Origin: Natronohydrobacter sp.
GTDB taxonomy: Bacteria > Pseudomonadota > Alphaproteobacteria > Rhodobacterales > Rhodobacteraceae
NCBI GenBank assembly: GCA_030603695.1
Contig: JAUVXF010000006.1
Location: 87,311-151,310, forward strand
Length of the DNA: 64,000 nucleotides
Direction: 5' to 3'
The notes beneath the pieces were generated by a model. It was not told where the DNA came from. It did not search any database and saw nothing but the letters and a program-made list of their open reading frames with translations. Below, one piece after another: positions 1-64,000 of the stretch; positions within the stretch are counted from its first letter, which is position 1, and the number at the start of each line of letters is the position of its first letter. The translations under genes and the position numbers were made by a program.

Positions 1-137
1 AAAAACGCCGCTTTCCAACTGTCCCAAACCGGCCCTGCGGCGCGCAGCTGGTCACTATCCACCAGCGCCAGCGCCTGCCCGCCCATCAGTGCGCCCCCAA
101 GCACAGAGGCCGTGGCCAGAAAATCGCGTCGCTTCAT
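1..137 (-). CDS. bcsZ: BcsZ-like endoglucanase, N-terminal fragment (cut by window edge)
   Basis: Only the first 45 codons are present. The protein starts MKRRDFLATASVLGG, a twin-arginine-type signal, continues with a hydrophobic stretch and an alanine-rich cleavage region, and then reads PVWDSWKAAF, which resembles the start of family 8 glycosyl hydrolases. Its ATG overlaps the bcsB stop in an ATGA, so it is translationally coupled to bcsB. BcsZ is the periplasmic cellulase that accompanies BcsA and BcsB. The assignment rests mainly on operon position and the WxxWK start, because the catalytic domain lies outside the window. Confidence 0.72.
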   Translation of the reverse strand, partial: MKRRDFLATASVLGGALMGGQALALVDSDQLRAAGPVWDSWKAAF

Positions 138-2425
138 GTTTTGTGTTCCCGTGTTGAGATGACCAGCCGCAAGGCGATCAGCGCTGAAAGCGCGGCAATG
201 CCAAGCATGAGGATCGTGTAGAAAATGGGCCGCGCAGAAACGATATTGCCCAAGGCGGCGCGGAAATTATGCCGCGTCCAGGGTTCCAGCAATTGCGGCG
301 TGCGATCGGGCGCAAACCAGTTTGACCAAGCGCCATCATGTCCCAAAATGGACACCTGCCCGCGCGGCCCGGCCCCCAGCGCCCGCGCGCGGGCAATGGC
401 ATGCGCGATACTGCCCATATCGCTATCGGGGCCGCGCAGCATCCAGATGTCATCTGGCCGCTCTGGGTCTAGCTGGAACAAAACCGCCTGCCCGCGCTGC
501 TGCGCCAGCCACAGGTTCAGATCATCCCCGCTGGCAGGAAAAACACGGCCCATCAGGCGCAAGGCATGGTCTGACAGCGTGGCCCAGCCTGCGCCCAGCG
601 CAACCGACAGGCCGCGCGCCTCTGTCACCGGGGCGCGGAACGGGTCTAGCTCTGCTGGCGCGGCTTCGGCCAGAAGCGCAGGCGCGGCCTGTGGGGCCAG
701 AAGCGCGTTTTCCAAAAGCACGCGGTTGGCGCGGTATCGGCCAGTCGGGATTGAACCCATATCCTCTATCGCGATCAGATGCAGCGCAGCCGGGCGCGGT
801 GCCGCATGGCTGCGCGCAAGCGCTGCGGCCAACATGGCCTCGTCTATCGGGGCAAAGGCGCGGCTGCTCATATCGTTGCGCTGCAACGATCCGGGCGCAA
901 GGGCGGCAAAGGCATGGCCCATATCGGCAATCTTCATTGGCGGGCTGTAGGGCACATGCAGGGCCGAACTGCCGCCAATCTGCAAAAACGGCATCTCTTG
1001 CGCCGCGCAGGGCAGCGCGGGGGGATCACCGGGGACAAACATCTCGAAGCTCAGAACATTCAGCCCAGATTGCAGCGCGCGGGCCTCGAAATCTATGGGG
1101 AAGCGCGAAATGGGCTGCCCCCCTGCGCCGCGCAGTGGCAGCATCCGAACCGAGGTGTCATTCACCTTTACCAACAGAACAGACCCTTCGGGCAAGTCGG
1201 GCGCATAGGCATAATCCAGATAAATCCGCGCTTTGGCGGCAGTCAGGATCAGCCAATCCTCTGGCAGGCGGAAGGTGTGGTCACGCTGGGCATAGCGCTG
1301 GGCAAAGCGCTCTGTCTCTGCGCCGAAATCCGAAAAGGCAACCAGTTGTTGCGGCGCGATCAGAGGGGCGCGCTGGCCTTGGGCCTGGGGTTGCAGGGAG
1401 CCAAGAGCGGCAAACATATCCTCTGGCCGCGTGCCTTGGGCGATTTCCAGCACCATGACCAAGGCCCCATCCCCACCGCGCACAAACCGCGCGCGGCTTT
1501 GGGCGGCGGGCAACAGGGTTATGCGCGCAGCCGCCGGCACCTCTGGCGCGAGTGTCCAGAAATCGTGAAAGGCAAAGGCCAGCGGCGCGCCGCCCAGAAC
1601 CTGATTAAGCCGCGCAACAAGAAAGCCGCGCCAGATATCATCTTCGGCGCCCAAACCCTCCAGCCCGCGAATTTCAATCGCGCCTAGCCCCGCAGCCTGC
1701 GCGGCCAAGGCGATTAGAAAATCCTCTGCATCGGGCTGGTCTGGCGCATCTGGCGGGGCCAGAATCAGCCCGCTCTGGGCCAGATCAATATCCGTCCACA
1801 GATCGAAACTGGCCTCTGGCCCGCAGAAAATGCGATGATGCTGGCGAAATTCGATCTGCACATGGTTGCGCCCGGCCTGCAACAGCCCCGGCGCAATGGC
1901 CATGCGATCTGCCCCAAAAGCCGCGATATGGGTCAGGTTGCGCGTGCCAATCTCTTGCCCATTCACCCAAACCCGCAGGCCAGAGCGTTCGGGCAGATTG
2001 TTGATGCCCGACAGGGTGACAAGCTGCAATTGTGCGTCGCGGCTATTGGGCTGGGCATAAAGATCAAACTCCAGCACGGCGCGTTCGCCTGTAATGCGCG
2101 TAATGCCTGCCTGAACACGATAGGACAAATCCACCAGCCGCAACGGCGATATGCGCGGGGCGCGCTGCCCATCTTGCGTGCCGGGCGCGGCCAATTGTGC
2201 TTCGGCCACGCGGCGGGCGGGATCTATGCGCGCATCCAGCCCGATATCCAGCCCGCTATCGCGTGGCATGTCGGGCAAGAGCAGGCCGTCATTCTCTGGC
2301 AGCACAATCAGACCACCATCACCAGTTTGCGCAAGCACAGGGCCAAAACCCGCCGAAAGACAGGCCGCAAGCGCAAATATGCGCAGGGCGCATGGGGGTT
2401 TGGGCTGTGTGGGGACGCGAATCAT
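134..2425 (-). CDS. bcsB: Cellulose synthase periplasmic subunit BcsB
   Basis: This 763-residue protein is the periplasmic partner of the cellulose synthase BcsA. It has an N-terminal signal sequence (about residues 12-33, ending GPVLAQ), a long beta-rich periplasmic region with the expected carbohydrate-binding and flavodoxin-like domains, and one C-terminal transmembrane anchor (ILMLGIAALSALIALRLVI) near residues 735-755 that would pack against BcsA. Length and order match the Rhodobacter BcsB family. The gene overlaps bcsA by 4 bases upstream and the BcsZ-like gene downstream, so the proteins are probably made in step. BcsB is known to guide the glucan chain across the periplasm. Confidence 0.93.
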   Translation of the reverse strand: MIRVPTQPKPPCALRIFALAACLSAGFGPVLAQTGDGGLIVLPENDGLLLPDMPRDSGLDIGLDARIDPARRVAEAQLAAPGTQDGQRAPRISPLRLVDLSYRVQAGITRITGERAVLEFDLYAQPNSRDAQLQLVTLSGINNLPERSGLRVWVNGQEIGTRNLTHIAAFGADRMAIAPGLLQAGRNHVQIEFRQHHRIFCGPEASFDLWTDIDLAQSGLILAPPDAPDQPDAEDFLIALAAQAAGLGAIEIRGLEGLGAEDDIWRGFLVARLNQVLGGAPLAFAFHDFWTLAPEVPAAARITLLPAAQSRARFVRGGDGALVMVLEIAQGTRPEDMFAALGSLQPQAQGQRAPLIAPQQLVAFSDFGAETERFAQRYAQRDHTFRLPEDWLILTAAKARIYLDYAYAPDLPEGSVLLVKVNDTSVRMLPLRGAGGQPISRFPIDFEARALQSGLNVLSFEMFVPGDPPALPCAAQEMPFLQIGGSSALHVPYSPPMKIADMGHAFAALAPGSLQRNDMSSRAFAPIDEAMLAAALARSHAAPRPAALHLIAIEDMGSIPTGRYRANRVLLENALLAPQAAPALLAEAAPAELDPFRAPVTEARGLSVALGAGWATLSDHALRLMGRVFPASGDDLNLWLAQQRGQAVLFQLDPERPDDIWMLRGPDSDMGSIAHAIARARALGAGPRGQVSILGHDGAWSNWFAPDRTPQLLEPWTRHNFRAALGNIVSARPIFYTILMLGIAALSALIALRLVISTREHKT

Positions 2426-4854
2426 CTTCTGCCCTCCATCCCGCGCGACAGCACAAGGGCGCGGCGTTGCGCTTCGGTCAGGGTGGCCATCCCATCCAAC
2501 CCGGCAATGCCAAAACCGATATCAAAACCGGGATTGGGGATTTCGGGGTCAAAGGCCTCTCCGAATGCCAGCAAATGCGCGGGCTGAGACAATTCCATCT
2601 GGCCCAGACGCGCGCGCTCTGCCGCGGCACGGCGGCGCGCGGGTTCGGCCACAAGGGCGCGCAGCGTGTGATAGACAGAACTGACAGACAGCGCCGCCAC
2701 ATGGGCCATTCCGCGCAAAAGCGGCATGGGGGCGCTTTTGCCCGCGCGCACGCGCTCCCATGCGGCGCTGTCGCCAAAGATCAGATGGGCGATTGTTTCG
2801 CGCACATTCATGGGCTGGGCAGGATCAAAACGCAGGCCCACGATAATGCCGGAATTTACCCGCTCTACCCCGGCCACCTGCGCGCGAATGGCGTTTTCCA
2901 GATGCGGCGAGCGCGGAAATTCGGGGGTGAAATACAGCACATACCCCTTGGCGATGGAGAGAAGCTCTTTCACATCGGTATCCGGCCCCGCCACCAGCTT
3001 CAGCCGCGCGCCACTGGTAGAGGCATCAAGGATCGTGCCCGCCGCAAAGCTGAACTGCCCGCTGGAACCGATGGCAGCCACGGCAGGGGTGCTCATTTCC
3101 ACGCGCGGCACGCCGCGGCGCTGCTGGCGCTCTGCGACAGCGCGCAGCGCGGCGGACACGATCACAAAGTTGAACACCGCCCAGCCGCCCACAATGGACA
3201 AGATGGTGTGATCACCGGGAAACAGCACCCAGCGCACCGCCGCCGCCAGCACCGCCAGCCCCGCCAGAACCCATAGCGCCAGAAGCGGCTTGAAGATGGG
3301 AGAGATGAAATCTTCCTCCAGCACCTCGTCCTTGGCGGTGACGTTGAATTTCGCGCCGCGCGGGCGGAAGATGGTTCTCAGCACCACCCCCGCCAGATAG
3401 GGCGCTTGCGCGGTTTCATAGATTTCCGACATCAACGGCCAGCGCACCCGCGCATAAAGCGCATTCTGCACCATGAAACTGATCGCCATATAGGCGCCCA
3501 TATAGACCATCACCTCTTCAATCGTGGCCACAAAGATTTGCAGCCCGAAGAAGAGATACGCCAAGGGGGCCAGAATAAAGACCATCCGCACCAGCGGGAA
3601 TAACCAGAATGTCATGGAATTAAGGTAACAGAGACGCTGGCTCAGGCTCATACCCTTGCGGCGCAGGGGGTTTTTCAGCATCAGAAGCTGCATCATCCCC
3701 GCCGCCCAGCGCCCGCGCTGCTGGATGAAACTGACAAAGGTTTCGGGCTGAAGCCCCGCAATCATGGCGTGGTCAACATACATGCTTTTCCAGCCGCGCG
3801 AATGGATTTCCAGCGCGGTTTCAGCATCTTCCGTAATGGTTTCGCCTGCAAAACCGCCCACATCATCCAGCGCGGCCCGGCGCAAGACCGAAGCAGAACC
3901 GCAAAAGAACGCGCCGCCCCAGCGATCCAGCCCGCGATGGCCCAGATGGTAGAACATCTCATTTTCCGGCGGGCAATCGGGGCGAAAGCCGATATTGCGC
4001 TCTACCGGATCGGGGTTGAGGAAGAAATGCGGGGTCTGCACCAGAAAGAGTTTCGGGTCTTCCACGAAATAGCCCACGGTGCGGGCCAGAAAATCGCGCG
4101 CGGGCACGTGGTCTGCATCGAACACCACCACCAGATCACCGTTCAGCCGCTCCAGCGCGGCAGACATGTTGCCCGCTTTGGCATGTTCGTTGCGCGGGCG
4201 GGTGGAATAGACAACGCCCAATTCGGCGCAGAGGTCTTGCAACTCTGCCCGGCGCTGCCGCGCCTTGGCGGCAAGCACGGGATCATCACTGTTGCAGCGC
4301 TGATCTGTGCCGCCATCATCACACAGCACCACCGTGCGCTTGAGCGGCGGATAATGCATGTTCTTTGCCGCCGAAAGCGTGACGGCCAGCATTTCTGTAG
4401 GTTCGTTGTAACTGGGAACCAGAATATCCACTGTGGGCAAATCGGCTGCCGCTACTTTGGGCGGCAAGGTGCGGTTCACAGGATCGGCCGTAATGAAGGA
4501 ACTGATGAAAAAGACGAAAATCGCATAGGTTTCCACCGCGAAAAGGGCGATGGCGATGGTATAGGAAACGGGGTTTTCCGGCGCAGGCAGGGTTTCCGAT
4601 ACCCGCCAGAACCAATAGCGCATCACCACCGCGCTGGCGATGGCCAGCAGCAGGAACCGCGCGAGAATATGCTTGTTGGCAAAGGGCTTTAGCGCTGCAA
4701 CCGCCACGACAGCAAACAGCCCCAGCCCGCCTTGCACCGCCACAGAAGTGGGAATGCTGGCCAAAAGCGCCAGCGGCACGACCAAACCCACCCAGAGCAG
4801 CGCCAGCCCTGTTTCATGCGGCCTAAGCTTGCGTGTCGCGATCAATAAGCTCAT
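2422..4854 (-). CDS. bcsA: Cellulose synthase catalytic subunit (UDP-forming), c-di-GMP responsive
   Basis: An inner-membrane family 2 glycosyltransferase that polymerises UDP-glucose into cellulose. With the start at 4854 it has 810 residues. Visible motifs are DDG (179-181), DAD (246-248), TED (341-343), QxxRW (379-383), and the gating loop FNVTAKDE (503-510). A C-terminal PilZ domain carries RxxxR (580-584) and DxSxxG (610-615), the c-di-GMP binding residues, so allosteric activation by c-di-GMP is expected. About eight membrane helices flank the catalytic domain. The start was chosen for the AAGAGGG ribosome site about 9 bases upstream; a 33-residue upstream extension is possible but lacks hydrophobic character. 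The gene lies 13 bases after bcsN. Confidence 0.96.
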   Translation of the reverse strand: MSLLIATRKLRPHETGLALLWVGLVVPLALLASIPTSVAVQGGLGLFAVVAVAALKPFANKHILARFLLLAIASAVVMRYWFWRVSETLPAPENPVSYTIAIALFAVETYAIFVFFISSFITADPVNRTLPPKVAAADLPTVDILVPSYNEPTEMLAVTLSAAKNMHYPPLKRTVVLCDDGGTDQRCNSDDPVLAAKARQRRAELQDLCAELGVVYSTRPRNEHAKAGNMSAALERLNGDLVVVFDADHVPARDFLARTVGYFVEDPKLFLVQTPHFFLNPDPVERNIGFRPDCPPENEMFYHLGHRGLDRWGGAFFCGSASVLRRAALDDVGGFAGETITEDAETALEIHSRGWKSMYVDHAMIAGLQPETFVSFIQQRGRWAAGMMQLLMLKNPLRRKGMSLSQRLCYLNSMTFWLFPLVRMVFILAPLAYLFFGLQIFVATIEEVMVYMGAYMAISFMVQNALYARVRWPLMSEIYETAQAPYLAGVVLRTIFRPRGAKFNVTAKDEVLEEDFISPIFKPLLALWVLAGLAVLAAAVRWVLFPGDHTILSIVGGWAVFNFVIVSAALRAVAERQQRRGVPRVEMSTPAVAAIGSSGQFSFAAGTILDASTSGARLKLVAGPDTDVKELLSIAKGYVLYFTPEFPRSPHLENAIRAQVAGVERVNSGIIVGLRFDPAQPMNVRETIAHLIFGDSAAWERVRAGKSAPMPLLRGMAHVAALSVSSVYHTLRALVAEPARRRAAAERARLGQMELSQPAHLLAFGEAFDPEIPNPGFDIGFGIAGLDGMATLTEAQRRALVLSRGMEGRR

Positions 4855-4867
4855 GAAAACGGCCCTC

Positions 4868-5560
4868 TTAAAACAAATTCGATCGCGGAATTCCCAGACC
4901 AAAAGCGGCCGGCCCCAAAGGGGCCAAAGCCTGATCAATACCGCCCTGCACACAATTGCGCATCATCATGTCCAGATTGCTCACCCCGCGCGGCAGTGCG
5001 CGCGCGCCTGTCTGCGTCCGGCGCAGGGCCAGAACGCAGGTCATATCGCCGCCGGGGCGCAGAACAGCATAGGTAGAATCGCCAAACGTGTCAGAGCGCG
5101 CGGCAAGCGCGCTGTCAGTAATGCTGCCAAAGGGCGCGGGCGCACCGCCAAATTGCGCCAGCGCCTCTGTCAGAACAAGGGGGTTCTGGCCGCCTGCGCG
5201 GCGCGTCTGGGCGCGCAGCAAGATCACGTTTTCACCGGCAAGCGCGGTCAGGTTGGGCAGGGTCACGCGCTGTTCTATGGCCGCGCCCAAATCGCGCTCC
5301 ATCACCACAAGCGCATTGGGCGCATTCACAAAAGCACGGCTGGCGGGGATAATGCGGTATTCTGTCAGGGCCTCTGCCAATTCGGTGGGGCTGGAATTTT
5401 GCGACGGCAAGCCCATCTGGCACGCGGCCAACACATAGAAAACCGCCAATAGGGCCATGCCCCGCTGTGCATGGCGCGCCACGATGTGCCAAAGCGCATT
5501 GCTTCGGCCATTGCTTCGGGATGCCACGGATGGCGCGCGATGGTCGAAAGACCAGCTCAT
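4868..5560 (-). CDS. bcsN: Cellulose biosynthesis lipoprotein BcsN
   Basis: A 230-residue protein with the character of the alphaproteobacterial BcsN family, encoded directly ahead of bcsA. A hydrophobic segment (MALLAVFYVLAACQMG, about residues 35-50) ends in a lipobox LAAC, so the mature form is probably a lipoprotein. The ATG at 5560 has a good GAGG ribosome site, but it puts 34 charged residues before the signal, which is unusual. An internal GTG at 5482 or the ATG at 5458 would give a normal lipoprotein leader. The family's role in cellulose export is poorly defined. It is probably the first gene of the bcs operon. Confidence 0.78.
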   Translation of the reverse strand: MSWSFDHRAPSVASRSNGRSNALWHIVARHAQRGMALLAVFYVLAACQMGLPSQNSSPTELAEALTEYRIIPASRAFVNAPNALVVMERDLGAAIEQRVTLPNLTALAGENVILLRAQTRRAGGQNPLVLTEALAQFGGAPAPFGSITDSALAARSDTFGDSTYAVLRPGGDMTCVLALRRTQTGARALPRGVSNLDMMMRNCVQGGIDQALAPLGPAAFGLGIPRSNLF

Positions 5561-5863
5561 ATCTTGCCTCTGCCTCTATGCGCCGCCCTGTCTTTATGCA
5601 GGGTCAGCGCGGATTTGGCCCTCTTGCGGGGCCTCTTTGGAGCAGAGTTTACGGAAAATTAGGGCGTTTTGCAATCTTTATAGATAAACAAGTGCGCGGA
5701 AGATATATTTCGCCGCCGCACCGCCCCTTTTGCCCCCATGCCATGGGCGCGGGAGCAGAAGAAACACGAAATCTGGGGGATGGGGCCAAAGCAGGGGCCA
5801 GATACAGACAGACTGGCCCAGAATTGCGCCCTGTTGCGCCTGCGCAACAGGGCGGCCAAAGCC
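5561..5863. other. Intergenic stretch: bcs promoter region and 3' end of the HPF-like gene
   Basis: No gene is seen in these 303 bases. The part near 5650-5710 is AT-rich (gcaatctttatagataaac) and is the likely promoter region of bcsN. The part near 5827-5854 holds a strong hairpin listed separately. No c-di-GMP riboswitch-like structure is recognisable. Confidence 0.6.
5827..5854 (-). terminator. Strong hairpin downstream of the HPF-like gene
   Basis: A perfect 13-base-pair stem (CGCCCTGTTGCGC, 5827-5839, with its complement 5842-5854) with a two-base loop, starting 10 bases past the stop codon. There is no clear U-run, so it could be a terminator or a 3'-end stabiliser. Confidence 0.6.
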
Positions 5864-6181
5864 TTAGCGCCGGGCGCGCTGTTTTCCCAATTCTGTGTCC
5901 AGCACATTGCGCATTTTATCCACCGCGCCGGTGACTGCGGATTGAATCGTGGCGGCCGTATTGGTCGCGCTCAGGGGTTGGCGGTTTTCCAGTCGCACTT
6001 CCACCACGCAGCGCTTGTCATCGGGGCCGCTTTTCTCGGCATTGGTATCTTGCAAATGCACCTCAATGCGGGTGATCGTACCGGAAACCGCGCCCAGCTT
6101 GGACTCAAGCACCCCTTCCACAAAGCGCACGACATCCTCGCGCCCGGCAATATTATTGTCGGTATTGATCTGAATTTGCAT
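5864..6181 (-). CDS. HPF/RaiA-family ribosome-associated protein (short form)
   Basis: About 105 residues starting MQIQINTDNN at 6181, preceded by AAAGGA at good spacing. The pattern of an N-terminal strand, a helix (VVRFVEGVLESKL) and IEVHLQD and CVVEVRL strands fits the short hibernation-promoting factor/RaiA fold, which binds the 30S decoding region in resting cells. It lacks the C-terminal dimerisation domain of long HPF. A ten-residue upstream extension is open but unneeded. It is encoded downstream of folA with a gap of about 80 bases and may be read from its own promoter. Confidence 0.8.
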   Translation of the reverse strand: MQIQINTDNNIAGREDVVRFVEGVLESKLGAVSGTITRIEVHLQDTNAEKSGPDDKRCVVEVRLENRQPLSATNTAATIQSAVTGAVDKMRNVLDTELGKQRARR

Positions 6182-6264
6182 ATCGCATGTCCTTTCATCT
6201 GTAACACCCAAGACTTAGGCACGCACAAGCGCTTATACAATTACCCCTTCGCGCGTGTTGGCCA

Positions 6265-6756
6265 TCACAAGGGCGACAGGCGCAAATACTCCATCAATTC
6301 GCAAGCCGGGCCATCGGCGCGCAGGGGCACACAGGCATTCAGCCGCCAGTCCCGCGCGTCAAATTCGGGAAAGAATGTATCGGCATCGTGCAGATCAAGC
6401 GCGACTTCGGTTATCAGCAACCGATCTGCCAAGGGCAGAAAGGCCGCATATATCCCCGCGCCGCCAATGGCATAAATGCGCAAGTATCCCGCCGCATGCG
6501 CAGCCGGAATGGCCTGATCCAGCGGCAGGAACAAAACGCCGTCCTCTGCCGGGGCGGGCTGCGAGGTGACAACAATATTCAGCCGCCGGGGCAAAGGGCG
6601 CTTTGGCAGGCTTTCCCATGTGCGCCGCCCCATGATAACCGCGCCGCCCAGTGTTTCGCGCTGAAAGGCGGCCAGATCTTCGGGGGCATGCCACGGGATT
6701 GTATTATCCCGGCCAATCGCCCCACCCCGCGCGCGCGCCACGATCACCGAAATCAT
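6265..6756 (-). CDS. folA: Dihydrofolate reductase
   Basis: A 163-residue enzyme reducing dihydrofolate to tetrahydrofolate with NADPH. It starts MISVIVARARGGAIGRDN and shows the classic IPWHAPEDLAAF substrate segment, the MGRRTWESLP cofactor motif, and IYAIGGAGIYAAFLP. The length is normal for bacterial DHFR. The ATG at 6756 lies 4 bases after the thyA stop, giving the common thyA-folA pair in which DHFR regenerates the dihydrofolate released by thymidylate synthase. Confidence 0.96.
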   Translation of the reverse strand: MISVIVARARGGAIGRDNTIPWHAPEDLAAFQRETLGGAVIMGRRTWESLPKRPLPRRLNIVVTSQPAPAEDGVLFLPLDQAIPAAHAAGYLRIYAIGGAGIYAAFLPLADRLLITEVALDLHDADTFFPEFDARDWRLNACVPLRADGPACELMEYLRLSPL

Positions 6757-6760
6757 GGCG

Positions 6761-7540
6761 CTATACCGCCACCGGGGCTTTGATCGCGGGGTGCGGATCA
6801 TAGCCTTCGATCTGGAAATCCTCGAAGCGGAAATCGAAAATACTGTCAGGCTGGCGCAAAATCTGCATGCGCGGCAGGGGCCGGGTTTCGCGCGAAAGTT
6901 GGGTGTGCACCTGTTCCATATGGTTGGAATAGATATGCGCATCACCCATTGTGTGCACAAATTCCCCCGGCTCCAGCCCTGTTACCTTGGCCAGCATCAG
7001 TTGCAGCAGCGCATAAGAGGCAATGTTGAACGGCACCCCCAGAAACATATCTGCCGACCGCTGATAAAGCTGCACATGCAGCTTGCCGCCCAGAACCCGG
7101 ACTTGCCACAGCGTATGGCAGGGCGGCAGCGCCATATTGGGCACATCGGGGGGGTTCCAAGCTGATACAATCATACGGCGGCTATCGGGGGTTTCGCGGA
7201 TCTGGCGCAAGAGTTCGGAAATCTGATCCACCCCGCCAAAATCGCGCCACTGGCGGCCATAGACGGGGCCAAGATCACCCGCTGCATCGGCCCATTCATC
7301 CCAGATGGTGACGCCGTTTTCCTGCAAATAGCGAATGTTTGTGTCCCCCGACAGGAACCACAGCAATTCATGGATGATGGATTTCAGATGCACCCGCTTT
7401 GTGGTGACAAGGGGAAAGCCCTCTGCCAGATCATAGCGCATTTGCAGCCCGAAGACAGACAAAGTGCCCGTGCCTGTGCGATCATCAGACGGAACGCCAT
7501 GTTCCAGAATATACCGCAATCCATCCAGATACTGTTTCAT
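6761..7540 (-). CDS. thyA: Thymidylate synthase
   Basis: A 259-residue ThyA that methylates dUMP to dTMP using methylenetetrahydrofolate. It has the catalytic cysteine in LPPCHTLWQ, the phosphate-binding arginines in [13 protein letters not shown], and [23 protein letters not shown]. The start [12 protein letters not shown] is standard for the family. It is the first gene of the thyA-folA unit and is divergent from the glyoxalase gene across 133 bases. Confidence 0.97.
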
Positions 7541-7673
7541 GTCGCGCCCGGCCTACCATATGCTGTAGGCGCAGCTTACGCCGGATAGATGTGATTCTGA
7601 AACCCCCATTGCACTGCCCACCTTGGGCGCTATGATCTGCCCCAAGTGACGCACCAAAGGAAGGAAAACGGCA

Positions 7674-8096
7674 ATGCGCTATTTGCACACGATGGTGAGG
7701 GTAAAGGATCTGGATGCCTCTATCGCGTTTTACAAGCTTCTGGGGCTGGAAGAAACGCGCCGCCATGAGAGCGAGGCAGGCCGCTTCACGCTGGTCTTTC
7801 TCGCCCCGCCCGGCCAGCCCGAATGCCCGGTAGAGCTGACCTATAACTGGGACGGGGATGAGGGCCTGCCCTCTGACAGCCGCCATTTTGGCCATCTTGC
7901 CTATGCGGTGGACGATATTTACGCAACCTGCGCCAAATTGCAGGCCGCGGGCGTCACCATCAACCGCCCGCCGCGCGATGGGCATATGGCGTTTGTCCGT
8001 TCGCCCGACAATGTGTCCATCGAATTGCTGCAAGCGGGCGAACGCCTGCCCCCGCAAGAGCCTTGGGCCAGCATGGGAAATACAGGGCATTGGTAA
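7674..8096 (+). CDS. gloA: Glyoxalase I (lactoylglutathione lyase)
   Basis: A 140-residue vicinal-oxygen-chelate enzyme that converts the methylglyoxal-glutathione adduct to S-lactoylglutathione. Four likely metal ligands are visible: H5, E54 (CPVELTYN), H74 (FGHLAYAV) and E117 (VSIELLQ), matching the pattern of the Ni-dependent bacterial enzyme. An AAGGAAGG ribosome site sits about 8 bases before the ATG. The downstream rhomboid gene may be co-transcribed. Confidence 0.93.
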   Translation: MRYLHTMVRVKDLDASIAFYKLLGLEETRRHESEAGRFTLVFLAPPGQPECPVELTYNWDGDEGLPSDSRHFGHLAYAVDDIYATCAKLQAAGVTINRPPRDGHMAFVRSPDNVSIELLQAGERLPPQEPWASMGNTGHW

Positions 8097-8147
8097 GCCG
8101 CGCAAAGCCACTTGCATTGGCGCGGCGGCAATGTCAAAGCCGCGCCT

Positions 8148-8798
8148 ATGGGGCCTGAACATATCTCTTTGCCAACGCGCGCCAATGCGCCTGCCGTGAT
8201 CTGGCTGGTTGGCCTGACATGCCTGCCCGAAGTGGTGCTGACATTGCTGCAAGCGGGGCTTCTGGATGGTGACGCCTTGCGCCGCTGGACAGTGGTTTAT
8301 GGCGCGTTCTGGAATGGCCTGCTGTCAGATTGGCAGCCGCTTTACCCGCTGCAACCTACCGCCATGTTCGTAACCTATGCGTTTTTGCATGGCGGTTTTC
8401 TGCACCTGATCGGCAATATGGTGGTGGCGCTGGCCTTGGGCGGGATCGCAGTGGCGCGGGTGGGGCAGCAGGGGTTTTTGCTGCTCTATGCGCTCTCGGC
8501 CATTGGCGGGGGCGCGGCTTTTGCGCTGTTATCCAGCAGCGAGGCGCCGATGGTCGGGGCATCCGGCGCGGTATTTGGGCTGATCGGGGCGTGGCAATAT
8601 TGGGAATGGCAATTGCGCCGCCACCTTGGCAGCCCCTTGGGGCCTGTCTGGCGGCGGCTGGTGGGCTTGGCGCTGCTGAATGTGGTGCTATGGCTGTTGC
8701 TGTCGGGCCTGTTGGCATGGGAAGCGCATCTGGGCGGGTTTGTTGTGGGTGTGATTTTTGCCGCGCTGGTGACACCCAACCTGCGCTACCGCGTTTAA
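8148..8798 (+). CDS. Rhomboid family intramembrane serine protease
   Basis: A 216-residue polytopic membrane protein. The catalytic serine is in GASGAVFG (S139), the catalytic histidine in EAHLGGF (H194), and the helix-2 motif HLIGN (H86/N90) is intact, so it should be active. Six membrane segments are visible. The start is uncertain: ATG at 8148 was chosen over an upstream TTG at 8112, and neither has a clear ribosome site. The substrate is not deducible. Confidence 0.88.
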   Translation: MGPEHISLPTRANAPAVIWLVGLTCLPEVVLTLLQAGLLDGDALRRWTVVYGAFWNGLLSDWQPLYPLQPTAMFVTYAFLHGGFLHLIGNMVVALALGGIAVARVGQQGFLLLYALSAIGGGAAFALLSSSEAPMVGASGAVFGLIGAWQYWEWQLRRHLGSPLGPVWRRLVGLALLNVVLWLLLSGLLAWEAHLGGFVVGVIFAALVTPNLRYRV

Positions 8799-9099
8799 GG
8801 CGCTGGCGCGTCACGATAGGACAGGGCAGGCAGCTATCGGGGGGAAGGGGACATAGCCAAAGCCGCGCAGCGTCGGGCCGCGGTGCGGCGATCCTCCCGA
8901 AGAGCTAGGCGCTTTATGGTGGCAACGTCCGAACGAAACTGAAGCTATGCACCAGCGGCAGCCAAATCGCCGTGCCGGGGGGGCGGCCCGGCGATGCGCG
9001 GCGGGCTAAAGCCCTTGATTCCGCGCTTGGCGCGCTGCTCTACCGTCCCCCCAACCCGCTCAACCCTGCCCTTGTTCAGCCGCCGTCAGCTGCGCAGCA
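8799..9099. other. Gene-free stretch of about 300 bases with a REP-like palindrome
   Basis: No coding region can be supported on either strand. The stretch lies between the converging rhomboid and tpiA genes and holds a GC-rich imperfect palindrome (8966-8995) with an 11-base arm, followed by gggctaaagccc. It looks like a degenerate repeat element or structured RNA, but no known family was identified. Confidence 0.5.
8966..8995. repeat. REP-like imperfect palindrome
   Basis: ATCGCCGTGCC (8966-8976) pairs with GGCCCGGCGAT (8985-8995) with one mismatch across an 8-base G-rich loop. It sits in the gap between convergent genes, a usual place for REP elements. No second copy was noticed in this window. 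Confidence 0.45.
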
Positions 9100-9834
9100 C
9101 TAAGCCGCTTCCAGCGCCGCTATAATCGCGCCGAAATCCGCCGCTTTCAAAGAGGCCCCGCCCACAAGCGCGCCATCCACATTGGCAATGGCAAAAATCT
9201 CTGCCGCATTGCCGGGTTTGACAGACCCCCCGTAAAGCAGCGAAATCGCGCTGTCGGGCAGATGCGCGCGCAGGGCGTCATGCACCTCTGCGATCTGTGC
9301 CAATGTGGGGGTGCGGCCTGTGCCAATGGCCCAGACGGGTTCATAGGCGATCACGGTATTGGCGGCAGTCGCCCCTTCGGGCAGTGACTCTGCCAGTTGG
9401 CCCAAAACAATATCCAGCGTTTGGCCTGCATCGCGCTCTGCTTCGGTCTCTCCTACGCAAATGATACCAACCAAGCCCGCCGCATGGGCTGCGCGCGCCT
9501 TGGCTGCCACCAGAGCAGAGCTTTCAGCGTGATCCGCGCGGCGTTCGGAATGGCCCAGAATGACATGGCGCGCGCCCGAATCTGCGAGCATGGTGGCCGA
9601 AATATCGCCGGTATGCGCGCCAGCCTGTTGGCGGTGGCAATCCTGCCCGCCCACCATCACGGCACTGCCCGAAACAGCCTCTGCCATGGCGCAAAGCAGG
9701 GTTGTGGGGGGGCAAAGCACAATCCCGCAACCGGGCGCGGGAAAAGCGGCGGCCAAAGCGCGGGCCTCTGCCAGATCGGCGCGCACGCCGTTCATCTTCC
9801 AGTTTCCAGCGGCAAGTTTGCAAGCATTCGTCAT
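9100..9834 (-). CDS. tpiA: Triosephosphate isomerase
   Basis: A 244-residue glycolytic enzyme interconverting dihydroxyacetone phosphate and glyceraldehyde 3-phosphate. The family signatures are present: AGNWKMN with catalytic K13, GHSERR with the catalytic histidine, [15 protein letters not shown] with the catalytic glutamate, and the phosphate loop [10 protein letters not shown]. The gene is 50 bases downstream of the IscA-type gene in the same direction and may share its transcript. Confidence 0.97.
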
Positions 9835-9884
9835 GGCATATCTCCTTTTGTGACAGGGATACGCCGCAGGCGCGGGGGATGCAA

Positions 9885-10277
9885 TCAGCCTGTGCTGCGC
9901 GCCTGATTCATCCGCTCTGTCAGCGTTTCCACATCATCGAATTTGATGGATTCGCCGCACCCACAGGCCTCTGTCACATTGGGGTTGCGAAAGCGGAACG
10001 CACTTTCCAGAAGGCCGGATTCATAATCAATTTCCGTGCCGAACAGGAACATTTGCGCCATGGGCGCGATGATCACGCGCGCGCCATCCTGTTCGACCAC
10101 TTCTTCATGATCTTTCACATCGGCGGCGGTTTCCATTGTGTATTCCATCCCGGCGCAGCCACCCTTTTTCACGCCCACGCGCAGGCCAGAGGCGCCCTCG
10201 CGCTCCATCAGGCGGCGGATCTGGCGCACGGCAGAGGGCGTGAGCGTGACTGGCGATTTTCCGGGGATTGCGAACAT
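9885..10277 (-). CDS. IscA/SufA/ErpA-type iron-sulfur cluster carrier
   Basis: A 130-residue A-type carrier of the HesB/IscA family. It carries the three conserved cysteines: C41 (GGCAGMEY) and the CGC pair (C105 and C107 in ACGCGES). It would accept Fe-S clusters and pass them to target enzymes. It is encoded 5 bases after the acetyltransferase gene and near sufT, so it is linked to Fe-S biogenesis. The exact subtype (IscA, SufA or ErpA) cannot be settled from sequence alone. Confidence 0.9.
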
Positions 10278-10282
10278 CTGTC

Positions 10283-10861
10283 TTATCCTTGTTTCTTGGC
10301 CAGAACTGTCTTGGCCAGAGCGCGGGCCGGATTTCCGGCCATTGTTGCGCCTGCGGGCACATCGCGCGTGACCACTGCGCCCGCCGCAATGATGGCGCCA
10401 TCGCCCACGGTGATACCGGGCAGCACAATCGCGCCGCCCCCGATCCAGACATCTGCGCCGATTGTGATGGGCCTGCCCCATTCCACCCCCTCGGCGCGCG
10501 CGCCAGCCTCGCGCGGGTGATCGGCGGCCAATATCTGCACATTCGGGCCAATCTGGGTGCGCGCGCCGATATGCACTGCGCACACATCCAGAATCACGCA
10601 GTTGAAATTCACAAAACAACCGGGGCCGAAATGGATATGCGCGCCGTAATCCACATGAAAGGGCGCGCGAATGATCGCGCCATTCCATGTGCCCAGCAGC
10701 GCGGGCAGGATATCGGCGCGCGCGGCATCGCCATCTATTGTCTGGTTATAGGCGCGCATCAGCCCTTGGGCGCGGCGGCGCATGGCCACCAATTCGGCGC
10801 AGCCCGGATCATAGGGCGCGCCTGCAAGCATCTTGTCACGTTCGGACAAGGCTGCATCCAT
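10283..10861 (-). CDS. maa: Maltose O-acetyltransferase-like hexapeptide transferase
   Basis: A 192-residue acetyltransferase of the Maa/LacA/NodL family, with an N-terminal helical Maa domain (SERDKMLAGAPYDPG) followed by a left-handed beta helix of hexapeptide repeats, including IGPNVQILAADHP and VWIGGGAIVLPGITVGDGAI. The catalytic histidine is in AADHP. It would transfer acetyl from acetyl-CoA to a sugar hydroxyl; the real substrate is unknown. The start overlaps the sufT stop in an ATGA. Its placement between two Fe-S assembly genes is probably a transcription convenience. Confidence 0.88.
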   Translation of the reverse strand: MDAALSERDKMLAGAPYDPGCAELVAMRRRAQGLMRAYNQTIDGDAARADILPALLGTWNGAIIRAPFHVDYGAHIHFGPGCFVNFNCVILDVCAVHIGARTQIGPNVQILAADHPREAGARAEGVEWGRPITIGADVWIGGGAIVLPGITVGDGAIIAAGAVVTRDVPAGATMAGNPARALAKTVLAKKQG

Positions 10862-11217
10862 CACATGAACCCCAGTTCCAACCGTGCCTCGTCTGACATC
10901 ATATCCATCCCCCATTGGGGATCGAATGTCATTTCCACATCTACCGATTGCACACCGGGCACAGCGCCCACGGCATCGGCCACCCAGCCGGGCATTTCAC
11001 CTGCCACGGGGCAACCCGGCGCAGTAAGGGTCATGATCACGCCCACTTCGCCCGCTTCTGAAATGGTGATCGTGTAGATCAGCCCCAGATCAAAGATATT
11101 CACCGGGATTTCGGGGTCATAGACTGTTTTGCACGCCTCTACGATGGGTTCATACAGCGCGTGATCTGTGCTGGAGGGCTTGATCAGAAGATCGCCTTCA
11201 TTCTGTCCGGTGCTCAT
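10861..11217 (-). CDS. sufT: SufT / MIP18-family Fe-S assembly protein
   Basis: A 118-residue protein of the DUF59/MIP18 family. It shows DPEIPVNIFDLGLIY, the cysteine loop TAPGCPVAGE, and the C-terminal WGMDMMSDEARLELGFM typical of the SufT branch. SufT helps mature Fe-S proteins under high demand. It heads a unit sufT-maa-iscA-like. The acidic N-terminal tail of about 20 residues is normal. A ribosome site (GGGGGCAGAT) precedes the ATG. Confidence 0.9.
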   Translation of the reverse strand: MSTGQNEGDLLIKPSSTDHALYEPIVEACKTVYDPEIPVNIFDLGLIYTITISEAGEVGVIMTLTAPGCPVAGEMPGWVADAVGAVPGVQSVDVEMTFDPQWGMDMMSDEARLELGFM

Positions 11218-11306
11218 ATCTGCCCCCTTAGGCCAATGCGGGCCGCGAGCGCGCGGCTATACCTGAGCAGTTATATAAGAAAAGATTGCCACGCGTCCAG
11301 TGGGTG

Positions 11307-12614
11307 TCATAGCACATAGCGGCTCAGATCGGCAGAGCGCGCCAGATCGCCAAGGTTCTGCTCTACAAAAGCGGCATCGACCAGCAGCTTTTGGCCCGCC
11401 CTGTCGGGGGCATGGAAAGACAGTTCCTCGAACACGCGCTCCATCACCGTATACAGCCTGCGCGCGCCAATGTTTTCTACCGATTGGTTTACATCGGCGG
11501 CAATCTTGGCCAGTGCCGCTATGCCATCTGCGCTGAAACTGACCTCCACCTCTTCTGTGGCCATAAGGGCCGTGTATTGGCGGGTAAGGGCGTTATCCGT
11601 CTCTGTCAGGATGCGGATGAAATCGCCCTCTGTCAGGGCGCGCAACTCTACCCGAATGGGCAAACGCCCCTGCAATTCGGGCAGCAAATCCGAAGGCTTG
11701 GCAATGTGAAACGCACCAGAGGCGATAAAGAGGATATGATCGGTTTTGATCGGGCCATGTTTGGTGCTGACGGTTGTCCCCTCTATCAGGGGCAGCAAAT
11801 CGCGCTGCACCCCTTCGCGGCTGACATCACCGCCGCGCATTTCGGCGCGGGCACAAACCTTGTCAATCTCATCCAGAAAGACAATGCCATTCTGCGCCAC
11901 GGCTTCCAGCGCGGCGGCTTTCACGACTTCATCATCCAGCAGTTTGTCGGCCTCTTCGGATATCAGCAGTTCATGGCTTTCAGAGACTGTCACTTTCTTG
12001 CGCGTGGTGCGCCCGCCCAGCGCCTTGCCAAACAATTCCCCCAGATTCATCATCTGCCCCGCGCCGGGTTGGCCGGGGATTTCAAACATGCCGCCCATGG
12101 GGTTGGTGGTATCTGCCACCTCGATTTCAATGATCGTATCATCCAACTCCCCGGCCAGCAGCTTGCGGCGGAACATCTCGCGCGTGGCTTCGCGGGCGCC
12201 ATCGCCTGCAAGGGCGGAAATCACGCGTTCCTCTGCGGCCTTGTGGGCGCGGGCCTTCACCTCTTCGCGCATATGCTCGCGGGTTTGCGCAATCGAAATA
12301 TCCACCAGATCGCGGATAATCTGTTCCACATCGCGGCCAACATAGCCCACTTCGGTAAATTTCGTTGCTTCCACCTTGATAAACGGCGCGCGGGCCAGTT
12401 TGGCAAGGCGGCGGCTGATTTCGGTTTTGCCCACGCCTGTGGGGCCGATCATGAGGATATTCTTGGGATAGACCTCTTCTTGCAGATCGGCGGGCAATTG
12501 CTTGCGCCGCCAGCGATTGCGCAGCGCCACCGCCACCGCGCGCTTGGCGTCTTTCTGGCCAATGATGAAACGGTCAAGCTCGCTTACAATCTCGCGGGGG
12601 GTCAGGTCGGTCAT
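11307..12614 (-). CDS. hslU: ATP-dependent protease ATPase subunit HslU
   Basis: A 435-residue AAA+ unfoldase that feeds proteins to the HslV peptidase. It has Walker A GPTGVGKT (about residues 57-64), the pore motif [10 protein letters not shown], Walker [11 protein letters not shown], and the C-terminal tail DLSRYVL that docks into HslV. Its partner hslV is not adjacent: a SPOR-domain gene precedes it, with a 150-base gap. Confidence 0.97.
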
Positions 12615-12764
12615 GCGCTATCCTCTGGCTGGCTGTGCCAGAGATAGAGGCTTGGGGCCAGGAATTGAAGGGGGTGCAGTGGGCTGCGCCAGACATGCAC
12701 CGAAACGGCCCTGTCACCCGTGCCCTTCTATGACAGGCAGCAACCAAGGCTTGTGCCACAACGC

Positions 12765-13553
12765 TTAGCGCAAGAAGGCATCTGCAAAGCCCATGCGGCG
12801 CGCCTGTGACAGCGCGGCCTGCGCTTCGGCCCCTGAGGCGAATGGCCCAAGCGTGACAACATGATACCCGCGCGCAGGCTGGTTGCGCGCAGGCAGGCCC
12901 GCCCGCTGCAAGCGCGCATTCAGTTGCGCGGCATTGCCGGGAATGGCAAAGCTGGCCACCTGCACCACACGGCCCGCGCGCGGCAGGCGTGCCGCCGCGC
13001 TGGTGCGCTGCGCCAGACTGTCAGGCAGCGCGATAGGAGCATTGAGGTTGATCCCTGCACCATTATCCACCGGGCTGAGAAACAGGTCAGGGCTGGTCAC
13101 ACAGCGCACAAGCGGGCGGCCCAGAAGGGTATCTACCAACTGGCCATAAGGTGCGGCTTCGGGGCAAGACGGGTGGCGGCCACTGGCATCGGCGCGCGCG
13201 AGGCTGCGGGCAGCGCCAGCCGAAGCAGTGCGGCGCGGCGTCTGGGCCGCGCGCGGGGCGGGCGCTGCCACCGGCACAGGTGCAGGCGCAACAACCGGGA
13301 CAACAGACGCGGCGGGTGGCGCGGCCACAGAGGGCGTGCCATCACACAAGGGCTGGCGATCTGGCCCGTAACGCGGTGTCCATGTCACTGCCCCCCCGAA
13401 GGTAGAGCGCAGGAACACGCAGCCGCGACTATCGGTATATTCGCGCCCCTCAAAGCCTGCGGGCACGGGTTCTGCCGGGCTGAAATTGCCTTGCCCGAAT
13501 GCAGGGGCCACGAAACCAATGGACAGCGAGAGTATTCCCCAAAATGCGCGCAT
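12765..13553 (-). CDS. Secreted SPOR-domain protein
   Basis: A 262-residue protein with a signal peptide (MRAFWGILSLSIGFVAPAFG), a cysteine-containing N-terminal part (SRGCVFLR, LCDG), an alanine/proline-rich linker at about residues 75-115, and a C-terminal SPOR domain (from about residue 185, GRVVQVASFAIPGNAAQLNA). SPOR domains bind denuded septal peptidoglycan, so a periplasmic division-site or cell-wall role is likely. The rest of the protein is not assignable. It lies upstream of hslU and is probably separately expressed. Confidence 0.82.
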   Translation of the reverse strand: MRAFWGILSLSIGFVAPAFGQGNFSPAEPVPAGFEGREYTDSRGCVFLRSTFGGAVTWTPRYGPDRQPLCDGTPSVAAPPAASVVPVVAPAPVPVAAPAPRAAQTPRRTASAGAARSLARADASGRHPSCPEAAPYGQLVDTLLGRPLVRCVTSPDLFLSPVDNGAGINLNAPIALPDSLAQRTSAAARLPRAGRVVQVASFAIPGNAAQLNARLQRAGLPARNQPARGYHVVTLGPFASGAEAQAALSQARRMGFADAFLR

Positions 13554-13631
13554 GAAATCACCCTTTTAAAATTGGGTCTAACATGCCCTTTCGGCCTGCC
13601 CAAAGTAAAGAGGTTTCGCGCGCACCCTACC

Positions 13632-14267
13632 TTATACTGTGCCAAAAATGCGATCACCCGCATCCCCTAGTCCGGGCACGATATAGCCCTTCTCATTCAG
13701 ACACTCATCTACAGAGGCCGTGACAATGCGCACATCGGGATGCGCCTTGGCCATGCAGGCCACCCCTTCGGGCGCGGCCAAAAGGCAAATCAGGCAAATA
13801 TCGGTTGCCCCTGCCTGTTTCAGCAGATCAACAGCGGCCGCAGAGGAATTGCCCGTGGCCAGCATGGGATCCACTGCAATCACCAGCCGCCCCGCCAATT
13901 CGGGCGGCAGTTTGCAGTAATATTGCACGGGTTTTAGCGTGGCCTCGTCGCGGTAGAGGCCCACAAAACCCACTTTTGCCGTCGGGATCACATCCAGCAC
14001 CCCATCCAGCAGGCCATTGCCCGCCCGCAGAATGGACACCACCACAGGGTCGGCCCCGGCCAACATGGGGGCGTCCATCTCTGTCAGTGGTGTGGTGATG
14101 CGCTGCTTGGTCAGCGGCAGATCGCGCGCGGCCTCGTATGTCAGAAGCAGGCTGATTTCGCGCAACAGGCGGCGGAAATCCGGGCTGGAGGTGCGGCCAT
14201 CGCGCATCAGCGACAGCTTGTGCTGCACCAAAGGGTGATCAACAAGGGTCAGCTTGGGATGGGTCAT
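13632..14267 (-). CDS. upp: Uracil phosphoribosyltransferase
   Basis: A 211-residue salvage enzyme making UMP from uracil and PRPP. The PRPP loop [18 protein letters not shown] and the uracil-binding C-terminal segment [17 protein letters not shown] are intact. The start overlaps the add stop by 4 bases. It is the last gene of the salvage operon and recovers uracil released from uridine and deoxyuridine. Confidence 0.96.
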
Positions 14268-15304
14268 GCGGTGGCCTCCAGTTTCTTGGCAATATCGCTG
14301 CGCGTTTGGGCATCACAAAAGGCGGCGTCAAGGGCGGTTTGCGCGATCTGCGCAAAGATATCTTCTTCCCAGCCGAAGCTTTGCGCAAGCTGGATATATT
14401 CGCGCGTCATGGTGGTATGGAAAAATGGCGGATCATCGGTGGAAACCGTGACAGGCACACCCGCGCGGCGCAATTTCTCTATCGGATGGCTAGACAGCGC
14501 GGGATATAGCCCCAGGGCGATATTGGAACCGGGGCAAACTTCCAGCACCACGCCCGCCTCTGCCAGATTGTCCACCAGCCGGGGGTCTTCAATCGCGCGC
14601 ACACCGTGGCCAATGCGGCTGGGGCGCAGATAGTCCAGCGCCGCGCGCACAGAGTCCGGCCCACCCCATTCGCCCGCATGGGCTGTCAGGCCAAGCCCGG
14701 CCTCGCGCGCGGCATCAAAGGGATAGGTGAAATCCGAGGGGTGAAATTGCCCCTCATCGCCCGCAATGCCAAAGCCCGTGACAAACGGCCCCGCCGTTTC
14801 TTGTGCGCAGCGGGCAATCTGGCGGGCCTGCTGCGGGCCGAAATGGCGGATACAGGTAATGCAGCCGCGCAAGGTAATCCCGAAATCGCGCTGCGCCTGT
14901 GTGGCCGCCGCCTCTATCGCGGCCAGATAATCGCGCCATGCGATCACATCGCCGCCACCACAAAAATCAGGAGAGAGGAAGGTTTCGCTATAGACAACCC
15001 CTTGCGCGGCAGAGTGTTCCAGCACCGCCAATGTCAGATCATGAAAATCCTGCGGCGTTGTCAGCACGGTGCAGGCTGCTTCATAGATCCGCAGGAAATC
15101 GGTGAAATCGCGATACGCATAGGCGCCGCTGTCATCGAAAATGCGCGAGAGGTCGGTTTTCTTGCGCTTGGCCTGCGCGCGGATGAAATCGGGCGGGGCG
15201 GCCCCTTCCAGATGCAGGTGCAATTCCAACTTGGGCCGCGCGGCAAGGGCCGCGTCACGCTGTGCGATACGCTCGCGGTCGGTTTCGGATATCCGTTCGG
15301 TCAT
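14264..15304 (-). CDS. add: Adenosine deaminase
   Basis: A 346-residue metal-dependent amidohydrolase converting adenosine to inosine. Zinc ligands H29 and H31 (ELHLHLEG), the catalytic glutamate in TAHAGEWGG, and the STDDPPFF aspartates are all visible. The ATG at 15304 overlaps the deoB stop. Two nearby start codons further upstream would intrude far into deoB and were not used. Confidence 0.95.
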
Positions 15305-16503
15305 GGCAGAAAACTCCGTCCCGCGCCTTGGGCGGGAATGCCAAGGTGCGCGGCAATGCTGGCGGCAATATCGGCAAAAGCGCAATGGCCAATCGTGCCC
15401 GCGCCCTTGCCTGCCACCAGAACCGGCACGCGTTCGCGCGTGTGGTCGCTGCCCGGCGCTGTGGGATCATTGCCGTGATCGGCGGTGATGACCAGCATAT
15501 CGCCGGGGCGCAGCGCCGCCAGCGCCTGCGCGGCAATGCCATCAAACCATTCCAGCGCGCGGGCATAGCCTGAGACATTGCGGGTATGGCCATAAAGGCT
15601 ATCAAATTCGACAAGGTTGCAAAAGACCAGCGCGCCATCTTCGGCGCTGCCGATAAGCGCCAGCAGATGCGCGGCCAATGCGGCATCATCCTTGCCCTTA
15701 TGCACATGGTCTATGCCCTGCCCGGAAAAGATATCGGCAATCTTGCCCACGGCATGCACCGGCCCGCCTGCCTGTTGCACCCAATCGCACAGGGTGGGCG
15801 CAGGGGGCGCGATGGCGTAATCGCGCCGGTTGGCGGTGCGGGTAAAGCCCTGTTCAACGCTGCCGGTAAAGGGCCGCGCGATCACGCGGCCCACGCGGCG
15901 CGCATGCAGATGCGGGGCCAGCGCGGCGCATAGCGCGTGCAGGCGTTCCAGCCCGAAGGCCTGCTCATGCGCGGCAATCTGAAACACACTATCGGCAGAG
16001 GTATAGCAGATCGGCCAGCCGCTGCGCAGATGTTCCGCCCCAAGCCGCGTGATGATAGGAATGCCCGCCGCGTGGCAATTGCCCAAAATTCCGTCTGTTT
16101 GGGCCAGTTGGCACACCAGCGCCACCAGATCATCGCCAAAGGCCGGGGTGGTTTTGGGGAAATAGGCCCATTCCCACGGCACAGGCAGGCCCGCAATTTC
16201 CCAATGGCCCGAAGGCGTATCCTTCCCGCGCGAGGCCTCTGTCGCCGCCCCCCACAGGCCTTTGGGCTGCGCCGACAGCCCCGGCGTAGCCGCGCCAGAG
16301 GCCAAGCGGATCGCAGCCCCCAGCCCCAACCCGTCCAGCACTGGCAGGCGCAATGGCCCTGTGCGCCCCTGCTCTGCCCGGCCCAGCGCGCAGGCTTGGG
16401 CAATATGGGCCAGCGTATTTGCCCCTTCATCGCCAAATTCGGCAGCATCGGGCGCACCGCCGCACCCTGCCGAATCCAGCACGACCAGAAAGGCGCGCGG
16501 CAT
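15301..16503 (-). CDS. deoB: Phosphopentomutase
   Basis: A 400-residue alkaline-phosphatase superfamily enzyme interconverting (deoxy)ribose 1-phosphate and 5-phosphate. The N-terminal metal site VVLDSAGCGGAPDA and the C-terminal sites EFDSLYGHTRNVSGYA and TADHGNDPTAPGSDHTRE are present. It links nucleoside phosphorolysis to the pentose pathway. Its ATG shares a base with the cdd stop, leaving no room for a thymidine phosphorylase gene between them. Confidence 0.96.
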   Translation of the reverse strand: MPRAFLVVLDSAGCGGAPDAAEFGDEGANTLAHIAQACALGRAEQGRTGPLRLPVLDGLGLGAAIRLASGAATPGLSAQPKGLWGAATEASRGKDTPSGHWEIAGLPVPWEWAYFPKTTPAFGDDLVALVCQLAQTDGILGNCHAAGIPIITRLGAEHLRSGWPICYTSADSVFQIAAHEQAFGLERLHALCAALAPHLHARRVGRVIARPFTGSVEQGFTRTANRRDYAIAPPAPTLCDWVQQAGGPVHAVGKIADIFSGQGIDHVHKGKDDAALAAHLLALIGSAEDGALVFCNLVEFDSLYGHTRNVSGYARALEWFDGIAAQALAALRPGDMLVITADHGNDPTAPGSDHTRERVPVLVAGKGAGTIGHCAFADIAASIAAHLGIPAQGAGRSFLP

Positions 16504-16895
16504 CAGGTATTTTCCATATGGCCCGCGCCAAAGGCCCCCGGCAACAATTCGGCCACTGTCATTTCCAGCCGCGCACCGCCAAGGCTGGCCAAGGTGATCC
16601 GCACCTCTGGCCCGGCAAATTCCGCGATTTTCTGGCGGCAGCCGCCACAGGGGGGCACCGGGCTGGGGCTGTCAGCGACAACCAGCATTTCGGAAATCTC
16701 GCGCGCGCCTGCGGCGCACATGGCTGCAATCGCGCCTGCCTCGGCGCAGGTGCCTTCGGGATAGGCCACATTTTCCACATTGCAGCCCGTGAACACCGCG
16801 CCAGAGGCCGTGCGCAGCGCTGCCCCCACCTTGAACCCGGAATAAGGCGCATAAGCATTCTCACGCGTCTTGCATGCGGCATCATACAGCGTCAT
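16503..16895 (-). CDS. cdd: Cytidine deaminase
   Basis: A 130-residue homotetramer-type cytidine deaminase producing uridine. Zinc ligands C50, C83 and C86 and the proton shuttle E52 are in TCAEAGAI and PPCGGCRQK. The start at 16895 has a strong GGAGGAT ribosome site; earlier starts at 16910 and 16991 are less well placed. It is the first gene of cdd-deoB-add-upp. Confidence 0.95.
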   Translation of the reverse strand: MTLYDAACKTRENAYAPYSGFKVGAALRTASGAVFTGCNVENVAYPEGTCAEAGAIAAMCAAGAREISEMLVVADSPSPVPPCGGCRQKIAEFAGPEVRITLASLGGARLEMTVAELLPGAFGAGHMENT

Positions 16896-17021
16896 TCTAT
16901 CCTCCGGCATTTTGGCCAAGTTTGCGCCGCGGGGCAGCGCTTTGCAACCCATGCGTTGCAGCTTTCGCCTTGCGAAATCGGGCCATGCCACAATTCTGGG
17001 CCTTGCTGCCAGATGGAAATC

Positions 17022-17035
17022 GTTTAATATTAAAC
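17022..17035. promoter_or_regulatory. Perfect AT-rich palindrome upstream of maeB
   Basis: GTTTAATATTAAAC is a perfect 14-base palindrome ending 19 bases before the maeB start, in the divergent cdd/maeB gap. It is a candidate operator. A second, looser inverted repeat, TGCAAC..GTTGCA, lies at 16943-16960. No regulator is assigned. Confidence 0.45.
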
Positions 17036-17054
17036 CAAGTTTTTAACGGGGGAT

Positions 17055-19337
17055 ATGATGCCAGAGAATACCAGCGACGACAACCGCCACCCGGCGCTGA
17101 TTTATCACGAATTCCCCCGCCCCGGCAAATTGGAGGTGCGGCCCACAAAGCCCTTGGCCAATGGCTATGATTTGTCGCGCGCCTATTCGCCAGGCGTGGC
17201 CGAAGCTTGCATGGAGATCAAGGCAAACCCCGAAGATGCCGCGCGCTACACGGCGCGGGGCAATCTGGTGGCTGTTGTCACCAATGGCACCGCCGTTCTG
17301 GGCTTGGGCAATATCGGGCCTCTGGCCTCCAAGCCCGTGATGGAAGGCAAGGCGGTTTTGTTCAAGAAATTCGCCAATATCGATTGCTTTGATATTGAAC
17401 TGAACGAATCCGACCCCGAAAAACTGGCCGATATCGTTTGCGCGCTGGAACCCACCTTTGGCGCGATCAATCTGGAAGATATCAAAGCCCCCGATTGCTT
17501 TATCGTGGAGCGTATCTGCCGCGAGCGCATGGGCATTCCCGTGTTCCATGATGATCAGCACGGAACCGCGATTGTGGTGGGGGCTGCGGCTACAAACGCG
17601 CTGCTGGTTGCCGAAAAGCGGTTTGAGGATATCAAGATCGTTTCCACAGGGGGCGGTGCGGCGGGGATTGCCTGCCTGAACATGCTGGTAAAACTGGGCG
17701 TGAAGCGCGAAAATATCTGGTTGTGCGATATTCATGGGCTGGTCTATCAGGGCCGGGCAGAGGATATGAACCCCCAGAAAGCCGCCTTTGCCCAAGCCAC
17801 AGACAAGCGCAGTCTGGATGATGTGATTGATGGGGCAGATCTGTTTCTGGGCCTCTCTGGCCCCGGCGTGCTGAAGCCAGAGCAAGTGGCGCGCATGGCC
17901 GCGCGGCCCATCATCTTCGCGCTGGCCAATCCCACCCCCGAAATCCTGCCAGAGGCCGTGCGCGCGGTTGCGCCGGATGCGATCATGGCCACGGGGCGTT
18001 CGGATTTCCCAAATCAGGTGAATAACGTTCTGTGCTTTCCCTTCATCTTCCGGGGTGCGCTGGATGTGCGCGCGACAGAAATAAATGACGCCATGCAAAT
18101 TGGCTGTGTGGAAGGGATTGCCGCCCTCGCACGCGCCACCACCAGCGCAGAGGCCGCCGCCGCCTATAAGGGCGAACAACTCAGCTTTGGCCCCGATTAT
18201 CTGATCCCCAAACCCTTTGATCCGCGCCTGATGGGTGTGGTGGCCAGCGCAGTGGCCAAGGCTGCCATGGAATCGGGCGTGGCCAAGCGCCCTGTGCCTG
18301 ATCTGGCCGCCTATAAGGCGGGGCTGGATGCGTCTGTGTTCCGTTCGGCCATGATCATGCGCCCAGTATTCGAGGCCGCGCGCGCCGCATCCCGCCGGAT
18401 TGTCTTTGCCGAAGGCGAGGATGAGCGCGTTTTGCGCGCAGCCTCTGCCATGCTGGAAGAAACAACCGAGGTGCCCATCCTGATTGGCCGCCCCGAAGTG
18501 GTGGAAATGCGGCTGGAACGCGCGGGGCTGTCGATCAAGCCGGGGCGCGATTTCGAACTGGTCAACCCGCAAGATGACCCCCGCTACCGCGATTACTGGC
18601 AAAGCTATCATGCGCTGATGCAGCGCAGCGGCGTAACCCCCGATCTGGCGCGCGCGATCTTGCGCACCAATACAACCGCCATTGGCGCGATCATGGTGCA
18701 TCGGGGCGATGCCGATAGCCTGATCTGCGGCACATTCGGGCAGTTTCTGTGGCATTTGAACTATGTCAGCCAGATACTTGGCAATGCCGAACGCCACCCT
18801 GTGGGCGCGCTGTCGCTGCTTATCCAGCAAGAGGGCAATCTTTTTGTGGCCGATACGCAGGTTCACCCCAACCCCACGCCCGAACAGATTGCCGAAACCG
18901 CCATCGGGGCCGCGCGCCATGTGCGCCGCTTTGGGGTTTTGCCCAAGGTTGCGCTGTGCTCTCACAGCCAGTTTGGCAATCTGGATACCCCATCCGGGCG
19001 CAATATGCGCGCCGCGCTGGAGATATTGGACGCGCGCGGCGTGGATTTCGATTATGAAGGCGAAATGCATGTGGATGCGGCGCTTGACCCCGATTTGCGC
19101 GCAAGGCTTATGCCAAATGCGCGCTTTGCAGAGCCTGCAAATGTGCTGATCTTTGCAAATACAGATGCTGCAAGCGGGGTGCGCAACATTTTGAAAGCTC
19201 GCGGCGGCGCGCTGGAAGTTGGCCCAATCCTGATGGGTATGGGCAACACGGCGCATATTGTCACCCCCTCTATCACCGCGCGGGGCTTGCTGAACATGTC
19301 TGCGCTGGCGGGAACGCCTGTCGCGCAATACGGCTAA
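17055..19337 (+). CDS. maeB: NADP-dependent malic enzyme with C-terminal phosphotransacetylase-like domain
   Basis: A 760-residue MaeB-type fusion. Residues 1-430 are the malic enzyme ([43 protein letters not shown]), which decarboxylates malate to pyruvate with NADP. Residues 430-760 are a phosphate acetyltransferase-like domain, normally non-catalytic for acetyl transfer and used for regulation by acetyl-CoA. Two adjacent ATG codons (17055 and 17058) follow a GGGGGAT ribosome site. It is divergent from the salvage operon and upstream of prpE by 216 bases. Confidence 0.95.
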
Positions 19338-19354
19338 AGCACTGGCACAAAACC

Positions 19355-19378
19355 GGGCCGAGTTTGCAAACTCGGCCC
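19355..19378 (+). terminator. Perfect 24-base palindrome after maeB, with a TTTGCAAA core
   Basis: GGGCCGAGTTTGCAAACTCGGCCC is fully self-complementary and starts 17 bases after the maeB stop. It can form a terminator-like stem but has no U-run. Its centre is TTTGCAAA, repeated 50 bases downstream, so it could instead be a protein-binding site. Confidence 0.5.
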
Positions 19379-19412
19379 ATTCCCCCAGCAAATACGCCCC
19401 AAACAGCATGTA

Positions 19413-19452
19413 TTTGCAAATTTTTGCAGAAGCATTGCGCGAATTCTGCAAA
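19413..19452 (+). promoter_or_regulatory. TTTGCAAA elements upstream of prpE (candidate ScfR/PccR operator)
   Basis: TTTGCAAA at 19413-19420 is followed two bases later by TTTGCAGAA (19423-19431), whose exact reverse complement TTCTGCAAA sits at 19444-19452. TTTGCAAA repeats are the recalled binding motif of the RamB/PccR (ScfR) regulator family, PccR controlling propionyl-CoA genes in Rhodobacter. The site lies about 100-140 bases before a propionyl-CoA synthetase gene, which fits. Confidence 0.6.
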
Positions 19453-19553
19453 CTTTCCCGGCCTGCGCGCCGTTGTTGCCGTTAACAGGCATTGCGCCCT
19501 TGTTATGCAGTCGTCTATGCCTTTCCCAGAGCTGCATCTTGGGAGGAACACGC

Positions 19554-21446
19554 ATGCGCTACGCCGATCTGCACCAGAAATCCATCTCCGATCCAAACGG
19601 CTTCTGGATGGAACAAGCGCAAGCAATCGACTGGCACACGCCCCCCACGAAAGCCCTGTTTGCAGATAACGCCCCCCTGTATGAGTGGTTCGCCGATGGC
19701 ATGGTCAATACCTGCTGGAATGCGCTGGATCGTCATGTTGAAGCAGGGCGCGGCGATCAGGTGGCGGTGATCCATGACAGCCCGGTGACAGGCAGCATCA
19801 CCAAACTGACCTATGCGCAAATGCGTGACCGCGTGGCGGCGCTGGCGGGCGCAATGGCCGCCCAAGGCATTACCAAAGGCGACCGGGTGCTGATTTATAT
19901 GCCCATGGTTCCCGAAGCGCTGATGGCCATGCTGGCCTGTGCGCGGCTGGGGGCTATTCATTCGGTGGTGTTTGGCGGATTTGCGGCGCATGAACTGGCG
20001 GTGCGGATAAATGATGCGCAGCCCAAATGCATTATCGCGGCCTCTTGCGGGATAGAGCCGGGGCGCGTGGTGGCCTATAAACCCCTGCTGGACACTGCGA
20101 TAACAGAGGCCAGCCACAAGCCCGATTTCTGCGTGGTCTTGCAGCGCGACGCGCTGCATGCCGAACTGCTGGCCGGGCGCGACCATGACTGGGCGGAATT
20201 TGTGGCCAGTGCCGCGCCCGCCGATTGCGTGCCAGTGGAAGGCAGTCATCCGGCCTATGTTCTCTATACCTCTGGCACAACGGGCCAGCCCAAGGGGGTT
20301 ATCCGCGCCACGGGCGGGCATCTGGTGGCGCTGAACTGGTCTATGAAGAACATCTATAACGTCAATCCGGGCGAAGTATTCTGGGCCGCGTCTGATGTGG
20401 GTTGGGTCGTGGGCCATAGCTATATCTGCTATGCGCCCCTGATTGCCGGCAACACCACAATCGTATTCGAAGGCAAGCCCGTGGGAACCCCCGATGCGGG
20501 CACATTCTGGCGGGTGATTTCCGAGCATAAGGTGAAAAGCTTTTTCACCGCGCCAACCGCCTTTCGTGCTGTCAAACGCGAAGACCCATCGGGCGAATAT
20601 GTGGGCAAATATGATCTGTCCTGCCTGAAAACCGTCTATCTGGCGGGGGAACGTGCCGATCCTGATACGATTCTCTGGGCGCAAAACCAGCTTAACGTGC
20701 CTGTGATCGATCATTGGTGGCAAACAGAAACCGGCTGGGCCATTGCCGCCAACCCGATGGGACTGGAAGCGCTGCCCGTGAAACTTGGCTCTCCGGCCGT
20801 GGCCATGCCGGGCTATGACATTCAGGTTCTGGATGAAGGCGGCCATCCGGTTGCCCCCGGCTCCTTGGGCGCCATTGCCATCAAACTGCCCCTGCCGCCG
20901 GGCACATTGCCAAGCCTGTGGAATGCCGAAGCGCGGTTTCGCAAAAGCTATCTGGAACAATTCCCCGGCTATTACGCCACAGGCGATGCAGGCTATATGG
21001 ATGAGGATGGCTATGTCTATATCATGGCGCGCACCGATGATGTGATCAATGTGGCAGGCCACCGCCTGTCTACAGGGGCCATGGAAGAGGTGCTGGCCAG
21101 CCATCCCGATGTGGCCGAATGTGCCGTTATTGGCGTTGGGGACGAGTTGAAAGGCCAGTTGCCGCTGGGGTTTTTGTGCCTGAACAAAGGCGCAACCCGC
21201 GCCCCTGCCGATATCGTGAAAGATTGCGTCAAACTGGTGCGCGACCAGATCGGCCCGGTGGCGGCCTTCAAACTGGCTGTTGTGGTGGATCGCCTGCCCA
21301 AAACGCGCTCTGGCAAGATTTTGCGCGGCACGATGGTGGCGATTGCCGATAGCCAGCCCTTCAAGATGCCCGCAACCATTGATGACCCGGCCATTCTGGA
21401 TGAAATCAAGCTGGCGTTGCAAAGTTTGGGCTTTGCGCAGAAATAA
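19554..21446 (+). CDS. prpE: Propionyl-CoA synthetase
   Basis: A 630-residue AMP-forming acyl-CoA synthetase of the PrpE branch. Visible motifs are the P-loop YTSGTTGQPKGV, WWQTETGWAI, the hinge region YATGDAGYMDEDGYVYIMAR, and the C-terminal PKTRSGKILRGTM with the acetylatable lysine. It activates propionate (and acetate less well) to the CoA ester. The start at 19554 has a strong GGGAGGAA site. A terminator follows. Upstream TTTGCAAA elements suggest propionyl-CoA-responsive control. Confidence 0.94.
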   Translation: MRYADLHQKSISDPNGFWMEQAQAIDWHTPPTKALFADNAPLYEWFADGMVNTCWNALDRHVEAGRGDQVAVIHDSPVTGSITKLTYAQMRDRVAALAGAMAAQGITKGDRVLIYMPMVPEALMAMLACARLGAIHSVVFGGFAAHELAVRINDAQPKCIIAASCGIEPGRVVAYKPLLDTAITEASHKPDFCVVLQRDALHAELLAGRDHDWAEFVASAAPADCVPVEGSHPAYVLYTSGTTGQPKGVIRATGGHLVALNWSMKNIYNVNPGEVFWAASDVGWVVGHSYICYAPLIAGNTTIVFEGKPVGTPDAGTFWRVISEHKVKSFFTAPTAFRAVKREDPSGEYVGKYDLSCLKTVYLAGERADPDTILWAQNQLNVPVIDHWWQTETGWAIAANPMGLEALPVKLGSPAVAMPGYDIQVLDEGGHPVAPGSLGAIAIKLPLPPGTLPSLWNAEARFRKSYLEQFPGYYATGDAGYMDEDGYVYIMARTDDVINVAGHRLSTGAMEEVLASHPDVAECAVIGVGDELKGQLPLGFLCLNKGATRAPADIVKDCVKLVRDQIGPVAAFKLAVVVDRLPKTRSGKILRGTMVAIADSQPFKMPATIDDPAILDEIKLALQSLGFAQK

Positions 21447-21503
21447 AGCCGCGCAAAGCAGGTGACAGGTTGAAAACTGCGGCAAGCTAGGCTTATTGTT
21501 GTA

Positions 21504-21541
21504 ACGCGTTGCGGACATACACTGCCGCAGCGCGTTTTTTT
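21504..21541 (+). terminator. Rho-independent terminator after prpE
   Basis: An 11-base stem (21504-21514 with 21525-21535, one G-U pair) with a 10-base loop is followed directly by a run of seven T. It ends prpE transcription and separates it from the Hpt gene. Confidence 0.9.
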
Positions 21542-21556
21542 CATACCGTGTTTTCG

Positions 21557-21898
21557 ATGACTGTTCATTCCATCATGTCTTTGCGCGAATTTGATACGCA
21601 TCTTGTCAGCTCTATGATCGCGCTTGCTGGTGCGGGCTTGCAAAACCAATTGCCAGCAGATTTTGAACGCTGCGCCCAACGCTTGCACGATATCAGGCGC
21701 AGTGGCGGGCACGCGCAGATGCAGCGCGCCTTGCATGAATTGCGTGGCCTTGCGCTGGCTGTCGGGGCAGACCAGCTTGCAGACCTCTGCGCGGGTATCG
21801 AAAATCATAGCATGAACACAGAGCTTTGCACCCATCTGGCAGAGGCCAGCACGGCGCTTGCAACCTCTATCCGCAGCCTGCGCGCTGCCACGTCATGA
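21557..21898 (+). CDS. Small Hpt-like histidine phosphotransfer protein
   Basis: A 113-residue, mostly helical protein. The segment ALHELRGLALAVGADQLADLCAGIE matches the Hpt signature H-x-L-(K/R)-G-x-A-x-x-x-G, with H60 the likely phosphorylation site. It overlaps the following response regulator gene in an ATGA, so the two are probably a phosphorelay pair like LuxU-LuxO. The start is uncertain: ATG at 21557 or 21575, neither with a clear ribosome site. An in-frame start at 21509 falls inside the prpE terminator and is unlikely. Confidence 0.72.
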   Translation: MTVHSIMSLREFDTHLVSSMIALAGAGLQNQLPADFERCAQRLHDIRRSGGHAQMQRALHELRGLALAVGADQLADLCAGIENHSMNTELCTHLAEASTALATSIRSLRAATS

Positions 21899-23274
21899 CC
21901 CCGCGCGCGCCTGCCCCGCAACCCCCGGAACTGCTGCTGATAGAAGATACACCCTCGTTGCAGATGTTGTATCGCGCGGTTCTGAACAAAGCCGGATATC
22001 GTGTTATCTGCGCGGAGTCTGGCGCAACAGGGCGCGCGAAATTTGATATCCACCGCCCGCCCGTGGTGGTGCTTGATCTGATGTTGCCTGATATGGATGG
22101 CATGACGTTGATTGACGATATGCTGGCAAATGCGCCCAAAACGCGGATCATTGTCATCACCGCCGATGGCACTGTGGACAGGGCCATAGATGCCACCCGC
22201 AAGGGCGCGTATGATTTCCTTGTCAAACCCTTGGGCGATATGCGCCTTGTGACGGCTGTCAGCGCCGCAATGACCGAATACCGCGCGCAGGCGCGCTATA
22301 GCGGGACATTGGGGGGGGAGCTGCCAGACTTGGGCAAGGCATTCTTTTCCGGCCCGTCAGACAGCGTGGCAAAGCTGCTGAAAGAGATTGGCGCGGTTGC
22401 ACGATCTTGCGTGCCACTGGTTATTCTGGGCGAACGTGGCTGCGGCAAACGCGCTGTCGCGGAATTGGTGCACCAGCATTCAGCCCGCGCGGCCAAGCCC
22501 TTTGTCGCTGTCGATTGCGCCATGCAAACCGGCCCGGCACTGGAAGAAGCCCTGTTTGGCACCGAGGCCAGCCCGCAAGCGCACCCGCGCCTTGGGGCCT
22601 TGGCGCGCGCGCATGGCGGCACACTTCTGATCGCACAGCCCGAAGCCATGGAACCGGCGCTGCAATTGCGGCTGCTGGCGGCGCTGCAATCCGGGCTGGT
22701 GGCGACAGGGCAAGGGGGTGCTTCCAGCGCGTGCGATGTGCGCCTGATCTGTGCCACCCGCCAACACCCCGCCGCAGACATGCAAGCGGGCCGCTTGACC
22801 GAAGAATTTTATTACCAATGCTGTGTCATCCCGCTGCATGTGCCCCCCTTGGCCGCGCGGCGCGATGATATCGTGCCGCTGGCGCTGAATCTGGTCGCGG
22901 CGCTTGCCCGCGCGGAGGGGAAGCATTTCAGCCGCATTTCCGATGCCGGCGCAGAAAAGCTGCGCACCCGGCCCTGGCCGGGCAATCTGCGCGAATTGAT
23001 CAATGTGCTGCGCCATGCCGTAATCTTGCATGACGGGCCGGAATTGGGCGTGGCCATGTTGCCCGATTGCCCCGCCCTGACAGAGGCCACCCCCACCGCC
23101 CAGACGCTGGAAGAGGCCATGAAGGGTCTAAGCATGGCAGAGATCGAACGCCGCGCCTTTTTGGCTGCGCTGATGCGCCATGATGGCTCTGTCCCCCGCG
23201 CCGCGCGGGAACTGGACATTGCGCCATCAACGCTTTACCGCAGACGCGATGTCCTCGCACAATTCACCCAATAG
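21895..23274 (+). CDS. NtrC/LuxO-like response regulator with degenerate AAA+ domain
   Basis: A 459-residue three-domain protein. The receiver (residues 12-125) is intact: E17/D18, phospho-acceptor D61 (VVLDLMLPDMDG), T89, K111. The AAA+ domain (about 150-385) is degraded: Walker A is GERGCGKR, the GAFTGA loop is missing between residues 220 and 235, Walker B reads LLIAQPEAM instead of LFLDEIGEM, and both arginine positions near 302-308 are T and Q. A Fis-type helix-turn-helix ends the protein (SVPRAARELDIAPSTLYRRR). It should bind DNA but not activate sigma-54 by ATP hydrolysis. It is coupled to the Hpt gene. Confidence 0.85.
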   Translation: MTPRAPAPQPPELLLIEDTPSLQMLYRAVLNKAGYRVICAESGATGRAKFDIHRPPVVVLDLMLPDMDGMTLIDDMLANAPKTRIIVITADGTVDRAIDATRKGAYDFLVKPLGDMRLVTAVSAAMTEYRAQARYSGTLGGELPDLGKAFFSGPSDSVAKLLKEIGAVARSCVPLVILGERGCGKRAVAELVHQHSARAAKPFVAVDCAMQTGPALEEALFGTEASPQAHPRLGALARAHGGTLLIAQPEAMEPALQLRLLAALQSGLVATGQGGASSACDVRLICATRQHPAADMQAGRLTEEFYYQCCVIPLHVPPLAARRDDIVPLALNLVAALARAEGKHFSRISDAGAEKLRTRPWPGNLRELINVLRHAVILHDGPELGVAMLPDCPALTEATPTAQTLEEAMKGLSMAEIERRAFLAALMRHDGSVPRAARELDIAPSTLYRRRDVLAQFTQ

Positions 23275-24103
23275 CGCTGCGCGCAGTGTTCTTATCACCG
23301 GCTGTTCCTCCGGGATCGGCTATCACGCGGCGCATGCGCTGGCCGCGCGGGGCTGGCGTGTCTTTGCCACCTGCCGGGCCGAAGCGGATTGCGCGCGCCT
23401 GCGCGCCGAGGGGCTGGAAAGCCTGCACCTGGATTACAGCGATAAACCTTCTATCCATGCCGCCCTGGCCGAAGTGCTGGCCCGCACGGGCGGCAGGCTG
23501 GATGCGCTGTTCAACAATGGCGCCTATGCCGTGCCCGGCGCCACTGAAGATTTGCCCACAGAGGCCCTGCGCGCCCTGTTCGAGGTCAATTTCTTTGGCT
23601 GGCATGAATTGACGCGCGCGGTGCTGCCAGTGATGCGCGCCCAGGGGCACGGGCGGATTGTGCAAAACAGTTCGGTTCTGGGGCTGGCCGCGCTGCGCTG
23701 GCGCGGGGCCTATGTCTCTTCCAAATTCGCGCTGGAAGGGCTGACCGATGTCTTGCGGCTGGAAATGGCAGGCACGGGCATTGATATCATCCTGATCGAA
23801 CCGGGGCCGATCACCACCCGCATTCGCGAAAATTCCATCCCGCATTTCGAGGCATGGATAGACTGGAAAAACAGCCCCCGCCGGGCGCAATATGAAGACA
23901 GCCTGCTGGCGCGGCTTTATGACAAACGCGGCCCGGATTTCTTCGAACTCCCTCCCGATGCCGTAACCCGCCGCCTGATCCATGCGCTTGAATCGCGCCG
24001 CCCCCGCCCGCGCTATTATGTGACCACCCCCACCCGCCTGCTGGGAACAATCCGGCGCATACTGCCCACGGCCGCGCTGGACTGGGTGTTGCGGAAATTG
24101 TGA
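23249..24103 (+). CDS. Short-chain dehydrogenase/reductase
   Basis: A 284-residue classical SDR. The cofactor loop is TGCSSGIGYHA (residues 17-27), NNGAYA is the NNAG-like motif, and the catalytic set is S141 or S142, Y155 and K159 (YVSSK). It resembles the proteobacterial SDRs annotated as oxidoreductases of unknown substrate, with a hydrophobic C-terminal tail. The ATG at 23249 overlaps the response regulator end by 26 bases, so the two are probably co-transcribed. The substrate is unknown. Confidence 0.88.
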   Translation: MSSHNSPNSAARSVLITGCSSGIGYHAAHALAARGWRVFATCRAEADCARLRAEGLESLHLDYSDKPSIHAALAEVLARTGGRLDALFNNGAYAVPGATEDLPTEALRALFEVNFFGWHELTRAVLPVMRAQGHGRIVQNSSVLGLAALRWRGAYVSSKFALEGLTDVLRLEMAGTGIDIILIEPGPITTRIRENSIPHFEAWIDWKNSPRRAQYEDSLLARLYDKRGPDFFELPPDAVTRRLIHALESRRPRPRYYVTTPTRLLGTIRRILPTAALDWVLRKL

Positions 24104-24189
24104 TCCCGACTGTTTTTGGGGGTCGCAATCATGGGCAGAGAGGCTAGATTGCCCCCCAATGCAGACCATGAGCCTGAAAGGTGTGTCCC

Positions 24190-24396
24190 ATGACGTCAGA
24201 CCCGTTGTTTATTCTTGCTGCAATCGCCTCTCTGGGGGTGCTGGCGGTGCTGGCCGTGGGGATTGCGGGCTTTGGCCGTGGGGGCGAATTTAACCGCAAA
24301 CACGGCAACCGCATGATGCGCTGGCGGCTATATGCGCAATTTGGCGCCGTGGCGCTGATCATGGTTTTTGTCTATTTCCGATCAAAAGGGGCCTGA
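24190..24396 (+). CDS. Twin transmembrane HIG1-domain-like small protein
   Basis: A 68-residue protein with two membrane helices (about residues 8-30 and 48-65) joined by a basic loop FNRKHGNRMMRWRLYAQF. The loop (N-x-x-MRWR) is typical of HIG1-domain proteins linked to cytochrome oxidase assembly. It is encoded one base before the cobalamin adenosyltransferase gene, an arrangement recalled as common in Rhodobacterales. No specific function can be given. Confidence 0.75.
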   Translation: MTSDPLFILAAIASLGVLAVLAVGIAGFGRGGEFNRKHGNRMMRWRLYAQFGAVALIMVFVYFRSKGA

Positions 24397-24397
24397 A

Positions 24398-24970
24398 ATG
24401 GTTGTTCTGAACCGAATTTACACCCGCACCGGCGATGCGGGCGAAACCGCGCTTGGCAATGGCGCGCGCGTGGCCAAACACAGCCAGCGCGTCACCGCCT
24501 ATGGCACAGTGGACGAGTTGAACGCCACCATCGGCATGGCACGCCTGCACGCCACAGGCGAGATGGAGCAAGCCTTTGCCCGCATCCAGAACGATCTGTT
24601 CGATCTGGGCGCAGATCTCTGCCGCCCGGAGATGGAGCGCGACTCTGAAGCCGAATACACCCCCTTGCGGATTGTGCCCGCGCAGGTGGACAGGCTGGAG
24701 CGCGAGATTGACGCAATGAATACCAAGCTGCAACCGCTGCGCAGCTTCATCCTGCCCGGCGGGTCTGCCCTGGCCGCGCATTTGCATCTGTGCCGCACTG
24801 TCGCGCGCCGGGCAGAGCGCGAAACCGTGGCCCTGACAGCAATGGAAGGTGTGAACGAATCGGCGGTGAAATATCTGAACCGCCTGTCAGACTGGTTCTT
24901 TGTGGCCGGCCGGATTGCCAATAATGACGGCGCGGATGATATCTTGTGGGTTCCGGGCGCAAATCGTTAG
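24398..24970 (+). CDS. PduO-type cob(I)alamin adenosyltransferase
   Basis: A 190-residue ATP:corrinoid adenosyltransferase of the PduO family. It begins with the ATP-binding motif IYTRTGDAGETALGNG (about 6-21) and holds the conserved GTVDELNATIG, SFILPGG and CRTVARRAER motifs, plus the final DDILWVPG. It forms adenosylcobalamin, the cofactor of methylmalonyl-CoA mutase among others, which fits the nearby propionate gene. The start was set by the ATG directly after the HIG1-like gene. Confidence 0.94.
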   Translation: MVVLNRIYTRTGDAGETALGNGARVAKHSQRVTAYGTVDELNATIGMARLHATGEMEQAFARIQNDLFDLGADLCRPEMERDSEAEYTPLRIVPAQVDRLEREIDAMNTKLQPLRSFILPGGSALAAHLHLCRTVARRAERETVALTAMEGVNESAVKYLNRLSDWFFVAGRIANNDGADDILWVPGANR

Positions 24971-25084
24971 CGCCCACACCCCGGAACGCGGCGTCCCAAA
25001 GGGCAAATGGGTCGATTTTGCACTGTTTTCGGCGCGCGCGCCCCGCTACAAACCGATCAGCGAATACTAGGGAGAAACACGCTT

Positions 25085-25846
25085 ATGAAGGTTCTGGTGC
25101 CTGTAAAGCGCGTGATCGACTATAACGTGAAAGTCCGTGTGAAGGCGGATGGCAGCGGGGTTGATCTGGCGAATGTGAAAATGTCGATGAACCCGTTCGA
25201 CGAGATTGCCGTGGAAGAGGCGATCCGCCTGAAGGAAAAAGGCGTGGTGACAGAGATTGTCGCGGTGTCCATCGGGGTGAAACAGGCGCAGGAAACATTG
25301 CGCACAGCGCTGGCCATGGGCGCAGACCGCGCGATTTTGATTGTCGCCTCGGAAGATGTGCATACCGATATCGAACCTTTGGCTGTGGCCAAACTGCTGA
25401 AAGCCGTGATTGCCGAAGAAGCGCCGGGGCTGGTGCTGTGCGGCAAACAGGCGATTGACAATGACATGAACGCCACAGGCCAGATGCTGGCTGCGCTGAC
25501 AGGCTGGGCGCAGGCCACATTCGCCTCTGAAGTGGCGATAGAGGGCGACAGCGCCACTGTTACCCGCGAAGTGGATGGCGGCTTGCAGACCATCAAGGTG
25601 ACACTGCCCGCAATCATCTCTGTCGATCTGCGCCTGAACGAGCCGCGCTATGCCTCGCTGCCCAATATCATGAAGGCCAAGAAAAAGCAGCTGGATGAGA
25701 AAACGCCCGCCGATTACGGCGTGGATATCACCCCGCGCCTGAGTGTGCTGAGCACATCCGAACCCGCCACACGCGCGGCAGGGGTGAAGGTTGGCTCTGT
25801 TGATGAACTGGTTGCGAAACTCAAAGATGAAGCGGGGGTGATCTGA
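25085..25846 (+). CDS. etfB: Electron transfer flavoprotein beta subunit
   Basis: A 253-residue ETF-beta. The start [20 protein letters not shown], the AMP-binding region [14 protein letters not shown], and the recognition loop [18 protein letters not shown] are all characteristic. With EtfA it takes electrons from acyl-CoA dehydrogenases to ETF:quinone oxidoreductase. A GGGAG ribosome site precedes the ATG at 25085. The stop and the etfA start share a base. Confidence 0.97.
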
Positions 25847-26772
25847 TGGCGGTTCTTCTTCTGGCAGAAGTGACAGATGGCGCGCTGAATGTGGATGCGA
25901 CCTCCAAGGCCGTCACCGCCGCGCGCAGCTTGGGCGATGTGACAGTGCTGTGCGCCGGGGCCTCTGCCGCCGGTGCGGCGGCGGATGCGGCCAAAATTGA
26001 TGGCGTGGCCAAGGTGCTTTGCGCCGAAGATGCCAGCCTTGGGCACCGCCTGGCCGAACCCACCGCCGCGCTGATCGTGTCTATCGCCGGGGGCTATAGC
26101 CATATTTGCGCCCCCTCTACCACAGATGCGAAAAACATTCTCCCGCGCGTGGCGGCGCTGTTGGATGTCATGGTGCTGTCGGATGTGACAGCCGTAATTG
26201 ATGCAGATACCTTTCAGCGCCCCATCTATGCGGGCAACGCAATCCAGACAGTGAAATCTTCGGACGCGACCAAGGTTCTGACATTGCGCACCGCCAGTTT
26301 CGAGGGCGCGGGCACAGGCGGCGCGGCCCCGGTGGAAAATATCGCAGCCGCCGCAAATCCGGGCCTGTCGGAATGGGTGGAAGACAAGGTTGCCGCCACA
26401 GACAGGCCAGAACTGACATCTGCCAAAGTGGTGGTGTCTGGCGGGCGCGGTGTGGGTTCGGAAGCGGATTTCAAGATTATCGAAGGGCTGGCCGACAAGC
26501 TGGGGGCCGCCGTGGGCGCCAGCCGCGCGGCAGTTGATTCGGGCTATGCCCCCAATGACTGGCAAGTGGGCCAGACTGGCAAAGTGGTTGCGCCAGAACT
26601 GTATATCGCTGTTGGTATTTCTGGCGCGATTCAGCATCTGGCGGGCATGAAGGACAGCAAGATCATCGTCGCCATAAACAAGGACGAAGAAGCGCCCATT
26701 TTTCAGGTGGCCGATTACGGGCTGGTGGGCGATCTGTTTACCATTGTGCCAGAACTGACAAAGAAACTGTAA
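25846..26772 (+). CDS. etfA: Electron transfer flavoprotein alpha subunit
   Basis: A 308-residue ETF-alpha. The FAD-binding C-terminal half shows VVSGGRGVGSEADF, GAAVGASRAAVDSG, and VGQTGKVVAPELYIAVGISG followed by AIQHLAGM. It pairs with EtfB and is translationally coupled to it. Stem-loops follow the stop codon. Confidence 0.97.
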   Translation: MAVLLLAEVTDGALNVDATSKAVTAARSLGDVTVLCAGASAAGAAADAAKIDGVAKVLCAEDASLGHRLAEPTAALIVSIAGGYSHICAPSTTDAKNILPRVAALLDVMVLSDVTAVIDADTFQRPIYAGNAIQTVKSSDATKVLTLRTASFEGAGTGGAAPVENIAAAANPGLSEWVEDKVAATDRPELTSAKVVVSGGRGVGSEADFKIIEGLADKLGAAVGASRAAVDSGYAPNDWQVGQTGKVVAPELYIAVGISGAIQHLAGMKDSKIIVAINKDEEAPIFQVADYGLVGDLFTIVPELTKKL

Positions 26773-26775
26773 ATC

Positions 26776-26801
26776 GCGCGGGCGGGGCATTCCCCCCGCG
26801 C
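26776..26801 (+). terminator. GC-rich hairpin after etfA
   Basis: GCGCGG pairs with CCGCGC and an inner GGGG pairs with CCCC around a CATT loop, with a small bulge. No U-run follows, but a second perfect 10-base hairpin (26822-26843) with T-rich flank comes next and may complete termination. Confidence 0.5.
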
Positions 26802-26819
26802 ATTGCGCCAGAAAACTGC

Positions 26820-27161
26820 TTATGCCGCGCCTTGGCGCGGCATTTCACTTTCCCAAAGCTGCAACAGATCGGCGGCAGTGCTGGCCCGGCTGGCAGAAAG
26901 TGCCAGATAATGCACATCGGCCCCCACCATCGCGGCCTGACGCCAAACCCGCGCCGCGCGTTTGCCGCTTTCGCCGCCCTCTCCGAACATGGATTGCACG
27001 CCATCCGCAGCAGAGGCCAGCGCCACCACCAATTCCAGCGCCGGTGCTTCTGGCCATTGTGCCGCCAGACGCTGCGGCAAATCGTCCAGGGCTTGCAGCG
27101 GGTCGCAAATGGCCCGCGCTCCCATCTCTATCATTGCGTCCAGACGGTATGCGCTACGCAA
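26820..27161 (-). CDS. Hypothetical protein (no family recognised)
   Basis: A 113-residue, alanine-rich, probably helical soluble protein without signal or membrane segments. It converges on etfA. The start is unclear: a TTG at 27161 is preceded by GGGG, while ATG codons at 27134 and 27125 lack a ribosome site. Its last codons (MPRQGAA) are encoded within a perfect 10-base hairpin that probably also serves as terminator for etfA. The composition is consistent with a real gene, but no motif could be identified. Confidence 0.6.
   Translation of the reverse strand: MRSAYRLDAMIEMGARAICDPLQALDDLPQRLAAQWPEAPALELVVALASAADGVQSMFGEGGESGKRAARVWRQAAMVGADVHYLALSASRASTAADLLQLWESEMPRQGAA
26822..26843 (+). 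terminator. Perfect hairpin in the etfA 3' region
   Basis: ATGCCGCGCC (26822-26831) and GGCGCGGCAT (26834-26843) form a 10-base stem with a TT loop, followed by TTCACTTTCCC. It overlaps the end of the converging hypothetical gene. Confidence 0.6.
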
Positions 27162-27471
27162 ATCTGCCCCGCCAAAAGAGGCAGGTGTAACGCATCATTA
27201 ACCGCATAGCGCCATACACCGAAGAAAACCCACGCCAGAGAGACCGGGAATCACCAACCCGAACGACCACCAAAACCCCACGGCAAATTTATGCGGTGCA
27301 TCTGCCCTTGGTGCAACCGCTTCTACCCCAACCATGCCGATTTTCGGACAAATCCTGACGATTTTAATTGTGAAAACCGTTTCAAGATGGGAAAAAGCGC
27401 CCGAAGATACAGGTATCGGGCGGAGCCACTCTCGCCCGAACATTTTTAACTAAAGGAGCCCGACCCCAAAA
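27162..27471. other. Gene-free leader region of the mrp operon
   Basis: About 310 bases between the divergent hypothetical gene and mrpA with no supportable gene. It includes an AT-rich part near 27355-27375 (gacgattttaattgtgaaaa), a plausible promoter, and a hairpin at 27398-27422 (CGCCC with GGGCG and GATAC with GTATC) in the probable 5' untranslated region. Confidence 0.55.
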
Positions 27472-29748
27472 ATGGCGGAACATTCGGACCCCAACGCCCC
27501 TTGGAAAACTGTTTCAGGGATTGGCACATCTGGCGTGACAGCGCTGCTGTTCGTGTTTTTCCTGCAATATCTGCCCGTCATCGCCGCAGGCGAAACGGTG
27601 CGCTGGGTTGTGCCCTGGATACCCAGTCTGGATATCAATCTGACATTCTGGATAGACGGGCTTAGCCTGATGTTCGCGCTGCTGATTACAGGCATTGGCG
27701 CGATGGTGATGCTTTATGCCGCGAAATATCTGGCAGGCCACCCGCAATATGATCGCTTTGCGCTGTATCTGTTCAGTTTCATGCTGTCGATGCTGGGGCT
27801 GGTGCTGGCCGATAACCTGATCGCGCTGTTCGTGTTCTGGGAATTGACGACCTTCACCTCTTACCTGCTGATCGGCTTTAGCCATGCAGACCCGAAATCG
27901 CGCCGCAACGCGCTGCAAGCGCTGCTGCTGACAGCGGCGGGCGGGCTGGCGCTGCTGGCGGGGTTCATCATGCTGGGGATCACCCAAGGCACGTTCGAGA
28001 TGTCGGAAATCACCGCATCTGGCAGCCTTGTGGGCAAGGAATTCTACACGCTGATCCTGTTTTTGGTGCTGGCGGGCGCATTTACCAAATCGGCGCAGGT
28101 GCCGTTTCACTTCTGGTTGCCCAATGCCATGGCCGCCCCTACCCCTGTTTCGGCCTATCTGCATTCGGCCACGATGGTAAAAGCGGGCGTCTATCTGCTG
28201 GCGCGGATGCACCCTGCCCTGTCCGGGTCTGATCTGTGGATATGGATTTTGTCCATCTTCGGGGCGGTGACAGCGGTTTTCGCCTCTTTCATGGCGCTGC
28301 GCCAAACCGATCTGAAACAAACGCTGGCCTATACCACGCTGATGGCCCTGGGCACGCTGGTAATGTTTCTTGCCGGTTCCACAGGCTATGCAATCACGGC
28401 AGCAATGACATTCCTGCTGGTGCATTCGCTGTATAAGGCCGGGCTGTTTCTGACCATCGGGATTATCGATCACGCCACCGGCACGCGCGATGCCAATGTG
28501 CTGGGCGGTTTGCGCGCAGCCATGCCGATTACGGCCATGGCCGCGGCGGCGGCCGGGCTGGCCATGGCGGGTATTCCGCCCTTCCTTGGTTTTATCGCCA
28601 AAGAAGTGGCCTATGCCGGCGCGCTGGAAATGCGGCTGATGGTCTTTGTTGTGCCCATGGCGCTGATTGCCTTTGCCCTGATGTTCGCGGTGGCCGGGAT
28701 TGTGGCCTATAAGCCCTTTTACGGCCCGCAAGGCAAATTGCCCCACAAGCCGCATGAAGGGCCTTGGCCCATGCTGCTTGGCCCTGTGGTGCTGGGCACG
28801 CTGGGGCTGGCCTTTGGCCTGTTGCCGGGGCTAAGCGCCTATTACCTGATAGAACCTGCGGTGAATGCCGTGATGGGCGCGCCAGACAGGGGCGGGCGGG
28901 TGAAGCTTTGGGCCGGGTTCAACCTGCCCTTGCTGCTTAGCCTGATCACCTTTGCGCTGGGGTTTGTGCTCTATGCCAAACATCAGGCATTGCGCGGCCT
29001 GCTGGCCCGGATAGAGGCGCGCGGCCCCGATCTGGATGCCGGTTGGGATGTGTTTCTGGAACGGTTCATGGCCTTTACCAAGGTGCAAACCAAACTGATC
29101 CAGACAGGTGTTTTGCGCCAATACATGTTCGCCACATTCGCCGTCTTTGCCGTGACTGTGTTTGTCACGCTTGTGACGCGCAATGTGGGCGGGGTGCGGC
29201 TGGCCCTTGGCGGGCTTAGTTTCATGGAATGGGGAGTGGCGCTTCTGATCATTGCGGGAACGGTGCTTGTGCTGCTGACCTCTTCGCGGATCATGGCGCT
29301 TGTGGCTTTGGGCGTGGTGGGGATTGGCGTTGCGCTGATTTTCATCATGTATTCGGCCCCCGATGTGGCGATTACACAGCTGTTGGTGGAACTTCTGGTG
29401 GTGGTGCTGCTGGCGCTTGCCTTCCTGAAAATGCCAAACCTTGATCCAACAGGCGCGCAGAAGCACAGCTTCCTGAATGCGACATTGGCCATTTCCGTGG
29501 GTGTTCTGACATCGGTTGTCGTGCTTTTGGTGGTGGATCAGCCCTTTGACAGGCGCCTGACCACCTTTTTCGAGGCGACAAGCTGGACAGAAGCCTTTGG
29601 CCGCAACATCGTGAACGTCATTCTGGTGGATTTCCGCACGCTGGATACATTCGGAGAGATTGCGGTTGTCCTGATTGCAGCCCTTGGCGCCTTCGTGCTG
29701 CTGAAAGGCGCTGCAAAAGCCCGCGCGGCGAAGGAGGAGAAGGAATGA
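27472..29748 (+). CDS. mrpA: Mrp Na+/H+ antiporter subunit A
   Basis: A 758-residue polytopic protein, the largest Mrp subunit. Residues about 60-420 are the NuoL-like proton-translocating domain (FVFWELTTFTSYLLIGF, FHFWLPNAMAAPTPVSAYLHSATMVKAG). The C-terminal part has MbhD/MbhE-like segments (MYSAPDVAITQLLVELLVV, VILVDFRTLDTFGEIAVV). It is separate from mrpB, as in the seven-gene group 1 layout. The AAGGAG site is 14 bases before the ATG, longer than usual. The complex exports Na+ in exchange for protons and supports pH and salt tolerance. Confidence 0.94.
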   Translation: MAEHSDPNAPWKTVSGIGTSGVTALLFVFFLQYLPVIAAGETVRWVVPWIPSLDINLTFWIDGLSLMFALLITGIGAMVMLYAAKYLAGHPQYDRFALYLFSFMLSMLGLVLADNLIALFVFWELTTFTSYLLIGFSHADPKSRRNALQALLLTAAGGLALLAGFIMLGITQGTFEMSEITASGSLVGKEFYTLILFLVLAGAFTKSAQVPFHFWLPNAMAAPTPVSAYLHSATMVKAGVYLLARMHPALSGSDLWIWILSIFGAVTAVFASFMALRQTDLKQTLAYTTLMALGTLVMFLAGSTGYAITAAMTFLLVHSLYKAGLFLTIGIIDHATGTRDANVLGGLRAAMPITAMAAAAAGLAMAGIPPFLGFIAKEVAYAGALEMRLMVFVVPMALIAFALMFAVAGIVAYKPFYGPQGKLPHKPHEGPWPMLLGPVVLGTLGLAFGLLPGLSAYYLIEPAVNAVMGAPDRGGRVKLWAGFNLPLLLSLITFALGFVLYAKHQALRGLLARIEARGPDLDAGWDVFLERFMAFTKVQTKLIQTGVLRQYMFATFAVFAVTVFVTLVTRNVGGVRLALGGLSFMEWGVALLIIAGTVLVLLTSSRIMALVALGVVGIGVALIFIMYSAPDVAITQLLVELLVVVLLALAFLKMPNLDPTGAQKHSFLNATLAISVGVLTSVVVLLVVDQPFDRRLTTFFEATSWTEAFGRNIVNVILVDFRTLDTFGEIAVVLIAALGAFVLLKGAAKARAAKEEKE

Positions 29749-30167
29749 ATTCCATCATCTTTACAGCCGCCGCGCGCTTGCTGGTGGCGCTGTTATTCGT
29801 GTTTTCGCTGTTCATGCTGCTGCGCGGGCACCATCTGCCCGGCGGCGGATTTATCGGCGGGCTGATCGGGGCGGTGGCGTTTATCGTCTATTCGCTGGCC
29901 TGCGGCCCGGCAGAGGCCCGCAAGGCGCTGCGCATCACCCCCGAAGTGATTGCCATGCTGGGGCTTGGGATTGCGCTGCTGGCGGGGATGTTCTCGTTCT
30001 TCATGGGTGATCCGTTCTTTACCGGGCAGTGGTATTGGGTGGGTGGCGACAGCTATGACACCGCGGCCTTCTCGGTGAATACGGTTCTGGTATTCGATAT
30101 CGGGGTATATCTGGTGGTTTTGGGGGGGATCTTATCCTTGACCTATGCTTTCGAGGAGGAGACCTGA
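29745..30167 (+). CDS. mrpB: Mrp antiporter subunit B
   Basis: A 140-residue membrane protein with four helices and the MnhB motif HHLPGGGFIGGLIGA near residues 29-43. It overlaps mrpA by an ATGA. It is a structural subunit required for the assembled antiporter. Confidence 0.93.
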   Translation: MNSIIFTAAARLLVALLFVFSLFMLLRGHHLPGGGFIGGLIGAVAFIVYSLACGPAEARKALRITPEVIAMLGLGIALLAGMFSFFMGDPFFTGQWYWVGGDSYDTAAFSVNTVLVFDIGVYLVVLGGILSLTYAFEEET

Positions 30168-30168
30168 G

Positions 30169-30534
30169 ATGGAAGCCCTTACCGCAATTGTGATCGGTGT
30201 TCTGACAGCGGCGGCTGTGTATCTGATGCTGGCGCGCAATTTCATGCGCTTCCTGTTCGGGTTGATCCTGCTGTCCAACGCCGCAAACCTGACAATCTTC
30301 GCCTCTGGCCGGATGACAAAGGGCGCACCTGCGCTGGTGCCTTATGGGGCTGATACGCCTGTTGGGGTGGTGGCCAATGCCCTGCCGCAAGCGCTGGTGC
30401 TGACGGCCATTGTGATCGGCTTTGGCCTTTTGGCCTTTGCGCTGGCCTTGGCCTTTGAAGTTTACCGCCGTCTGCACTCGGTCGATACCGATGAGATGCG
30501 CTATGCAGAACCCAAGGAGGATGCCACAAAATGA
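30169..30534 (+). CDS. mrpC: Mrp antiporter subunit C (NuoK-like)
   Basis: A 121-residue three-helix protein homologous to NuoK, with LMLARNFMRFLFGLILLSNA and the helix PLPQALVLTAIVIGF-like segment (NALPQALVLTAIVIGFGLLA). A GGAGGAG ribosome site lies at the end of mrpB; the start at 30169 follows the mrpB stop by one base. Confidence 0.93.
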   Translation: MEALTAIVIGVLTAAAVYLMLARNFMRFLFGLILLSNAANLTIFASGRMTKGAPALVPYGADTPVGVVANALPQALVLTAIVIGFGLLAFALALAFEVYRRLHSVDTDEMRYAEPKEDATK

Positions 30535-32030
30535 GTTGGGTTCTAGTATTGCCCATCGCCGTGCCTTTCGCCACGGCGGTGGTGGCCTATCTTGCGCGCA
30601 ATTATGCGGCCGGGCGCTGGATTTCGCTGGCCGGGTCGGGACTGTCGCTGGTTGTTTCGGCAGTGCTGATGGTGGCGGTTCTCAATGAGGGCGTGATCGC
30701 GGCGCAGATGTCCAACTGGCGCGCGCCCTTCGGGATTACGCTGGTGGCCGATTACCTGAGCGCGGTGATGGTGGTGATTACCGCCATAACCGGGCTGGCA
30801 ACCGCCATTTATGCCTTGGGCGAAATCCCCGAAGAAACAGAGCGCCTTGGCTTTTACGCCCTGTTTCAGGTGCTGATTGCAGGTGTGACAGGGGCGTTTC
30901 TGACGGGCGATTTGTTCAACCTTTATGTCTGGTTCGAGGTGATGCTGATCGCCTCTTTCTCGCTGCTGGTTATCGGGGGCGGCAAAGACAGGCTGGATGC
31001 GGGCATTAAATATGTGGCGCTCAATCTGGTCTCGACGCTGATTTTCCTGTCGGGCATTGGCCTGCTATACGGGGTGACAGGCACGCTGAACATGGCCGAT
31101 CTGCGGCAAGCCGTGGCGCAGGCCGAAAATCAGGGCCTGATTACCGTGATCGCCATGATGTTCATGGTGGGCTTTGGCGTAAAGGCTGCGGTCTTTCCGC
31201 TGTTTTTCTGGCTGCCTGCCAGCTATCACACCCCCTATTTCGCCATTTCCGCCGTGTTTGCGGGGCTGCTGACAAAGGTGGGCGTCTATGCGCTGATGCG
31301 CATGTTCACGCTGGTCTTTGTGGGCGATGTGGGCTTTACCCATGAAATCCTGCTCTGGGTTTCGGTGCTGACCATGTTTACAGGCGTGATCGGGGCTGCG
31401 GCGCAATCGGATTTCCGCAAAATCCTGTCGTTCCACATTATCAGCCAGATTGGCTATATGACGCTGGGTTTGGCGCTGTTCACACCCCTGGCGCTGGTGG
31501 GGGGGGTGTTCTATCTGGTGCACCACATCATCGTAAAGGCCAATCTGTTCTTTGTGGCCGGGCTGGCGCAGCAATATGCGGGCAGCACCGATCTGAACCG
31601 CATTGGCGGGCTGTATAAATCTGCACCGCTGCTGGCGGCGCTGTTTATCATCCCCGCATTTTCGCTGGCAGGGTTCCCGCCGCTATCGGGCTTTTGGGCG
31701 AAATACCTGATCGTGAAGGCCGCGCTGGAAATTGATGCCTGGTTCATTGCCTTTGTCTCGCTTCTCGTGGGGTTGCTGACCATCTTCTCCATGACAAAAA
31801 TCTGGGGCATGGCATTCTGGAAACCACACCCGGACGGGATAGACCCAACGCCAGACCGCGCGCCCGCGCGCGTGACGCGCGCCATGATCGTGCCAATCGC
31901 GGGGCTGGCGGCGATGACCATCGTTATCGGCTTCTACCCCGAACCTTTCGTGCAATTCGCCACCACTGCGGCCGCGCAATTGCTTGATCCCACCGATTAT
32001 GTCACCACGGTTCTGGGGGTGCAGCCATGA
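30531..32030 (+). CDS. mrpD: Mrp antiporter subunit D (NuoN/M-like)
   Basis: A 499-residue antiporter-like membrane subunit with about 14 helices. It has FNLYVWFEVMLIASFSLLVI, FPLFFWLPASYHTPYFAISA, and SFHIISQIGYMTLGLALF, which carry the key glutamate, lysine and histidine positions of this family. With MrpA it forms the ion-translocating pair. It overlaps both neighbours by 4 bases. Confidence 0.95.
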   Translation: MSWVLVLPIAVPFATAVVAYLARNYAAGRWISLAGSGLSLVVSAVLMVAVLNEGVIAAQMSNWRAPFGITLVADYLSAVMVVITAITGLATAIYALGEIPEETERLGFYALFQVLIAGVTGAFLTGDLFNLYVWFEVMLIASFSLLVIGGGKDRLDAGIKYVALNLVSTLIFLSGIGLLYGVTGTLNMADLRQAVAQAENQGLITVIAMMFMVGFGVKAAVFPLFFWLPASYHTPYFAISAVFAGLLTKVGVYALMRMFTLVFVGDVGFTHEILLWVSVLTMFTGVIGAAAQSDFRKILSFHIISQIGYMTLGLALFTPLALVGGVFYLVHHIIVKANLFFVAGLAQQYAGSTDLNRIGGLYKSAPLLAALFIIPAFSLAGFPPLSGFWAKYLIVKAALEIDAWFIAFVSLLVGLLTIFSMTKIWGMAFWKPHPDGIDPTPDRAPARVTRAMIVPIAGLAAMTIVIGFYPEPFVQFATTAAAQLLDPTDYVTTVLGVQP

Positions 32031-32506
32031 ATGGACTTGTGATAAACCTGCTTCTCGCCTTTTCCTGGGCGGCGATGACAGGGGATTTCAGCTTCATGTC
32101 GCTGGCCACCGGGGCGGTTTTGGGCTTTTTCGCACTCTGGCTGTCGCAGCCGCTAACGGGCATTGACAAGATGTATTTCAAGCGGTTCTGGCGCTCTGTC
32201 TATCTGGCGCTGTTCTTCATCTGGGAATTGTTGCTGTCGTCTGTCAAAGTGGCGTGGGATGTGATCCGCCCCGTGCCGCAAAACAAACCCGCCCTGATTG
32301 AAGTGCCGCTGCGCGTGAAATCGGATTTCGAGATTTTGCTTCTGACCAATCTTATCTCGCTGACCCCCGGCACGCTCAGTGTGGATGTGACGCAAGACCG
32401 CGAAACCCTGATCGTGCATGCCATGTTCGGGGATGATGCGGAGGAATTGAAGCGCGATATCAAGGATGGGTTTGAACGTCTGATCATGGGAGTATTCGAA
32501 AAATGA
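32027..32506 (+). CDS. mrpE: Mrp antiporter subunit E
   Basis: A 159-residue protein with two or three N-terminal helices and a cytoplasmic C-terminal domain containing LLTNLISLTPGTLSVDV, the MnhE signature. It is translationally coupled to mrpD and mrpF. Confidence 0.93.
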   Translation: MNGLVINLLLAFSWAAMTGDFSFMSLATGAVLGFFALWLSQPLTGIDKMYFKRFWRSVYLALFFIWELLLSSVKVAWDVIRPVPQNKPALIEVPLRVKSDFEILLLTNLISLTPGTLSVDVTQDRETLIVHAMFGDDAEELKRDIKDGFERLIMGVFEK

Positions 32507-32829
32507 CCGGGGCCGCTTTTCTTGCCTTCGCGGCACAATTGTCGCTTTTTCTGATCCTGATCGGGCTGGCGGTGGCCTTTGTGCGGCTGGCCAAGGGGCC
32601 ATCCCTGGCCGACCGTGTTGTGGCGCTGGATATGATGACAGTGACCATCATCTCGTTTTGCGGGGTATATGCCGTGTTCATGGATGAACCCTCGTTCCTG
32701 GATGTGGCCATCGTGCTGGCGCTGGTGGGCTTTTTGGCCACAGTCGCACTGGCGCGCTATGCCGAACGGCGGATGGAACTGGATGAAACCCAAGCCAAAC
32801 ACGCCATGAAAGAGGAAAATCAGCCATGA
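32503..32829 (+). CDS. mrpF: Mrp antiporter subunit F
   Basis: A 108-residue three-helix protein with the MrpF motif RLAKGPSLADRVVALDMMT, whose aspartate is conserved in the family (cation/bile salt efflux component). ATGA overlaps occur at both ends. Confidence 0.92.
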   Translation: MTGAAFLAFAAQLSLFLILIGLAVAFVRLAKGPSLADRVVALDMMTVTIISFCGVYAVFMDEPSFLDVAIVLALVGFLATVALARYAERRMELDETQAKHAMKEENQP

Positions 32830-33122
32830 TGGATGTTGTGATTGGCCTGTTTCTAATTGCGGGCGCCGCGTTTGTGCTGATTGCCGCCATCGGGATCGTG
32901 CGCTTGCCCGATTTGCTGACACGCATGCACGCCTCTACCAAGGCGGGCACTTTGGGCGCGCTTCTGGTGCTGGTGGGGCTGGCCATTCATGTTGGCACGG
33001 GCGAGGTGGTGAGCAAAGTTGTGGCAACATCGCTATTCTTGCTGCTGACCGCCCCGATTGCGGCCCATATGATCGGGCGCGCCCATGCCCGCATGATGCA
33101 GAAACTGAAGGACAAAAGCTAA
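32826..33122 (+). CDS. mrpG: Mrp antiporter subunit G
   Basis: A 98-residue three-helix protein with IGIVRLPDLLTRMHASTKAGTLG split across the conserved MrpG core (LPDLLTRMHASTKAGTLG). It is the last gene of mrpABCDEFG and is followed by a terminator. Confidence 0.93.
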   Translation: MMDVVIGLFLIAGAAFVLIAAIGIVRLPDLLTRMHASTKAGTLGALLVLVGLAIHVGTGEVVSKVVATSLFLLLTAPIAAHMIGRAHARMMQKLKDKS

Positions 33123-33150
33123 GGCAGTGCCTTCGCCTTTGCCAAAAACA

Positions 33151-33176
33151 AAAGCCGCCCCATGGGGCGGCTTTTT
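33151..33176. terminator. Bidirectional terminator between mrpG and cspA
   Basis: AAAGCCGCCCC and its complement GGGGCGGCTTT (33151-33174) form a perfect stem around AT, with T5 on the plus strand and a T-rich flank on the minus strand. It serves the converging mrp operon and cold-shock gene. Confidence 0.93.
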
Positions 33177-33203
33177 CATCAGCGCAGTCAGGCTATGCCA
33201 GAC

Positions 33204-33410
33204 TTATGCCAGAGCGATGTTGCTCGCGGATTCGCGGCCATCGCGGCTTTTTTCCAGATCGAAAGTCACTTTCTGACCATCATCCAGACCACGCAGACCA
33301 GCGCGCTCTACAGCGGAGATGTGAACAAAAACGTCCTTCGAGCCACCATCGGGCTGGATGAAGCCAAAACCTTTGGTTGCGTTAAACCATTTCACTGTGC
33401 CTGTGGCCAT
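33204..33410 (-). CDS. cspA: Cold-shock protein (CspA family)
   Basis: A 68-residue single cold-shock domain with RNP1 KGFGFI (residues 13-18) and RNP2 VFVHIS (27-32). It binds single-stranded nucleic acid and acts as an RNA chaperone. An AGGAG site precedes the ATG. The upstream 167 bases to gap probably hold its promoter and a long 5' leader. Confidence 0.96.
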
Positions 33411-33577
33411 AGTGAGAACTCCTGTCTTTAGATGCTACCCACAGAATGCGGCAGCCCGGCTCAGTCAGTGCAAGATCGAGAGGACTGTGGCCGTAGACGG
33501 AGAACAGTGGTCGATAGAGGTAACGTCGCGCCACCTACATGGGGCTTTGCGCGTATATTTGCAAGGAAAATCGCAAA

Positions 33578-34558
33578 TCACAGCGCCGAAAGGCGGGTGG
33601 CCATATCCAGCATGCGGCAGGAAAAGCCCCATTCATTGTCATACCAGCCAAAGACGCGCAGCATTCCGGCCTCGGTTTGCTGGGTCTCGCGCAGGGCCAT
33701 GACAATGCTTTCAGGCCGCGCGCGCAGATCGGTGGAAACAAGGGGGCGGTCTGTCCAGCCAATCACCCCGCCCGCCTGCTGAAAGGCCGCATTCACCGCC
33801 GCAACTGTGGCCGGGCGTTCCAGCATAACCGCCAAATCCACGGCAGAAACCGAAGCTGTGGGCACACGCACCGCCGCCCCCAGCAACCGCCCCTGCATCT
33901 GGGGCAACACCCGCTCTACCAGACGCTGTGCGCTGGTGGTTGTGGGCACCATCGACAGCCCCGCCGCACGAGAGCGCGCGGGATCACCGCGCGGGGCATC
34001 CACCGTGGGCTGGCTGCCTGTATAGCAATGCACCGTTGTCATGAACCCGGTTTGAATACCCCAGGTTTCATGCAAGAGCCGCGCCAAAGGGGCCAGCGCA
34101 TTGGTGGTGCAAGACGCGTTGGAAACAAGCACATGTTCAGGGCGCAACATGTGGTCATTCGCCCCCAGAACAACGGTAATTTCAGCGGCATCGGAGGGGC
34201 CGGAAATCAGCACACGCCGCGCGCCCGCGCGCAGGCCCCGGCGCGCCACTTCGGTACGGTCGGCCCGGCCTGTGCATTCCATCACCAGATCAATATCGCT
34301 TAGATCAAGATCGGACAGATCGGCCAGATGGCTTAGCGCCAGCCGCCGCCCGTCCACTACAAGCGCGCCCTCTTCCAGCCGCACATCGCGGTGCAAGGGG
34401 CCGAACACGCTGTCATATTCCAACAGATAGGCGCAATCTTCGGGGCTGGCGATATCATTGATCGCCACAATCTCTATCCCCGGCCAGCCGCCTTGCAGCC
34501 ATGCGCGCAATACCGTGCGCCCGATTCGCCCGAATCCATTGATCGCCACGCGCTGCAT
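33578..34558 (-). CDS. gap: Type I glyceraldehyde-3-phosphate dehydrogenase-like protein
   Basis: A 326-residue phosphorylating GAPDH. The NAD site is NGFGRIGR with D35 (AINDIAS), the catalytic cysteine is C150 (SNASCTTN), and the catalytic histidine is H177 (TTVHCYTGSQ). The segment after it differs from the common GAPDH TTVHATT and approaches the GapB/Epd branch, so erythrose-4-phosphate dehydrogenase activity is an alternative. It stands alone, without pgk, and is divergent from hemP. Confidence 0.87.
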   Translation of the reverse strand: MQRVAINGFGRIGRTVLRAWLQGGWPGIEIVAINDIASPEDCAYLLEYDSVFGPLHRDVRLEEGALVVDGRRLALSHLADLSDLDLSDIDLVMECTGRADRTEVARRGLRAGARRVLISGPSDAAEITVVLGANDHMLRPEHVLVSNASCTTNALAPLARLLHETWGIQTGFMTTVHCYTGSQPTVDAPRGDPARSRAAGLSMVPTTTSAQRLVERVLPQMQGRLLGAAVRVPTASVSAVDLAVMLERPATVAAVNAAFQQAGGVIGWTDRPLVSTDLRARPESIVMALRETQQTEAGMLRVFGWYDNEWGFSCRMLDMATRLSAL

Positions 34559-34673
34559 TGCCCTGCCCCCCGATACTGGCTTGCGCAGCAGTGCCTATTT
34601 TTGGCGCAGTTGCAAGCAGATGCAGCGCCGCGCCCATGTTCTTAAATTTCCGATCTTTTCTGTCAGTATTATC

Positions 34674-34702
34674 TTTTCCGAGTGTTTTACTTGGTATATA
34701 GT
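34674..34702 (+). promoter_or_regulatory. Candidate hemP promoter
   Basis: TATAGT at 34697-34702 with TTTTCC 17 bases upstream (34674-34679), in an AT-rich part of the gap/hemP divergent region, 58 bases before the hemP start. The -35 match is weak. No clear Fur or Irr box was recognised. Confidence 0.35.
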
Positions 34703-34760
34703 GAAACTTAGCCAGCGGCACAGCAAGCACGCATCCCAGACAAAACCAGAGAGACCCGAC

Positions 34761-34928
34761 ATGAACGCCATGACCCACCAAAGCCTGGAAGGCCGCATTC
34801 CCGCAATGCCCCCTGTGCATGATGTCTATTCCCTGACGCGCGGCGGCGCGCTTGCCCAAATCCTGCTGGATGGCAAAACCTATCAGCTGCGGATCACCCG
34901 CGCAGGCAAACTGATTCTCACAAAATAG
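34761..34928 (+). CDS. hemP: Hemin uptake protein HemP/HmuP
   Basis: A 55-residue protein with the HemP consensus: VYSLTRGGALAQILLDG, then YQLRITRAGKLILTK. Members are found with haem uptake genes, and in some bacteria HmuP activates the haem receptor gene. Here no haem transport gene is adjacent, so it is an orphan copy. The ATG at 34761 follows GAGAGACCCGAC. A bidirectional hairpin ends the gene. Confidence 0.87.
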   Translation: MNAMTHQSLEGRIPAMPPVHDVYSLTRGGALAQILLDGKTYQLRITRAGKLILTK

Positions 34929-34967
34929 CGGATTGCAGGCAAACCCATATCAGACACCATCACAGCA

Positions 34968-34993
34968 AAAGCAGGTCACATGTGGCCTGCTTT
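34968..34993. terminator. Bidirectional hairpin between hemP and tRNA-Arg
   Basis: AAAGCAGGTCACA and TGTGGCCTGCTTT form a 13-base stem with one mismatch. T-rich ends on both strands allow it to end hemP (plus) and the tRNA transcript (minus). Confidence 0.75.
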
Positions 34994-35050
34994 GCGCATT
35001 GGGGCCAAGCATAGCCCACCCAATGCGCCCGGTTTTCACAAAATGGGAAA

Positions 35051-35127
35051 TGGCGCGCCCGAAAGGATTCGAACCTCTGACCCCCAGATTCGTAGTCTGG
35101 TGCTCTATCCAGCTGAGCTACGGGCGC
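35051..35127 (-). tRNA. tRNA-Arg (anticodon ACG)
   Basis: On the minus strand a full cloverleaf can be folded: acceptor GCGCCCG/CGGGCGC, D arm GCTCAGCTGGATAGAGC, anticodon stem CCAGA/TCTGG with loop CTACGAA (anticodon ACG), T arm with GGTTCGAATCC, and an encoded CCA at 35051-35053. ACG is the wobble-edited arginine tRNA for CGN codons. Confidence 0.97.
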
Positions 35128-35204
35128 GTTGGGGGCGACATACCGCCCCCATCGGGGCTTTGCAAGGGGGGTTGGGCCAGCATTTTACAAATCCGGCGAA
35201 AAAC

Positions 35205-36602
35205 TCAATTCCCCACTGGCAACCACAGGCGGAACTCTGTGCCATCGGCATCGCTGCGCACCAGTTCCAGCCGCCCGCCATGGCCGCGCACCAATTCTGC
35301 CGCAATCGCCAGCCCCAGCCCCACACCGCCTTTGCGCACCCCGCCCTGAAAGGCCTCGAACAGATGTGCGCGGGCCTTGGGCGGCAGGCCCGGCCCGGTA
35401 TCGCCAATGCGGATGGCAACGCCGTCGCGCCCGTCTTCGGTGGCGGTTTTCGCCAATATCTCAATCACACCGGGTTTGCCTGTTGCCTCTATCGCCTGCC
35501 GCGCATTGCGCACCAGATTGTTCAGAACCCGGAAAAGCTGTTCGCTATCTGCTTTCAGCACCAGCCCGGCGGGCACATCCTTCAGGATTGCGACATCTGC
35601 GCCTTCGGCCAAAGCCAGCTTCTCGCTTTCGATCACATCTTCCACCAGCGCGGCCAAGGCCACACGCGCCATTTTTGGCGGGGGTTCTTCGGCCTTGCCA
35701 AAGGCAAGGGTCGATTCGCACAGATTGATCGCCCGCGAGAGAGAGCCGACCAGCTTGGGCGCAGCACGCTGCACGCTTGGGTCTTTGCTCAACTCCATCC
35801 TGTCGGCCAGCATGGAGGCCGTTGTCAGCATATTGCGCAAATCATGGCTGATCCGCGCGACAGAGCCGCCAAGCTGCGCCAACCTGTCTTTCTGGCGCAA
35901 AAGCCCTGTCAGTTCGGTTTGCATCTGGTTCAGCGCCTCTTCGGCCTCGCGCAGCTCTCGGATGCGCGATTGCGGGGTCATGATGCGATTCACATCTTGC
36001 GGCGCTTGCGCATAGGCAGACATGGAACGGATCACACGTTGCATAGGCGCCACAACAAAAACCTGAATGGACAAATACAGCAACAGCGCCGTGATGCCCG
36101 AAATCAGCAAGGAGAGCATCAATATCCGCCGCCCATAGTCCCAGATTTCGGCCTGCAAATTGGCGGTATCCAGCGTAATTTCGATCAGCAGCCCCCCTTG
36201 GCGCACAGGATCGCCGATCACGCGGATTATCCGGGCCTCTGGCTGGCGCATTTCGGCCAAGGCATCGCGCATCAGCTGAAAGGCCCCCGCGCCGCGCAGA
36301 TCATAGGTTTGGGCGATCTGGCCGGGCAAAGGCGATGACAGGATCAGTTCGCGCACCTCGTCGCGGCGTAGCACCACGTTATAAACGCCCGCATTTTCCA
36401 GAAGCTCTCCCGCCAATTCCCCCGCGATAGACCCGTCAGACGCCAACAGCGCCAGCGAGGCGATTTGCGCGCGCTCCAGCCGCGCCAACAGATATTCTTC
36501 GCGAAACCGCGATACGGAAGGCACAAAAATCAGCACCTCTGCCAACATCACAAAGATGACGACAAGCCAGAGAAACCGCGCTGACAAACTGTTAGAGATC
36601 AT
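35205..36602 (-). CDS. Membrane sensor histidine kinase (orphan)
   Basis: A 465-residue kinase with an N-terminal helix (about 9-30), a periplasmic sensing region (31-155), a second helix (about 160-185), a HAMP-like linker, HisKA with H253 (ARISHDLRNML), and a HATPase domain with N-box (LNNLVRNARQAI), GDTGPGLP and GVGLGLAIAAEL. The start at 36602 is preceded by GAGGGT. No response regulator gene is adjacent; the next gene upstream is a flavin oxidoreductase, 24 bases away, so they may be co-transcribed. The signal is unknown. Confidence 0.87.
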   Translation of the reverse strand: MISNSLSARFLWLVVIFVMLAEVLIFVPSVSRFREEYLLARLERAQIASLALLASDGSIAGELAGELLENAGVYNVVLRRDEVRELILSSPLPGQIAQTYDLRGAGAFQLMRDALAEMRQPEARIIRVIGDPVRQGGLLIEITLDTANLQAEIWDYGRRILMLSLLISGITALLLYLSIQVFVVAPMQRVIRSMSAYAQAPQDVNRIMTPQSRIRELREAEEALNQMQTELTGLLRQKDRLAQLGGSVARISHDLRNMLTTASMLADRMELSKDPSVQRAAPKLVGSLSRAINLCESTLAFGKAEEPPPKMARVALAALVEDVIESEKLALAEGADVAILKDVPAGLVLKADSEQLFRVLNNLVRNARQAIEATGKPGVIEILAKTATEDGRDGVAIRIGDTGPGLPPKARAHLFEAFQGGVRKGGVGLGLAIAAELVRGHGGRLELVRSDADGTEFRLWLPVGN

Positions 36603-36626
36603 ACCCTCAACCCAAAGCAAAGCGGG

Positions 36627-38021
36627 TTAGGGCAGCCACCTCTGCACCAACCCGACAATGCGCTTCACAGTCAGGTTATCAAAGAGTTGCGGAGAGAAAT
36701 AGGCCCCTGCCGCGCGTTTGCCGATTTCCGCCAATGTCGGGTAGGGAATCACTGTTGCGGCAAGGGCAGACAGCTTCAGGCGGTTTGCCATGGCCAGCGC
36801 ATAGGGTGCGATCACCTCGCCCGCCTGTGCGCCAACAATCGTCACCCCCACGGGGCGGCCCTTGACCACCATCAGCTTGCAAAACCCCTCGTCCCGGCCC
36901 TCTGCCAAGGCGCGGTCAATCTGGTCATAGCCCACACGGAATACGCCCAACTGGCCCCCATATTTGCGCCGGGCCTCGGCCTCTGTCAGGCCGATCTGGG
37001 CCAAATCGGGGGTAGTGTAGGTAACATGGGGGATGTGATCTGCACGCGCGCGCGCAGGCAGGCCAAGCACCATGGAGCGGATGACAACCCCCGCATGATA
37101 GCCCGCCAGATGGGTAAACTGCCCCTGCCCTGCCACATCGCCAATCGCATAAACACGCCGGTTTGTGCTGCGCAAACCGGCATCCACCTTTATCCCGGCG
37201 GCAGTATGGGCAATGCCCGCATTCTCCAGCCCCAAGCCATCGGTATTGGGTTTGCGGCCCGTGGCAACCAACAGATGCGTGCCCGCAAAGATTGTGCCGC
37301 CCTTGACCTGCACTTCTATCGCGCCCGCACGCCCGCCAATGCGTTCAACCTGCGCGCCCTCAACAATCTCCACCCCTTCGCGGCGCAGCGCGGCCAGCAC
37401 CACGGCTGCGGCCTCTGGATCATCGCGGGCAAGCGCCTGCGCGCCATCTATCACCGTTACCCGCGCGCCCAAGCGCCTGTGGGCCTGCGCCATTTCCAGC
37501 CCGATGGGGCCTGCCCCCACAATCAGCAAATGGCCGGGGCATTCGGTTTGGGTAAACAGGGTTTCATTGGTCATATACGGCACGGTTTCCAGCCCCGGAA
37601 TGGGCGGAACAAGCGCGCGCGAACCTGTGGCGATCACAAAGCGGCGCGCGGTTATCCGGGCCTCTCCCACTGCGACAGTGGTGGGGCTGACAAACTGGCC
37701 GCGCCCCTGCACCACCTGCACGCCCAGGCCCTCAAACCGCTCTACCGAATCATGCGGTGCGATGCGGGCAATGGTGGCGGCCACATGATCCATGGCGCGG
37801 GTGAAATCCGCGCGGCTGGGTGGCGTGCCGCGCGCCATCACCGCCTTGGCCTGTGCCAGCAGCGCCTTGGACGGCACACAGCCATAATTCAGGCAATCGC
37901 CGCCCATTTTATGCGCCTCTATCAGCACCACGCGCGCACCCATCTGCACCGCACCCGCCGCCACCGACAACCCGCCAGACCCCGCGCCGATAATGCAAAT
38001 ATCTGTCTTGATCTGGGTCAT
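36627..38021 (-). CDS. MerA/Lpd-like FAD-dependent pyridine nucleotide-disulfide oxidoreductase
   Basis: A 464-residue class I flavin disulfide reductase. FAD motif IIGAGSGGLS (11-20), redox cysteines C43 and C48 (GGDCLNYGCVPSK), NAD(P) motif VGAGPIGLEMA, and the dimerisation domain are visible. The C-terminal dyad reads PYPTLAEIGKRAA, with tyrosine where lipoamide dehydrogenase has histidine, as in mercuric-reductase-like members. There is no mercury-binding N-terminal domain and no extra C-terminal cysteines, so Hg(II) reduction is unlikely. It overlaps the TVP38 gene, a recurring pair of unknown function. Confidence 0.88.
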   Translation of the reverse strand: MTQIKTDICIIGAGSGGLSVAAGAVQMGARVVLIEAHKMGGDCLNYGCVPSKALLAQAKAVMARGTPPSRADFTRAMDHVAATIARIAPHDSVERFEGLGVQVVQGRGQFVSPTTVAVGEARITARRFVIATGSRALVPPIPGLETVPYMTNETLFTQTECPGHLLIVGAGPIGLEMAQAHRRLGARVTVIDGAQALARDDPEAAAVVLAALRREGVEIVEGAQVERIGGRAGAIEVQVKGGTIFAGTHLLVATGRKPNTDGLGLENAGIAHTAAGIKVDAGLRSTNRRVYAIGDVAGQGQFTHLAGYHAGVVIRSMVLGLPARARADHIPHVTYTTPDLAQIGLTEAEARRKYGGQLGVFRVGYDQIDRALAEGRDEGFCKLMVVKGRPVGVTIVGAQAGEVIAPYALAMANRLKLSALAATVIPYPTLAEIGKRAAGAYFSPQLFDNLTVKRIVGLVQRWLP

Positions 38022-38746
38022 GCCGGGATATCCTTTTTGCGAAACCGCTTGGCCAGCATGGGCAGAAGCGCCAGCGCCGCAAGCCCCAAAAGCGGGCCAA
38101 GAATATGCAACTCGAAGATAATTCCCAGATTTGGGGTTTCATTTCGGGCAAATACCTCGCCCAATCCCACGCCAACCCATGTGTACACCACACCGCCCGG
38201 CATGATCCCGAAAAATGTGCTGGCCGCAAAGACGGATAGCCGCACCCCGATCAGCGCGGGCAAGATATTCATCACGAAAAACGGCAGCACCGGAACCAGC
38301 CGCAAGGAAAACAGCACCGGAAATTCGTTTTCGCGGATGGAATCTTGCAACCGCTTCATGCGCCCGTCACTGGCATCTATCCGCGCGGCCATGGCCTGCC
38401 CCAACCCGGCCCGCACGGCCAGAAAGATCAGGATCGCGCCCAAAGTGGCGGCCACAATGTTAAACAGCGCCCCCGGAAACAGCCCGAACAAAAACCCCCC
38501 TGTCAGGGTTGCCGCCGTTGCGCCGGGCAAGGAAAACGCCACAATCGCGATATAGGCCAGCACAAAGCCGGCGGCTGTCAGTGCATAATGGCTGTCGCGA
38601 AAGGCAATCAGCGCCGCGCGATTGTCGCGCAGGGCCTCGAATGTCAGATGCTCGCGCAGCAGCACTGCGCCAAGAATGGCAACAAGCGCCACCACGGCCA
38701 GCGGCACATGCCTGCGCCATGATCTGGGGGGGGATGGGCTATGCAT
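38018..38746 (-). CDS. TVP38/TMEM64 (DedA-like) membrane protein
   Basis: A 242-residue protein with about five or six helices and the SNARE-associated/VTT domain: SLPGATAATLTGGFLFGLFPG and LRLVPVLPFFVMNILPAL. Family members are lipid or small-molecule transport proteins of unclear specificity. Its stop overlaps the start of the MerA-like oxidoreductase gene, so the two probably function together. Confidence 0.88.
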   Translation of the reverse strand: MHSPSPPRSWRRHVPLAVVALVAILGAVLLREHLTFEALRDNRAALIAFRDSHYALTAAGFVLAYIAIVAFSLPGATAATLTGGFLFGLFPGALFNIVAATLGAILIFLAVRAGLGQAMAARIDASDGRMKRLQDSIRENEFPVLFSLRLVPVLPFFVMNILPALIGVRLSVFAASTFFGIMPGGVVYTWVGVGLGEVFARNETPNLGIIFELHILGPLLGLAALALLPMLAKRFRKKDIPA

Positions 38747-38901
38747 TGCGAGATCTTCCTTTTATCGGCTCTGCTAGGGGTTACGCCAGAAATGGGCCGA
38801 TGTTACAGCTTTTCCGCAACGATCACGCGCGCTTGATCCGGGCGCCTGCGCGGCTGTGGCCCTTTTCCCACGGGTTTGCGCGGATTTGCAGGTTTTGAGA
38901 A

Positions 38902-38930
38902 TTGACTTGCGCCTGCTTGGCCTGTATCCG
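38902..38930 (+). promoter_or_regulatory. Candidate rpmH promoter
   Basis: TTGACT (38902-38907) and TATCCG (38925-38930) with a 17-base spacer lie about 70 bases before the rpmH start in the divergent gap from the TVP38 gene. The -35 match is good and the -10 partial. No DnaA boxes were seen in the gap. Confidence 0.5.
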
Positions 38931-39001
38931 GCGAGCCTGAAAAAGAATTGGTGGCCGATTCCGGCAGGAAGCGCGGTTGCCCGAATGTAAGGAACGGAGC
39001 G

Positions 39002-39136
39002 ATGAAACGCACCTATCAGCCCAGCAATCTGGTTCGCAAGCGCCGCCACGGCTTTCGCGCGCGCATGGCAACCAAAGCAGGCCGCAAGATTCTGAACGCG
39101 CGCCGCCGTATTGGCCGCAAGAATCTGTCGGCCTGA
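39002..39136 (+). CDS. rpmH: 50S ribosomal protein L34
   Basis: A 44-residue basic protein with the full L34 sequence pattern ([36 protein letters not shown]). A GGAACGGAGC site precedes the ATG. It is the first gene of rpmH-rnpA-yidD-ttcA-yidC. Confidence 0.98.
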
Positions 39137-39174
39137 TCCGCATGGCCTGCGATAGCGGGCCTGCGCTGCGTGAC

Positions 39175-39588
39175 ATGACACCGCCGAAAGCAGATGTTGC
39201 AGCACCCCACAGCGCTGCGGCAGATGCTGCGGCGGTTTCGTCATGCCTGCGGCTGGAAACGCTGAAACAGCGGGCGGATTTCTTGCGCGCGGCGAAAGCG
39301 CGGCGCGTGGGCTGCGCGGCATTCATGTTGCAGGCGCGCGAAAGCGGGGCAAAGGATGTGGCACGCGTGGGCTTCACCTGTTCCAAGAAAATTGGCAATG
39401 CCGTGGCCCGCAACCGCGCCAAGCGCCGCTTGCGCGCCGTCGCGCGCGCCGTGATGCCCTCTCAGGCGCGGCCCGGTTGGGATTATGTGCTGGTGGGCCG
39501 CCCCGATGCCACGGTCAGCCATGATTTTGCCGCCATGTGCGACGATCTGCACGGCGCTTTGCGCAAATTGCACGGGGGCACACCATGA
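39175..39588 (+). CDS. rnpA: Ribonuclease P protein component
   Basis: A 137-residue protein subunit of RNase P, which matures tRNA 5' ends. The core shows [42 protein letters not shown] (the RNR motif, positions split here) and DYVLVGRP. The N-terminal 25 residues are alanine-rich and variable. ATG at 39142 (148 residues) is an alternative start; neither has a clear ribosome site. It overlaps yidD by 4 bases. Confidence 0.93.
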
Positions 39589-39839
39589 CACCGCTTGCAT
39601 GGGTGTTTGCACTGCCAGTGCGGTTTTACCGCGTGGTGTTCAGCCCATGGGTGGGCCATGCCTGCCGCTACCAGCCCACATGCTCTGCCTATGCGCTGGA
39701 AGCGCTGGAACGCCATGGCGCGATCAAAGGCGGCTGGCTGACACTGCGCCGCCTTGGGCGCTGCCACCCTTGGGGCGGGTCGGGCTATGACCCGGTGCCG
39801 GGCACACACCCCCAATCACCCCCCTCCGGCAAGGAGTGA
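39585..39839 (+). CDS. yidD: Membrane protein insertion efficiency factor YidD
   Basis: An 84-residue protein with the YidD pattern [24 protein letters not shown], two of the conserved cysteines, and [17 protein letters not shown]. It has an amphipathic N-terminus and aids YidC-dependent insertion. The ATGA overlap with rnpA fixes the start. Confidence 0.95.
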
Positions 39840-39846
39840 TCCGATC

Positions 39847-40719
39847 ATGCTTGATGATGACCTGACAGACCTTCCCCCCATCTTGCATGGTGCGCCCGAC
39901 AGCACCGAATTTCGCAAGCTGCGCAAGCGCATCATCCGCGAAACCCGCGCGGCGATTGACCAATATGGCATGATCCAGCCCGGCACGCGCTGGCTGGTCT
40001 GCCTGTCTGGCGGCAAGGACAGCTACACCCTGCTGGCCGCGCTAATAGAATTGCAATGGCGGGGCCTGTTGCCGGTGGAATTGCTGGCCTGCAATCTGGA
40101 TCAGGGCCAGCCCGGCTTTCCCGCCACGGTGCTGCCGGAATTTCTGACACGCATGCAAATTCCCCACCGGATAGAATATCAGGACACCTACAGCATTGTG
40201 ATGGACAAGGTGCCCGCCGGGCGCACCTATTGCGCGCTGTGTTCGCGGCTGCGGCGGGGCAATCTGTATCGAATCGCCCGCGAAGAAGGGTGTTCCGCCG
40301 TGGTGCTGGGCCATCACCGCGATGATTTGCTGGAAACATTTTTCATGAATCTCTTTCATGGCGGGCGGCTGGCAACCATGCCCCCCAAGCTGGTGAACGA
40401 GGATGGGGATTTGTTTGTGTATCGCCCTCTTGCCTTTGTCGCAGAGGAAGATTGCGAGCGGTTTTCGCGTGCCATGGCTTACCCGATCATCCCGTGTGAT
40501 CTCTGCGGCTCTCAGGAAGGGTTGCAGCGGATGCAGGTAAAAGCGCTGCTGGATGAGTGGGAAAAGCGCACGCCCGGACGGCGCAATGTGATGTTTCGCG
40601 CGCTGATGAATATCCGCCCCTCGCATATGCCCGATCCGGCCTTGTTTGATTTTCTGGCCCTTGCCACCGCACCAAAGGCCGAAAACCCCGATACCCCCCC
40701 GGATTTGAGCGGGATGTGA
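39847..40719 (+). CDS. ttcA: tRNA 2-thiocytidine biosynthesis protein TtcA
   Basis: A 290-residue ATP-dependent thiolase that makes 2-thiocytidine at tRNA position 32. The PP-loop is SGGKDS (54-59). Two CxxC pairs are present: C129/C132 (YCALC) and C217/C220 (CDLC), the ligand region of its [4Fe-4S] cluster. An AAGGAG site precedes the ATG at 39847. The gene lies between yidD and yidC, an insertion common in Rhodobacterales. Confidence 0.95.
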
Positions 40720-40817
40720 CCAACCGCCCGCCCGATTTCAGGGAAAACCGCTTGACCTTTGGGCGGGGCTTCTGTTGAACCGGGCGCGACCCTAGTCTGA
40801 CAGGAAACGGCCGATCC

Positions 40818-42590
40818 ATGGACGAACAAAACCGCAATTTGCTGATGGCTTTCGCCCTGAGCCTTATGGTGCTCGTGGCTTGGATGTGGATGTTCCCACC
40901 CCCCGAACCCGCGCCCCAACAAGCCGCCGATATCACCGAACTGCCCCTTGCGGCAGGCGGAGAGGCACAGGCTATGGCCGAGGCCAGCACAACCGAGGCT
41001 GATGCAGAATTGCCGCGCATCACGATTGATACGCCGCGCCTGCAAGGCTCTATCAACCTGCGCGGTGGCCGTGTGGATGATCTTTCCATGAAAGATTACC
41101 GCCAAACGGTAGAGCCGGGGTCTGACATTGTGCACCTGCTGAACCCCGAAAGCAGTGATAACGCGTTTTATGCGCTTTATGGCTGGCGTCCGGGCCGTGA
41201 TATGGATTGGGACGATGTGCCCGGCGCAAATACCCCATGGGAACTGGTGGAGGGCGAGCAGCTTTCCATTGGCCAGCCCGTTACACTGGCTTGGGAAAAT
41301 GACAGCGGATTGCGCTTTACCCAGCGCTTTGCGATTGACGATAACTTCATGCTTACCGTCACGCAGGGCGTAGAGAACCGGGGTGAAGCAACAGCGCGCA
41401 TGGCCCCCTATGGCCTGATTTCGCGCCATGGCGAACCTGCTGATCTGGAGAATTTCTTCATCAGCCATGAAGGGTTTATCATGGTTGCAGATGGCAAGCT
41501 GTCGGAAGACAAATACAAAGCCATCCGCGACCTGCGCGTGCATGAGCGCGAGAATACCAATGCCCGCGTTACCGAAGTGGCCGCGAATGGCTGGCTTGCG
41601 ATTGCGGATAAATACTGGATGGCGGCAATCGTGCCCATGCCGGGGCAGGAATTTTCCGCCGTGCAGCGCTATATTCCTGCGCGCGATGTCTATCAGGCCC
41701 GCGCCGATCTGCCCACGCTGGTGGTTGCCCCCGGCGAAAGCGACCAAGTGGAAACCATGCTTTTTGCAGGGGCAAAGGAATGGACAGTCCTGCGCAACTA
41801 CGAGCGCGACTTGGGCGTAGAGCGGTTTGTGGATGCGATCGACTGGGGCTGGTTCTTTTTCCTGACCAAACCCATCTTTGCGACCCTTTACTTCATAGAG
41901 GGCCTGTTGGGGAATATGGGCTGGTCTATCATCACGCTGACGCTGTTGATCAAAGCCATCCTGCTGCCTCTGGCGTGGAAATCCTATGTCTCCATGGCCA
42001 AGATGAAAGAGCTTCAGCCCGAAATGCTGGCGCTGAAGGAACGCGCGGGCGATGACCGCCAGAAAATGCAGCAAGAAATGATGAAGCTGTACAAGGAGAA
42101 GAAAGTAAACCCCGCTGCGGGCTGTTTGCCGATCCTGTTGCAGATTCCGATCTTCTTTTCGCTGTATAAGGTGATCTTCGTTACCATCGATTTGCGCCAT
42201 GCGCCGTGGTTTGGGGTTTTCAACGATCTGTCTGCACCAGATCCCACCTCTATCTTCAACCTGTTTGGTTGGCTGCCATGGGCCGCCCCCCCGCCTGACA
42301 GCATCTTGTCGCTGGTGTTTATCGGGATTCTGCCCATCCTTCTGGGTGTGTCGATGTGGCTGCAAATGAAGCTGAACCCAACACCCACCGAACCCATCCA
42401 GCAAGCTGTGATGACATGGATGCCATGGATATTCATGTTCATGTTGGGCTGGTTTGCCTCTGGTCTGGTTCTGTACTGGATCGCGAACAACGTGATCACC
42501 TTCACGCAGCAATATTCGATCATGGCGATGAATGGCTCTCGGCCAGATTTGCTGGGCAATATTGGCGTGAAGAAAAAGAAAAAGGACTAG
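40818..42590 (+). CDS. yidC: Membrane protein insertase YidC
   Basis: A 590-residue Oxa1-family insertase. It has an N-terminal anchor (LLMAFALSLMVLVAWMWMF), a large periplasmic beta domain (about 60-350), and the conserved five-helix core (GWSIITLTLLIKAILLPL, NPAAGCLPILLQIPIFFSLY, MTWMPWIFMFMLGWFASGLV). The C-terminus KKKKKD is basic, as expected. It inserts membrane proteins alone or with SecYEG. A 98-base gap separates it from ttcA. Confidence 0.97.
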   Translation: MDEQNRNLLMAFALSLMVLVAWMWMFPPPEPAPQQAADITELPLAAGGEAQAMAEASTTEADAELPRITIDTPRLQGSINLRGGRVDDLSMKDYRQTVEPGSDIVHLLNPESSDNAFYALYGWRPGRDMDWDDVPGANTPWELVEGEQLSIGQPVTLAWENDSGLRFTQRFAIDDNFMLTVTQGVENRGEATARMAPYGLISRHGEPADLENFFISHEGFIMVADGKLSEDKYKAIRDLRVHERENTNARVTEVAANGWLAIADKYWMAAIVPMPGQEFSAVQRYIPARDVYQARADLPTLVVAPGESDQVETMLFAGAKEWTVLRNYERDLGVERFVDAIDWGWFFFLTKPIFATLYFIEGLLGNMGWSIITLTLLIKAILLPLAWKSYVSMAKMKELQPEMLALKERAGDDRQKMQQEMMKLYKEKKVNPAAGCLPILLQIPIFFSLYKVIFVTIDLRHAPWFGVFNDLSAPDPTSIFNLFGWLPWAAPPPDSILSLVFIGILPILLGVSMWLQMKLNPTPTEPIQQAVMTWMPWIFMFMLGWFASGLVLYWIANNVITFTQQYSIMAMNGSRPDLLGNIGVKKKKKD

Positions 42591-42594
42591 GCCC

Positions 42595-43344
42595 ATGGGG
42601 TGGCGGCTGGCACATATCTTCCGCCATCCCATAAAGGCGCATGGGCGCGAGGGGCTTGGCTCTGTCGCGCTGGCGGCCGGGCAGTGCCTGCCCTATGACA
42701 GGCATTGGGCGGTTGCACATGAGGGCGCGGCCCTGATGCCGGGCTGGAATGCCTGCATGAATTTCACGCGCGGGGCCAAAACCCCCGCTTTGCAGGCAAT
42801 CTCTGCGCAGCTGGATGAGGGGGCGGGGCACATCACCCTGTCACACCCGGCCCTTGCACCCATCACCTTCTCCCCTGACAGCCCAGAGGGGCAAGCGGCC
42901 TTTCTGGCATGGGTGGCCCCGCTTATGGACAGCGGGCGCGCGCAGCCCAAGCGGCTGGTCAGCGCCGGGCGCGGCATGACAGATACAGATTTCGAAAGTG
43001 TCTCGATCCTCAACCTCGCATCCAACCGGGCGCTTGGCCAGCGCCTTGGCTGTGATCTGGGGCTGGATCGCTGGCGCGGCAATCTGTGGCTGGAGGGGCT
43101 TGCCCCTTGGGAAGAATTTGATCTGATCGGGCGCGCGCTGAAAATCGGCGGTGCGCGATTGCAGATTGTGGAACGCATTGGCCGCTGTCGCGCCACAATG
43201 GTGGATTGCGCAACCGGCAAGATTGATGTGAACACGCTGGACGCATTGGAACAGGGCTATGGCCATACCGATTTCGGGGTCTATGCCCGCGTCACGCAAT
43301 CGGGCGTAATATCACAGGGCGATAGCGCGGAGATTGTGACATGA
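42595..43344 (+). CDS. MOSC domain protein
   Basis: A 249-residue protein with an N-terminal MOSC-type beta-barrel region (HIFRHPIKAHGREGLGSVAL) and the MOSC core near the end (RCRATMVDCATGKIDVNT). Relatives handle sulfur for molybdenum cofactor enzymes such as mARC-like and YiiM-like reductases. A cysteine in ERIGRCRATMVD is conserved in the family. It follows yidC by 4 bases and overlaps engB, so the unit is co-translated. The substrate is unknown. Confidence 0.87.
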   Translation: MGWRLAHIFRHPIKAHGREGLGSVALAAGQCLPYDRHWAVAHEGAALMPGWNACMNFTRGAKTPALQAISAQLDEGAGHITLSHPALAPITFSPDSPEGQAAFLAWVAPLMDSGRAQPKRLVSAGRGMTDTDFESVSILNLASNRALGQRLGCDLGLDRWRGNLWLEGLAPWEEFDLIGRALKIGGARLQIVERIGRCRATMVDCATGKIDVNTLDALEQGYGHTDFGVYARVTQSGVISQGDSAEIVT

Positions 43345-43994
43345 GCACCCTACCCTTCCCCTTGGCCGAACCGCCAGAGCCGCTGGCCGAAGAAGCAGGC
43401 CGCAAGCTGATGACAGGCGAGGTGGAGTTTCTGAAAGGTGTGGTCGATATGGCCGGCCTGCCCCCTGCCGACAGGCTGGAAGTGTGTTTTGCAGGCCGCT
43501 CTAACGTGGGGAAATCCAGCCTGATAAACGCGCTTACCGGGCGGCGCGCGATTGCGCGCACCTCCAACACGCCGGGGCGCACGCAGGAAATCAATTATTT
43601 CACTGTGGGCGATAGCCATTATCTGGTGGATTTGCCGGGCTATGGCTATGCCAAAGCCCCCCTGCCCGTAGTCGAGAAATGGCAACGCCTGCTGAAAGCC
43701 TATCTGTCGGGCCGCGCCACATTGCGCCGCGCCTTTCTGCTGATAGATATGCGCCATGGCGTGAAAGATGTGGATGCAGAGATCATGGGGCTTTTGAACC
43801 GATCTGCCGTCACCTTTCAGGCCGTGCTGACAAAGGCCGACAAGCTTAGCACCGCAGAGCAGGAAAAAACCCTTGCCCAAGTGCGCGCGGCACTGGCCAA
43901 ACACCCTGCCGCCTATCCCGAACTTGTTGTCACCTCTTCTGAAAAAGGGGTTGGCATACCCACTTTGCGCGCGATCATCGCGGGACTGACCTAA
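43341..43994 (+). CDS. engB: Ribosome biogenesis GTP-binding protein EngB/YsxC
   Basis: A 217-residue GTPase needed for 50S assembly. G1 GRSNVGKSS (52-60), G2 near NTPGRTQ, G3 DLPGYG, G4 TKAD and G5 SSEKG are visible. The N-terminus of about 40 residues is longer than in gamma-proteobacteria. The start overlaps the MOSC gene stop by 4 bases. Confidence 0.95.
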
Positions 43995-43998
43995 ACAG

Positions 43999-44889
43999 AT
44001 GAAGAAGCAAAAGCCCATGACACAGGATTGGTTCGCCACCGCCCGGACATTGTCCGAGGCCCTTCCCTATCTACAGCGCTATGCGGGCGCGATTGTGGTT
44101 ATCAAATTTGGCGGTCATGCCATGGGCGATGCCGAAGAAATGGCCAGCTTTGCGCGCGATGTCGTGCTGATGCGCCAAGTGGGCGTGAACCCCGTTATCG
44201 TGCATGGCGGCGGGCCAATGATAAACCAGATGCTGAAAAAGCTGGATATCCAATCTGATTTCGTGCGCGGCAAGCGCGTCACAGATGCCGCCACGATGGA
44301 AGTGGTGGAAATGGTGCTGTCGGGCGCCGTGAACAAGCGCATCGTGCAGGCCATTCAGGATGAAGGCGGGCGCGCTGTGGGCCTGTCGGGCAAAGATGGC
44401 GGGATGGTTACATGCGAACCCGATGACCCCGAATTGGGGCTTGTGGGCCGCCCTGTGGCCGTGAATACAGATCTTCTGCACCATCTGTTTACAGGAGGGT
44501 TTATCCCTGTGATCGCACCTTTGGGCATGGGCCGCGCCGGAGAGACATATAACATCAACGGCGATACCGCCGCGGGCGCGATTGCCGCCGCGCTGAAGGC
44601 CGATCGCCTGCTCTTGCTGACAGATGTTTCCGGCGTGAAAGATGCGGGCGGCGATGTTGTGACACAGCTTTCCCCCGCCCATGTGCGCGAATTGACACAG
44701 GCCGGGGTAATCGCAGGCGGCATGATCCCCAAAACCGAAACCGCCCTTGCCGCGATAGAAGGGGGCGTGCGCGCCGTGGTCATTCTGGATGGCCGCGCGC
44801 CCAATGCCTGCTTGCTGGAGCTGTTCACCGATCACGGTGCAGGCAGCATTATCCGCGATAGCGCACCGCTTGTCACGCCGCGCGGCTAG
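43999..44889 (+). CDS. argB: Acetylglutamate kinase
   Basis: A 296-residue amino-acid kinase catalysing the second step of arginine synthesis. It shows [11 protein letters not shown], the glycine loop [27 protein letters not shown], and [26 protein letters not shown] in adjacent segments. The N-terminal helix ([19 protein letters not shown]) is the hexamer-forming arm of arginine-sensitive kinases, so feedback by arginine is likely. ATG at 44017 is an alternative start. Confidence 0.96.
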
Positions 44890-44892
44890 GCC

Positions 44893-45540
44893 ATGCCGGG
44901 CCTTGCGCAACTGAACACACTTGCAGATGCGCAGGCCCTATGTGTTGCAGGCATTGTGCAGCAGGGCGCCAGCCCCGCCTTGCCTGACGGGGCGCAAAGC
45001 CTTGCCTTGCTCGCCCCCGATGGCCCGCGCTTTTGGGCGCGGTTTATCACCAGCCCGGAATATACCGATGGCCAGCCCAACCCGCTGGATCGCTGGTCGC
45101 ACCGCGTTATCGGCGCAATGGCGGCAGAGTTGGGCGCGCGGGCAGTCTATCCCTTTGGGGAAACCCCGCCCTTTCCGTTTTATGGCTGGGCGCTGGCCTC
45201 TGGTCGGGCCTTCGCCTCTCCGGTTCTGTGGCTGGTGCATGACAAGGCGGGGTTGTGGCTGTCTTTTCGCGGGGCCTTGGCCTTTGACGAGAGGATAGAG
45301 CAGCCTGCCAGCCAAAGCCCCTGCACAGGCTGCGCGCAACCCTGTGTCACCGCCTGCCCTGTTGGCGCGCTGACAGAGAAGGGCTATGATCTGGCCGCAT
45401 GCCACGCCTATCTCGACACACCCGCGGGCGCGCGCTGCCTAAGCCATGGCTGCGCCGTGCGCGCAGCCTGCCCGGTATCGCAAGCCCATGGCCGCAACCC
45501 AGACCAATCCGCATTCCATATGAGGCAGTTTCACCCATGA
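44893..45540 (+). CDS. Ferredoxin-like Fe-S protein of unknown role
   Basis: A 215-residue soluble protein. The C-terminal third has eight clustered cysteines: C144, C147, C151 and C155 (CTGCAQPCVTACP), then C170, C182, C187 and C193 (RCLSHGCAVRAACP). This resembles the Fe-S segment of QueG-like and ferredoxin-type proteins, so two [4Fe-4S] clusters are plausible. The N-terminal region (FGETPPFPFYGWA) is not assignable. It follows argB by 3 bases and overlaps the SixA-like gene, within the argB transcript. Confidence 0.75.
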   Translation: MPGLAQLNTLADAQALCVAGIVQQGASPALPDGAQSLALLAPDGPRFWARFITSPEYTDGQPNPLDRWSHRVIGAMAAELGARAVYPFGETPPFPFYGWALASGRAFASPVLWLVHDKAGLWLSFRGALAFDERIEQPASQSPCTGCAQPCVTACPVGALTEKGYDLAACHAYLDTPAGARCLSHGCAVRAACPVSQAHGRNPDQSAFHMRQFHP

Positions 45541-46043
45541 CATTGCGCCTGATCCTCACACGCCACGCGAAATCTGATTGGGACAACCCGCTCTTGCGCG
45601 ACCATGAACGCAGGCTGAACCCACGCGGCCAGCGCGCCGCCCCCCTGATCGGGCGCTGGCTGGTGGCGCAAGGCTTTGTGCCGCAACAGGCGCTGATCTC
45701 TGACGCCATACGCACGCGCGAGACATGGGCCTTGCTCTCGGCTGAATTGCCACAGCCTGCGCCGCAGGCGGCGTTTTTGCCCGCGCTTTACCATGCTGGC
45801 CCGGATGTGATGTTCAAAGCCCTGCAAACCGCGACAGCCGAGAGCGTGATCATGATCGGCCATAACCCCAGCATAGCGGAATTTGCGGCTTGCCTGCTGG
45901 CCACCCCGCCAGCCCACCCGCAATTTGGCCGCTATCCCACCTGCGCCACCCTGATCGCAGAGTTTGACGCGCCAGACTGGCGCAATATCCGCCGCGCCAC
46001 AGGCACGGCCCGCGCCTTCATCACCCCGCGAGAGCTGGAATAA
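45537..46043 (+). CDS. SixA-like phosphohistidine phosphatase
   Basis: A 168-residue histidine phosphatase. The catalytic motif is LTRHAKSDWDNP with R9 and H10, the second histidine is in MIGHNPSIAEFA. SixA proteins dephosphorylate phosphohistidine in Hpt domains or the nitrogen PTS. The RHxKS form is typical of SixA. Its end overlaps the converging ATP12-like gene by 23 bases. Confidence 0.87.
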   Translation: MTLRLILTRHAKSDWDNPLLRDHERRLNPRGQRAAPLIGRWLVAQGFVPQQALISDAIRTRETWALLSAELPQPAPQAAFLPALYHAGPDVMFKALQTATAESVIMIGHNPSIAEFAACLLATPPAHPQFGRYPTCATLIAEFDAPDWRNIRRATGTARAFITPRELE

Positions 46044-46758
46044 TCCGCCCCGGCTGCAAGGCCGCATAAAAGCGCGCGGCATCCAGAAAGGTTTTGCGGC
46101 GCACAGCCGCCAGCGCCTCGGCTTCCGCGTCGCTGCCCCATTGGCTGATCTGCCACTCTTCATCCACGCGCGACGCGTTCCACAGCGCCTCTGGCGCGGC
46201 GAACCCATCCACCAGCGCCAGCGCGATGATAAGAGAGCCGCTCATGGCCACCAGATCATGAAAGGCGGTCAGTTCAAACGCATCCAGCCGTTCCACATCT
46301 GCGGCCATGCTGGCCAGCAGGGCGGCGGGCTGGGGCGCATGCATTACGCCTGTGCGCAGCACAGGGCGCAGCCCGTAACGATGCGCAGCCCAATCTATCA
46401 GCGGGTTCCAAGCGGCATCTTCCAGCGCGACCAGCGGCTCTGGCCCTGCGGCACGGTAGCAGACCAGATCACTGTCGCCGTAAGCCGCGACAATCTCTGT
46501 CACCTCGGCTTTCTGGCCGCGCACCTTGTCAATCGCGGCATTGGCGGCGCGGGTGGCGGGCATGGTGTTTGGGTCAATCACCTCCGCTTGGGCCTGCCAT
46601 TCGGCGGCGATCATCTCTGCCAGCGCGCCGGTGGGCACAACCAGTGCGGCCTTGGCCGGGGTTTTCAGCGCGCGCCCATCCAGCGTGACAGCATAGCCCC
46701 CCTCAACCGGGCCAATGGCCGCCTCTTTCCAGAACCGCTTGCGCACCCAACCGCTCAT
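46021..46758 (-). CDS. ATP12-family F1-ATPase assembly chaperone
   Basis: A 245-residue protein matching the alphaproteobacterial ATP12 family: RKRFWKEAAIGPVEGGYAV, LDGRALKTPAKAALVVPT, EWQAQAEVIDPNTMP, and AYGDSDLVCYRA. In mitochondria ATP12 binds the F1 alpha subunit before assembly. The start at 46758 overlaps the HAD gene stop in an ATGA. It is part of the unit rluA-like, HAD, ATP12. Confidence 0.92.
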   Translation of the reverse strand: MSGWVRKRFWKEAAIGPVEGGYAVTLDGRALKTPAKAALVVPTGALAEMIAAEWQAQAEVIDPNTMPATRAANAAIDKVRGQKAEVTEIVAAYGDSDLVCYRAAGPEPLVALEDAAWNPLIDWAAHRYGLRPVLRTGVMHAPQPAALLASMAADVERLDAFELTAFHDLVAMSGSLIIALALVDGFAAPEALWNASRVDEEWQISQWGSDAEAEALAAVRRKTFLDAARFYAALQPGRIIPALAG

Positions 46759-47417
46759 ATGCTCACCCCGCTCCAAATCTCATCCAAGGCAGTTGGCAGC
46801 GCGCCAAAATCCGAAATCACCCGCGCGCCAAGCTGATGCGCGGGATGATAGCCCCAGGACACGCCAATTCCAGCCATCTGCGCCGCTTGGGCCATATCCA
46901 TATCATAGCGCGTATCGCCCACCATCACCGCACTTTCAGGGCCAATCCCGGTATCGCGCAAACAGGCGTGCAGCATGGAAGGATGCGGTTTTGACGGGTG
47001 ATCATCGGCCACCTGCATCGTGGCAAAGCGCCCCCGCCAGCCATGCGCGTGCAAGATGTGATCCAGCCCGCGCCGCGATTTGCCTGTGGCAATGCCCAAC
47101 ACCAGATCACGCCGCGCGGCCAATTCATCCAGCATCTCTGCCGCGCCGGGGTATAGCGGCGAGAGGTTTTCGGCCCGCAAGGTGGAAAAAGCATCCTTAT
47201 AGCCCGCCACCAGCTGTGCCAGATCGGGGTCGGGCAATTCGGGCGAAAGCTGGGCCATGGCCTGTGGCAAAGACAGGCCCACAATGCCCAGCACCGCCGC
47301 CTTCGGCGGGCAATGCAGCCCTAACCCGCCATAAGCATGGGACATGGCTGCCAGAATATGCGCCTGACTGTCAACAAGCGTGCCATCCACATCAAAAACA
47401 ACCAGACGCGTGTTCAT
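46755..47417 (-). CDS. HAD-superfamily hydrolase (phosphoglycolate phosphatase-like)
   Basis: A 220-residue HAD-IA protein. Nucleophile motif VVFDVDGTLVDS (D9, D11), motif II GIATGKSRRG, motif III lysine near SKPHPSM, and motif IV VMVGDTRYDMDMAQAA are intact, so it is a phosphatase. The cap is the alpha-helical C1 type. The substrate is uncertain; phosphoglycolate or nucleotides are possible. It overlaps both neighbours. Confidence 0.9.
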   Translation of the reverse strand: MNTRLVVFDVDGTLVDSQAHILAAMSHAYGGLGLHCPPKAAVLGIVGLSLPQAMAQLSPELPDPDLAQLVAGYKDAFSTLRAENLSPLYPGAAEMLDELAARRDLVLGIATGKSRRGLDHILHAHGWRGRFATMQVADDHPSKPHPSMLHACLRDTGIGPESAVMVGDTRYDMDMAQAAQMAGIGVSWGYHPAHQLGARVISDFGALPTALDEIWSGVSI

Positions 47418-48451
47418 GCGTCCTCAAACGGATCGGCGGGCACATCGGAGGCACGCAAGCCAAACACCTCCCAGGTTTGCGCCATATGCGGCGGCAAAGG
47501 GGCGGTCAGTTCCAGCATGGCGCCCGTGACAGGGTGTTCCAGCCGCAAGGATCGGGCATGCAAATGCAGCTTGCGGCTAACCGCGCCACCAATGCCCGCG
47601 CCCCAGCCATCGCCAAGGTTTTCCTGCGCAGAGCCGCCATATTTGCCGTCCCCGATAATGGGGTGGCCGATTTCGGCCATATGCGCGCGCAACTGGTGGG
47701 TGCGCCCTGTGATGGGTGACAGCGCCACCCAGGCCGCGCGCCCGCCCAGCCGTTCCAGCACGGCATAATCTGTCAGCGCGCGTTTTGCGCCCTCGGTGCG
47801 ATCTACATCATCTGGCATGATGCACTGCATCTTTTCGCCTGCGCCACGCCCGCCAGCCTTTACCAGCCCGTAGCGGATTGTCCCCATCAGGGGTTGCGGC
47901 ACACCCGCCACAAGCGCCCAATAGATCTTGCGTGTGGCGCGGTGGCGAAAGGCCTCTGACAGGCGCTTGGCCACGCGCGGGGTGCGAGCCAGAAGCAGCA
48001 CGCCGGATGTATCCTTGTCCAGCCTATGCACCAGCATCGGGCGCTCTTTATAGCCGAACATCAGCGCTTCACTCAGCCCATCCACATGGCGTTCGCCCTG
48101 CCCGCTACCACCCTGAGAGGGCAGGCCCGCAGGTTTGTTCAGCGCGATGATATGCTGATCTTTCCAGATAACGGCATCCTGTATCATCTGGGCATCTGAC
48201 GCCACAATGCGGGGCTTTGCGGGGGTGGGTGCGGCCTGCCCCTCTGGCAGGGGCGGAATGCGCACCATCTGGCCGGGCATAACGCGGGTTGCGGCCTTTA
48301 CCCGGCCGCCATCCACGCGGATTTCGCCCTTGCGGCAGGCTTTTTCTATCAGCCCTTGGGTGATCTGGGGGAATTGGCGCTTCAGCCAGCGGTCTAGCCG
48401 CTGCTCGCCCTCTTCCGCGCCCACTTGCCGTGTCTGCACTTCGCCCATCAT
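47414..48451 (-). CDS. RluA-family pseudouridine synthase (RluC-like)
   Basis: A 345-residue enzyme that isomerises uridine in rRNA. Residues about 15-75 form an S4 RNA-binding domain (QRLDRWLKRQFPQITQGLIE), and the catalytic motif HRLDKDTSG holds D145. LSPITGRTHQLRAHMAEIGHPIIGD is the second conserved block (adjacent segments). The start was placed at the tandem ATG codons 48451/48448. The presence of an S4 domain favours RluC over RluA. Confidence 0.91.
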   Translation of the reverse strand: MMGEVQTRQVGAEEGEQRLDRWLKRQFPQITQGLIEKACRKGEIRVDGGRVKAATRVMPGQMVRIPPLPEGQAAPTPAKPRIVASDAQMIQDAVIWKDQHIIALNKPAGLPSQGGSGQGERHVDGLSEALMFGYKERPMLVHRLDKDTSGVLLLARTPRVAKRLSEAFRHRATRKIYWALVAGVPQPLMGTIRYGLVKAGGRGAGEKMQCIMPDDVDRTEGAKRALTDYAVLERLGGRAAWVALSPITGRTHQLRAHMAEIGHPIIGDGKYGGSAQENLGDGWGAGIGGAVSRKLHLHARSLRLEHPVTGAMLELTAPLPPHMAQTWEVFGLRASDVPADPFEDA

Positions 48452-48500
48452 CGCCCCCGAAACTTTCAGCGCTCTCCCTGCCCTGCTTGGGCGGGGAATG

Positions 48501-49820
48501 TCAACTCTTGCCCGATCCGCCGCGCTTGGCGCGCTGGGTGACAAACCACTCCAGCCGCTTGGCCAATTCGCGTTCAAACCCGCGCGCAACGGGCTGGTAT
48601 AACACCGGGCGCTTTACAGCATCTGGAAAGTAGTTCTGGCCCGAAAACCCATCCTCGGCATCGTGGTCATAAGCATAGCCAGCACCGTAACCTTCATCCT
48701 TCATCAGCTTTGTGGGCGCATTCAGGATATGTTTGGGCGGCGGCTGCGATCCGGTTTGCCGCGCAAGGGCCAGCGCCGCTTTCCATGCCACATAGCCCGC
48801 ATTGGATTTGGGCGCGAGGGCCAGATAAATCACCGCCTGCGCAAGGGCCAATTCCCCTTCCGGGCTGCCAAGGCGTTCATAGCTTTGCCATGCGTCCAGA
48901 CAGACAGTTTGCGCCTGCGGATCGGCATTGCCGATATCTTCCACCGCCATACGCGTCAGACGCCGCGCCAGATAGCGCGGGTCTTCGCCGCCTGCGATCA
49001 TGCGCGCGAACCAATATAGCGCTGCATCGGGATCAGAGCCGCGAATGGATTTATGCAGCGCCGAGATAAGGTTGTAATGGGCATCGCCGGATTTGTCATA
49101 GTGCGCGGCGCGGCGCATCAGGCGGCTGGCCAGCGCATCGGGGGCAAGCTTGCCCTCCACCCGCCAGCCCATGACCTGTTCAATCAAGTTCAACAGCGCG
49201 CGGCCATCGCCATCGGCCATTTCCAACAGCGCCTCGCGCGCGGGGCCATCCAGCGGCAGGGGGCGGGCCAATTCCTGCTCTGCGCGCTGTGCAAGGCGTT
49301 CCAGCGCGGCCAGTGTCAGCCGCTCCAGCACGATCACCTGTGCGCGCGACAACAGCGCCGCGTTCAATTCGAAAGACGGGTTTTCCGTGGTCGCACCTAC
49401 AAGCGTAAGCGTGCCATCTTCCATATGCGGCAAAAAGCTGTCTTGCTGCGATTTGTTGAAGCGGTGAATTTCATCCACAAACAGCACTGTTCCGCGCCCT
49501 TGCTGGCGGGTAAGGCGCGCTTGTTCAAACAGCTTGCGCAGCTCTGGCACGCCTGTGAAAATCGCGCTGATCTGGACAAAGGCAAGCGCGGTTTCCTGTG
49601 CCAGCAACCGTGCAATCGTGGTTTTGCCCACACCGGGCGGCCCCCACAGGATGAGAGAGGCCAACTGCCCAGAGGCCAGCATCGCCCCCAGGGGGGCATC
49701 GGGGCCAAGCGCCTTTTCCTGCCCGATCACCTCTGACAAGGCACGCGGGCGCAGCCTGTCGGCCAAGGGCCGGGGCGCGCTGGCGGGGGGCGTTTGGGCT
49801 GTATCAAACAGATCAGGCAT
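48501..49820 (-). CDS. rarA: Replication-associated recombination protein RarA/MgsA
   Basis: A 439-residue AAA+ clamp-loader-like ATPase. Walker A GPPGVGKT (60-67), Walker B FVDEIHRFNKSQQD, sensor GATTENPSFELN, and the C-terminal tetramer domain (LNAPTKLMKDEGYGAGYAYDHD in adjacent parts) are present. An N-terminal MPDLFD motif resembles the clamp- or SSB-contact starts of this family. It acts at stalled forks. The start at 49820 was chosen for this motif. Confidence 0.95.
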   Translation of the reverse strand: MPDLFDTAQTPPASAPRPLADRLRPRALSEVIGQEKALGPDAPLGAMLASGQLASLILWGPPGVGKTTIARLLAQETALAFVQISAIFTGVPELRKLFEQARLTRQQGRGTVLFVDEIHRFNKSQQDSFLPHMEDGTLTLVGATTENPSFELNAALLSRAQVIVLERLTLAALERLAQRAEQELARPLPLDGPAREALLEMADGDGRALLNLIEQVMGWRVEGKLAPDALASRLMRRAAHYDKSGDAHYNLISALHKSIRGSDPDAALYWFARMIAGGEDPRYLARRLTRMAVEDIGNADPQAQTVCLDAWQSYERLGSPEGELALAQAVIYLALAPKSNAGYVAWKAALALARQTGSQPPPKHILNAPTKLMKDEGYGAGYAYDHDAEDGFSGQNYFPDAVKRPVLYQPVARGFERELAKRLEWFVTQRAKRGGSGKS

Positions 49821-49864
49821 GGCGGCAGCATATCCGGGCGCAGGCGGCGGGGAAAGGGGCATGC

Positions 49865-49897
49865 AAAAGGCCCGCAGCTTGCGCGCGGGCCTTGCAA
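49865..49897 (-). terminator. Terminator of the alpha (rpoA-rplQ) operon
   Basis: On the minus strand, GCAAGGCCCGC pairs with GCGGGCCTTTTGC across a nine-base loop, 25 bases past the rplQ stop. A short T4 run is present. Confidence 0.8.
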
Positions 49898-49920
49898 ATA
49901 GCGTGAAAGCCTGTTGCGGC

Positions 49921-50337
49921 TTATTCTGCGTTTGCTTCTGCTTCCAGACGGGCCAGATCGGCAGCGCCTTTGGCAGCGGGATCACGATCCACGAATTCGA
50001 TGATGGCCATGGGTGCCATATCGCCATAGCGGAACCCGGCTTTCAGAATGCGCACATAGCCACCCTGACGCTCTTTATAGCGGGGGCCAAGAACGGCGAA
50101 CAGCTTGGCAACGTCCTTATCCTGCTTCAGCTGCGCTGCGGCCTGACGGCGGGCATGCAGATCGCCGCGCTTTGCCAGCGTAATCAGCTTTTCAATGATC
50201 GGGCGCAGTTCTTTTGCCTTGGGCAGGGTGGTTTTGATCTGCTCATGTTCAATGAGCGAGCCGCACATATTGGAAAAGAGCGCCTTGCGGTGCTCGTGTG
50301 TGCGGTTCAGGCGGCGGTATCCTCTGGCGTGACGCAT
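49921..50337 (-). CDS. rplQ: 50S ribosomal protein L17
   Basis: A 138-residue L17 starting [20 protein letters not shown], with the core [20 protein letters not shown]. An AAGGAGAT site precedes the ATG at 50337. It is the last gene of the alpha operon; 121 bases with a stem-loop separate it from rpoA. Confidence 0.98.
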
Positions 50338-50423
50338 GTCATATCTCCTTAACGTCTCTTTTGCTTTGTCTGGCCGCGGCTGCGTGACCACGGCTCTCCT
50401 TGGGGCATTAGGCCCAGTATTGC

Positions 50424-50453
50424 TTGGGGCGCGCTGGGATCAACGCGCCCCAA
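50424..50453 (-). other. Stem-loop between rpoA and rplQ
   Basis: TTGGGGCGCG and CGCGCCCCAA make a perfect 10-base stem with a 10-base loop. No U-run follows, so an attenuator or RNA-processing/stability role is more likely than strong termination. Confidence 0.65.
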
Positions 50454-50458
50454 GAAAC

Positions 50459-51475
50459 TTAGAATTGATCCTCGAAGCGCTTGGCCAGATCATCAATGTT
50501 CTCTGGCGGCCATTCTTCAACATCCATGCCCAGATGCAGCCCCATACCAGACAGCACTTCCTTGATCTCGTTCAAGGATTTGCGCCCGAAATTCGGGGTG
50601 CGCAGCATTTCGGCCTCTGTTTTCTGGATCAGATCGCCAATATACACGATATTGTCGTTCTTCAGGCAGTTGGCAGAACGCACCGAAAGCTCCAACTCGT
50701 CCACTTTCTTCAGCAGCAGCGGGTTGAATTCCAGACCGTCATCATCATCTTTCGAGCCAGCCGATTCAGGCTCGTCGAAATTGACGAAGATTTGCAGCTG
50801 GTCTTGCAGAATGCGCGCGGCATAGGCCACGGCATCTTCTGCGCTGACAGAGCCATCGGTTTCCACTTTCATGGTCAGCTTGTCATAATCCAGCACCTGG
50901 CCCTCGCGGGTGGGCTGCACTTCATAGCTGGCCTTTTTCACGGGCGAGAAGATGGCATCAATCGGGATCAGGCCGATGGGGGCATCTTCGGGGCGGTTTT
51001 TATCGGCGGCGACATAGCCTTTGCCGGTATTGACCGTCAGTTCCATATACACTGACGCGCCATCATCAAGGTGGCAGATCACCTGCTCTTTGTTCAGCAC
51101 TTCAATTCCCGCAGATGTCTGGATATCGCCTGCGCGCACAACGCCCGGCCCCTGCGCAGAAATTGACAGCCGCTTTGGCCCTTCAACATCCATGCGCAGT
51201 GCAACCGTTTTCAGGTTCAGCACGATATCTGTCACATCCTCGCGCACACCGGGCACAGAGGAAAATTCATGCAGCACATTGTCAATCTGCACAGATGTGA
51301 TGGCCGCGCCCTGAAGCGAGGACATCAGCACACGCCGCAGCGCGTTGCCAAGTGTCAGGCCAAAGCCGCGCTCCAGCGGTTCGGCAACCACAACAGCTTG
51401 GCGCATCGGGTCAGCACCGGGCTTGACTTCCAGCTGCGCAGGTTTGATCAATTCTTGCCAATTCTTATGGATCAT
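50459..51475 (-). CDS. rpoA: RNA polymerase alpha subunit
   Basis: A 338-residue RpoA. The N-terminal dimerisation domain has [20 protein letters not shown]; after a flexible acidic linker ([10 protein letters not shown]) the C-terminal domain has [20 protein letters not shown] and [19 protein letters not shown], the DNA- and activator-contact region. The start [12 protein letters not shown] is usual in alphaproteobacteria. Confidence 0.98.
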
Positions 51476-51548
51476 GCGTGTCGCCTCCATTCCTGTTGCA
51501 GCGCCATGTCCGTAACGCGGCAACGCCCGAGGATCTAAAATGACGTAA

Positions 51549-51575
51549 TCAGGCCGCGCAGATTACGCGGCCTGA
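51549..51575 (-). other. Stem-loop between rpsK and rpoA
   Basis: TCAGGCCGCG and CGCGGCCTGA form a perfect 10-base stem with a 7-base loop in the 117-base rpsK/rpoA gap. Confidence 0.65.
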
Positions 51576-51592
51576 CAAGTATCTGTCTGAAA

Positions 51593-51982
51593 TCAGACGC
51601 GGCGGCGCTTTGGCGGGCGGCAGCCATTATGGGCCATCGGGGTCACATCGCGGATAGAGGTGATGTTGAACCCGGCAGCAGCCAGCGCGCGCAAAGCAGA
51701 TTCGCGGCCCGAACCGGGGCCTTGAACTTCAACTTCCAGCGTCTTGACGCCATGTTCCTGCGCTTTTTTGCCTGCATCCTCTGCCGCCAACTGTGCTGCA
51801 TAGGGTGTGGATTTGCGCGACCCCTTGAAACCCATCGTGCCAGCAGACGACCAAGAAATGGCGTTGCCCTGCACATCGGAAATCAGGATTTTCGTGTTGT
51901 TGAAGCTGGAATTCACATGTGCAACGCCAGCAGCGATATTCTTACGGACTTTGCGCTTAACGCGCGTCTTGTCACGAGCCAT
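51593..51982 (-). CDS. rpsK: 30S ribosomal protein S11
   Basis: A 129-residue S11: [36 protein letters not shown], and the C-terminal [18 protein letters not shown]. It forms the platform of the 30S subunit. It lies 15 bases after rpsM. Confidence 0.98.
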
Positions 51983-51997
51983 TGACCTACCCTCCCC

Positions 51998-52366
51998 TTA
52001 TTTCTTCTTGCCAGCAATGGCTTTTGCCGGGCCTTTGCGCGTGCGCGCATTGGTGTGGGTGCGCTGACCGCGCACAGGCAGGTTACGACGATGGCGCAGG
52101 CCACGATATGAACCCATATCCATCATGGATTTGATGTTCATCTGCACTTCGCGGCGAAGATCGCCCTCGACAGTGTAATTCGCATCAATATGCTCCCGCA
52201 CTGAAAGCACTTCAGCGTCAGAAAGCTCGTTCACACGGCGGGTCAGATCAATACCGACAGAGTTGCAGATTTCTTCCGCAGCTTTCGGGCCAATGCCGTG
52301 AATATAGGTCAGCGCAATAACAACGCGCTTTCCTGTAGGGATGTTAACGCCAGCAATACGTGCCAC
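51998..52366 (-). CDS. rpsM: 30S ribosomal protein S13 (GTG start)
   Basis: A 122-residue S13. The start is a GTG at 52366 giving [15 protein letters not shown], with AAGGAAG at proper spacing; the open frame upstream has no S13 character. The C-terminal [20 protein letters not shown] contacts tRNA. It is the first gene of the alpha operon here and lacks the usual adk neighbour. Confidence 0.97.
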
Positions 52367-52603
52367 GCGGGGTCTTCCTTTCGTTGCGGTTCCGTAATCC
52401 CAGAACCTTTTTTCACAACACGGGCCATGTGCCCGCGTGCATCCAAAATGAAACACGCCCCATCACTGAGGCGCGATTCGACATCGAGGTTTTCGCCTAA
52501 GTCCTTTTGCGGCCCGCGTCAAGGGGTGGGGGTAGCAAGAGCCGCTTATAGGCGAAATGCCGTGCGGCGCTGGCCTGCCCGTGCCGCAAAGGCAGGCAAG
52601 AGA

Positions 52604-52625
52604 CCCGCCCCTTTTCCGGGGCGGG
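52604..52625 (-). terminator. Hairpin after secY
   Basis: CCCGCCCC (52604-52611) and GGGGCGGG (52618-52625) form a perfect 8-base stem, 11 bases downstream of the secY stop. On the minus strand it is followed by the T-rich TCTCTTGCC. It probably separates the spc and alpha operons. Confidence 0.7.
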
Positions 52626-52635
52626 CAATACTCAC

Positions 52636-54009
52636 TTATCGGCGCGCGGGCGCTTTGGGCTTGCCATCGGCAGGGCGCTTGCGCCCTTTGCCGCGCAATT
52701 GCGATTTCTCCAGCAGCCCTTCATATTGGTGCGCCACCAGATGCGATTGCACGCGGTTGATTGTATCCATCGTCACAGACACAACAATCAGAACCGATGT
52801 GCCGCCAAAATAGAACGGGATCGCCAACTGGCCGCGCAGGATTTCAGGCAGCAAACACACCGCCGCAAGATAGATCGCACCAACCGTCACAATGCGTGTG
52901 ACAACGTAATCCAGATATTCTTCGGTGCGCTTGCCGGGGCGGATACCGGGGATAAACCCGTTCTGGTTTTTCAGGTTCTCGGCCACATCCTCTGTCTTGA
53001 AAGACACGTTCTGCGTATAGAAGAACGTGAAGAAGATGATCATGGCCGTAAAGAACGCCAGATAGGCGGGCTGGCCGGGGCCGAAATAGGCCAGAATCGT
53101 GGCCATAAGCTCGCTTTGTGAATTGCCGGAGAAGGTGGCAATCGTTGTTGGCAACAGCAACAAGGACGAGGCAAAGATGGCCGGGATCACATTGGCCGGG
53201 TTCACCTTGATCGGCAGATGCGATGCACCGCCATCAAACACCTTCATCCCCACCTGACGGCGCGGATACTGGATTGTGATCTTGCGGATCGCGCGTTCCA
53301 TGAACACCACGAATGCAATGGTGGCAATCACCATCACGATCACCCCGATGATCACGGCAGGCGAAATATCGCCCGTCCGGCCCTGGCTGAAAAACTGTGC
53401 CAAAGCGGCGGGAATTTCAGCGATGATGCCCACAAAGATGATCAACGAAATCCCGTTGCCGATGCCGCGCTCTGTGATCTGCTCACCCAGCCACATCAGG
53501 AACATTGTTCCGCCCACAAGCGTGATCACCACAGCGGCGCGGAAAAACCAGCCCGGATCGGTGGCCAGATCACCCGCTTCCAGCGATACCGCAAGCCCGT
53601 AAGACTGACCGATGGCCAGCATCACTGTCAGATAGCGGGTATATTGGTTCAGCTTGCGCCGCCCCATCTCGCCTTCTTTTTTCAGCTGTTTCCACGGCTC
53701 ATACATCGCGCCAACCAACTGCACGATAATGGCGGCAGAGATATAGGGCATGATGCCAAGCGCGAAAATCCCCATGCGGCTGATCGCGCCGCCAGTGAAC
53801 ATGTTGAGCATGCCACCAATACCGGCAGCAGCCTCTGTCATGAATTCGCGCAGCGCCACGCCGTCAATGCCCGGCACCGGAATATATGTTCCGATCCGAT
53901 ACACAATCAAAAGCCCCAGCGCAAAAAAGATGCGGCGGCGCAGATCAGTGGCCTTGGCCAATGCGCCCCAACTTGTATTGGCTGCGAGTGAGTCAGAAGC
54001 AGATGCCAT
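52636..54009 (-). CDS. secY: Protein translocase subunit SecY
   Basis: A 457-residue ten-helix channel protein of SecYEG. It has RIFFALGLLIVYRIGTYIPV, FALGIMPYISAAIIVQL, the plug region after helix 1, NVSFKTEDVAENLKNQNGFIPG, and the arginine-containing C5 loop (IRPGKRTEEYLD). The start MASASDSLAANTSWGALAKA at 54009 is standard. It is the last gene of the spc operon. Confidence 0.98.
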   Translation of the reverse strand: MASASDSLAANTSWGALAKATDLRRRIFFALGLLIVYRIGTYIPVPGIDGVALREFMTEAAAGIGGMLNMFTGGAISRMGIFALGIMPYISAAIIVQLVGAMYEPWKQLKKEGEMGRRKLNQYTRYLTVMLAIGQSYGLAVSLEAGDLATDPGWFFRAAVVITLVGGTMFLMWLGEQITERGIGNGISLIIFVGIIAEIPAALAQFFSQGRTGDISPAVIIGVIVMVIATIAFVVFMERAIRKITIQYPRRQVGMKVFDGGASHLPIKVNPANVIPAIFASSLLLLPTTIATFSGNSQSELMATILAYFGPGQPAYLAFFTAMIIFFTFFYTQNVSFKTEDVAENLKNQNGFIPGIRPGKRTEEYLDYVVTRIVTVGAIYLAAVCLLPEILRGQLAIPFYFGGTSVLIVVSVTMDTINRVQSHLVAHQYEGLLEKSQLRGKGRKRPADGKPKAPARR

Positions 54010-54035
54010 TCGCGTCTCTCTATCTCTCATGTCAA

Positions 54036-54065
54036 CGCCGCCAGACCGGGTTGCGGTCGGCGGCG
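54036..54065 (-). other. Stem-loop between rplO and secY
   Basis: CGCCGCC-A-GACCG pairs with CGGTC-GGCGGCG around GGTTG, a 12-base-pair stem with one bulged A, just upstream of the secY start. Confidence 0.6.
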
Positions 54066-54116
54066 CGAATACCCTTTAGCGGATGATGTAAGGGGCGAAT
54101 GCGCCCCCCACAACCA

Positions 54117-54608
54117 TTATTCGGCTGCCGCCACTTCCTTTTTCACAGCAGGCTCGACAAATTCTACCTTGCCACCGGCTTTTTCCACAGCTTCTACTGC
54201 GGATTTGGATGCACCAGTTACCTGAAGTGTGATCTTCGCAGCAATTTCGCCCTTGGCCAGAACGCGGATACCATCCAGCTTGCGGCGCACCAGACCGGAT
54301 GCAACCAGCGCATCTTCGGTGATCGCATTGGCGGCATCAAGCTTGCCATCAGTGATGAATTTCTCGATCAAGCCCAGATTGACAACGGCAAAGGCCTTGC
54401 GGTTTGGCTTGTTGAAGCCACGCTTTGGCAGGCGCATATACAGCGGCATCTGGCCGCCTTCATAGGAATTGATCGCCACGCCCGAACGCGATTTCTGGCC
54501 CTTGATACCACGGCCAGCGGTCTTGCCCTTGCCCGAACCGGGGCCACGCGCAACGCGCTTTTTGGTCTTGGTTGCGCCGGGATTGTCGTGCAGTTCATTC
54601 AGTTTCAT
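54117..54608 (-). CDS. rplO: 50S ribosomal protein L15
   Basis: A 163-residue L15: [20 protein letters not shown], the glycine/arginine-rich [20 protein letters not shown], and [17 protein letters not shown]. The alanine-rich C-terminal tail is longer than in E. coli. Gaps of 107 bases lie on both sides, each with a stem-loop. Confidence 0.98.
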
Positions 54609-54679
54609 GTCGCTTCTCCTTGTGCCGGAACGCCCTGCCAGCGACGGATCAGGGCAACGCGGCGTTTATAAAATGGGCA

Positions 54680-54705
54680 GGGGTGCGAACAACAGCACGC
54701 ACCCC
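54680..54705 (-). other. Stem-loop between rpmD and rplO
   Basis: GGGGTGCG and CGCACCCC form a perfect 8-base stem with a 10-base loop, 11 bases past the rpmD stop. Confidence 0.6.
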
Positions 54706-54715
54706 GGAAAACGGC

Positions 54716-54904
54716 TTAGCCGCGCTCTTCGATGATCTGCACCAGATGTGGCACCGAATTCACCATGCCGCGCACGGAAGGTGTATCTTCCAACTCGCGC
54801 GTGCGGTGCATCTTGTTCAGGCCCAACCCGATCAGGGTTGCGCGCTGGACGGCGGGGCGGCGGATCGGCGAGCCGATCTGCTTTACGACGATGGTTTTTG
54901 CCAT
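54716..54904 (-). CDS. rpmD: 50S ribosomal protein L30
   Basis: A 62-residue L30: [17 protein letters not shown], then [20 protein letters not shown]. The length is normal. It follows rpsE by 15 bases. Confidence 0.97.
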
Positions 54905-54919
54905 TGCTCTCTACTCCGC

Positions 54920-55486
54920 TTATGCGTCAACGGTTTCGGCTTCGGGCTTGCGCAGGATATCCGCAACCTTCTTGCCACGACGCTGCGCCACCTGACGGGG
55001 GCTGGAAGAGGCACGCAGCGCGTCAAAGGTAGCCCGAACCATGTTATAGGGGTTCTGGCTGCCTTGCGACTTTGCCACCACATCTTGCAGGCCCAGCATC
55101 TCGAACACGGCGCGCATTGGGCCACCGGCAATGATACCTGTCCCCGGCACGGCCTGACGCATGATCACCTTGCCCGCACCGTGGCGGCCTTCGATGTCAT
55201 GATGCAGCGTGCGGCCATCGCGCAGCGGCACGCGGATCATCTGGCGCTTGGCCTGTTCGGTCGCCTTGCGGATGGCTTCGGGCACTTCTTTCGCTTTGCC
55301 CTTACCAAAGCCAACGCGGCCTTTCTGATCGCCCACCACCACAAGGGCTGCAAAGCCGAAGCGCTTGCCGCCTTTCACGGTTTTGGACACACGGTTGATC
55401 GCAACCAGACGATCGGCGAATTCCGGGGTTTCTTCGCGATCACGACGATCGTCGCGGCGCTCCCGGCGGTTTTCTCTCTCTGCCAT
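54920..55486 (-). CDS. rpsE: 30S ribosomal protein S5
   Basis: A 188-residue S5. After a charged N-terminal extension ([15 protein letters not shown]) come the S5 core segments [20 protein letters not shown] and [19 protein letters not shown]. The start at 55486 is preceded by GAGGAGA. It is part of spc. Confidence 0.98.
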
Positions 55487-55496
55487 TATCGTCTCC

Positions 55497-55856
55497 TCAG
55501 AACTTAAGGCCGCCTTCACGCGCAGCGTCGGCCAGAGCCTTCACCTTGCCGTGAAAGATGAAACCACCGCGGTCGAAATAGCACTCCTCGATGCCGGCGG
55601 CTTTCGCACGTTCGGCAATCGCGGCGCCAACCTTGGCGGCAGCGTCCTTGTTGTTGGTTCCCGCCAGCCCGAAATCCTTTTCGAGCGTGGAGGCCGAGGC
55701 CAGGGTTACGCCATTCACATCGTCGATCAGCTGAACGCTGATATTCTTGTTGGAACGGTGAACCGACAGGCGCGCACGCCCGTTGGCCGTTGATTTCAGT
55801 TTGTTCCGTACGCGCAAGCGGCGTTTCTGGAACAGCTTTTGCTTTGTGTTCGCCAT
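55497..55856 (-). CDS. rplR: 50S ribosomal protein L18
   Basis: A 119-residue L18 with [19 protein letters not shown] and [20 protein letters not shown], the 5S rRNA-binding region. It follows rplF by 11 bases. Confidence 0.98.
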
Positions 55857-55867
55857 CTGTCGCGCCC

Positions 55868-56401
55868 TTACTTCTTCTTGCCTTCCTTGCGGAAGATATA
55901 CTCATCCTTGTAGCGGATGCCCTTGCCCTTATAAGGCTCTGGCGAACGCCATTTGCGGATATTCGCGGCGGTTTCCCCAACAAGCTGCTGGTCAATCCCT
56001 TCCACAACGATCTCGGTCTGTTTGGGCGTTGTGATTGTAATGCCAGCCGGGATTTTGAAAATCACTTCATGGCTATAGCCAAGAGAGAGTTTCAGATCCG
56101 CGCCCTGCATTGCAGCACGATAACCAACGCCGACCAGTTCAAGTTCTTTCTTGAACCCACCGGTCACGCCCTGCGCAAGGTTTGCCACCATCGAACGGGT
56201 CATACCCCATTGCTGGCGCGCACGCTTGGACAAGCCACGCGGCTTGACGGACACAACGTTGCCATCAAGGATGATATCCACATCATCACCAGCGGTGAAG
56301 CTGCGGGTTCCCTTCGGGCCTTTGACCTCGATGGTCTGGCCCTTGACCTGAGCCGATACGCCGGATGGCAGTTCGACAGGCTTCTTGCCAATACGAGACA
56401 T
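55868..56401 (-). CDS. rplF: 50S ribosomal protein L6
   Basis: A 177-residue L6: [39 protein letters not shown], and the C-terminal [20 protein letters not shown]. It follows rpsH by 11 bases. Confidence 0.98.
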
Positions 56402-56412
56402 CTCAGCCCTCC

Positions 56413-56808
56413 TCAGAACACACGGCAGAGCACTTCGCCACCAACATTGGCGGCGCGTGCTGCTGCATCGGACATCACGCCCTTGGGCGTAGAGACCACC
56501 GAAATCCCCAGCCCGTTACGGACATGTGGAATTTCACGAACACCGGAATAGACACGGCGACCGGGCTTGGAGATGCGCTTCAACTCGCGGATCACGGGCT
56601 GGCCATCTGCATATTTAAGCGAGATTTCCAGTTCCGCATGGCCGGAAGCAGAGGTCACATTTTCATAGCCGCGGATATAGCCCTCGTCTTTCAGCACATC
56701 CAGAACCCAGGCGCGAAGCTTGGACGCAGGCGTGCGGACGGTGGATTTACCGCGCATTTGCGCGTTGCGGATGCGGGTCAGCATATCGCCGAGAGGATCG
56801 TTCATCAT
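56413..56808 (-). CDS. rpsH: 30S ribosomal protein S8
   Basis: A 131-residue S8: [20 protein letters not shown] and the C-terminal [20 protein letters not shown]. Tandem ATG codons (56808 and 56805) leave the start ambiguous by one residue; AAGGAG is 8 bases before the first. Confidence 0.97.
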
Positions 56809-56820
56809 GTTGCGATCTCC

Positions 56821-57126
56821 TTACCAGCTCGACTTGACCATGCCGGGGATTTGGCCTTTCGAGGCCAGATCCCGCAGCGCGATCCGCGACAGTTTCAGTT
56901 TACGATAGTAAGCTTTCGGGCGGCCCGTCAGCTGGCAGCGGTTGTGCAGGCGCGTTTCGGACGAATTGCGCGGCAGCTGTGCCAGTTTCAGGTTGGCTTT
57001 GAAACGCTCTTCCATCGGGCGATCAGTGTCGGCAGCGATAGCTTTCAGCTCGGCGCGCTTTGTGGCATATTTCGCCACCAGCTTTGCCCGCTTCTTTTCG
57101 CGCTCGACCATTGCTTTTTTAGCCAT
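56821..57126 (-). CDS. rpsN: 30S ribosomal protein S14 (zinc-free type)
   Basis: A 101-residue S14 without CxxC zinc motifs: [40 protein letters not shown], and [19 protein letters not shown]. The long form is normal for proteobacteria. It follows rplE by 19 bases. Confidence 0.98.
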
Positions 57127-57145
57127 TGGTTCTCTCCCTCTCGCG

Positions 57146-57706
57146 TCAGCTATTGAAGGGCATGTTGAAATTCTTCAACAGCGCCTTGGCTTCAGCGTCG
57201 GTTTTCGCGGTGGTGCAGATGATGATATCCATGCCCCAAACTTCATCGATCTGATCGAAGTTGATTTCGGGGAAAACGATATGTTCCTTGATGCCCATGG
57301 CATAGTTGCCACGGCCGTCAAAAGACGTGCCTTTCACACCGCGGAAGTCGCGCACGCGCGGCAGGGCGATGGTGATCAGGCGATCCAGGAATTCATACAT
57401 CCGCGCACCGCGCAGAGTGACTTTCACACCCAGCGGCATTTCTTCCCGAACGCGGAAACCCGCGATGGAATTGCGCGCCTTGGTGATAACGGCTTTCTGG
57501 CCAGCAATGGCGGTCAGATCAGCTTGCGCCGATTTGATCTTTTTGCTGTCTTTCACGGCCTCGCCAATCCCCATGTTCAGCACGATCTTGTCGAGCTGCG
57601 GGATTTGCATGTCGTTTTTATAGCCGAATTCTTCTTTCATCGCCGCGCGAATCTGGTCTTTATAGACCGTCTTCAGGCGCGGGGTATAGGTGGCTGCGTC
57701 AAGCAT
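57146..57706 (-). CDS. rplE: 50S ribosomal protein L5
   Basis: A 186-residue L5: [37 protein letters not shown], and the C-terminal [20 protein letters not shown]. It shares a base with the rplX stop. Confidence 0.98.
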
Positions 57707-58011
57707 CAGATCGCCTCCCCGGTTGTCTTGGCGAAACGCACTTTCTTGTCATCTTCCATGCGGAAGCCAACGCGCGTTGCTTTGCCATTGCCATCAACCA
57801 ACGCCAGGTTGGACAGATCGATCGGCATTGCCTGCGGCAGACGGCCGCCCTGGCTTTGCTGGCTTTGCTTGGTGTGGCGGATCGCGATGTTGATCCCGTT
57901 CACAACGGCCTTGTTTTCCTTGGGCATGACGCGATCAATCTCGCCTGTCTTGCCCTTGTCCTTGCCCGTCAGAACGATGACCTTGTCACCTTTTTTCAGT
58001 TTCGCAGCCAT
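57706..58011 (-). CDS. rplX: 50S ribosomal protein L24
   Basis: A 101-residue L24 with the KOW motif [20 protein letters not shown]. The ATG at 58011 has a GGAGG site 7 bases upstream; a GTG one codon earlier is an alternative. It shares a base with the rplN stop. Confidence 0.97.
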
Positions 58012-58379
58012 CACAACACCTCCGGCGCGAGCGAGATGATCTTCATGAAGTTCTTCGCGCGCAATTCGCGAACCACTGGCCCGAAAATACGGGTGCCAAC
58101 AGGCTCGCCAGCATTGTTCAGGATGACAGCGGCGTTACGATCAAAGCGGATCGCTGTGCCATCTTCGCGGCGCACTTCTTTTGCGGTGCGCACGACAACT
58201 GCCTTGCGAACATCGCCCTTCTTTACGCGGCCTTTTGGAATCGCTTCCTTGACCGATACCACGATGATGTCACCAACAGACGCGTAGCGCCGTTTGGACC
58301 CACCGAGCACCTTGATGCACTGAACCCGGCGTGCGCCAGAGTTGTCAGCAACATCCAGATTGGTCTGCATCTGGATCAT
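58011..58379 (-). CDS. rplN: 50S ribosomal protein L14
   Basis: A 122-residue L14: [37 protein letters not shown], and [20 protein letters not shown]. It follows rpsQ by 62 bases. Confidence 0.98.
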
Positions 58380-58441
58380 TTGGTTTCTCCCGACCTTTGG
58401 GCCTCATGCCCAGGGTTTCGATAAAACTGGAAAAGCGCTGG

Positions 58442-58681
58442 TCACGCAGTAGCGTCGACCAGAACCTCCCAGCGTTTGGTTTTCGAGATCGGCGCGCATT
58501 CGATGATGCGAACTGTATCGCCGGTCTTGAACTGGTTCAGCGGATCATGGGCGCGATATTTCTTCGTGCTCCGAACCGTTTTCTTCATGACAGGGTGCGT
58601 GAAGCGGCGCTCTACCAGAACTGTAACAGTCTGGTCATTCTTGTCGCTTGTCACTTTGCCTTGCAGGATGCGTTTGGGCAT
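58442..58681 (-). CDS. rpsQ: 30S ribosomal protein S17
   Basis: A 79-residue S17: [40 protein letters not shown], and [15 protein letters not shown]. It follows rpmC by 11 bases. Confidence 0.98.
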
Positions 58682-58692
58682 GTGCCAGCTCC

Positions 58693-58896
58693 TTAATTCG
58701 CCGCCGCAGCGCGGGCTTTTTCGTTGAGAATTGTCGAAACGCGCGCGGCGTCACGACGAACTTGCCGGATACGTGCAGTGTTTTCCAACTGGCTTGTCGC
58801 CTTTTGGAAGCGCAGGTTGAACGCTTCCTTTTTCAGCGACACCAGATCGTCACGCAGCTGATCCGGGGTCTTGTTACGCAGATCTTCGGCTTTCAT
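58693..58896 (-). CDS. rpmC: 50S ribosomal protein L29
   Basis: A 67-residue L29: [20 protein letters not shown] and [25 protein letters not shown] is 8 bases before the chosen ATG at 58896; an ATG at 58902 adds two residues but is too close to the ribosome site. A 200-base gap with a terminator-like hairpin separates it from rplP, where these genes normally abut. Confidence 0.96.
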
Positions 58897-59026
58897 GGCC
58901 ATTTCCTTCAGTCAACAATCGCTGGAGAGCCCCCAAACGAGGGTCACCCTGATTCCCAGCGGAGATGGATGAGCGTGCCGTATAGGCGGGTTGCGCCAAT
59001 TTGGCAAGGGCTTCGCGGGAAAGAAA

Positions 59027-59063
59027 ATATCCCGGCCTGTAACGTGCCGGGATATCGTTTTTT
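59027..59063. terminator. Terminator-like hairpin between rplP and rpmC
   Basis: ATATCCCGGC (59027-59036) and GCCGGGATAT (59046-59055) form a perfect 10-base stem. On the plus strand TTTTTT follows two bases later; on the minus strand the stem runs into TTTTCTTT. It looks like a bidirectional intrinsic terminator inside the ribosomal gene string. Confidence 0.85.
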
Positions 59064-59097
59064 CAGTCAGGACGCGTGACGGACACGCTGCCTGAAA

Positions 59098-59511
59098 TTA
59101 CCAGTCTTCGCGCACGACAACGCGGGTCTTGATTGGCAGCTTCATCGCGGCCAGACGCAGCGCTTCGCGTGCGGTTGGCTCATTGACGCCGTCAATCTCG
59201 AACATCACGCGGCCAGGCTTTACCTTGGCGGCCCAGAAATCCACCGAACCCTTACCTTTACCCATCCGCACTTCGGTTGGTTTGGAGGTAACGGGCACAT
59301 CGGGGAAAATGCGAATCCAGACGCGGCCCTGACGCTTCATATGGCGTGTCATGGCGCGGCGCGCGGCTTCGATCTGGCGCGCGGTGATGCGCTCTGGCTC
59401 GATCGCTTTCAGGCCATAGGTTCCGAAGTTCAGGTCAAACCCGCCCTTCGCTTCGCCATGAATGCGGCCTTTGTGCTGTTTGCGGAACTTTGTCCGTTTC
59501 GGTTGCAACAT
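59098..59511 (-). CDS. rplP: 50S ribosomal protein L16
   Basis: A 137-residue L16: [60 protein letters not shown], and [20 protein letters not shown]. It follows rpsC by 21 bases and is followed by a terminator-like hairpin. Confidence 0.98.
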
Positions 59512-59532
59512 AGTGTTTCTCCTTCAAACGGA

Positions 59533-60237
59533 TCAACGGCGCGGGCGCTGAGAGGCGCCGCCCGAATCCTGAAGTTCCTGCGCACGGCGATCACGGGCTT
59601 GCGGATCATGCTCCATGATCTCACCCTTGAAGATCCAGACCTTCACACCGATGATCCCATAAGCTGTCAGGGCCTCGGAATGTGCATGGTCGATATCCGC
59701 GCGCAATGTGTGCAACGGAACCCGGCCTTCACGATACCATTCTGTGCGTGCGATCTCTGCCCCGCCCAGACGCCCTGCAAGGTTCACCCGGATACCGAGT
59801 GCGCCCATGCGCATGGCGTTCTGAACTGCGCGCTTCATAGCACGGCGGAAGCTGACCCGGCGCTCCAGCTGCTGGCAGATGCTTTCTGCCACAAGCTGCG
59901 CGTCCAGTTCGGGCTTGCGCACTTCAACAATGTTCAGGTGCAGATCGGACGCGGTGAAATTGGCCAGCTTCTTGCGCAGCGTTTCAATATCCGCGCCTTT
60001 CTTGCCAATAATAACGCCCGGACGCGCCGTGTGAATCGTGACGCGGCACTTTTTGTGCGGACGTTCGATAATCACGCGGCTGACACCAGCCTGCTTGCAT
60101 TCGTCCTGAATGAACTCGCGGATCTTCAGATCCTCTAGCAGCAGATTGCCGTAATCCTTGCTTTCAGCAAACCAGCGGCTGTCCCATGTCCGGTTCACTT
60201 GCAGGCGCATGCCAATTGGATTGACCTTCTGACCCAT
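59533..60237 (-). CDS. rpsC: 30S ribosomal protein S3
   Basis: A 234-residue S3 with a KH domain ([38 protein letters not shown]) and the C-terminal domain [20 protein letters not shown]. It helps form the mRNA entry channel. It shares two bases with the rplV stop. Confidence 0.98.
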
Positions 60238-60617
60238 TATGCTTGCTCCTCGACCTGGCGAACCTTGATGGTCAGCTCTGAAAACGGCTTCATGATCTTG
60301 CCGAAGCGGCCCCGTGCACGCGGACGGCCGCGCTTCATCACCAGGTTTTTGCCAACCCAGGCTTCTGCAACGACGAGTTCATCGACATCCAGACCGTGGT
60401 TGTTTTCCGCATTGGCAATCGCCGATTGCAGGCATTTCTTCACATCACCGGCGATCCGCTTCTTGGAGAAGGTCAGATCGGTGAGCGCTTTGTCCACCTT
60501 CTTGCCGCGGATCATGGCCGCGACAAGGTTCAGCTTTTGCGGGCTGGTGCGCAGCATGCGCGACTTCGCCATCGCTTCATTCTCGGCCACGCGGCGCGGA
60601 TTTGTCTCTTTACCCAT
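60237..60617 (-). CDS. rplV: 50S ribosomal protein L22
   Basis: A 126-residue L22: [20 protein letters not shown], and the exit-tunnel hairpin region [20 protein letters not shown]. It follows rpsS by 3 bases. Confidence 0.98.
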
Positions 60618-60620
60618 GGC

Positions 60621-60899
60621 TTACTTCCGTTTCGCTTTTTTGTCGGCAGCATGCCCGTAATAGGTACGGGTTGGCGAATATTCACCAAACTTCTGGCCGA
60701 TCATGTCCTCGGTCACATTGACAGGAATGTGCTTCTTGCCATTGTAAACGCCGAAAGTCAGCCCCACGAACTGGGGCAGAATGGTCGAACGGCGCGACCA
60801 GATTTTGATAACTTCATTACGCCCGGAATCGCGTGCCTTCTCTGCCTTTTTCAAGACATAAGCATCTACGAAAGGGCCCTTCCAAACTGAACGTGCCAT
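60621..60899 (-). CDS. rpsS: 30S ribosomal protein S19
   Basis: A 92-residue S19: [40 protein letters not shown], and [20 protein letters not shown]. It follows rplB by 3 bases. Confidence 0.98.
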
Positions 60900-60902
60900 G
60901 GA

Positions 60903-61742
60903 TTAGCGACCCTTCTTCTTCGCGTGGCGAGACCGCAGAATATACTTGTCGGTCTGCTTGTTCGAGCGCGTCTTGCGGCCCTTGGTATCCTTACCCCAAG
61001 GTGTAACCGGCGTACGGCCCCCAGAGGTACGGCCCTCACCACCACCATGCGGGTGATCGATCGGGTTCATTGCAACACCGCGAACAGACGGGCGTTTGCC
61101 CTGATGGCGGGTGCGGCCAGCCTTGCCGAAATTCTGGTTGCTGTTGTCGGGGTTGGAGACCGCGCCAACAGTGGCCATGCATTCCTGACGCACCAGACGC
61201 AATTCACCCGATGACAGGCGGATCTGCGCATAGCCGCCATCGCGGCCAACGAATTGCGCATATGTGCCGGCGGCACGCGCAATTTGACCACCCTTGCCGG
61301 GCTTCATTTCGATATTGTGAACAATCGTGCCGATGGGCATGCCCGAAAACGGCATTGCGTTGCCCGGCTTGATGTCGGCTTTTGCAGATGCAACAACCTT
61401 GTCACCAATGGCCAGACGCTGCGGCGCCAGAATATAAGCCTGCTCGCCATCTTCATATTTGATCAGGGCGATAAAGGCGGTGCGGTTCGGGTCATATTCG
61501 ATCCGTTCCACAACAGCCGGATGGTCAAGCTTGTTACGCTTGAAATCCACGATGCGATAAAGACGCTTTGCACCGCCACCAATGCGGCGTGCAGTGATCC
61601 GTCCGGTGTTGTTCCGACCACCCGATTTTGTCAGACCCTCTGTAAGGGATTTGACAGGGCGACCTTTCCAAAGCTCCGAACGGTCGATCAGAACCAGCCC
61701 ACGCTGGCCCGGCGTCGTCGGTTTATACGACTTGAGTGCCAT
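60903..61742 (-). CDS. rplB: 50S ribosomal protein L2
   Basis: A 279-residue L2: [40 protein letters not shown], and the peptidyl-transferase-centre region [20 protein letters not shown]. The conserved histidine of HPHGGGEG is present. A 117-base gap with a strong stem-loop lies upstream. Confidence 0.98.
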
Positions 61743-61815
61743 GCTTTCTGTCTTCCGTCAGCTCTGGCCCGTAGGCCCGGTTTCAGTCTGTCAGCGCGTT
61801 ATGCGCCAAATAACC

Positions 61816-61842
61816 AGCGGCCCCGGTAGCGCCGGGGCCGCT
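61816..61842 (-). other. Stem-loop between rplW and rplB
   Basis: AGCGGCCCCGG and CCGGGGCCGCT form a perfect 11-base stem with a 5-base loop, about 20 bases past the rplW stop. On the minus strand the flank GGTTATTTGG is not a U-run. Confidence 0.7.
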
Positions 61843-61859
61843 GAGTCGTGGTGGCTATA

Positions 61860-62156
61860 TCAAAGCCCGGTAGAGACGTCGATAGCATTTCCCTCTTCGA
61901 GGGTGACATATGCTTTCTTCACGTCACGGCGCTTTCCAAGCATTCCCTTGAAGCGCTTTACCTTGCCTTTGGTAATCGTGGTGTTCACCGCTTTCACCTT
62001 CACACCAAAGATCGCTTCAACGGCATCTTTGATCTGCGGCTTGTTGGCATCAATCGCCACTTCAAAAACAACCGCATTCGCCTCAGAGGCCATGGTCGCT
62101 TTTTCGGTGATGATCGGCTTGCGGATCACATCGTAATGTTTTGCCTGTGCGCTCAT
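61860..62156 (-). CDS. rplW: 50S ribosomal protein L23
   Basis: A 98-residue L23: [40 protein letters not shown], and [20 protein letters not shown]. It is a docking site for nascent-chain factors. It overlaps rplD by 4 bases. Confidence 0.98.
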
Positions 62157-62773
62157 GCTAACCGAGCCTCCAGTGCTTCAAGACCGGCGCGTGTGATCAC
62201 CAACGTGTCGCGGCGCAGGATGTCATACACATTCGCACCGATCGAGGGCAGCACATCAATGCCGTCCAGATTGCGCGCGGCGCGGGCGAAATTCTCATTC
62301 ACCTCTGCCCCGTCAATGATCAGTGCCTTTTTCCAACCCAGCTCTTTTGCGGCTTTGGCCAGTACCGATGTTTTGGCTTCTGCCATATCGGTCGTGTCCA
62401 GAACCACCAGCTTGCCACTGCCAGCTTTCGCCGAAAGCGCCAGCTTCAGACCAAGGGCGCGCACCTTCTTGGGAAGGTCGAACGCATGGCTGCGCGGGGT
62501 CGGGCCTTTATACACACCACCTTTGCGGAAGATCGGCGCGTTACGGTCACCATGGCGTGCGCCACCTGTGCCCTTCTGGCGGTAGATCTTCTTGGTGGAA
62601 TAGCTGGTTTCCGAACGGGTTTTCACCTTGTGCGTGCCAGCCTGGGCTTTCGCCCGCTGCCAGCGCACTACACGGTGCAGGATATCGGCGCGCGGCTCGA
62701 GGCCGAAAATGGCCTCGTTCAGCTCGACTTCACCGGCATTGCCTGCCTGTAGATTGACAACGTCGAGTTTCAT
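62153..62773 (-). CDS. rplD: 50S ribosomal protein L4
   Basis: A 206-residue L4: [20 protein letters not shown], the tunnel loop [20 protein letters not shown], and [20 protein letters not shown]. The start at 62773 lies 2 bases after rplC; a GTG at 62779 is less likely. In E. coli L4 represses the S10 operon; no equivalent leader can be judged here. Confidence 0.97.
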
Positions 62774-62775
62774 GA

Positions 62776-63495
62776 TCACTCGCCTTCCTTCACTTCGACT
62801 TCGGGTGCTTCAGCAACAGCCGCCGTCTTGATCGCCGCAGGCAATGGCGCTTGATCCGGGAACGGCTTTTTCACCGCATCCTTGATCGTCACCCAACCGC
62901 CTTTGGAACCCGGAACAGCGCCCTTGACCATGATCAGGCCACGCTCGCTGTCGGTTTTGACAACCTGTAGGTTCTGCGTTGTCACGCGGGCAGCGCCCAT
63001 GTGACCAGCCATTTTCTTGCCCTTGAACACCTTGCCGGGGTCTTGGCACTGGCCGGTAGAGCCGTGCGAACGGTGGCTGATCGACACCCCGTGGCTGGCC
63101 CGCAGACCGCCAAAGTTGTGGCGCTTCATCGCACCTGCAAAACCCTTACCGATCGATGTGCCCGCGATATCCACGAACTGACCAGCAAAGTAATGATCCG
63201 CGGTAATTTCCGCGCCCACATCAATCAGATTGTCGGGGCTGACACGAAACTCCGCCAGCTTGCGCTTGGGCGCAACATTGGCCTTGGCGTAATGCCCGCG
63301 CATCGGCGCAGGAACCCGCTTTGCCTTTGCCGTGCCGGCACCAAGCTGAACAGCCGTATAGCCATCCTTGTCATTGGTGCGTTGCGCAACAACCTGCAAC
63401 TCATCCAGTTGAAGGACAGTGACAGGAACCTGCCGGCCATCCTCCATGAACAGCCGGGTCATGCCCAGCTTCTTTGCGATAACTCCAGAGCGCAT
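62776..63495 (-). CDS. rplC: 50S ribosomal protein L3
   Basis: A 239-residue L3: [60 protein letters not shown], and a long acidic C-terminal tail ([13 protein letters not shown]). The methylatable glutamine of [12 protein letters not shown] is present. It follows rpsJ by 12 bases. Confidence 0.98.
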
Positions 63496-63507
63496 AGTCC
63501 TGGCTCC

Positions 63508-63816
63508 TTAAACTTTGATCTCGACATCAACCCCGGCGGCCAGGTCGAGCTTCATCAGCGCGTCCACGGTCTGGGGGGTCGGGTCGACGATATCCAAAAG
63601 ACGCTTATGCGTCCGGATTTCCCACTGGTCGCGCGACTTCTTGTCGATATGGGGGCCGCGCAGAACGGTGAATTTTTCAATCTTGTTCGGCAGCGGGATC
63701 GGCCCGCGAACCGTGGCACCTGTGCGCTTGGCCGTGTTCACGATTTCCTGTGTGCTGGCATCCAACACACGGTAATCGAAGGCCTTGAGCCGGATGCGGA
63801 TATTCTGACCTTGCAT
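63508..63816 (-). CDS. rpsJ: 30S ribosomal protein S10
   Basis: A 102-residue S10: [40 protein letters not shown], and [20 protein letters not shown]. It heads the S10 operon proper, 60 bases after tuf. Confidence 0.98.
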
Positions 63817-63839
63817 CTGTCTGTTCCTTCACAAGGGCC

Positions 63840-63860
63840 GGTGCGTGGAAACCACGCACC
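63840..63860 (-). other. Stem-loop between tuf and rpsJ
   Basis: GGTGCGTGG and CCACGCACC form a perfect 9-base stem with a 3-base loop, 16 bases past the tuf stop and 23 bases before rpsJ. No U-run follows. Confidence 0.65.
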
Positions 63861-63876
63861 TCAGCGCCCCGTATGA

Positions 63877-64000
63877 TTACTTGAGAATTTTCGACACGAC
63901 GCCAGCGCCGACGGTGCGGCCGCCTTCACGGATGGCGAAGCGCAGTTTTTCTTCCATGGCGATGGGTGCGATCAGCTCGACCTCGAATTTCAGGTTGTCG
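63877..64000 (-). CDS. tuf: Elongation factor Tu, C-terminal fragment (cut by window edge)
   Basis: The last 40 codons of EF-Tu are present, reading [20 protein letters not shown] and [19 protein letters not shown] before TAA at 63877-63879. This is the invariant end of domain III. The position just ahead of rpsJ is the usual tuf site in this order. Confidence 0.97.

Follow-up and report, generated by a model that had tools for sequence, protein, structure and literature searches.

The locus described here raises the question of how a regulator built like a bacterial enhancer-binding protein (bEBP), but with a defective AAA+ domain, could still act, and in which circuit. It lies in a stretch of 64,000 nucleotides (hereafter the window) from a Natronohydrobacter genome (G000), and is composed of two genes on the + strand. 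The first one (21557..21898) encodes a stand-alone Hpt protein of 113 aa, with a phospho-accepting H60 in HELRG, and is recognised by Pfam PF01627 (E 1.7e-6, 28.6 bits against a cut-off of 24.6). H60 and G64 are invariant in 8/8 aligned sequences, the window copy counted; the aligned relatives begin at the ATG at 21575, which may be the true start. The second one (21895..23274) encodes an AprX-type regulator of 459 aa. An earlier note, made from the sequence of this region, had described an Hpt gene ATGA-coupled to a REC-AAA+-Fis regulator, and both the genes and their overlap are confirmed. Upstream on the + strand lie a conserved neighbour, which we take to be a prpE-like acyl-CoA synthetase gene (ORF 19473..21446), and, preceding it, what is presumably a maeB-like malic enzyme gene (ORF 17055..19337), at the position of which ORFs comparable in size and position only are found in many of 20 widely fetched loci. 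Downstream, a + strand ORF (23249..24103) that we assign to the SDR family starts within the final codons of the regulator gene (23249-23274), so that both genes probably form one transcription unit; across the family, the SDR gene is not conserved as a neighbour, several relatives having other genes there. Around the Hpt gene (21300-23500), two promoter-like and no terminator-like sites were detected.

The receiver, Sigma54_activat, AAA_lid_14 and HTH_8 domains of the regulator all exceed their Pfam cut-offs. In agreement with the earlier note, the receiver (residues 14-122, 21934..22260; PF00072, E 3.2e-23) is complete and the Fis-type HTH (residues 414-451, 23134..23247; PF02954, E 2.2e-9) is intact: E17, D18, D61 (22075-22077) and K111 (22225-22227) in the former, and S445, T446, Y448, R449 and R451 in the latter, are invariant in all 21 aligned sequences of the window genus. 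The central domain has by homology the AAA+ fold of sigma-54 activators (PF00158, 106.2 bits against 20.2). Alignment with LuxO (PDB 5ep0) and a motif table bear out the losses claimed for it: the GAFTGA segment is absent (site of the missing loop 1 at 22555..22599), the Walker B remnant TLLIAQPE (22621..22644) carries A247 and Q248 where bEBPs have DE, and the arginine-finger segment TEEFYYQC (22798..22821) carries T302 and Q308 where bEBPs have arginines. GxFTGA and the DE pair are found in none of the 32 proteins of the genus, a few of which retain one of the two acids, and most sister copies are less eroded than that of the window (T302, Q308, AQ). The alteration of Walker A had been overstated, as GERGCGKR (core GERGCGK at 22429..22449) differs from the standard GESGTGKE in variable letters only and conforms to GxxGxGK; G179, G182 and G184 are present in 21/21 genus sequences, and position 185 is K in 18 and R in 3. 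Because these glycines and K185 are all kept, the protein could still bind nucleotides. The loss of the GAFTGA loop, of the acidic Walker B pair and of the two finger arginines leads us to predict that the protein cannot support sigma-54 transcription.

To which family does this regulator belong? The best named family by sequence is LuxO (NCBIfam, 7e-88; top PDB match 5ep0), and the Vibrio LuxO/LuxU system resembles the window pair by its combination of an Hpt protein with a REC-AAA+-Fis regulator and by its TTGCAWWWTGCAA site. However, LuxO actively drives the sigma-54-dependent expression of the Qrr sRNAs, and the window protein scores 295 bits against NF041946, where the curated cut-off requires 800. 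The NtrC/LuxO-type label given to it by the earlier note can be made more specific, since the locus, the clade and the identity of two Cereibacter-type proteins indicate that it is very likely an orthologue of Cereibacter AprX. According to the accessible text of PMC11999139, which, as judged by listing, is the only paper found on the AprX/xrpA pair in the Rhodobacterales literature, AprX of C. sphaeroides is a bEBP with a REC domain and a GAFTGA/GSFTGA box, required together with RpoN3 for the expression of xrpA, and XrpA, of the XRE type, represses ctrA and chpT. The regulator P0085, annotated as C. sphaeroides, combines REC with GSFTGA, in line with the published description of AprX; we infer that it is RSWS8N_13400. 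The G261 regulator, encoded in a locus organised as prpE-Hpt-regulator, is 99.6% identical to it.

Cereibacter AprX and the window protein share the REC-AAA+-Fis architecture, the prpE-linked locus, an Hpt gene directly upstream (in G261) and xrpA as presumed target. In a tree of 94 rows, from which 15 others (fragments, paralogues, near-duplicates or rows cut by an edge) were omitted, the genus clade lies within the family clade, in one clade with the Cereibacter protein L082 (starred support of 100); in a second tree of 45 rows, its support is 100/100, also starred. The prpE-[HK/Hpt]-regulator locus and the clade with L082 are thus those of AprX. In contrast, the window protein has neither the GSFTGA nor the intact ATPase of Cereibacter AprX and lacks the GAFTGA/GSFTGA box by which the census of PMC11999139, in its accessible text, took box-bearing proteins only; xrpA of the window genome is likewise devoid of a recognisable sigma-54 motif, the best sigma-54-like one scoring 6/12.

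All 24 genomes of the window genus match the regulator, 22 of the 23 others over most or all of the protein and at 45-57% identity, the match in G016 being cut by a contig end. The same query family matches records that bear the names Roseinatronobacter, Natronohydrobacter and Roseibaca, from which we take the window genus to be Roseinatronobacter in a wide sense. In a database search with 1097 hits, of which the best 120 were considered, the 74 top-scoring ones (41-95% identity) and one fragment are devoid of GxFTGA and DE, and the remaining 45 (39-43% identity) have both. In a one-per-genus sampling of the family, an orthologue is found in 60 of 246 genomes of other genera; as selected by us from the match listing and later recounted, these comprise 45 proteins with G[AS]FTGA, 10 with a point-mutated loop and 5 with a deleted loop. 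A mixture-model tree of 45 proteins, computed without the loop and Walker B columns and with point-mutated loops (e.g. GAFPGA) coded as present, gives seven loop-state changes, at least three of which are forced on starred branches, and a single change is allowed by 0% of 200 bootstrap trees. A quick tree of the 75 scored genomes, with a stricter G[AS]FTGA coding, gives five changes. Long branches make the placement of several dead rows unsure. As reconstructed on these trees, loop loss has recurred within the AprX family.

Such losses could be expected of a decaying pseudogene, and the stronger erosion of the window copy at T302, Q308 and AQ, the disappearance of the kinase part, that of the Hpt in 10/32 genus loci and the degenerate receivers of G174 and G144 elsewhere in the family would fit this explanation. 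However, no internal stop is present in 24 genus matches, dN/dS is below 0.2 in the receiver, AAA+ and HTH of genus pairs, and the putative operator described below is kept in 20/22 genus genomes. The dead AAA+ domain has a dN/dS of 0.07-0.19 in 14 close genus pairs, to be compared with 0.12-0.20 in four pairs whose loop is intact or nearly so, two pairs being saturated (dS >2). The receiver is more constrained than the AAA+ domain in 11/13 genus pairs, and the HTH in 12/13. Judged from these ratios, the dead domain is under purifying selection and not in recent decay. Orthologues with intact motifs are found in other genera only, and in none of the 32 genus loci, which also speaks against the recent decay that the earlier note had considered. 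The pseudogene explanation is therefore largely refuted and very improbable.

What the retained AAA+ domain could contribute is suggested by its structure and by shortened relatives. An AlphaFold2 model (mean pLDDT 87.8) retains the AAA+ fold, which Foldseek aligns with structures of the LuxO catalytic domain (245 columns, 2.0 A). A structural role, as proposed by the earlier note, fits the selection data, but the whole domain is dispensed with in the relative G046, whose AprX is a REC-HTH protein of 211 aa (L360:987-1622), preceded by a gene ending in an Hpt-like domain. RegA, PrrA and ActR consist of REC plus a Fis HTH, with no AAA+; the G046 form matches this architecture, although they form a separate family and its AAA+ loss is secondary. 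In G144, AprX has 421 aa, with a trimmed AAA+ domain and a degenerate receiver.

The AAA+ domain might alternatively sense a ligand (ATP, c-di-GMP or another nucleotide), as in VpsR or FleQ, the ligand more than phosphorylation setting DNA binding. The kept Walker A core would leave room for ATP or another ligand, and Foldseek lists chains of VpsR at rank 12-14. Vibrio cholerae VpsR is, like the window regulator, an atypical bEBP without GAFTGA; it binds c-di-GMP, according to a PDB entry title, and works at sigma-70 promoters (as VspR in the accessible text of PMC10274813). The same text reports that NtrC of Rhodobacter capsulatus and Caulobacter, also without GAFTGA, acts at sigma-70 promoters, and that, for R. 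capsulatus NtrC to work, ATP has to be bound but need not be hydrolysed. VpsR is, however, a separate family from the window regulator, and these NtrC proteins are a different orthologue family. The invariance of the receiver Asp and Lys (21/21) favours phospho-control, and G046 has no AAA+ domain in which a ligand could be sensed; we regard ligand control as unlikely. G000 also encodes an NtrC-like protein, L367 (G000:C3:29300-31700), which has no GAFTGA loop and retains the DE of Walker B, a combination reported for NtrC of Rhodobacterales.

If the regulator is controlled by phosphorylation, the origin of its Hpt partner and of the phosphate has to be considered. A prpE gene is found upstream of the regulator in 32/32 genus loci (C-terminal part detected) and in 29/61 loci of other genera, the paralogue L137 counted, the other 32 being made up of 5 widely fetched loci without prpE and 27 with too little upstream sequence. 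Among 58 family loci, some of which end early, the gene preceding the regulator encodes HK-REC-Hpt in 28, REC-Hpt in 6, Hpt alone in 14 and something else in 4, nothing being detected in 6. In the genus, the linked gene encodes Hpt alone in 22/32 loci, and no linked Hpt is found in 10/32, though the receiver is kept. As the preceding gene in other genera often encodes a full HK-REC-Hpt kinase, the stand-alone Hpt most likely is, by its sequence and position, a remnant of such a linked kinase, derived from the C-terminal domain. The LuxU-like partnership put forward in the earlier note is thus better described as descent from a linked kinase, and 10/32 genus loci have no Hpt to take part in it. 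VpsR is not known to have a paired Hpt. In G261, which is Cereibacter-like, a stand-alone Hpt with HELKG (L148) lies directly upstream of aprX; the word Hpt is absent from the main text of PMC11999139, in its accessible part, which reports no kinase near aprX.

Where the receiver is kept and the Hpt is lost, another phosphodonor must therefore be assumed. The phosphorelay with an unlinked kinase proposed earlier is retained in so far as an unlinked kinase has to be postulated. None was found: a query with the L155 kinase in 25 genomes (16 of the genus) returned matches of 24-41% identity and no clear orthologue of a linked or relocated AprX kinase, and none of the 29 HATPase matches of G000 could be singled out as the feeder kinase. 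G000 also has an unlinked stand-alone Hpt with HFLKG, L368 (G000:C33:88500-89700). It might serve receivers without a linked Hpt in sister species, and weak unlinked-Hpt matches were obtained in 6/7 tested genomes without a linked Hpt.

The presumed target offers a way to follow the circuit. In the accessible text of PMC11999139, the genes flanking xrpA are a hisN paralogue and a divergent oxidoreductase gene, and box-bearing AprX co-occurs with a sigma-54 promoter at xrpA; this text mentions no UAS, TTGC, palindrome, inverted repeat or enhancer sequence. A LuxO-type site, TTGCA-N3-TGCAA, was scanned in 16 genomes first, in many of which one site is located about 200 bp upstream of the XRE gene beside hisN. 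This site fits the LuxO UAS consensus in print, TTGCAWWWTGCAA (PMC10162802, PMC11443567, as far as accessible). The window genome has a perfect site, TTGCAATTTGCAA, which lies 214 bp upstream of xrpA and 100 bp upstream of the start of the oxidoreductase gene; in genus genomes, the best site is 100-195 bp from the oxidoreductase start and, in most, about 170-285 bp from xrpA. Given these distances, either gene may be the direct target. G000 contains five perfect sites, four of which are inside or at the edge of ORFs (one of these between dusB-like and ntrB-like frames), the xrpA site being the only clearly intergenic one. Near-matches to the site are not in excess in the window (2 found, 6.3 expected).

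xrpA was sought in 160 genomes, with matches in 78/80 and 74/80, and 147 of the 160 were scored: 8 had no match at the thresholds, G002 was weak, and G093, G162, G056 and G173 were not fetched; the second xrpA copies G003b, G021b and G130b are outside these counts. A sigma-54 motif was scored at >=10/12 within 220 bp of the xrpA start and the operator at >=9/10. With a GxFTGA-containing AprX (44 genomes), the sigma-54 motif is present in 43 and the operator in 39. With a point-mutated loop (9 genomes, including G174, which reads GSVTGT and has a degenerate receiver), the motif is present in none and the operator in 6; the corresponding numbers are 0 and 4 for the 5 genomes outside the genus with a deleted loop, 0 and 20 for the 22 genomes of the window genus, and 0 and 2 for the 2 genomes with a trimmed AprX, G046 and G144, counted as AprX-bearing. 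In total, the 38 genomes with a defective AprX have 0 sigma-54 motifs and 32 operators. Among the 65 genomes without recognised AprX, a class defined by full-length matches in which other short remnants may hide, 3 have the motif, which is about chance level, and 1 has the operator. Scores of >=9 are reached by 6.6% (sigma-54 motif) and 3.2% (operator) of dinucleotide shuffles.

Fisher values are 1e-22 for the promoter in intact vs defective AprX and 2e-19 for the operator in defective vs no AprX, both inflated by relatedness. On the tree, a motif of >=9 is found in 41/41 genomes with the loop and in 1/34 without it. Promoter and loop are concordant in 3.9 of 4 phylogenetically independent pairs on average, none being opposite, a sign test on four pairs being unable to go below 0.125; in the same pairs, the operator does not clearly track the state of the loop, which is what its retention would predict. 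The operator scores below 9/10 in 6/38 defective genomes (five score 8 and G174 scores 6) and in 5/44 intact ones. Exceptions are a weak sigma-54-like motif of 9/12 in G087, whose AprX is defective, and, in G013 of the genus, a motif of 10/12 at -291 when 400 bp are scanned. At xrpA of both G046 and G144, the operator is perfect and the sigma-54 motif is missing; this retention of the site indicates that it follows the DNA-binding regulator and not the ATPase. As the earlier note expected from the lost motifs, sigma-54 open complexes are not to be anticipated; no good motif is found within 220 bp of xrpA in any of the 38 defective genomes, and the sigma-54-independent role it suggested gains indirect support from the kept predicted operator. 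By eye, an inverted motif resembling CCTGTC-TTTTTGG-AYAGG is seen upstream of xrpA in G081, G085, G087, G264, G055, G280 and G128, where the sigma-54 motif is absent; it is perhaps the site of another regulator or XrpA's own.

Sigma-54 control could nevertheless persist if the dead protein were a subunit of mixed rings with an intact bEBP, to which it would lend DNA specificity, as a mirror image of FleQ/FleT. G000 keeps one rpoN (and a ChpT) and has other bEBPs with full-length Sigma54_activat matches. However, a sigma-54 motif of >=10/12 is missing within 220 bp of xrpA in 22/22 genus genomes, and a subunit deprived of arginine fingers and Walker B would weaken the ring, so that we consider this arrangement highly unlikely. 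It is also improbable that TTGCA-N3-TGCAA belongs to another factor, its presence at xrpA being then uninformative on AprX. Binding by AprX is a prediction, and G159 has a perfect site though no AprX was detected in it. Yet 64/65 genomes without recognised AprX have xrpA but not the site, two apparent exceptions carried shortened AprX genes, and the site agrees with the LuxO UAS, LuxO being the nearest named relative.

We therefore favour, with a probability of about 0.7, the reading that the pair is the Roseinatronobacter form of AprX, a sigma-54-independent, phosphorelay-controlled DNA-binding regulator acting at an old, predicted operator. An unlinked kinase would phosphorylate the linked Hpt, where present, from which the phosphate would be transferred to D61. 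Dimers of phosphorylated AprX would then bind the predicted TTGCA-N3-TGCAA in the region that separates xrpA from the divergent quinone oxidoreductase gene, where they could recruit or block sigma-70 RNA polymerase at this divergon. By analogy with Rhodobacter NtrC (accessible text of PMC10274813) and RegA-type REC-Fis regulators, we have a weak preference for activation. On balance, we also lean towards a stepwise record, in which several Rhodobacteraceae lineages would have independently lost the AprX loop, often Walker B and, in one case, the whole AAA+ domain; the kinase would have shrunk from HK-REC-Hpt to Hpt or nothing in many of them, and xrpA would have lost its sigma-54 promoter, while the enhancer site stayed and was re-used as a sigma-70 operator.

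That bEBPs without GAFTGA can act at sigma-70 promoters is already known from Rhodobacter and Caulobacter NtrC and from VpsR (PMC10274813, accessible text). As far as the literature was searched, the repeated loss of the AprX loop, the matching loss of the promoter, the retention of a LuxO-type operator, a form of AprX without AAA+ and the remains of the kinase are new. In the Cereibacter-type system, xrpA depends on AprX and RpoN3 (PMC11999139, accessible text), and the xrpA gene of the window genome has no sigma-54 motif. The Hpt upstream of aprX in G261 and the HK-REC-Hpt kinases of many other genera provide a lead on the kinase that is missing near aprX in that text. Enhancer-binding proteins without GAFTGA have been known singly, and how a circuit can change its sigma factor without being lost is hard to study. 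As intact, point-mutated, loop-deleted and AAA+-deleted forms occur here in one family with a common likely target, the order of loss becomes directly testable, in a circuit that stands above ctrA and chpT, the alphaproteobacterial motility and cell-cycle relay.
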